Below the pieces are notes generated by a model. That model did no database searches. It was not told where the DNA came from and worked only from the letters and a program-made list of their open reading frames with translations. A stretch of DNA of 23,204 nucleotides from a virus. The position numbers and the translations under genes were made by a program. This document shows, piece after piece, positions 1-23,204 of the stretch. The stretch is from positions 1-23,204 of the IMG/VR virus record IMGVR_UViG_3300045994_000005; one strand, given 5' to 3'. How positions within the stretch are numbered: the first letter of the stretch is position 1; each line of letters opens with the position of its first letter.

Positions 1-197
1 GTTTTCCTGATATTGCGGTTTCCATTGGCAAAGTAACCGCACTCATAGAAATTAAAGATGGGTCCAAGCCACCTAGTGCAAGAAAGCTCACACCAGACGA
101 GGTTAAGTTTCATGATGAGTGGCAGGGTTGGGTAGAGATAGTTTGTAGTGTAGATGATGTGGTTAATTTAGTTAACAGGATTCGTAATGGCTCTTGA
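1..197 (+). CDS. VRR-NUC-like nuclease, C-terminal part (5' truncated)
   Basis: The frame is open from the window edge (codons from position 3) to TGA 195-197, giving about 64 C-terminal residues. It starts FPDIAV and continues to IEIKDG. The P-D followed about 15 residues later by E-x-K is the signature of the PD-(D/E)xK nuclease fold as found in VRR-NUC/Holliday-junction-resolvase-like phage proteins. The following segment KPPSARKLTPDE is also typical of those phage proteins, which usually sit at the end of the replication module. The product is probably a small structure-specific DNA endonuclease acting in recombination or DNA processing. The N-terminus lies outside the window, so full length and first catalytic residues cannot be checked. 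It overlaps the next gene by 11 nt. The fold assignment is from motif recognition only. Confidence 0.72.
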   Translation, partial: FPDIAVSIGKVTALIEIKDGSKPPSARKLTPDEVKFHDEWQGWVEIVCSVDDVVNLVNRIRNGS

Positions 198-366
198 GCG
201 CATGGCCTATAAAGACCCATTGATATATCTAATCCACAAAGAGAGTAAGTCATGCAAGGGTTGTGTTCATGCAAAGCCATTCATCATGCTAGGTCGTAGT
301 TATGAAGCGTGTGCAAAGGGCAAGCCATTTGGTAAGAAGTACAAATTATATAGGGAAGATAAATGA
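187..366 (+). CDS. small conserved phage protein with a Cys/His cluster
   Basis: A 59-residue protein. The start ATG 187 has AGGA at 177-180 with 6-nt spacing and overlaps the end of the nuclease gene; its TGA (364-366) overlaps the next ATG (363) as ATGA, so it is probably translationally coupled on both sides. Residues C23-x2-C26-x-H28 and C42 look like a small zinc-binding site. The rest is basic (many Lys). Similar tiny Cys proteins occur between the nuclease and the antiterminator in related podophages, but I know of no established function. A nucleic-acid-binding role is inference from charge and the Cys cluster. The gene is supported by the good ribosome site and tight gene packing. 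Confidence 0.7.
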   Translation: MALERMAYKDPLIYLIHKESKSCKGCVHAKPFIMLGRSYEACAKGKPFGKKYKLYREDK

Positions 367-704
367 ATCTTGATCGCTTAGAGTGGCACTTAGAAAATTG
401 GGCAGACTGTAACAAGGGTGGCAATGATGCGGAGATAGCAAGTCATGGTTATCCTAAAGCATCGCTAATCCTAATGGGTGGTGGTGCTGTAGGTGAAGAT
501 GATACAGAGATAGCAAGTGATGCAGCAGACGCTAATGCAGCGAGTTCAATTGATAGCATCATATACAGCCTAAGTAAGCCGAGAGTAACGGCTATAGAGT
601 ACCAGTATGGGATTAGTAAACACTTTTGGCCAACGCATGAAATGGATTTGTTAGAGGCTAAAGAGGCAATTATTAAGATAGCTGATAGACGCGGTATATT
701 TTAA
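363..704 (+). CDS. putative antitermination Q-like late regulator
   Basis: A 113-residue protein starting at ATG 363 with AGGGAAG (352-358) upstream. Features in order are an N-terminal helix with LEWHLENWADC (residues about 6-16), HGYP (about 28-31), an acidic/Ala stretch, then a helical segment with TAIEYQYG and a final EAKEAIIKIADRRG. The W-rich first helix, GYP, the Y-x-Y-G motif and the C-terminal helix resemble small phage antitermination Q proteins (phage 82-type family), which bind promoter DNA and make RNA polymerase read through the late terminator. Position supports this: it is the last gene before the late operon and is followed at once by a strong promoter and terminator. Family match is from memory of the pattern. 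A sigma-like or other late activator is the main alternative. An internal 12-bp direct repeat (432-443 and 507-518) gives two EIAS peptides. Confidence 0.5.
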   Translation: MNLDRLEWHLENWADCNKGGNDAEIASHGYPKASLILMGGGAVGEDDTEIASDAADANAASSIDSIIYSLSKPRVTAIEYQYGISKHFWPTHEMDLLEAKEAIIKIADRRGIF

Positions 705-719
705 TTGTAAATAATACAA
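705..719 (+). promoter_or_regulatory. upstream palindrome, possible operator
   Basis: TTGTA-AATAA-TACAA is a perfect 5-bp inverted repeat directly after the stop codon of the Q-like gene and 9 bp before the -35 box. It resembles the second palindrome inside the promoter (736-748), so both may be bound by the same dimeric regulator. Binding is inference. Confidence 0.4.
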
Positions 720-727
720 ATTAATAC

Positions 728-756
728 TTGACAAATGTAAATCTTACAATTATTAT
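728..756 (+). promoter_or_regulatory. sigma70-type promoter, putative late promoter
   Basis: TTGACA at 728-733, a 17-bp spacer and TATTAT at 751-756 form a near-consensus sigma70 promoter; the expected start site is about 763. The spacer contains the inverted repeat TGTAA-ATC-TTACA (736-748). It lies between the Q-like gene and the late genes. In lambda the Q-binding element also lies between -35 and -10 of pR', so the palindrome may be the Q site or a repressor operator. Confidence 0.75.
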
Positions 757-762
757 CACGGG

Positions 763-780
763 TAGGGAGATTTCGCCCTA
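763..780 (+). other. small hairpin at the start of the predicted transcript
   Basis: TAGGG (763-767) pairs with CCCTA (776-780) around an 8-nt loop. If transcription starts near 763, this is the very 5' end of the RNA and could act in pausing or RNA stability. Confidence 0.35.
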
Positions 781-788
781 AAGAATTG

Positions 789-824
789 AAGCCTCATGCT
801 TAACTGCGTGGGGCTTTTGCTTTT
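789..824 (+). terminator. intrinsic terminator just after the promoter
   Basis: An 11-bp stem (789-799 with 806-816, two G-U pairs) closes a 6-nt loop and is followed by TTTTGCTTTT. It sits about 25 nt after the predicted start site and would stop most transcripts at about 60 nt unless antitermination occurs. This is the order seen for lambda tR'. Confidence 0.7.
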
Positions 825-888
825 GCACAGCGTAATTAGAGCTATCACGCCACCCCAATAAATCAGGATATAACGCCTGACTGTGCAA
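823..888 (+). other. structured leader RNA element
   Basis: TTGCACAG (823-830) is exactly complementary to CTGTGCAA (881-888), and a second hairpin TCAGG (863-867)/CCTGA (876-880) stacks directly on its 3' arm. The 32 nt between are single-stranded or weakly paired. The remainder of this gene-free stretch (889-982) shows only a weak ACCT/AGGT hairpin (946-960). Role unknown; I do not recognise a riboswitch class. Confidence 0.4.
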
Positions 889-994
889 TCCCTATTCGAT
901 GTAGCTAGTCGATACAACTCCAAGCCCCTTTCTAGAAGTTGGCAGACCTCCGTGATAGGTACGTTGTGAAAATCACCATTACAAGGAATTTAAT

Positions 995-1168
995 ATGGCA
1001 GCTGGTGGCAAGGGTACAGAACGCAGACCACAACAAGTTAGCGAAGAACAAGCAGAGGCTAACTGGAATAAGATATTCGGCAAGAAAGAACAACCAGGCA
1101 ATCATCTACTTAAAGATGACGAGATGGGCTTCACTCCACTAACTAATCACATAGGCAATGACGAATAA
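995..1168 (+). CDS. small conserved phage protein (WNKIFGKK type)
   Basis: A 57-residue hydrophilic protein, MAAGGKGTERRP to HIGNDE. The start ATG 995 is preceded by AAGGA at 983-987 with 7-nt spacing. The pattern Gly-Lys-rich basic N-terminus, then NWNKIFGKK in the middle, is shared by short proteins that many phages encode in or near their late module; their job is not established. It is the first gene after the putative late promoter and leader. It has no membrane segment or Cys. A longer ORF in another frame (from 939) lacks a good ribosome site and protein-like composition, so this frame was chosen. Confidence 0.7.
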   Translation: MAAGGKGTERRPQQVSEEQAEANWNKIFGKKEQPGNHLLKDDEMGFTPLTNHIGNDE

Positions 1169-1208
1169 CACAGTGTAATAACTGTGGACAATCCCAAAGG
1201 AATCCACA
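1169..1208 (+). promoter_or_regulatory. two mutually exclusive hairpins over a ribosome site
   Basis: Hairpin A is CACAGT (1169-1174) with ACTGTG (1181-1186), starting at the base after the preceding stop. Hairpin B is TGTGGA (1183-1188) with TCCACA (1203-1208) and has AAAGGA (1196-1201), the ribosome site of the next gene, in its loop. They share 1183-1186 and cannot form together, so this may tune translation of the small terminase gene. Confidence 0.4.
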
Positions 1209-1210
1209 AA

Positions 1211-1447
1211 ATGGCAGCGAGAATAAAGAAAGTTCACCAAGAAGATGTAAAGTCCAAGATACAGACAAGTCAGCTAATAAATAGACTTACTAATCATATA
1301 GATGGAACAATTGAACTTTCGTCAACTCAAGTAGATGCTATTAAGTTCCTTGTCAATAAAACATTAAGCAACGCACCTACTGTTACAGATAATAAAACAG
1401 AATTAACAGGCAATCTTATGTTTGAAGTTAGCTTTGGCAAAGGTTAA
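1211..1447 (+). CDS. putative terminase small subunit
   Basis: A 78-residue protein from ATG 1211 (AAAGGA at 1196-1201). An in-frame GTG at 1184 would add 9 residues but lies inside the hairpin region and has no ribosome site. The N-terminus AARIKKVHQEDVKSKI is basic and helical; then comes QLINRLTNHIDG and SSTQVDAIKFLVNKTL, a helical pair resembling a DNA-binding unit. This combination is common in short proteins encoded immediately before the large terminase in podophages and is usually taken to be the small subunit that recognises packaging DNA. It overlaps the terminase gene by 26 nt. The length is short for a small terminase (often 120-180 residues), so the role rests mainly on position and sequence style. 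Confidence 0.55.
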   Translation: MAARIKKVHQEDVKSKIQTSQLINRLTNHIDGTIELSSTQVDAIKFLVNKTLSNAPTVTDNKTELTGNLMFEVSFGKG

Positions 1448-2693
1448 AGTTAAATTTCCTACTAAGCTAAAGTTCTTATTCAAGCCTAGTAGATACAAAG
1501 TAATCTATGGTGGGCGTGGTAGTGGTAAGTCATGGGGTATGGCAAGAGCATTACTTATGATTGGTGGAATGAATAAGACCAGGATACTTTGCACACGTGA
1601 AGTTCAGAAGTCTATACAACAATCAGTACATCAGTTACTCAGTGACCAAATCGCAGAAATGGGTATGCAAGATTTCTACGAGATATTACAAACTGAGATA
1701 CGCGGTAAGAATGGCACAGAGATATACTTTAGCGGATTGAGTAACGAAACAGCTACTAGTCTAAAGTCATTTGAAGGTGTTGATATATGCTGGTGTGAAG
1801 AAGCACAGACAATCACTAAGCACTCATGGGATATTCTCATACCAACTATTCGAGCTGAAAAATCAGAGATATGGGTAAGTTATAACCCTGAGTTAGAAAC
1901 AGACGAAACACACTCAAGGTTTGCAATTAATAAGTCTAGTGATTGCCTAGTAGTTAAGATGAATTACAGCGATAACGATTGGTTTCCTAAAGTGTTAGAG
2001 GCTGAGAGGCTTCACGCTAAAGAAACTATGCGTATCGAAGATTATAACTGGATATGGGAAGGTGATTGCAAACCTGCCGTTGAGGGTGCTATCTACTTTG
2101 ATCAAGTATCAGAGGCTGAGAATGAAGGCAGACTATGTAATGTGCCTTATGACCCATTGCTTAAAGTTCATTGTGTATGGGATTTAGGCTGGAACGATGC
2201 AATGTGTATTACCTTCGTGCAGAAGTCAGCATCAGCATTACATATCATTGATTACATCGAAGGCAATCGCAGAACTTACGATGATTACATGATTGAGATT
2301 AATGCTAAGAAATATAACATGGGTACGCATTGGCTACCGCATGATGGATTCAGTCATGACCCTAAGTCAGGCACAACAGTAGAGAGAATATTACAGGCTC
2401 TTGGCGCAACAGTTAGACAAGTGCCTATGTTAGACGTTGAGAATGGCATACAAACCGCACGTATGGCATTCAGAAGGCTTTATTTCGATAAGACTAAGGC
2501 TAGTAGGTTAATTGAATGTTTAAAGCGTTACAGACGCAATATCAATCAATCTACATTAGAGTTTACAACACCTAGACATGATGAGTTCAGTCATGGTGCT
2601 GATAGCTTTAGGTATGTATGTGTATGTGCTGACCAATTCTCTAATGATGAATATGGTGGAAAACTTAATTACCCTTCATTGGGAATATTTTAA
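1422..2693 (+). CDS. terL: terminase large subunit (packaging ATPase/nuclease)
   Basis: A 423-residue two-domain DNA packaging motor. Walker A GGRGSGKS is at residues 30-37, the Walker B region DICWCEEA at about 121-128 with the catalytic Glu, and SYNPE at about 153-157 is the coupling motif. The nuclease half starts about residue 250 with CVWDLGWND, whose Asp is a metal ligand of the RNase H-like fold, and ends with DEFSHGADSFRY, the usual C-terminal acidic motif. Size and motifs fit the PBSX/phage T7-style terminase family. No ATG is available before Walker A, so the start must be TTG 1422 or TTG 1434; an in-frame stop at 1404-1406 bars a longer form. The start lies inside the preceding gene, which together with the weak start codon suggests low, coupled expression. 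Confidence 0.95.
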   Translation: MKLALAKVKVKFPTKLKFLFKPSRYKVIYGGRGSGKSWGMARALLMIGGMNKTRILCTREVQKSIQQSVHQLLSDQIAEMGMQDFYEILQTEIRGKNGTEIYFSGLSNETATSLKSFEGVDICWCEEAQTITKHSWDILIPTIRAEKSEIWVSYNPELETDETHSRFAINKSSDCLVVKMNYSDNDWFPKVLEAERLHAKETMRIEDYNWIWEGDCKPAVEGAIYFDQVSEAENEGRLCNVPYDPLLKVHCVWDLGWNDAMCITFVQKSASALHIIDYIEGNRRTYDDYMIEINAKKYNMGTHWLPHDGFSHDPKSGTTVERILQALGATVRQVPMLDVENGIQTARMAFRRLYFDKTKASRLIECLKRYRRNINQSTLEFTTPRHDEFSHGADSFRYVCVCADQFSNDEYGGKLNYPSLGIF

Positions 2694-2694
2694 A

Positions 2695-2707
2695 CGTCGT
2701 GATGACG
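2695..2707 (+). promoter_or_regulatory. intergenic hairpin with GTGA loop
   Basis: CGTC (2695-2698) pairs with GACG (2704-2707) around GTGAT, right after the terminase stop and before the portal ribosome site. It is one of several hairpins with GTGA in the loop upstream of late genes. Confidence 0.45.
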
Positions 2708-2717
2708 CAGGGATTAT

Positions 2718-5075
2718 ATGGCAAAAGGCTTAACAGATGATGAGTTGAAAGCTCTAACTGACAATGAGATTAGACAAGCTATCGGTGGCACGATGGGCGG
2801 TAAACTATCTGAATCACGCAGGAAAGCTGAATACTATTATCTAGGTCTAGCCAAAGGTGACTTATCCCCTCCTGATATTGATGGTCGCTCATCATTTGTT
2901 GATACCACTATCCGTAATCAAATCGAGTGGATGACACCTACACTATTAAAGATATTCACTGCATCAGAAAATGTCGTAGAGTTCTCACCTACCAAAGAGG
3001 GTGACGAAGATAAAGCCGATATGGCCACCGAGTACATTAACCATTTATTCTACAAAAAGAATGAAGGTTATAAAGTCTTACAAACAGCGATTCGTGATGC
3101 GTTATTACAAAAGGCTGGCATTATCAAGTGCTGGTGGGATGACAGACAAGAAGAAACTAAAGAGGAATATCGCGGACTATCTGATATAGATTTAGCCCAA
3201 CTCATGAAAGATGATGAGATTGAGCCTATCGAGCATAAGACCTATCCTGATGAAGAAGATGCAGAGCAAAGACAAGAAGAACTTCAACATTTAACTGAAC
3301 AGTTACAACAAGCCCAACAAGCGACTGCAAACGAGCCACAAGCCCCTGCTGGACAGATGGGTCAACCTAGCCCGCCTAGTCAAGCAATGCAAGCTGTTCA
3401 AGGATTGATGCAACAGATACAGCAAATACAAGCACAACCTGTAAAGATGCTTTATGACGTGAGTTTCAAGCGTACTAAAGAAGGTGGCAAGCTATGTATC
3501 GAGGCTGTACCTCCTGAAGAATTTATTATCAGTCGTAAAGCTAAGACAATGCACGATGGCTTTATGAAAGGTCATCGCGTGATGCGTACTGTATCAGACC
3601 TGAAAGCTATGGGTTATGACAATGTAGACCACATTAGTTCAGATGATGCAGCAGGGGCTTACAGTGGTGAGCGTATCGAGCGTTTAGGATGGGATGATGA
3701 CATTCCTTACCTGAATACCAATGACACCAGTTTAGATCCATCTATGCGTTTAGTCTGGGTGACTGAAATGTATATGCAGGTCGATTATGATGGTGATGGC
3801 ATTGCAGAGTGGCGAAAGATTGTACGTTCAGGTGACCAATTACTAGAGAATGTTGAATGTGATGGCGCACCGTTCGCAGCCTTAGTGCCTATCTTATTGC
3901 CTCATCGTTTCTTTGGCTTATCTATTGCAGACTTAGGCTTTGAATCACAGAAGCTACAGACACAACTCATTCGTTCAACACTTGATAATCAATTCTTACA
4001 AGTTAATGGTCGTTACTATGCAGTAGAAGGACAAGTAAACTTAGATGACTTGCTCACCTCTCGCCCTGGTGGCGTAGTTAGAATGAAACAAGCTGGCATG
4101 GCTGGCAGATTAGACCAAGCTACAGGTGATACAGCAGGTTCAATGCAGATGATGCAATGGGCGCAAGACTTTGCAGAGAACGCTACAGGCTGGACAAGAC
4201 AATCTCAAGGTGTAGGCGCACAAGGATTAAACCAACAGACTGCTACAGGCATGAACATTATCTCTAATCGTGATGATATGCGACTAGACTTGATTGCACG
4301 TAACTTTGCTGAAGGTGGATTGACTGATTTATTCAATCTTATGTTGAAACTTGTAGGCAAGTATCAGAATAAAGAAGAAGTCATTAGTGTGAGTGGTAAG
4401 TGGACTAACATTGACCCAAGAGAATGGAAGAATAAATTTACATTGAACATCAATGTAGGTCTTGGCACGAATAATAAAGAGCAACAGGCACAGCATTTAA
4501 TGGGTTTGATGCAGATACAAGAGAAAGCATTAGCCATTGGTGTAGCTAATCCTGAAAACGTGTATAACGCGGCTAAATTGTATGCTCAAGCACTAGGTCA
4601 GAAGTCAGGCGATAAGTTCTTCACAGACCCTGCTAAAGCCCCTCCACAGCCTCCACAGCCTCCACAACCTAATCCTGAGATGATTAAGGCACAAGCACAA
4701 GCACAGCAACAAGATAAAGCCTTACAAGCCGATGTACAGAAACATCAAGCAGAACAAGCCACACGTTCTCAAGAATTACAGCTTGAAGCACAAAGGGATG
4801 CGTTGAAGTCACAGCATCAGGCAGAGGTAGACCAACATAAAGCTGAATTGGATATGCAAGAAAGACAGCATGAAGCCCAGTTAAAAGCTGAGTTACATAC
4901 GCAACAATTACAGTTTGATGCGGCTAAACATGATAGTCAGCTAGAGCATGATAAATGGAAAACGATACAGGATAATGAAACCAAGTTACTCATCGCACAG
5001 ATAGCCGCGCAAGTGACCTTGACTAAACAGCAAGACCAAGCAGCAGATTACGCATTGAACGATGCGGATGATTAA
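2718..5075 (+). CDS. portal protein (P22 type)
   Basis: A 785-residue protein forming the dodecameric DNA entry ring at one capsid vertex; it docks the terminase and later the tail adaptor. The start ATG 2718 has CAGGGA upstream. The N-terminal third (SSFVDTTIRNQIEWMTP, about residues 58-74, and YINHLF, about 106-111) matches the P22-like podovirus portal family. Residues about 185-245 form a Gln/Pro/Ala-rich insertion. The core follows to about 640, with NATGWTRQSQGVGAQGLN typical of the family. From about 645 to 770 the chain is a Gln/Lys/Glu-rich coiled coil, consistent with the long C-terminal helical barrel of P22 portal. The length is slightly above the P22 portal (about 725). It directly follows terminase, as in nearly all tailed phages. 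Confidence 0.92.
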   Translation: MAKGLTDDELKALTDNEIRQAIGGTMGGKLSESRRKAEYYYLGLAKGDLSPPDIDGRSSFVDTTIRNQIEWMTPTLLKIFTASENVVEFSPTKEGDEDKADMATEYINHLFYKKNEGYKVLQTAIRDALLQKAGIIKCWWDDRQEETKEEYRGLSDIDLAQLMKDDEIEPIEHKTYPDEEDAEQRQEELQHLTEQLQQAQQATANEPQAPAGQMGQPSPPSQAMQAVQGLMQQIQQIQAQPVKMLYDVSFKRTKEGGKLCIEAVPPEEFIISRKAKTMHDGFMKGHRVMRTVSDLKAMGYDNVDHISSDDAAGAYSGERIERLGWDDDIPYLNTNDTSLDPSMRLVWVTEMYMQVDYDGDGIAEWRKIVRSGDQLLENVECDGAPFAALVPILLPHRFFGLSIADLGFESQKLQTQLIRSTLDNQFLQVNGRYYAVEGQVNLDDLLTSRPGGVVRMKQAGMAGRLDQATGDTAGSMQMMQWAQDFAENATGWTRQSQGVGAQGLNQQTATGMNIISNRDDMRLDLIARNFAEGGLTDLFNLMLKLVGKYQNKEEVISVSGKWTNIDPREWKNKFTLNINVGLGTNNKEQQAQHLMGLMQIQEKALAIGVANPENVYNAAKLYAQALGQKSGDKFFTDPAKAPPQPPQPPQPNPEMIKAQAQAQQQDKALQADVQKHQAEQATRSQELQLEAQRDALKSQHQAEVDQHKAELDMQERQHEAQLKAELHTQQLQFDAAKHDSQLEHDKWKTIQDNETKLLIAQIAAQVTLTKQQDQAADYALNDADD
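4641..4667 (+). repeat. 9-bp tandem repeat in the portal gene
   Basis: Three copies of CCTCCACAG/A encode a (Pro-Pro-Gln)3 run that joins the portal core to the C-terminal coiled coil. Such short in-frame repeats can change copy number by slippage without breaking the frame. Confidence 0.7.
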
Positions 5076-5094
5076 CCTTTTAATGGTGGAATAA

Positions 5095-6891
5095 ATGGCA
5101 ACCTTCGCAGATAAAACGACCTTTACGGTTACATTAGATAATGATGATACGGTTACTTTTATTGGAAATTTAAATGTAACTACAGTCACTGCCGATGGTC
5201 GTAATTTAGGCACACAATACTTAACAGGCACACAGAAACTAGGTGCTTACGGACAGTATGCTACTTTAACCTGCGTATCTATCACGGCTGGCAGTTATAC
5301 AGTCACAAGTGACCTGAACGTATCACCAAAGGCATTATTAGCACTAGACGCTAACAGCAACCCTATAGGGCTAGTTAATCCTAAAGATGGTTTAATAATT
5401 CCAAATTCAATACAACGCATAAGAGCGTCACTATCAAAAGCTTTAGCTAGCAATCCTCAAAAGATACCTCCACTCGCCCCTGCACCTACATGGGCTGTTA
5501 ATACAGTCTATTATGCTGGCAATATTGTACGCGGACTTGCAGTAGGGTCAACAGATAAACTTTATTATATGTGTGGTAGTAACGCGACTGCCAATGGTTC
5601 TGGTACATCTAATATTTCAGGTACTGGCCCATCAGGTGAAGGTACTGGAATTATTACCGATGCAACTTGTGTATGGATTTATTTTGGTAAAACATCTGCG
5701 ACCACAGCAACGCCATTGGTATCTACAGCTACGTTGACTACCTCAGCTGATAATATGAATGGCTATTTGCAGTTTATAACAAATGCAAATTTTGCAGCGA
5801 TTGGACTTGTAAATTATGTACCTAGTAATTCTGGTGGTACATTTGCGACTGAGGCTTATTTTACAGGCGGTATGTTTGGGTATAGAGCCGCAGAAGGAGT
5901 ATCACAACCGAATGGGGGTTCAGTAGGTTCACCTACATATAATAATCCACCCAAGAATACTATGGCATTTAGTACAAATGCTCGTAAATGGGTTGGAATA
6001 AAATCAAGCGCAGCAGCGAATCTAAGCGCATACTATTCTGTTGAAGTAAATGGAGTTATATTAGGTGAATCTTCAATAAGCCCACCTTCCACATCTAATG
6101 GATGTTTGATAATTAATCTAAGCCTGTTTAAAGAAGGTGTTAAGGATATAAGAATCCATTGGAATAATAACACTCAGCAAAGACTAGCGTATGAAGTATT
6201 GGTTAGTGCTGATGACAGCATATGGCCTACTGATAATGGCAATAGAGTTAGACTTGCAGTAGAGGGTGATTCTATCTGTAACGGCTCTTACATTTCAGGT
6301 GCAGCTACTACTAACTTGTTGTTTGAAAGATTACTCGCGGATAACATTGGTGCGGATACATTCTATAATAATGCTGTAGGTAGTACAGGTGTTATTAATA
6401 ATGTTTCAGGTGTGGCAACAACATACTTAGAACGTGTAGCCGACATTATCGCATTTGCCCCTGATATATTAGTCATTGGTGGTTTTCATAATGATGTAGG
6501 CAACTCAGGAAGTTATACAAGCGCACTTAGACAAGGTGCTATATTAAAGTATCTACAAACTATAAGGGCAGCACTACCAAGTTGTTACATATTTGTTATA
6601 GGTTCTCAACTATTGCAAAACGATGTTATGACCACAGGCGGTGCTTTCAGTTGCTATGATGTTGAAGTGGATGCTAAAGCAGCAGTAACCACATTTAATG
6701 ATAGTAAAACATCATTTATTCCTTTAATGACTGATGTAAGAAATAGACTGACTAATGCTAATGGTAGATTCTATTTGCAGACAGGTTCAGCACCATATAA
6801 CGATGCCCACCCTATACCAAATTATTATCCATTTATAACATCATACCTTGCAAATAAACTAGCTAAGTTCTTTAGTTCAATTACATACTAA
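5095..6891 (+). CDS. SGNH/GDSL esterase-domain tail spike or fibre
   Basis: A 598-residue protein from ATG 5095 (GGTGGA upstream). Residues 1-80 are a beta-rich, Thr/Val/Gly-rich domain, likely for virion attachment. Residues about 120-200 are Ser/Gly/Thr rich. Residues about 290-380 look like the jelly-roll that precedes SGNH domains in CE2-type esterases. The SGNH domain runs from about 385 to the end: VEGDSIC with nucleophile Ser393 (block I), GGFHND with Asn466 (block III) and NDAHP with D570 and H572 (block V). These enzymes remove acetyl groups from surface polysaccharides, so the phage may use it to deacetylate O-antigen or capsule at adsorption. Block V has Asp two residues before His, where DxxH has it three before; Asn569 takes the -3 place. 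Its place between portal and scaffold is unusual for a spike. Confidence 0.8.
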   Translation: MATFADKTTFTVTLDNDDTVTFIGNLNVTTVTADGRNLGTQYLTGTQKLGAYGQYATLTCVSITAGSYTVTSDLNVSPKALLALDANSNPIGLVNPKDGLIIPNSIQRIRASLSKALASNPQKIPPLAPAPTWAVNTVYYAGNIVRGLAVGSTDKLYYMCGSNATANGSGTSNISGTGPSGEGTGIITDATCVWIYFGKTSATTATPLVSTATLTTSADNMNGYLQFITNANFAAIGLVNYVPSNSGGTFATEAYFTGGMFGYRAAEGVSQPNGGSVGSPTYNNPPKNTMAFSTNARKWVGIKSSAAANLSAYYSVEVNGVILGESSISPPSTSNGCLIINLSLFKEGVKDIRIHWNNNTQQRLAYEVLVSADDSIWPTDNGNRVRLAVEGDSICNGSYISGAATTNLLFERLLADNIGADTFYNNAVGSTGVINNVSGVATTYLERVADIIAFAPDILVIGGFHNDVGNSGSYTSALRQGAILKYLQTIRAALPSCYIFVIGSQLLQNDVMTTGGAFSCYDVEVDAKAAVTTFNDSKTSFIPLMTDVRNRLTNANGRFYLQTGSAPYNDAHPIPNYYPFITSYLANKLAKFFSSITY

Positions 6892-6906
6892 CCACCCATA
6901 ACCAAC

Positions 6907-6927
6907 AAGCCCATCGGGGCTTTTTTT
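6907..6927 (+). terminator. intrinsic terminator after the SGNH spike gene
   Basis: AAGCCC (6907-6912) pairs with GGGCTT (6917-6922) around ATCG, followed by a run of seven T (6921-6927). It separates the SGNH gene from the next cluster on the same strand. Confidence 0.85.
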
Positions 6928-6939
6928 ACGCCTAAAACT

Positions 6940-7224
6940 ATGACCATTGAACAAGATATGTATGACGGTAGCCGAGCAAGAGAGATACTTGAAAGTGAAG
7001 TCTATATTGCGGCCTTTGAAACGATTAAACAGGAAATAATGACAACATGGCAACTATCACCAAGTCGGGATTTAGAAGGCAGGGAGAAACTATTTCTGAT
7101 GCTGGGAATGTTGAACAAAGTGCAATCGACTCTGCAAATAGTGATGGAAACGGGGAAGATAGCCACCATCAATCTACAGCACCAACGCACACTGATGGAA
7201 CGGGCGAAAGAGTTTATAAGATAA
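6940..7224 (+). CDS. conserved small phage protein of unknown function
   Basis: A 94-residue helical, charged protein. ATG 6940 and ATG 6958 are both possible and neither has a clear ribosome site; the gene begins 13 nt after a terminator. Motifs SRAREILES, FETIKQEIMTTWQ, SRDLEGREKLFLMLGML and QHQRTLMERAKEFI are of a type seen in proteins of about 90-100 residues encoded between portal and scaffold in many podophages and siphophages. The R-D-x-E-G-R-E-x-L core is especially recurrent. The function is not established; a minor head-assembly role is inferred from position only. Its TAA overlaps an ATG at 7224. Confidence 0.65.
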   Translation: MTIEQDMYDGSRAREILESEVYIAAFETIKQEIMTTWQLSPSRDLEGREKLFLMLGMLNKVQSTLQIVMETGKIATINLQHQRTLMERAKEFIR

Positions 7225-7289
7225 TGATTGATAATCGCGTATTCACTGACATGAAGTCAGCATCTAAATATATGATGACTAGGACTTAA
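7047..7289 (+). CDS. possible overlapping ORF, 80 residues
   Basis: An open frame from ATG 7047 to TAA 7287-7289 that overlaps the last 178 nt of the preceding gene in another frame. The first 50 residues are hydrophilic and Ser/Gly/Asp/His rich. The last 26 (RVYKIMIDNRVFTDMKSASK plus YMMTRT) look like a compact protein segment, and most of that part does not overlap any other gene. A shorter start at ATG 7224 overlaps the previous stop (TAATG) and would give 21 residues. AGGAA lies at 7031-7035, 11 nt before 7047, a weak ribosome site. Either the full overlapping form or the short coupled form could be real. I do not recognise it. Confidence 0.38.
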   Translation: MATITKSGFRRQGETISDAGNVEQSAIDSANSDGNGEDSHHQSTAPTHTDGTGERVYKIMIDNRVFTDMKSASKYMMTRT

Positions 7290-7290
7290 T

Positions 7291-7746
7291 ATGATCGGTT
7301 ACGAGATAATTGGCAATACTGGCACAACAGGTGCAACAGGCAATGGCATAGCCTCCGTCATCCGCACCTCTGGCACAGGCGCACCAGGTACAACCGATAC
7401 TTACACCATTACCTATACCAATGCGACTACAAGTACGTTTAATGTAGTGAATGGCACGGTAGGCTCATCCAATACTACGCAATCAATCCTACTATCAGCA
7501 GTCGCAGACCTATCTCTAGGCAATATTATTAACGTCACTGTCCCTATAGCAGTAGATACAACCATTCCAGAGCCTATCAATCCAGTAGTCGGCTTAGTAG
7601 GATGGAACTGGCAACAAGACGCAACAGGAAATAGAACAATCACTCTACCCAATGGTACGACTATCACAGGTGGATTACCCAACGAGTTTCAATCAGCACT
7701 GTTTCTCTATAACGGTGTGAATTACATTAAATTAGCTAACGGATAA
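7291..7746 (+). CDS. small tail-fibre-like protein (Gly/Thr-rich)
   Basis: A 151-residue protein with AGGA about 7 nt before ATG 7291. The N-terminus has a short collagen-like Gly-x-y stretch (GNTGTTGATGNG, residues about 8-19), then a segment running from GIASVIRTSGTG to TDTYTITYTNATTSTFNVVNG. Variants of that segment (T-Y-T-I-T-x-T-x-G/A-T-T-S-T-F-x-V-x-N-G) are a common repeat unit in phage tail fibres and other trimeric surface proteins. The rest is beta-prone with Pro/Gly turns (IPEPINPVVGLVGWNW), and the end SALFLYNGVNYIKLANG looks like a fibre tip or connector. It is probably an accessory fibre or chaperone-like piece belonging to the adjacent spike genes. No catalytic motif is seen. 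Confidence 0.6.
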   Translation: MIGYEIIGNTGTTGATGNGIASVIRTSGTGAPGTTDTYTITYTNATTSTFNVVNGTVGSSNTTQSILLSAVADLSLGNIINVTVPIAVDTTIPEPINPVVGLVGWNWQQDATGNRTITLPNGTTITGGLPNEFQSALFLYNGVNYIKLANG

Positions 7747-7750
7747 TCAC

Positions 7751-9343
7751 ATGAAAAAATATCTATTCTTATTATTGGCGTTGTTCAGTTTCACGGCTAA
7801 TGCTGCTTTTGTTTCACAGAATACAACAGCTAGTAATATCTACTATGTAGCTACAAACGGAAATGATACGACTGGCAATGGTTCAGCATCAAAGCCTTGG
7901 GCTACTTTACCAAAAGCCTGTACTTCTGTCACTGCTAGTGGCTCAACCATCTACGTTAGAGGTGTTGGAGTAAGTGTAGATACGGTATGTAATCTTAATG
8001 TTGGTGTAAGTATTCAATGTGAATTTACGGCTACTTATTTAAAAGCTACAGCAGCTTTAGACCCAATGATTAAATTAAACTCTGCTACACAGGGTATAAA
8101 TGGAAATCAGAGTATTACTAACTGTACGCTAGATGGTAATACTCTTACTGGAACTTCTGCTGTTGAAGTTAAAGGTAGAAGTAATGTTGTAATGAAAAAC
8201 CTAATAATAAAAGATTGGTTAGATAGAGCAGTAGATTTTCATGGATTAAGCACATCAGATAGCACTAATATTGCGCCTACTTATTTTGGAATAGGCAATG
8301 AGTTTGCATTTAATACGATAACCAATTCATCTCGCTTTGCTGCTTATGGTAGAGGTCAATTACAAATAGGCGGTCAGGATGGTATATATATTCATGATAA
8401 CAATATGAATCAATCTGGTCGAGGTGTTAATGGCAATGGCTGGCTAATTAAGTATTTAAACGATGGCTTTAATAAGAATGTAAGAATTATTAAAAATACG
8501 TTTTATCGTGAAAGTTTTGTAGGTGATAGTTTTAACTTCTCAATAGAGCTTTGGCATAGTCTTGGTGGTACGGAAATAGCATTTAATAATATCTATCCAA
8601 TGTTAGATATTGCTGGCGCACAACGTGGTACAAGCACATACAGTTTTTGGATTCATAATAATACATTTGGCGATACTTCAATGGTTGGGGATGGTTCAAC
8701 TACTCCACAAAGAGCAATTGGTGGAGTAGACTTAGAACATAACATTGAACACGTAATAATTGATTCAAACACCTTTAGAAATCTGTCATGGGTAATGGTA
8801 GATTTAGAGTATACAGCTAATACAACCAAGCATGATATTACAATTAGCAATAATGTAGCTTATAACATTTGGGGAGGATTAGCAGGAAATACATCAACTA
8901 ATAATTATTTATATAATGTAAGGATTATAAATAATACGCTGTATACAACCCTTGCTAGTGCGCTTGATGGTTTCAATGTATTCAACTTTGCTAAGAATGT
9001 AGAAATCAGAAATAATATTGTTGTTGGGTTCACACGTTCACCGGTGATGATTTATGGGGGTGTTGGTATAATTAATGAGTTAATCGTTAATAACAACATA
9101 TTTAATACTAATGGGCATAGTAATACAGTATGGTTCAATGGCAGTACATCAACAAATTATCAAGAGTTAAACAATCTAACTACCAGCCCTTCATTTACCA
9201 ATACCGCAACCTTTGATTTTAGTTTACAGGTAGGTTCTCCTGCAATTGGTGCTGGTTTTGATGTTGGTATATACCAAGATATTTTTGGAAGAGTGCGATT
9301 ACAACCTACTGATATTGGTGCTTATCAATATAACAAATGGTAA
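7751..9343 (+). CDS. right-handed beta-helix spike with Sec signal peptide
   Basis: A 530-residue protein. MKKYLFLLLALFSFTANA is a textbook Sec signal peptide: two Lys, a hydrophobic core and cleavage after A-N-A at residue 18. The mature part begins with SNIYYVATNGNDTTGNGSAS, then KPWATL, the standard opening of secreted pectate-lyase-like parallel beta-helices. About 350 residues of helix rungs rich in Asn, Ile and Val follow (IHDNNMN, IIKNTFY, ISNNVAY, IINNTLY, IRNNIVV, VNNNIF). It closes with GSPAIGAG and DIGAYQYN, the ending of that class. The likely role is binding or degrading polysaccharide. A signal peptide is odd for a virion spike, which is assembled in the cytoplasm; the product may instead be exported from the infected cell. 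No catalytic residues could be assigned. The ribosome site is weak (GGA). Confidence 0.75.
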   Translation: MKKYLFLLLALFSFTANAAFVSQNTTASNIYYVATNGNDTTGNGSASKPWATLPKACTSVTASGSTIYVRGVGVSVDTVCNLNVGVSIQCEFTATYLKATAALDPMIKLNSATQGINGNQSITNCTLDGNTLTGTSAVEVKGRSNVVMKNLIIKDWLDRAVDFHGLSTSDSTNIAPTYFGIGNEFAFNTITNSSRFAAYGRGQLQIGGQDGIYIHDNNMNQSGRGVNGNGWLIKYLNDGFNKNVRIIKNTFYRESFVGDSFNFSIELWHSLGGTEIAFNNIYPMLDIAGAQRGTSTYSFWIHNNTFGDTSMVGDGSTTPQRAIGGVDLEHNIEHVIIDSNTFRNLSWVMVDLEYTANTTKHDITISNNVAYNIWGGLAGNTSTNNYLYNVRIINNTLYTTLASALDGFNVFNFAKNVEIRNNIVVGFTRSPVMIYGGVGIINELIVNNNIFNTNGHSNTVWFNGSTSTNYQELNNLTTSPSFTNTATFDFSLQVGSPAIGAGFDVGIYQDIFGRVRLQPTDIGAYQYNKW

Positions 9344-9348
9344 CTAAC

Positions 9349-9975
9349 ATGAAAAAATTACTATTAGCATTATTCTTCTCAACTAGCGCATTTGCAGGTA
9401 ATCCTGATGGCACGATATGGGAAGGATTAGGTGCAGGAAAGACTTCACAAACTACTACTACTGGCACAATCTCAGTTAAAGAGTATGGCAATGTTGTTCA
9501 GCATAGAACTATTTTAACATTTACAGCATCACCTGTAGTCTTAACTAATAACGCTGGTGTAGCTTTATACGGTGGTATCGGAACTACAACAACCACAGCA
9601 GTTTATACATTCCCTAAAGGTGCTATTCAGATAGTTGGTGCTGATTGCAGAGGTTCGTTAACTTTGACTACTGCTACAGCATTAGCTACTTATGCCAGCG
9701 TTAATTCACTAGGTACTGTTACAGCAGCCAATGATGCAACTTTAACAGGTACAGAGGCCAATATACTAGCTTCAACATCTGCGACTGCTGCAGTCGCTAA
9801 AGTGGCTGAGGTGAAGTCATTTAGCCTTGCTAACGTAGTGCCTTATGACGGTACAACAACTGCTATGCCGATGTTCTTAAACTTTGTGGTAGCAAATGAT
9901 GCAAGTAATGGCACTGGAGTCGGTACTTATACTGGCTCTTGTACGGTTACATGGTCTAACCTAACCAACAACTAA
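9349..9975 (+). CDS. virion-type beta protein with Sec signal peptide
   Basis: A 208-residue protein. ATG 9349 is preferred over in-frame ATG 9337 because the signal peptide MKKLLLALFFSTSAFA then begins correctly, with cleavage after A-F-A at residue 16. The mature part, GNPDGTIWEG then TTTTGTISVKEYG and HRTILTF, followed by VVLTNNAGVALYGGI, VYTFPKGAIQIVGADC and ATLTGTEANIL, ends in a TGSCTVTWSNL strand. It closely follows the layout of a widespread beta-sandwich protein in marine and freshwater phage structural modules that normally lacks a signal peptide. It could decorate the capsid or act outside the cell. It starts right after the beta-helix gene and probably shares its mRNA and fate. 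The function is unproven. Confidence 0.6.
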   Translation: MKKLLLALFFSTSAFAGNPDGTIWEGLGAGKTSQTTTTGTISVKEYGNVVQHRTILTFTASPVVLTNNAGVALYGGIGTTTTTAVYTFPKGAIQIVGADCRGSLTLTTATALATYASVNSLGTVTAANDATLTGTEANILASTSATAAVAKVAEVKSFSLANVVPYDGTTTAMPMFLNFVVANDASNGTGVGTYTGSCTVTWSNLTNN

Positions 9976-10028
9976 CAGCAATTCATCTTGGCAGTAAACT
10001 AAATTCAAGCGGTGGCAATACGCTGACT

Positions 10029-10052
10029 AGCTCACTATATGTGGGCTTTTTT
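10029..10052 (+). terminator. intrinsic terminator before the capsid genes
   Basis: AGCTCAC (10029-10035) pairs with GTGGGCT (10041-10047, one G-U) around TATAT, followed by six T. It ends the host-interaction block just before the scaffold gene. Confidence 0.8.
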
Positions 10053-10068
10053 ATTGCCTAAATCTTAA

Positions 10069-10103
10069 CACCGAGATGGTGCTAGTAGCGGTGAGTTCCG
10101 CTA
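10069..10103 (+). promoter_or_regulatory. tandem leader hairpins of the scaffold gene
   Basis: CACC (10069-10072)/GGTG (10078-10081) and TAGCGG (10086-10091)/CCGCTA (10098-10103) are two adjacent hairpins ahead of the scaffold ribosome site. The second contains GTGA at its loop edge. They may protect the 5' end of the capsid mRNA. No -10/-35 pair is obvious between the terminator and the gene. Confidence 0.4.
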
Positions 10104-10124
10104 ATCGACCCGAAAGGAAACACA

Positions 10125-11051
10125 ATGGATAATTTGAGCCAAGCCTCTGGCAACTCAGAACCCAATACAGGCGCACTCGACATTCAAGGTGCAGCAGATA
10201 TATTCGCCAACATGATTGACCCTGAAAAGGAAGAAGGCGAAGCCCCTGAAGAAGTCCCCGAAATTGAAGCCGATGCACCGATAGAAGCAGAGCCTATCAC
10301 CGTTGAAATAGACGGCAAGGAGGTTGTACTCACTAAGGAACAAATCGCAGAGGCTTACAAGAACGGTCTAAGACAATCTGACTATACCAAGAAAACAATG
10401 GAGATAGCAGATCAGCGTAAAGAAGCTGATGCAGTCAAAGAAAAGGCAACACAAGAACGCAATGCTTATGCTGAAAAGCTAAGTAATTATGCAGTACAAC
10501 TACAAGGATCATTACAAGAGCAATCCCAAATTAACATGGCTGAGTTACTGGAATCTGACCCTGTTGAGTATTTGAAGCAAACGCACCTTTTACAACAAAG
10601 ACAAGCTACTTTGCAACAGGCTCAAATGGAATTACAGAAGATAGGCGAACTCAACCAGCAAGAGCAGCAAGAAGCACGTAGCAACTATCTACAAGCACAG
10701 AATCAAGCATTGCTTGACAAACTCCCTGCATGGAAAGATGAAGCTAAAGCAACGGCTGACAAAACAGCAATCAAGAACTTTCTTAAATCTGAGGGCTATT
10801 CAGATGCAGAGATTTCACAAGTAGCAGACCATAGACACATTCTTATCTTAAAGGATGCACTAGCCTTTCGTCAGTTACTCAGTGAATCACCAGCAGCCAC
10901 TAAACGTGTGCAAGCCGTACCAGTAAAAGCTGAACGTACAGGCGCACATAGTGAAGCAGAGCCAAACGATGCAAGAAAACAAGCAATGAAAAGATTAGGT
11001 AAATCAGGCAGTTTAGATGATGCAGCCTCTTATTTTTCAACCTTACTCTAA
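10125..11051 (+). CDS. scaffolding protein
   Basis: A 308-residue protein from ATG 10125 with a strong AAGGAAACACA ribosome site. The N-terminal 65 residues are highly acidic (EEEVPEIE-type runs). ITVEIDGKEVVLTKEQI (residues about 65-81) leads into AYKNGLRQSDYTKKTMEIA, a segment typical of phage scaffold proteins. The middle is a long Gln/Glu-rich coiled coil (about 95-195), and the end is basic and helical (RKQAMKRLGKSGSLDDAASY), which in P22-like scaffolds is the capsid-binding side. It is located directly before the major capsid gene. The protein would template procapsid assembly and leave before or during packaging. Sequence similarity to P22 gp8 itself is weak; the role is inferred from composition and position. 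Confidence 0.85.
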   Translation: MDNLSQASGNSEPNTGALDIQGAADIFANMIDPEKEEGEAPEEVPEIEADAPIEAEPITVEIDGKEVVLTKEQIAEAYKNGLRQSDYTKKTMEIADQRKEADAVKEKATQERNAYAEKLSNYAVQLQGSLQEQSQINMAELLESDPVEYLKQTHLLQQRQATLQQAQMELQKIGELNQQEQQEARSNYLQAQNQALLDKLPAWKDEAKATADKTAIKNFLKSEGYSDAEISQVADHRHILILKDALAFRQLLSESPAATKRVQAVPVKAERTGAHSEAEPNDARKQAMKRLGKSGSLDDAASYFSTLL

Positions 11052-11057
11052 TTTAAA

Positions 11058-11069
11058 CGCAGTGATGCG
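11058..11069 (+). promoter_or_regulatory. CGCA-GTGA-TGCG hairpin before the capsid gene
   Basis: A perfect 4-bp stem with the GNRA-type tetraloop GTGA ends 3 nt before the capsid ribosome site. The same 16 bases (AACGCAGTGATGCGCT) recur at 15673-15688 upstream of an ejection gene. Confidence 0.55.
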
Positions 11070-11083
11070 CTAAAGGAAACCAA

Positions 11084-12019
11084 ATGGCTTTAACACTTAA
11101 TACTTTCGGTACAGGTACCGCAATCGGTAATCGTGAAGATTTGACTGATGTCATTTACAGAATTTCTCCCACAATTACTCCATTCTTAAACTTAGCAGCA
11201 AAGACTAAAGCATCAGCCATGACACACGAATGGCAAGTGCAAGACTTAGCCGCAGCAGCTTCAAATGCTGTAGCAGAGGGCGCGGATGCAACTACTAAAA
11301 CAGTAACACCTACTGTTCGCTTGCAGTCACGTACTCAAATCTCATCTAAATCTGTATCAGTATCAGGTACACAACAATCTGTAATGAGTGCAGGTCGTGG
11401 TAAAGATGAACTTGCATTCCAAATGGGTCTAGCTTCATTAGAACTTAAACGTGATATGGAATATGGCTTATTACAACAAGGTGTAGGTACTTCTTCACCT
11501 CGCGCTGTAAAAGGCTTGCGTACATGGATTACAGACAACAAGGACACAGTAGCAGGTTATGTAGCCCCTGTTTACACAACACTTGATGGTACTGCTAATA
11601 CAGACGGTACAACTCCAGTAGCATTTACTGAATCTCGTTTGAAAAACGTATTACAACAAATCTTTGTAGCTGGTGGTCAACCTGACACCATCTTAATGGG
11701 GCCAGCACAAAAGCAAACTTTCTCTGCTTTTACTGGTAACTCTACCCGTTTTGACAAGGGTGAAGATGCAAAAGTATTCGCTGCGGTTGATGTTTATGTT
11801 TCAGATTTTGGCGAATTGACTGCAATTCCTTCACGCTTTCAACGTAGCCGTGATGTATTTGTATTGCAATCTGATAAATGGGCAATTGCTTACTTACGCC
11901 CATTCCAAACTTTTGACTTGGCAACCACAGGCGATGCGATCAATAAAGAGATTCTTTGCGAATATGCAATCGAAGCTCGCGCACCAAAATCATCTGGTGG
12001 CGTTTACGATAACATCTAG
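11084..12019 (+). CDS. major capsid protein (SU10-like, DUF5309 type)
   Basis: A 311-residue protein from ATG 11084 with AAGGAAACCAA upstream. MALTLNTFGTGTAIGNREDL and ISPTITPFLNLAAKTKASA open the chain, as in the SU10-like/DUF5309 capsid family (HK97 fold). HEWQVQDLAAAASNAVAEGA (about residues 49-68) is the extended E-loop/N-arm region, QMGLASLELKRDMEYGLLQ (about 113-131) the long spine helix, and DVYVSDFGELTAIPSRFQ with DVFVLQSDKWAIAYLRPF the A-domain region. The length is usual for the family. It follows scaffold and is followed by a strong terminator, so it should be the most abundant late product. Codon use is clean and the ribosome site is near optimal. Confidence 0.92.
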   Translation: MALTLNTFGTGTAIGNREDLTDVIYRISPTITPFLNLAAKTKASAMTHEWQVQDLAAAASNAVAEGADATTKTVTPTVRLQSRTQISSKSVSVSGTQQSVMSAGRGKDELAFQMGLASLELKRDMEYGLLQQGVGTSSPRAVKGLRTWITDNKDTVAGYVAPVYTTLDGTANTDGTTPVAFTESRLKNVLQQIFVAGGQPDTILMGPAQKQTFSAFTGNSTRFDKGEDAKVFAAVDVYVSDFGELTAIPSRFQRSRDVFVLQSDKWAIAYLRPFQTFDLATTGDAINKEILCEYAIEARAPKSSGGVYDNI

Positions 12020-12032
12020 TAGTTAGTTCATA

Positions 12033-12059
12033 AAGCCCTGCTTCGGTGGGGCTTTTTTT
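12033..12059 (+). terminator. strong intrinsic terminator with UUCG loop after the capsid gene
   Basis: A 9-bp stem (12033-12041 with 12046-12054, including two G-U pairs) is closed by C(TTCG)G, an extra-stable tetraloop, and followed by seven T. It lies between capsid and the next head gene and would lower expression of downstream genes relative to capsid. Confidence 0.9.
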
Positions 12060-12073
12060 ATGAAGGAAACACA

Positions 12074-12385
12074 ATGAGTAATACATTTCAAAGTGCTATC
12101 ACCATAGTTAAAACTGGTGTGAGCCAAGCCTCTGGTGCTGTGAGTGCTGGTACGACCTTGCCGACTTGTTCAAGTGGTGAAGTGCCTCGCTATATTCGCG
12201 TGGCTGCTTCTGCCCCTGCCTGTTTTCGTATGGGTGTAGGCGCACAAACTGCGGTAGGTACAGATTTACAAGTTCAGCCTGGTGATGCAGTTATTTTGCA
12301 AGTACCCAATGGCTATAACAATTTTGCAGTCATTCAAGTATCAGCTGGTGGTGTAGTACAAATTTCAGCTTTAGAGAATATGTAA
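12074..12385 (+). CDS. small head decoration-like protein
   Basis: A 103-residue beta-rich protein from ATG 12074 with AAGGAAACACA, the same ribosome site as the scaffold gene. ITIVKTGVSQASGAVSAGTT (residues about 9-28), YIRVAASAPACFRMG (about 40-54) and LQVQPGDAVILQVP (about 66-79) suggest a small beta sandwich or barrel. Similar proteins of about 100 residues commonly follow the capsid gene in podophages and are thought to decorate or stabilise the head; this role is inferred from position and the strong ribosome site. Its stop overlaps the next ATG (TAATG). A head fibre base is an alternative. Confidence 0.6.
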   Translation: MSNTFQSAITIVKTGVSQASGAVSAGTTLPTCSSGEVPRYIRVAASAPACFRMGVGAQTAVGTDLQVQPGDAVILQVPNGYNNFAVIQVSAGGVVQISALENM

Positions 12386-12702
12386 TGATTGAAGTCGTTG
12401 GCTCATTAGATGGCGTACAAACGCTCATACATCGCCATAACGATGGCAAGGGTACGATTAGCTTCGGTACTAGACAGGATTGCGCCCCTATTCTCAATAA
12501 GACGAGAGAGATGCAGAAACTAGGCGAGGTTGGCTCATCTGAAATGCGTCATGCAGCCTCTATTCCTTCTGTGATTGTGGATAGATACTGTAATGAACAT
12601 AACATTTCATTGAATGAATTTATTGGCAATAAAGACCATATCAAAAGAATATTAAATGACCCATCACTTGAGTATTTCAGAATTTGGCGAGGAAAGATTT
12701 AA
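12385..12702 (+). CDS. conserved virion-module protein of unknown function
   Basis: A 105-residue protein starting on the last base of the previous stop (TAATG). The N-terminus is beta-like (IEVVGSLDGVQTLIHRHNDG). The second half, MRHAASIPSVIVDRYC followed by HNISLNEF and HIKRILNDPSLEYFRIWRG (residues about 54-103), is the recurrent part. Phages of this type often encode a protein with an R-H-A-A-x-I-P start, a helix and a D-P-x-x-x-x-F-R-I-W end in just this slot between capsid and adaptor. The function is not known to me; a head-completion role is plausible from position. It ends overlapping the next ATG by one base. Confidence 0.65.
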   Translation: MIEVVGSLDGVQTLIHRHNDGKGTISFGTRQDCAPILNKTREMQKLGEVGSSEMRHAASIPSVIVDRYCNEHNISLNEFIGNKDHIKRILNDPSLEYFRIWRGKI

Positions 12703-13574
12703 TGGCTAATGAGTTAAATATTACCCTCACCACAGGGCTTACAATAACCGCCAGCACGTACATTAATGGCATTGTCAATACCACAGGTATCGTCTGTCAT
12801 GAAGTAGGCTCTACAGGCGTATATCAAGGCACGATGACAGGTATTGCAGGTATCTATGAGGTATTCTTTTACTCAGGTGCTGCGGTGGTGGGTTCAGGCT
12901 GGATAGCATGGGATGGTACTTATGAAACGAGTGCATCGCCTGTCATTATCCAAGACCGTTCTTATACTTATTCCTCATTAAAAGCCAAGATAGCGGATTA
13001 CCTTTCACGCTCAGATTTAACTGCACAGATTGAGGATTTTATCTATCAGGCTGAGATACGTTTAAGGCGTGAATTACGCATCAGACAACAACTTAAAGTA
13101 AGCAGTATCAATACGATTGCAGGGGTGGAATATAACTATATCCCTGAAGATTACAATGCGATGCGTGATATGCACATTGTATCTAATCCTATCGGTAAGT
13201 TAGAGTATAAATCCCCTAGCGCATTCTATTCTGATACTTATTCGCAAGGCAGTGGTCAGCCAAGACAATATACGATTATTTCAGACAGATTCATCTTTGC
13301 GCCTGTGCCTGATGGTGTTTATACGGTGAATATGTTGTATTACGCACTCCCTCAATTTCTATCAACAGCTAACACTTCTAATGTGTTCTTGGTTGAAGCC
13401 CCTGATTTACTTTTATATGGTGCATTAGCAGAGGCTGAACCATATTTAATGAATGATTCAAGAGTTGCTATTTGGGCGCAAATGTATCAAAAAGGACTAG
13501 ATGCTCTCTCTATCAGTGATGATGAGGGTGAATACTCAGGCGCACCATTGGCTGTCAGCGTATCTCCACGATGA
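12702..13574 (+). CDS. head-tail adaptor protein with extra N-terminal beta domain
   Basis: A 290-residue protein. ATG 12702 is chosen: it overlaps the previous stop as TAATG and has GAGGAAAG at 12689-12696; an upstream in-frame TTG is less likely. Residues 1-80 are a small beta domain (TLTTGLTITA to GSGWIAWDG). Residues about 85-280 match podovirus adaptor proteins that close the portal: YSSLKAKIADYLSRSDLTAQ and IEDFIYQAEIRLRRELRIR, then YNYIPEDYNAMRDM, FIFAPVPDGVYTVNMLYYA and DLLLYGALAEAEPYL. This is the counterpart of P22 gp4. In relatives the adaptor usually lacks the N-terminal beta domain, so this looks like a fusion of two neighbouring genes. The stop overlaps the next start (ATGA). 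Confidence 0.8.
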   Translation: MANELNITLTTGLTITASTYINGIVNTTGIVCHEVGSTGVYQGTMTGIAGIYEVFFYSGAAVVGSGWIAWDGTYETSASPVIIQDRSYTYSSLKAKIADYLSRSDLTAQIEDFIYQAEIRLRRELRIRQQLKVSSINTIAGVEYNYIPEDYNAMRDMHIVSNPIGKLEYKSPSAFYSDTYSQGSGQPRQYTIISDRFIFAPVPDGVYTVNMLYYALPQFLSTANTSNVFLVEAPDLLLYGALAEAEPYLMNDSRVAIWAQMYQKGLDALSISDDEGEYSGAPLAVSVSPR

Positions 13575-14983
13575 GAGTTAATTTTGGTGATTGGCTGCCT
13601 GATCAACCCTCTGTCATTGGCGCATTAACAGAGGCTAATAACGTCTATGCAGTACAGAATGGCTATGCACCTATGCCTAGCGCAGTATCATTGGGTACAG
13701 CAACAGCCGATGCACTAACAAATACCTTCACAGGTAAGTATGGCTCTAGCGTGACTTTGTTTGCTAGTTCAGCGACTAAGATTTATAAATACAATACTGC
13801 CACTTTCGCGTATGACAATGTATCTAAGGTAGGTAATTATACAACTAGTGTGATTGACTATGCTCAGTTTGGTAGTGTGATGATTACCAGTAATGGTACA
13901 GCCAAGCTACAAGGTTACAGCTTAACGACACCAGCTTTATTCTATGATATTAGTGCATCAGCACCAGTAGCTAAGTATGTGACTGTGGTACGTGATTTCG
14001 TAGTGGCTGGTAATACAGTGGGCTTTGAGAATAAGCTATTTTGGTCTGACATTAACGATGAAACGAATTGGACACCAAGCGCAACTAGTCAATCTGATAG
14101 CCAGGTACTCGCAGACGGCGGCAATATTCAAGCGATTACAGGCGGTGAATTTGGTTTGATTCTGATGGAGAAAGCTATCCATCGCATGACTTACACAGGT
14201 GCGCCCTTATTCTTTCAGTTTGATAATATCTCGCGCGGTCTAGGTTGTATTGAGCCTAACTCGATTGCACAACATAAAAATATTACTTACTTCTTATCTG
14301 ATGATGGATTCTATCAGTGTGATGGTCAGTCAGTGGTTGGTATTGGTAATGAAAAGATAGATAGATACTTCTTTGGCAATATTAGTCCTACTGATTTTAG
14401 TACATTAAGCGCAGTCGCTGACCCAATTAAGAAATTAATCATTTGGAATTATAAGAGTTCATCAGGCAGTTATGCTCAACTTATCTATAACTGGGTATTG
14501 GGTAAATGGTCTAGTGCTAACTTAAACATTAGCCATATCTCTGAATTAGCCTCTGCCACAGTATCACTTGAAGGCTTAGATGCTTACGGTACGGTAGATA
14601 CAATTACGATTAGCTTTGATAGCCGATTCTGGTCAGCCTCTAAACTATTACTCTCAGGCATTAACGGTAACAATGTAGTGACTTTAGACGGTGCAAGCTC
14701 AACGGCAAGTATCTCTACAGGGGATATTGGGATAGATGGTGCTAGGTCACTTGTTACGATGGCTAGACCGATTATAGACAGTGGTTCATCAACGGTGGCT
14801 ATCGCTTCACGTTTAACGCTTGCCGATAATATCGCTTACAGTACACCTTCAACAGTTAATGCCGATGGTCGCGCACCTTTACGCTCTAGTGGTCGTTATC
14901 ACAGAGTAAAACTATCCCCTACAGGTGCATGGAAGTACGCTGTAGGCGTTGAATTAGATATTAACCCACAAGGTACAAGGTAA
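13571..14983 (+). CDS. tail hub / DNA stabilisation protein (P22 gp10-like)
   Basis: A 470-residue protein starting in an ATGA overlap. MRVNFGDWLPDQPSV and ANNVYAVQNGYAPMPS (residues about 22-37) are the hallmark opening of podovirus hub proteins. Beta-propeller-like strands follow with WSDINDETNWTPS (about 157-169), GGEFGLILMEKAIHRMTYTG (about 190-209), FQFDNISRGLGCIEPNSIAQ (about 214-233) and TYFLSDDGFYQCDGQ (about 238-252). P22 gp10 and its relatives sit beneath the adaptor, plug the portal channel and carry the tail spikes. The C-terminal 100 residues (from about 365) are a separate beta region, ending in a VGVELDINPQG segment. The length matches the family. It is preceded by the adaptor gene and followed by small tail genes, the expected order. 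Confidence 0.85.
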   Translation: MRVNFGDWLPDQPSVIGALTEANNVYAVQNGYAPMPSAVSLGTATADALTNTFTGKYGSSVTLFASSATKIYKYNTATFAYDNVSKVGNYTTSVIDYAQFGSVMITSNGTAKLQGYSLTTPALFYDISASAPVAKYVTVVRDFVVAGNTVGFENKLFWSDINDETNWTPSATSQSDSQVLADGGNIQAITGGEFGLILMEKAIHRMTYTGAPLFFQFDNISRGLGCIEPNSIAQHKNITYFLSDDGFYQCDGQSVVGIGNEKIDRYFFGNISPTDFSTLSAVADPIKKLIIWNYKSSSGSYAQLIYNWVLGKWSSANLNISHISELASATVSLEGLDAYGTVDTITISFDSRFWSASKLLLSGINGNNVVTLDGASSTASISTGDIGIDGARSLVTMARPIIDSGSSTVAIASRLTLADNIAYSTPSTVNADGRAPLRSSGRYHRVKLSPTGAWKYAVGVELDINPQGTR

Positions 14984-15288
14984 TGCAGTTTAGAACGCTA
15001 CAACCTGCTGGTGGTGATGAAAGACAAGTCGCAGAAGTCATTAGAGGATTAATGGATGGCAAGTCTAATAATGTTGGTACGGTCACGATTGCAGTAGCGA
15101 GTGCTACGACTACAACGATTAATGATGCGCGGATAGGTTACGATTCAGTCATCTTACTTACTCCAGCCAGTGCTAATGCCAGTGGCTTTGCTTACTACTT
15201 TGGTGCAAATGCTAAAGGGATTGCAACAATTAATCACGCGGCTAATACAACAGCATCGCGTACATTCAAATACATCATTGTAGGATGA
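14983..15288 (+). CDS. small conserved tail/virion protein
   Basis: A 101-residue protein beginning on the last base of the hub gene stop. The N-terminus (residues about 8-28) has PAGGDERQVAEVIRGLMDGK, followed by VTIAVASATTTTINDARIG, SVILLTPASANA (about 58-69) and a C-terminal TINHAANTTASRTFKYIIVG. This layout recurs in podophage proteins encoded beside the hub and in the C-termini of some fibres: a beta fold ending in R-x-F-x-Y-x-I-V-G. It is likely a trimeric or knob-like minor tail component. There is no enzymatic motif. It overlaps the following gene by 4 nt (ATGA). Confidence 0.6.
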   Translation: MQFRTLQPAGGDERQVAEVIRGLMDGKSNNVGTVTIAVASATTTTINDARIGYDSVILLTPASANASGFAYYFGANAKGIATINHAANTTASRTFKYIIVG

Positions 15289-15674
15289 ACTTAACCTACA
15301 TAGAGCCTAAAGACTTACGCAGTCAATGGGCATGGGTACGTGTTGGCTTAGAGAAAGTACGCGCTAAAGGTCATGATGAGTGGATTGTAGAAGATATTTA
15401 CTGCGATTGCTACGAGGGCAGGTCAGCGCTATGGATAGCCACAGAAGGCACTATTAACACAGGCTTAATGGTGTTACAGCAAGCAGGTAGCACAATGCAC
15501 GTATGGGCTGTTTATATGGCATCTGGTGACATTATGGCAGGGTTTGAACACATCAAGAATATAAGCAAGATAACAAAGTGTAATCGTCTTACCTTTTCAT
15601 CTAATCGTAGTGGATGGACAAGAAAAGCTAAAGCGATGGGATTTAGTCAGAAGGTCTGGGAACTAACAATTTAA
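15285..15674 (+). CDS. GNAT-like phage protein
   Basis: A 129-residue protein starting in an ATGA overlap. The helix-strand order, with WVRVGLEKVRAKGHDEWIVE (residues about 17-36), CYEGRSALWIATEGT, INTGLMVLQQAG, MHVWAVYMASGD and KCNRLTFSSNRSGWTRKAKA plus MGF near the end, matches small GNAT-fold proteins found next to the hub gene in P22/BPP-1-like phages. The classical acetyl-CoA loop (Q/R-x-x-G-x-G/A) is not clearly present, as in other members, so it may have no acetyltransferase activity and act as an assembly protein. W-R-K-A-K-A-M-G-F near the end is the usual GNAT C-terminal signature. The fold assignment is moderately sure; the activity is unknown. Confidence 0.65.
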   Translation: MNLTYIEPKDLRSQWAWVRVGLEKVRAKGHDEWIVEDIYCDCYEGRSALWIATEGTINTGLMVLQQAGSTMHVWAVYMASGDIMAGFEHIKNISKITKCNRLTFSSNRSGWTRKAKAMGFSQKVWELTI

Positions 15675-15686
15675 CGCAGTGATGCG
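15675..15686 (+). promoter_or_regulatory. CGCA-GTGA-TGCG hairpin before the ejection genes
   Basis: A perfect 4-bp stem with a GTGA tetraloop directly after the GNAT-like gene stop. It is identical, with flanks (16 bases), to the hairpin ahead of the capsid gene at 11056-11071. Confidence 0.55.
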
Positions 15687-15697
15687 CTGGAAAAAAC

Positions 15698-16807
15698 ATG
15701 AAAATATTAGACTTAATTTGCCCTGCTCAGTCAGGGTTTTTTAATTTATACGGTGGCGGTAGTGGTGGTGGCGGTACTTCTAACACGAATGCACAGCCTG
15801 ATCCACAATTACAGGCTTATCGTAACTTTGGTTTAGGACAGGCACAGGACTTATACAATAAAGGTTCGCCAGCATTCTATGATGGTCAGAACTATGTTAG
15901 TGCCTCAGATAATACAACGGCAGGGTTAAATGGCGCGGCTTCAATTGCAAATCAAGGTGTATCACAAGGCGTACAGTCTGCACAGAACCAACAGAAAGCC
16001 ACCACAGACGGTGCTTACTTACAGAATAATCCATATTTTAACCAAGCAATGCAAGGCGCAGCGCAAGGGGCTACAACGAACTACAACAACGCGGTTAATG
16101 GCGTTAATAGTCAGGCAAGCATGGCAGGGCGTTATGGCTCTCACGCGCAGGAAACTAACCTAAATAACGCTAATACAACAATGGCGAATAGTTTAACAAA
16201 TGCTTATGGAAACTTAGCTTACCAAAACTATGCTAACGAACGAGGATTACAACAACAATCAGCGTTAAATGCACCACAAATGGCACAAGCAAGCTACGCA
16301 CCTAGTGAGATGCTGACTAAAGTAGGTCAAGCTCAAGAGGGTTATGCTCAATCAGCACTCGATGGCAATATGGCACGTTATAACTACAATGCAAATGCAC
16401 CACAAGCCGCGTTGAATACTTACATGAATCAGGTTAATGGTAGCCCTTGGGGTTCTAACTCAACAACGACTAGCACTCAGTCAGGTGGCGGTAAGATTGT
16501 CTGTACCATGATGAATGAAAGCTATGGTATTGGCTCATTCCGTAACCGCGTATGGTTAGCTCATTCAGCACGTATGCCTAATGCTAAACAGTATGAAAAA
16601 GGTTATCACACATTATTCTTACCTCTAGTGGCTTACGCTAAACAGGATGGATTTACTAATCGCATTGTTAAAGTAGCCATAGAACACATAGCAAAGCACC
16701 GTACAGCCGATATTTACAAAGAAATGCGTAATGGTAAGCGTGACACATTAGGTCGCGTGTATCGCGCTGTATTAGAGCCTATCTGCTTATATGTAGGGAG
16801 TAAATAA
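15698..16807 (+). CDS. ejection/internal virion protein 1
   Basis: A 369-residue protein. Residues 1-45 include a Gly/Ser run (GGGSGGGGTS). Residues about 35-265 are Gln/Asn/Ala-rich helices (FGLGQAQDLYNKGSPAFYDG, NPYFNQAMQGAAQG, MAGRYGSHAQETNLNN), typical of podovirus proteins carried inside the head and injected with DNA. Residues about 268-369 form a distinct conserved domain: CTMMNESYGIGSFRNRVWLA, YEKGYHTLFLPLVAYAK, IEHIAKHRTADIYKEMR and YRAVLEPICLYVG. That domain recurs at the C-terminus of phage proteins in this slot; its function is unknown. The start ATG 15698 is the only reasonable start, yet its first 45 nt contain a terminator-like hairpin. The stop overlaps the next start region. 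Confidence 0.75.
   Translation: MKILDLICPAQSGFFNLYGGGSGGGGTSNTNAQPDPQLQAYRNFGLGQAQDLYNKGSPAFYDGQNYVSASDNTTAGLNGAASIANQGVSQGVQSAQNQQKATTDGAYLQNNPYFNQAMQGAAQGATTNYNNAVNGVNSQASMAGRYGSHAQETNLNNANTTMANSLTNAYGNLAYQNYANERGLQQQSALNAPQMAQASYAPSEMLTKVGQAQEGYAQSALDGNMARYNYNANAPQAALNTYMNQVNGSPWGSNSTTTSTQSGGGKIVCTMMNESYGIGSFRNRVWLAHSARMPNAKQYEKGYHTLFLPLVAYAKQDGFTNRIVKVAIEHIAKHRTADIYKEMRNGKRDTLGRVYRAVLEPICLYVGSK
15721..15742 (+). terminator. terminator-like hairpin inside the 5' end of a gene
   Basis: CCCTG (15721-15725) pairs with CAGGG (15732-15736), followed immediately by six T (15737-15742). It lies 23-44 nt inside the ejection protein 1 coding sequence (codons for about residues 8-15). It may be a partial terminator or attenuator; a chance hairpin is possible since the stem is only 5 bp. 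Confidence 0.5.
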
Positions 16808-17337
16808 TGGGAAGCAAAGCGATTATACCTGCCTTAGTGGGTGGTGCTGCGATTGCGGCCACTGGTGGTGCGGCTGCCCCTGCGGTATTGGGTGCTGAAA
16901 CGGCTGGAACAGGTGCTGCTGCTGGTGGATTAGGGGCTGGACTAGGTGAAGGATTACTTGCAGATTCATCATTAGCTGGTGTAGGCGGTCTATCCTCTAT
17001 CGCTGGTGGTGGAAGTGCAATGGGCGCATTAGATGGTGCAAGCATGGCTGGTACTTTAGGTGCGAGTGATGCAGTATTGCCTACAATGGATTTAGCTAAC
17101 TCTACAGGCATTACAAGCCCCTCATTAATGGATATGCTCAAGAAATACGGCACACCTGATAACACATTAGGTGCTGCTAAGTTAATGGCTTCTATGCCAC
17201 AGAAACAGCAAGGTCAGCCACCACAGTCTAGCGCAAGTGTTAAACAAGCTACGCAGATGCAACAGGCTCTTACATCAGGCTTACTAGACCAATACAGCGC
17301 ACCTGTTAAACGTAAACTATTTAGCTTATTAGGATAA
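16807..17337 (+). CDS. Gly/Ala-rich internal virion protein 2
   Basis: A 176-residue protein starting on the last base of the previous stop (TAATG). Residues 7-85 are an extreme Gly/Ala sequence (ALVGGAAIAATGGAAAPAVL and onward) that would be membrane-compatible. Residues about 95-176 are helical, with SPSLMDMLKKYGTPDNTL, a Gln-rich linker and a basic end VKRKLFSLLG. Small Ala/Gly-rich proteins in the ejection block of podophages are thought to help form the conduit through the cell envelope (as for P22 gp7/gp20/gp16 and T7 gp14), but there is no specific family match. The Gly/Ala codons create a long spurious ORF on the minus strand here. Confidence 0.65.
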   Translation: MGSKAIIPALVGGAAIAATGGAAAPAVLGAETAGTGAAAGGLGAGLGEGLLADSSLAGVGGLSSIAGGGSAMGALDGASMAGTLGASDAVLPTMDLANSTGITSPSLMDMLKKYGTPDNTLGAAKLMASMPQKQQGQPPQSSASVKQATQMQQALTSGLLDQYSAPVKRKLFSLLG

Positions 17338-17340
17338 ATC

Positions 17341-18540
17341 ATGGGATTATTGGATAGTTTTTTTAATACTAATCAGCCTGATTATGCAGGGTTATTGGGT
17401 GATACTACAGACCTAAAACAACGTGCTAATACTACTGGCTTAATCAATATGGCTTTAGGCTACTTGGCTGCACCAAAGAATCAAAACTTAGGCTTAGGTC
17501 GTATATTGGCAGGTTCTTATGTTGCAGGTCAGCAAGGCGCACAAGGTACTTATGATAATGCGCTGAATGATTGGCAAACTAAGCAAAAAGTAACTGACTT
17601 TAATCAAAGATTAGTTGATGCTCAAAAGGCTAGAGATTCTATTGCTGCACAAGAACAAGCAAGAGCTAAAATATTACCAACACTAGGATTAAATCAAGAT
17701 TTAGCTACAGCTTATCCTGAGATAGTGCAGAAAAAAGCAGAAACTATGTATAACCCTGCGCCCATTGAGCATAACTTTGACATTGCGCCTAATGGCTCTA
17801 TGTATGATAAGAAAAATGCAACACCAGCACAGCTAACTACAAGTTTTTCTAAACCTATTGAACAAGATTATAACAAGCCATTCCTTAATGATGGAACGCC
17901 TAATTTAGCTTATCAGAAGTTTAAATTAACTGATTCAAAATCAAGTGCATCTACAAACAATATAGAAGTAAATACTGGTCAAAAAGGCTTTGATAATACA
18001 TTAAAACTGCGTACAGACTTTAGAAGTGAGCCTGTATATCAAGCGCACCAAGCAGTTCAATCAGCATATTCTCAAATCACATCATCATTGAAGCAAGCGA
18101 CTCCAGCAGGGGATTTAGCAGGGGCTACCAAGTTAATGAAGATACTCGATCCTGGCTCTGTAGTTCGTGAATCAGAATTGGGCATGGCTATGGCGGCTAG
18201 TGGGGCAATGGATAGACTTACAAACTATGCAGATATGGCTATTAAAGGCACAAAATTAACTCCAACACAGCGTATAGACTTTCAATCATTAGCAGATAGC
18301 TTATATCAAGATAGTGCTACTTTATATAATAAGAAACGTGAAGAATATAAAGGTATTTCATCTAGGAATGGTCTTAATGAGCTTGATGTATTGGGTGATG
18401 CAGATAATGTTGTTCCTAAAAATACAGCACAACCAATGCCAGCAAAACCTAGTGCATTAACACTTAAAACTGGCACTATTTACGCAACACAACATGGTAA
18501 TCTTAAATGGAATGGCAAGGTTTTTGAGGATGCTAAATAA
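17341..18540 (+). CDS. ejection/internal virion protein 3
   Basis: A 399-residue protein from ATG 17341, 3 nt after the previous stop. The N-terminus MGLLDSFFN, followed by LINMALGYLAAPKNQNLG and YVAGQQGAQGTYDNALNDWQ (to about residue 80), is characteristic of phage internal proteins of this slot. A coiled-coil region follows to about 110. The C-terminal half carries the recognisable KLMKILDPGSVVRESELGMA (about residues 261-280), AASGAMDRL and LTPTQRIDFQSLAD, a helical domain common to many phage ejection or minor structural proteins. The end is variable (PKNTAQPMPAKPSAL) with a short WNGKVFE beta element. The stop overlaps the next ATG (TAATG). The role in DNA delivery is inferred from context. 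Confidence 0.7.
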   Translation: MGLLDSFFNTNQPDYAGLLGDTTDLKQRANTTGLINMALGYLAAPKNQNLGLGRILAGSYVAGQQGAQGTYDNALNDWQTKQKVTDFNQRLVDAQKARDSIAAQEQARAKILPTLGLNQDLATAYPEIVQKKAETMYNPAPIEHNFDIAPNGSMYDKKNATPAQLTTSFSKPIEQDYNKPFLNDGTPNLAYQKFKLTDSKSSASTNNIEVNTGQKGFDNTLKLRTDFRSEPVYQAHQAVQSAYSQITSSLKQATPAGDLAGATKLMKILDPGSVVRESELGMAMAASGAMDRLTNYADMAIKGTKLTPTQRIDFQSLADSLYQDSATLYNKKREEYKGISSRNGLNELDVLGDADNVVPKNTAQPMPAKPSALTLKTGTIYATQHGNLKWNGKVFEDAK

Positions 18541-20540
18541 TGGCAACTTATACGCTAGATGAAGTGCTTAATGGCGCAGGCAAAAAGACATACACTTTAG
18601 ATGAGGTGATGGCACAGCCTAAATCAGATGTGGTTGGTTCTAATGCCGTTAATTCATTAAGTGAGATACCTAGACAATTAGGTTTAGCTACTCGTTACGG
18701 TGTTGAGGGTTTAGCTGATACTGCTGGAATATTCACTAATCCTTTAACAGTAATGTCTAATAGATTATTAGGTACTAATTTAAATACGGTACGTGGTGCA
18801 ACATCGAACTTGCTTGATAAGGCTGGATTACCTTCACCAAATACAGCACAAGAACGTGTTATTGGTGATGCTTCGCGTATGCTATCAGGTACAGGTGGGC
18901 TAATTAAGGCTGGTGCTATGTTGCCATCTACTGCCATTTCCAATGCCATTACTTCACGCTCTGGTATGCAAGCAGCATCATCTATTGGCGCAGGTTATGC
19001 AGGGGGAACAGCTAGAGAGAATGGGGCTGGGTTTGGTGGACAATTAGGCGCATCTCTTATTGGTGGTATTCTTGCACCATTATCTGTTAGCGGATTATCA
19101 AGTCTAGCAAATAGTGCAGGGAATGCTTTAAAGAATACATTTGCACCACAAACAATAGATATTCAAGTTGAGAATGTATTAAGACAATCTGGCATTGATT
19201 TAAGTAATCTGCATGGCAATGTTGTTAATTCTATACGCAATGATGTACGGCAAGCACTTAGCACAGGTCAAGATATATCGCCTGATGCAGTTAGACGATT
19301 AGCAGATTATAAAAATGTAGGTGCAACTCCTATGAGGTCTAATCTAACGCTAGATCCTGCACAAATAACTAGAGATAGAAATACAGCTAAGTTAGGTATT
19401 AATAGTACCGATACTACAGCGCAAACTCTTGGAAGATTGCAAAATTCAAATAATAACCAACTCATTGAAAACTTAAACTTACTTGGCGCAAATACTAAAG
19501 ACGATACCTACAGTGCAGGTTCTAAGATTATCAGCGCACTACAAGCTAGAGATGATGCTGCTAAAAATGTCATTGGAAGTTTTTATAAAGATGCTAGGGC
19601 TACAGATGGAAGAAGTGCAAATCTAGACCCACACGCATTTACTAATCAAGCTAATAATTTATTAGACGAGGCTTTATTAGGTGGGAAATTACCTGCTGAT
19701 GTAAGAGGCTTGTTAAATAAAGCTGCATCAGGTGAAATGCCTTTAACGGTAGATACAGCAGAGCAGTTTAAAACTCGCATAGGTGACTTACAAAGAGCCT
19801 CTACAGACCCTGCTGAACGGCTGGCATTGGGTAAAGTTAGACAGGCTTTAGACAATACACCATTACTTGATAACTCAGGGGAAGGTGCTATTAATGCCTT
19901 CAATAAGGCTCGCGGTGTTAATCGTGCCTATATGCAGAATGTTGAAAAAACACCAGCACTAGAGGCAGTTAGAGATGGTATAGAGCCTGATAAATTTGTT
20001 AATCAATTCATTATTGGCAATGGCTCTAAATCTAGCGCAATGGATGTTGCTATGCTCAAAAAGAACTTGAAAGGCGATGCTAGTTCATTAGATGCTGTAA
20101 AGGGTCAGATATTGGCTCATATTAAACAAAAAGCCTTAAATGGCAACGCAGATGAAGTGGGTAATTTTTCACCTACTGCATACAATAAAGCACTTGATTC
20201 AATCGGTGATGTAAAGCTAAAACTATTCTTTACTAACCAAGAGATTGAGCAGATGAAATCTGTGGGTCGTGTGGCAAGTTATGAGAATTTTCAGCCTAGA
20301 GGTTCAGCAGTTAATAACTCCAATGCTGCTGGTGCATTAGCTAATCATGCGCTTGATTTTCTTAACAAGATACCATTTGGTAAGGCAATTGCTGGCGATC
20401 CTATACAGAATATTATGCTGTCATATAAATCAAAAAATGCACTTAATGCACCAAATGCTTTAGCTTTACCTGTACCTAGAAAACCTATGCCAATACCATT
20501 GTTTCCATTATTAAGTAGCGGTTTACTTTCTACCGAATAA
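18540..20540 (+). CDS. large ejection/internal virion protein 4
   Basis: A 666-residue protein, the largest of the ejection block, starting in a TAATG overlap. The first 25 residues contain a tandem motif: TYTLDEVLNGAGKK then TYTLDEVMAQ. Residues about 35-65 and 110-190 are Gly/Ala/Leu-rich amphipathic stretches (IPRQLGLATRYGVEGLADTA, GYAGGTARENGAGFG, LGASLIGGILAPLSV) that could insert into membranes. The rest is helical, with DTAEQFKTRIGDLQRAS (about residues 404-420) recurring in large phage injection proteins. No lytic transglycosylase motif is visible. The likely role is DNA transfer across the envelope, like P22 gp16/gp20 or T7 gp15/gp16. It ends before a 104-nt intergenic gap that holds a small minus-strand ORF. 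Confidence 0.7.
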   Translation: MATYTLDEVLNGAGKKTYTLDEVMAQPKSDVVGSNAVNSLSEIPRQLGLATRYGVEGLADTAGIFTNPLTVMSNRLLGTNLNTVRGATSNLLDKAGLPSPNTAQERVIGDASRMLSGTGGLIKAGAMLPSTAISNAITSRSGMQAASSIGAGYAGGTARENGAGFGGQLGASLIGGILAPLSVSGLSSLANSAGNALKNTFAPQTIDIQVENVLRQSGIDLSNLHGNVVNSIRNDVRQALSTGQDISPDAVRRLADYKNVGATPMRSNLTLDPAQITRDRNTAKLGINSTDTTAQTLGRLQNSNNNQLIENLNLLGANTKDDTYSAGSKIISALQARDDAAKNVIGSFYKDARATDGRSANLDPHAFTNQANNLLDEALLGGKLPADVRGLLNKAASGEMPLTVDTAEQFKTRIGDLQRASTDPAERLALGKVRQALDNTPLLDNSGEGAINAFNKARGVNRAYMQNVEKTPALEAVRDGIEPDKFVNQFIIGNGSKSSAMDVAMLKKNLKGDASSLDAVKGQILAHIKQKALNGNADEVGNFSPTAYNKALDSIGDVKLKLFFTNQEIEQMKSVGRVASYENFQPRGSAVNNSNAAGALANHALDFLNKIPFGKAIAGDPIQNIMLSYKSKNALNAPNALALPVPRKPMPIPLFPLLSSGLLSTE

Positions 20541-20600
20541 CCAAGCAACAACGACCATTGCAATTAACCCACCAAGTTTAATTGGGTCTATATATTCCAT
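20523..20600 (-). CDS. possible 25-residue membrane peptide on the minus strand
   Basis: On the minus strand ATG (20600-20598) to TAA (20525-20523) encodes MEYIDPIKLGGLIAMVVVAW followed by LFGRK. It has one hydrophobic helix (about residues 9-22) and a basic tail, like known phage and bacterial single-pass small proteins. GGAG lies 6 nt before the start (20610-20607). It fills the gap between two plus-strand genes and overlaps the end of the ejection gene by 18 nt. It opposes the late operon, and no promoter for it is evident. The short length means chance cannot be excluded. Confidence 0.4.
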   Translation of the reverse strand: MEYIDPIKLGGLIAMVVVAWLFGRK

Positions 20601-20617
20601 TCATAACTCCATTCTAA

Positions 20618-20629
20618 TGCCGTGAGGCA
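20618..20629 (+). promoter_or_regulatory. TGCC-GTGA-GGCA hairpin before the tail fibre gene
   Basis: A perfect 4-bp stem with the same GTGA tetraloop as the hairpins at 11058 and 15675 but with different stem bases, which suggests the structure rather than the sequence is kept. It is followed by GAAAGA and ATG 20645. Confidence 0.5.
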
Positions 20630-20644
20630 CTGAAAGAACATACT

Positions 20645-21406
20645 ATGGCAAAAACTAAGCTAAGTCAATATGACAGCACAGCAGCGAATAATACCGATAT
20701 AAACAGTATCAACATTGCAGAGGGCATGGCACCGTCTGATGTAAATAACTCGTTTAGAGAATTAATGAGTGAGTTAAAGAACTTTCAGACAGGTGCAAGT
20801 GGTGACGATTTAACAGTAGGCGGTAACTTTACGCCACTAGGCACATTAACGGCTAATGCCTCTGTAGGGTCAGCAGGACAGGTTCTATCCTCTCGCGGTG
20901 CAGCATTAAGTCCTCAGTGGGTTACTAGTACATATGCTGCTATAGGTGCAAATGGTGACATTACAAGCCTCACAGCCCTTGCAAGTGTACCTACAGTGGT
21001 AACTACGGCATTAAATCTTAAAGCTAACTTAGCAAGCCCTACATTTACAGGTACACCAGCCGCACCAACTCCAACAGCAGGGGATAATTCCACAAAACTA
21101 GCTACAACTGCCTATGTAGATAATCAAGATATTGGAGTAGGGCAGACTTGGCAAGCATTTACTAGCCCTACAAGGCAACTAGGTACTACTTATACAAATA
21201 ATACAGGAAAGCCAATTTTTGTATCTGTTTACTTGGGTAGCGGACCAGCACTTGGCACAACTTTAACAATTGGTGGAGTTGCAGTAGATTCAGCATTTAC
21301 ATCTGCATCAGTAAATAATGGCGTTGGTGGAATAGTCCCTAATGGTACTTCATACATCATAAATGCTTCAGGTGCAACAGTAGCATTTTGGGCTGAATTA
21401 AGATGA
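20645..21406 (+). CDS. tail fibre/appendage protein
   Basis: A 253-residue protein. The N-terminus, TAANNTDINSINIAEGMAPS (residues about 12-31) followed by DVNNSFRELMSELKNFQTG, is the standard virion-attachment opening of many podovirus tail fibres. Residues about 55-90 are the beta repeat region (LTVGGNFTPLGTLTANASVG), and LKANLASPTFTGTPAAPTPT (about 126-145) with STKLATTAYVDNQ (about 149-161) is the classical short-fibre shaft repeat that precedes a receptor-binding head. The C-terminal 85 residues are a beta head domain ending ASGATVAFWAELR. It recognises the host surface. It is short relative to many fibres, so it may work with the spike genes at 5095-9343. It overlaps the next gene (ATGA). 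Confidence 0.82.
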   Translation: MAKTKLSQYDSTAANNTDINSINIAEGMAPSDVNNSFRELMSELKNFQTGASGDDLTVGGNFTPLGTLTANASVGSAGQVLSSRGAALSPQWVTSTYAAIGANGDITSLTALASVPTVVTTALNLKANLASPTFTGTPAAPTPTAGDNSTKLATTAYVDNQDIGVGQTWQAFTSPTRQLGTTYTNNTGKPIFVSVYLGSGPALGTTLTIGGVAVDSAFTSASVNNGVGGIVPNGTSYIINASGATVAFWAELR

Positions 21407-21864
21407 TATACCTACGCTACCTACTCTACTTCATCCCTAGTCTACTAGTCACACTTCTATGTTGGCTAACTAATCCCCTAGTATGTTTATTCCCTTCTCG
21501 TCAACCCAATGGGCGCGACAAGTTATGGGGCATATTCGAGCTATGGAGTACCTACGACAATTATTGTGACGAGGGCTACTATTCTAATTATTTTGGCGCA
21601 CCTACACCACAAGGCCACTACGACTACGACCATTCAGCCTGGCTAAGATACACCTACCGCTTAAAGTGGCTCTCACGTAACACAGGCTACGGTTGGTCAT
21701 ATCTACTATTCTCTATTCCAAAGGGTACAGGCTTTCAGTGGAAGGGCTTATCTAAAACATATTTTGGCTACTACAACGATTTTAATATCGGTTGGCGTGA
21801 CCATGCAACTATGCCAAAACTAGACCTAGCCACAAGAATAATCGGAATAAGGAAGTCAACATGA
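21403..21864 (+). CDS. membrane-anchored conserved phage protein at the lysis cassette
   Basis: A 153-residue protein starting in an ATGA overlap. MIYLRYLLYFIPSLLVTLLC (residues 1-20) continues to about residue 30 as one membrane segment. The remainder is rich in aromatic residues and Tyr/Asp (WGIFELWSTYDNYCDEGYYS, about 42-61; YDYDHSAWLRYTYRLKWLSR, about 73-92; SIPKGTGFQWKGLSKTYFGY, about 104-123; FNIGWRDH, about 127-134) and faces one side of the membrane. Proteins of this layout are common next to holin/lysozyme genes in many phages and are annotated without function. A role in lysis timing, envelope modification or superinfection control is possible, but no residue points to an activity. 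The stop overlaps the next start. Confidence 0.65.
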   Translation: MIYLRYLLYFIPSLLVTLLCWLTNPLVCLFPSRQPNGRDKLWGIFELWSTYDNYCDEGYYSNYFGAPTPQGHYDYDHSAWLRYTYRLKWLSRNTGYGWSYLLFSIPKGTGFQWKGLSKTYFGYYNDFNIGWRDHATMPKLDLATRIIGIRKST

Positions 21865-22109
21865 CGGATATTAGAAATGCCCATGCTCGTATTGATAGAT
21901 TAGAGCAGACAGTTATCGAGCATACAGAAAAGCTAGAGAGTTTTGGCGAATCATTACATGAGAACACACGCTTAACTAAACAGATTGCTGATAACACAGA
22001 CGAGATAGTCAGCCTATTTAAAGGCTCAAAGGTACTTTATAAAGTGATTACTGGCGTGGCTGCTTTGGTGGCTATTTTTTACTCAATATTTACATGGATA
22101 CACAAATGA
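21861..22109 (+). CDS. XhlA-like coiled-coil membrane protein
   Basis: An 82-residue protein with AAGGAAG (21850-21856) before ATG 21861. Residues 5-50 are a heptad coiled coil (ARIDRLEQTVIEHTEKLESF, then NTRLTKQIADNTDEIVSLF) and residues about 58-79 one transmembrane helix (LYKVITGVAALVAIFYSIFT). This is the layout of the haemolysin XhlA/phage lysis accessory family, in which the coiled coil lies in the cytoplasm and the C-terminal helix inserts in the inner membrane; it usually acts with a holin. Here the holin gene overlaps it directly. It could serve as a holin partner or antiholin. Confidence 0.75.
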   Translation: MTDIRNAHARIDRLEQTVIEHTEKLESFGESLHENTRLTKQIADNTDEIVSLFKGSKVLYKVITGVAALVAIFYSIFTWIHK

Positions 22110-22339
22110 CTATTGGCAAAATATTACAGGACAGCTTTACGACTGCCACAGGTACAGACTTTGATTTAGGGCGTATCTTGTGGGCTATCTCAGTATTAGC
22201 AGGGATTGCTTATGCTGGCTTTGATTTACTTTACCTCAAGAGCAAGTTTGATATTACGACTTATGGTATTGGTATCGGTACGTTATTGGCGGCTGGTGCA
22301 GGTAGTTTATACATCAAGAGAGATACTGAAAGCAAATGA
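22106..22339 (+). CDS. putative holin (two membrane segments)
   Basis: A 77-residue protein. ATG 22106 is chosen because it overlaps the previous TGA as ATGA, like its neighbours; an in-frame ATG 22094 would add four residues. Residues about 20-43 (LGRILWAISVLAGIAYAGFD, then LLYL) and about 51-70 (TTYGIGIGTLLAAGAGSLYI) are membrane helices separated by a short charged loop (KSKFD), and the end is charged (KRDTESK). Size, two helices, charged C-terminus and position right before the lysozyme fit a class II holin that opens the inner membrane for the endolysin. Sequence families of holins are very diverse, so the call rests on layout. Confidence 0.75.
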   Translation: MTIGKILQDSFTTATGTDFDLGRILWAISVLAGIAYAGFDLLYLKSKFDITTYGIGIGTLLAAGAGSLYIKRDTESK

Positions 22340-22782
22340 TAGCCTCACAGAAGTGTATAGACTTAATCCGTCACTATGAAGGATTTAGCGCAACGCCATA
22401 CAGATGCCCTGCTGGTGTGCCTACGATTGGCTACGGCTCAACCCGTGACACTGATGGTAAACCTATCACTATGTCACATCCACCTATCACAGAGATGCAA
22501 GCTACTAGCTTAATGCTATCTACGCTTAAAACGTATGAGGACTGTGTGAATCGCTATGTACAAGTACCGCTTACCCAAAACAGATTCGATGCGCTTGTTG
22601 ACTTTGCTTACAACGCAGGGGCGCAGAATTTACGCACTAGCACATTATTAAAGCTACTCAATGCTAAAGATTACATTGGCGCAGCAGAACAGTTTACCCG
22701 TTGGATTTATGCCGATGGTGAGATATTAGGCGGACTAGTAAAAAGAAGATTGTCTGAGAAATTATTGTTCTTAACAACATAA
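22336..22782 (+). CDS. endolysin, GH24 lysozyme
   Basis: A 148-residue muramidase starting in an ATGA overlap. HYEGFSATPYRCPAGVPTIG (residues 13-32) carries the T4/P22-type catalytic motif: Glu15, then eight residues, Cys24, then five residues, Thr30. The Asp of T4 lysozyme is Cys here, a known variant in the lambdoid/P21 group. NRFDALVDFAYNAGAQNLRT (about 92-111) and the TRWIYADGEILGGLVKRR segment (about 120-137) complete the fold. No signal peptide or signal-anchor helix is present, so it should be released to the periplasm by the holin and cut the peptidoglycan glycan strands. The length is usual for family 24 phage lysozymes. No Rz/Rz1 spanin pair follows or overlaps it. Confidence 0.93.
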   Translation: MIASQKCIDLIRHYEGFSATPYRCPAGVPTIGYGSTRDTDGKPITMSHPPITEMQATSLMLSTLKTYEDCVNRYVQVPLTQNRFDALVDFAYNAGAQNLRTSTLLKLLNAKDYIGAAEQFTRWIYADGEILGGLVKRRLSEKLLFLTT

Positions 22783-22789
22783 GGTATCT

Positions 22790-23204
22790 ATGATTATTGA
22801 CGACACTCTAAGAAGTTTCGCTACAGTAAGACAGATTGAATTAATTGATGCACTAAATAAATATGGGTCACAAAGAAAAGCAGCCAAAGCATTAGGAATA
22901 TGCGCCGGCACTTTACAGAACTCATTAGACAAGTTAAAGCGTAAAGCAGTATTACAAGGCTATTCACCAAAGCATGACATGACTAGAACAGTGCCTAGTC
23001 CGTTTGTAGTTAAGGGGATCTCAACTTACTACAATGCCGAAGGTAAAGCCAGTGGTCAGTGGGTTAAGTCACAAGTAGATGCAGACCAGCGTGAAGCATT
23101 GATACGTGAATGTATCGAAGCCATGATGGCGGATTTACCAAGACTTGAAGCGATAAACAAGCCATTAGCCACACATGATCAGTTATGTAATTTATTTACT
23201 ATTA
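22790..23204 (+). CDS. HTH-metallophosphoesterase-type phage protein, N-terminal part (3' truncated)
   Basis: The frame is open from ATG 22790 (AAGG at 22781-22784) to the window end, 138 residues visible. Residues about 24-53 (KYGSQRKAAKALGICAGTLQ, then NSLDKLKRKA) are a helix-turn-helix of the resolvase/Fis-like sort. Next is LQGYSPKHDMTRTVPSPFVV, then KGISTYYNAEGKASGQWVKS and DQREALIREC. Phage proteins with this HTH, then GYSP-H-D-M-T and KG-S-T-Y, usually carry a calcineurin-like metallophosphoesterase domain after it; here that part is beyond the window. It could act on nucleic acid ends or as a regulator of early genes. It begins a new module after lysis, so the early region probably resumes here. 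Confidence 0.72.
   Translation, partial: MIIDDTLRSFATVRQIELIDALNKYGSQRKAAKALGICAGTLQNSLDKLKRKAVLQGYSPKHDMTRTVPSPFVVKGISTYYNAEGKASGQWVKSQVDADQREALIRECIEAMMADLPRLEAINKPLATHDQLCNLFTI

Follow-up and report, generated by a model that had tools for sequence, protein, structure and literature searches.

In this study, we analysed a 23,204-base virus record, an IMG/VR fragment called the window here in its full length, and describe at its beginning what is most likely the late switch of an unnamed family of small Q proteins, ordinary in its logic and position and unusual in being without a canonical pause element. The 113-aa protein encoded at this switch is, with good confidence, a small Q-type processive antiterminator. 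A Q-type reading had been put forward in a preliminary description of this DNA, and it is now supported, as far as sequence comparison can carry it, by the position and anatomy of the locus, the recurrence in homologues of the same triad of gene, promoter and terminator, a remote profile relationship to Q-like families and a related phage in which Q gene and promoter have been replaced together; from these observations we infer that the protein would bind RNA polymerase, bring about antitermination and load in the region of the promoter and transcript start. On the other side, no curated family model matches the 113-aa protein and some loci that carry the conserved upstream gene C59 have no clear triad.

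Results

Organization of the late-switch locus

The features of the locus are listed in Table 1. The last gene before the switch, represented by its C-terminal part, encodes a small phage nuclease, which in tblastn searches has 47-55% identity to phage genes annotated as endonuclease, and the same gene precedes C59 in the related contig L150 and the Q homologue in contig L151. The start of the 113-aa ORF overlaps the stop codon of C59 in an ATGA at 363-366. From the position of the promoter, transcription would start at about 763, and the terminator, with a stem of 12 pairs (6 of them G-C), a loop of 6 and then TGCTTTTGC, lies about 25 nt beyond this point; the RNA from 763 to 823 folds with a z-score of -4.97. 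When the region 705-994 was shuffled 1000 times with dinucleotide content preserved, an equally good promoter arose in 5 shuffles, an equally good terminator in none and both in the right order in none, and even a loose combination (9/12 promoter bases and a 7 bp stem within 130 nt) arose only twice. The arrangement of a Q-like gene, a near-consensus promoter and an immediate terminator, as first described, is thus present, and the triad with the 113-aa ORF is real and beyond chance. The complete switch spans less than 500 bp.

Table 1. Features of the late-switch locus in the window
Feature	Position	Strand	Basis or remark
Nuclease, C-terminal part	3..197	+	Small phage nuclease; 'endonuclease' in relatives
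C59, 59-aa cysteine protein	187..366	+	SCKGCVH motif; conserved before Q genes of several families
113-aa Q-like putative antiterminator ORF	363..704	+	Homologues and profile match to Q-like families
Two near-identical imperfect palindromes	703-719 and 733-749 (span 703..749)	+	30 bp apart; second inside promoter spacer
Late promoter	728..756	+	TTGACA (728-733), 17 bp, TATTAT (751-756); 11/12 consensus bases
Start-of-transcript hairpin	765..782	+	GGG-N6-CGCCCTAAA; between promoter and terminator; motif conserved, folds
Intrinsic terminator	788..823	+	Stem 788-817 and T-rich tail; sequence, folding, conservation
Conserved leader RNA	825..915	+	After terminator; outer stem 825-830/881-886, inner hairpin 863-867/876-880
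First late genes	995..2693	+	57-aa ORF 995-1168, candidate small terminase to 1447, terminase large subunit to 2693

Downstream of the switch, the terminase large subunit was recognized by Pfam PF04466 (E 1.4e-35), and the ORF in front of it matches ORFs located directly before the same gene in loci L036 and L100, which makes it a candidate small terminase. As had been claimed for packaging, head and lysis genes, all recognized downstream genes up to 22782 are on the + strand; these are the terminase large subunit, an SU10-type portal, an SU10-type capsid and lysozyme, together with further late ORFs.

Short hairpins with a GUGA loop were also seen just 5' of late-gene starts, at 11062, 15679 and 20622, with looser copies near 945, 2700 and 10085. 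Strict matches on the + strand number 5, against 0.42 expected by mononucleotide shuffling, and 3 of the 5 stand before start codons. Three near-identical copies of such hairpins occur in L023, at 87, 1839 and 3567. L023 is a neighbour by its portal and was rejected as a comparison for the switch, as it has extra genes at that place and no switch.

Homologues of the 113-aa protein and remote homology to Q families

Searched directly and on its own, the 113-aa protein had no match in phages, viral contigs, Pfam (nothing at E 10), PHROGs (nothing at E 1), NCBIfam or the PDB, where the chains compared by sequence included 21Q; weak superantigen-like and DAHP synthase matches were dismissed as noise. 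The protein has one cysteine, no PF03589 match and no C-x-x-C pairs of a zinc finger. AlphaFold models built from one and from three sequences were poor (pLDDT 43 and 52), and a fold search with them, uninformative at this model quality, returned no structural relative.

Homologues were nevertheless found step by step. A full-length homologue with 30% identity is present in the Burkholderiales-order prophage L118, among 399 genomes from the order of a Nitrosospira genome, and a second one, in L112, was located through searches with C59. Once these two had been added to the query, a further scan of viral sequences gave the IMG/VR contigs L150 (44-45% identity) and L151 (34%). Because the L150 homologue is 45% identical, we consider the 113-aa ORF a real gene. 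With the window protein, the family therefore has five members here, of which the one in L112 reaches an E value of only 0.007 against phrog_79.

The preliminary description had called for a search for the same triad in related phages, and a promoter-like pair and a terminator do follow the homologue gene in all four relatives. The order in L150 is nuclease, C59, homologue, TTGACA-17-TAATTT, terminator and late genes. L151 has the nuclease and no C59, and its homologue is followed by an extra small ORF and then by a weak promoter (TTGAAC-17-TCTAAT) and a terminator. The promoters of L150 and L151 were read by eye after a simple promoter scan had missed them, with least certainty for L151.

A profile of the five members was compared by hhalign with an alignment of nine Q-like proteins, two of which match phrog_79 'anti-termination protein Q-like' (3e-16 and 8e-33); these two come from the prophages L026 and L099, which were found through their terminase and have the matching gene at the switch position. 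The comparison gave an E value of 8e-5, limited to about 68 N-terminal columns, and a score of 31.2, against 10.9 +/- 2.1 for column shuffles (maximum 18.9; 0/150 as good) and 11.2 for a reversed profile. The window sequence alone gave no signal against a profile of the proteins found in Paraburkholderia phage IPK and contig L017, and the match appeared only when the homologues were added. Judged from these profiles, the 113-aa family is remotely homologous to Q-like proteins and lies outside the curated families. A search of the genomes with phrog_79 itself returned mostly frames of about 200 aa aligned to its C-terminal part; it was not used as evidence because these hits are probably sigma factors.

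C59 marks the position of several Q types

Homologues of C59 were found in IPK, in the IMG/VR contigs L017-L019, in the prophages L108-L117, in L150 and in a third related contig, L153. It was a profile search of the 399 genomes that gave such loci, and a peptide-pattern search of genome contigs gave none. In IPK the gene after C59 encodes a 142-aa protein of PHROG 19609, a gene that is also present in Burkholderia phage Magia, there after a RusA gene. In both phages a promoter-like pair stands next to the end of this gene; Magia has an annotated terminator, and the IPK record ends in a terminator-like repeat. The order in L017-L019 is C59, Q-like gene, promoter, terminator and late gene. C59 thus precedes phrog_19609-type genes in IPK, L017 and L108, and phrog_19609 is linked to phrog_79 via L093. 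In L114, L115 and L117 (genome G064) it precedes a zinc-finger protein, which in L115 has a weak match (E 0.001) to phrog_127, the lambda Q family. The succession of nuclease, C59, Q, promoter, terminator and late genes recurs beside recognizable Q-family genes, and the Q-like genes that follow C59 fall into at least three different kinds. Because it precedes several kinds of Q it is a useful marker, and perhaps it is a functional partner of Q.

No clear triad was seen at the C59 loci L109-L111 and L113. Another protein follows C59 in L109 and L110, and L111 has no recognizable Q; a promoter was found in neither L109 nor L113, and the one in L110 is weak. The protein in L109 (1678-2241) and L110 (1677-2201) is also encoded in L073 (726-1223), where it stands just before a promoter and tandem terminators; it is 165-188 aa long, has no family match, carries a WAYETT...RPIVKISSVN motif and is a possible further Q type. 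In L019 the C59 gene (2968-3165) has an in-frame TAG stop and may be broken, and the Q gene is still open. The genes of phiAC-1 at the switch position (L013) were judged by eye to be unrelated. In 12 prophages of Nitrosospira and Nitrosovibrio (L057, L058, L060, L061, L064, L068, L071, L074, L080, L081, L084 and L089), a perfect promoter, TTGACA-16-TATAAT (12/12), stands before terminators 5' of the terminase; most of them have a conserved TCCATATTGTGGA-like palindrome in the transcript start, with no obvious Q gene directly upstream.

Q gene and promoter have been exchanged together

An exact match to a 21-base string of the leader RNA led to contig L153. Compared with the window it has kept C59 (protein z 27), the terminator (z 10.7) and the leader (z 12.2), whereas the Q gene (protein z 2.1) and the promoter region (z -1.3) cannot be aligned; between the window and L150, all five segments align (terminator z 5.9). 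By motif and alignment, the Q gene of L153 resembles the type found in IPK and L017. Since the flanks are conserved and both Q gene and promoter differ, the two have been exchanged as one unit. This is the strongest functional clue that we have: a regulator would be expected to move together with the site on which it acts, and such an exchange speaks for the 113-aa protein and the other Q type having the same role. Given the joint exchange of gene and promoter, the mechanism is most likely Q-type antitermination.

Start of the transcript: no -10-like element and a conserved hairpin

Known Q proteins depend on two DNA elements, a binding element within the promoter and a -10-like sequence where the transcript begins (PMC6606751, PMC9371919). 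We compared 16 promoters for a hexamer with A at position 2, T at position 6 and at least 3 matches, located 4-8 nt past the -10. It was present in 9 of the 16, as against 3.2 +/- 1.5 in shuffles, of which 2/2000 reached as high a count. None of the five family members (window, L150, L151, L118 and L112) has such a hexamer at these offsets, as compared with 9/11 of the other switches, a split with a chance of 0.005, or 0.01 after merging of near-duplicates, in a test that was devised after the sequences had been viewed and on a small sample of five and 11. The register in L150 and L151 could be off because their -10 is weak.

Where the -10-like element would be, the window, L150 (2889) and L151 (3073) have in common a GGG-N-CGCCCTAAA hairpin, a motif that is absent from L153 with its other Q type. 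We raise, as a tentative idea that we hold with low confidence, that the family with Q proteins of about 110 residues loads at a conserved RNA hairpin, GGG-N-CGCCCUAAA, via a hairpin pause or direct RNA contact, instead of using a sigma-dependent pause at a -10-like sequence. If true, this would be a route not described for Q proteins.

Palindromes and leader RNA

Within the window, TGTAAATNNTACA occurs without mismatch only at the two palindromes, which are possible protein-binding sites. The second one puts a palindrome at 736-748 in the spacer, where a Q-binding element between -35 and -10 might lie, but neither palindrome is conserved in L150. They also bear on a different reading, in which the 113-aa protein would activate or repress the promoter by binding DNA and the terminator would serve as a simple attenuator or insulator, partly read through by late transcription. 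Two matching palindromes that flank or overlap the promoter would suit such a protein, and a repressor would make sense at a near-consensus promoter that can fire unaided. However, L150 has a protein of 45% identity and yet does not have the palindromes, whereas every homologue has the terminator, which persists even where the Q type changes, and the profile match is to antiterminators; we consider this reading unlikely.

A conserved leader RNA follows the terminator in the window, in L150 (2949-3041) and in L153 (2706-2843, with an insertion inside), and all three share an invariant TTCGATGTAGCTAGTCGATAC, at 895-915 in the window. Compensatory changes among these three sequences affect 4/6 outer and 4/5 inner pairs; the stem arms were registered by hand because MAFFT had shifted one arm by two columns. 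As the folding of single sequences is not unusual (z -0.7 to -1.6), the evidence for structure is the covariation. These changes, and the start hairpin conserved in three phages, would be consistent with RNA-based antitermination, in which the start hairpin and the leader modify polymerase or respond to a factor and the 113-aa protein is accessory or unrelated. We regard this as very unlikely, since the hairpin is lost in L153 along with the change of Q type and so tracks the protein, and the leader lies 3' of the terminator, too late to prevent termination there.

Searched against Rfam, the leader RNA gave nothing at curated thresholds. A sub-threshold Rfam match to the small RNA isrJ (E 0.36) could point to the RNA of about 55-60 nt between promoter and terminator as a regulatory RNA, with the neighbouring gene doing another job. 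This match is far below the curated score, sub-threshold Rfam matches were not counted as evidence, and the conservation reaches the Q gene as a linked unit, so that this explanation appears highly improbable.

Discussion

According to the model that we favour, Q-type antitermination, the 113-aa protein would be made at the end of an early or middle operon, after the nuclease and C59. The late promoter probably fires constitutively, giving a short RNA that would stop at the terminator. Once enough of the protein is present, it would engage RNA polymerase around the promoter and the transcript start, and polymerase modified in this way would then read through the terminator into the packaging, head, tail and lysis genes.

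It had been suggested that the unit is very compact and might be a minimal new branch of this control. Its compactness is not special: the start lies 21-28 nt from the terminator stem in L026 and about 20 nt from it in L032, and this similar spacing rules out compactness as a mark of novelty. The branch nevertheless looks distinct, because it has neither a Pfam, PHROG or NCBIfam match nor a -10-like element where other switches usually have one. The protein is indeed small, and the family is among the smallest candidate Q proteins, although at 113 aa it is barely shorter than the PF06530 model with its 118 positions. According to published structural work, no Q protein can do without a binding element and a -10-like pause sequence (PMC9371919), and a family that has the promoter-terminator-late-gene logic but not the -10-like pause would show another way of loading an antiterminator. 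A switch this short should lend itself to work with purified components.

Among known systems close to that of the window, the proteins of PF06530, PHROG 79 and the unnamed PHROG 19609 share with the window protein the N-terminal profile homology, a similar length and the place before a late promoter and terminator. The window protein differs from them in having no single-sequence match and in a shorter C-terminal segment, the part in which a sigma-4-like helix-turn-helix would be expected and which lies beyond the profile match, and their switches usually have a -10-like element whereas that of the window does not. In lambda (NC_001416), too, Q closes the early genes and is followed by promoter, terminator and late genes. 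However, its Q protein (PF03589, phrog_127) has 207 aa and a zinc finger and no homology to the 113-aa protein, its terminator is much further from the promoter, and the -10-like AACGAT 6 nt past its -10 has no equivalent in the window. AlpA of Pseudomonas aeruginosa, which has no sequence homology to 21Q and yet a similar fold, needs a -10-like CACGAT at -1 to +5 (PMC9371919). Like the window it is a non-lambdoid case with a promoter followed by an intrinsic terminator; nothing comparable to its CACGAT element is present in the window. In phage 21, the small 21Q engages polymerase at a promoter that is followed by the intrinsic terminator 21tR' before the late genes (PMC6606751), and in these respects the window is alike. 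Between -35 and -10, 21Q has a direct repeat as its binding site, and it also uses a -10-like pause, whereas the window is without a -10-like hexamer at 4-8 nt past the -10. The fold of 21Q and AlpA combines a ring-forming N-terminal segment with a C-terminal helix-turn-helix, and the profile match of the 113-aa family covers the N-terminal part only. Finally, in having Q gene and promoter as an exchangeable unit, the relatives of the window resemble the lambdoid phages, and such an exchange of gene plus promoter offers a practical way to recognize Q genes that are missed by every family model.
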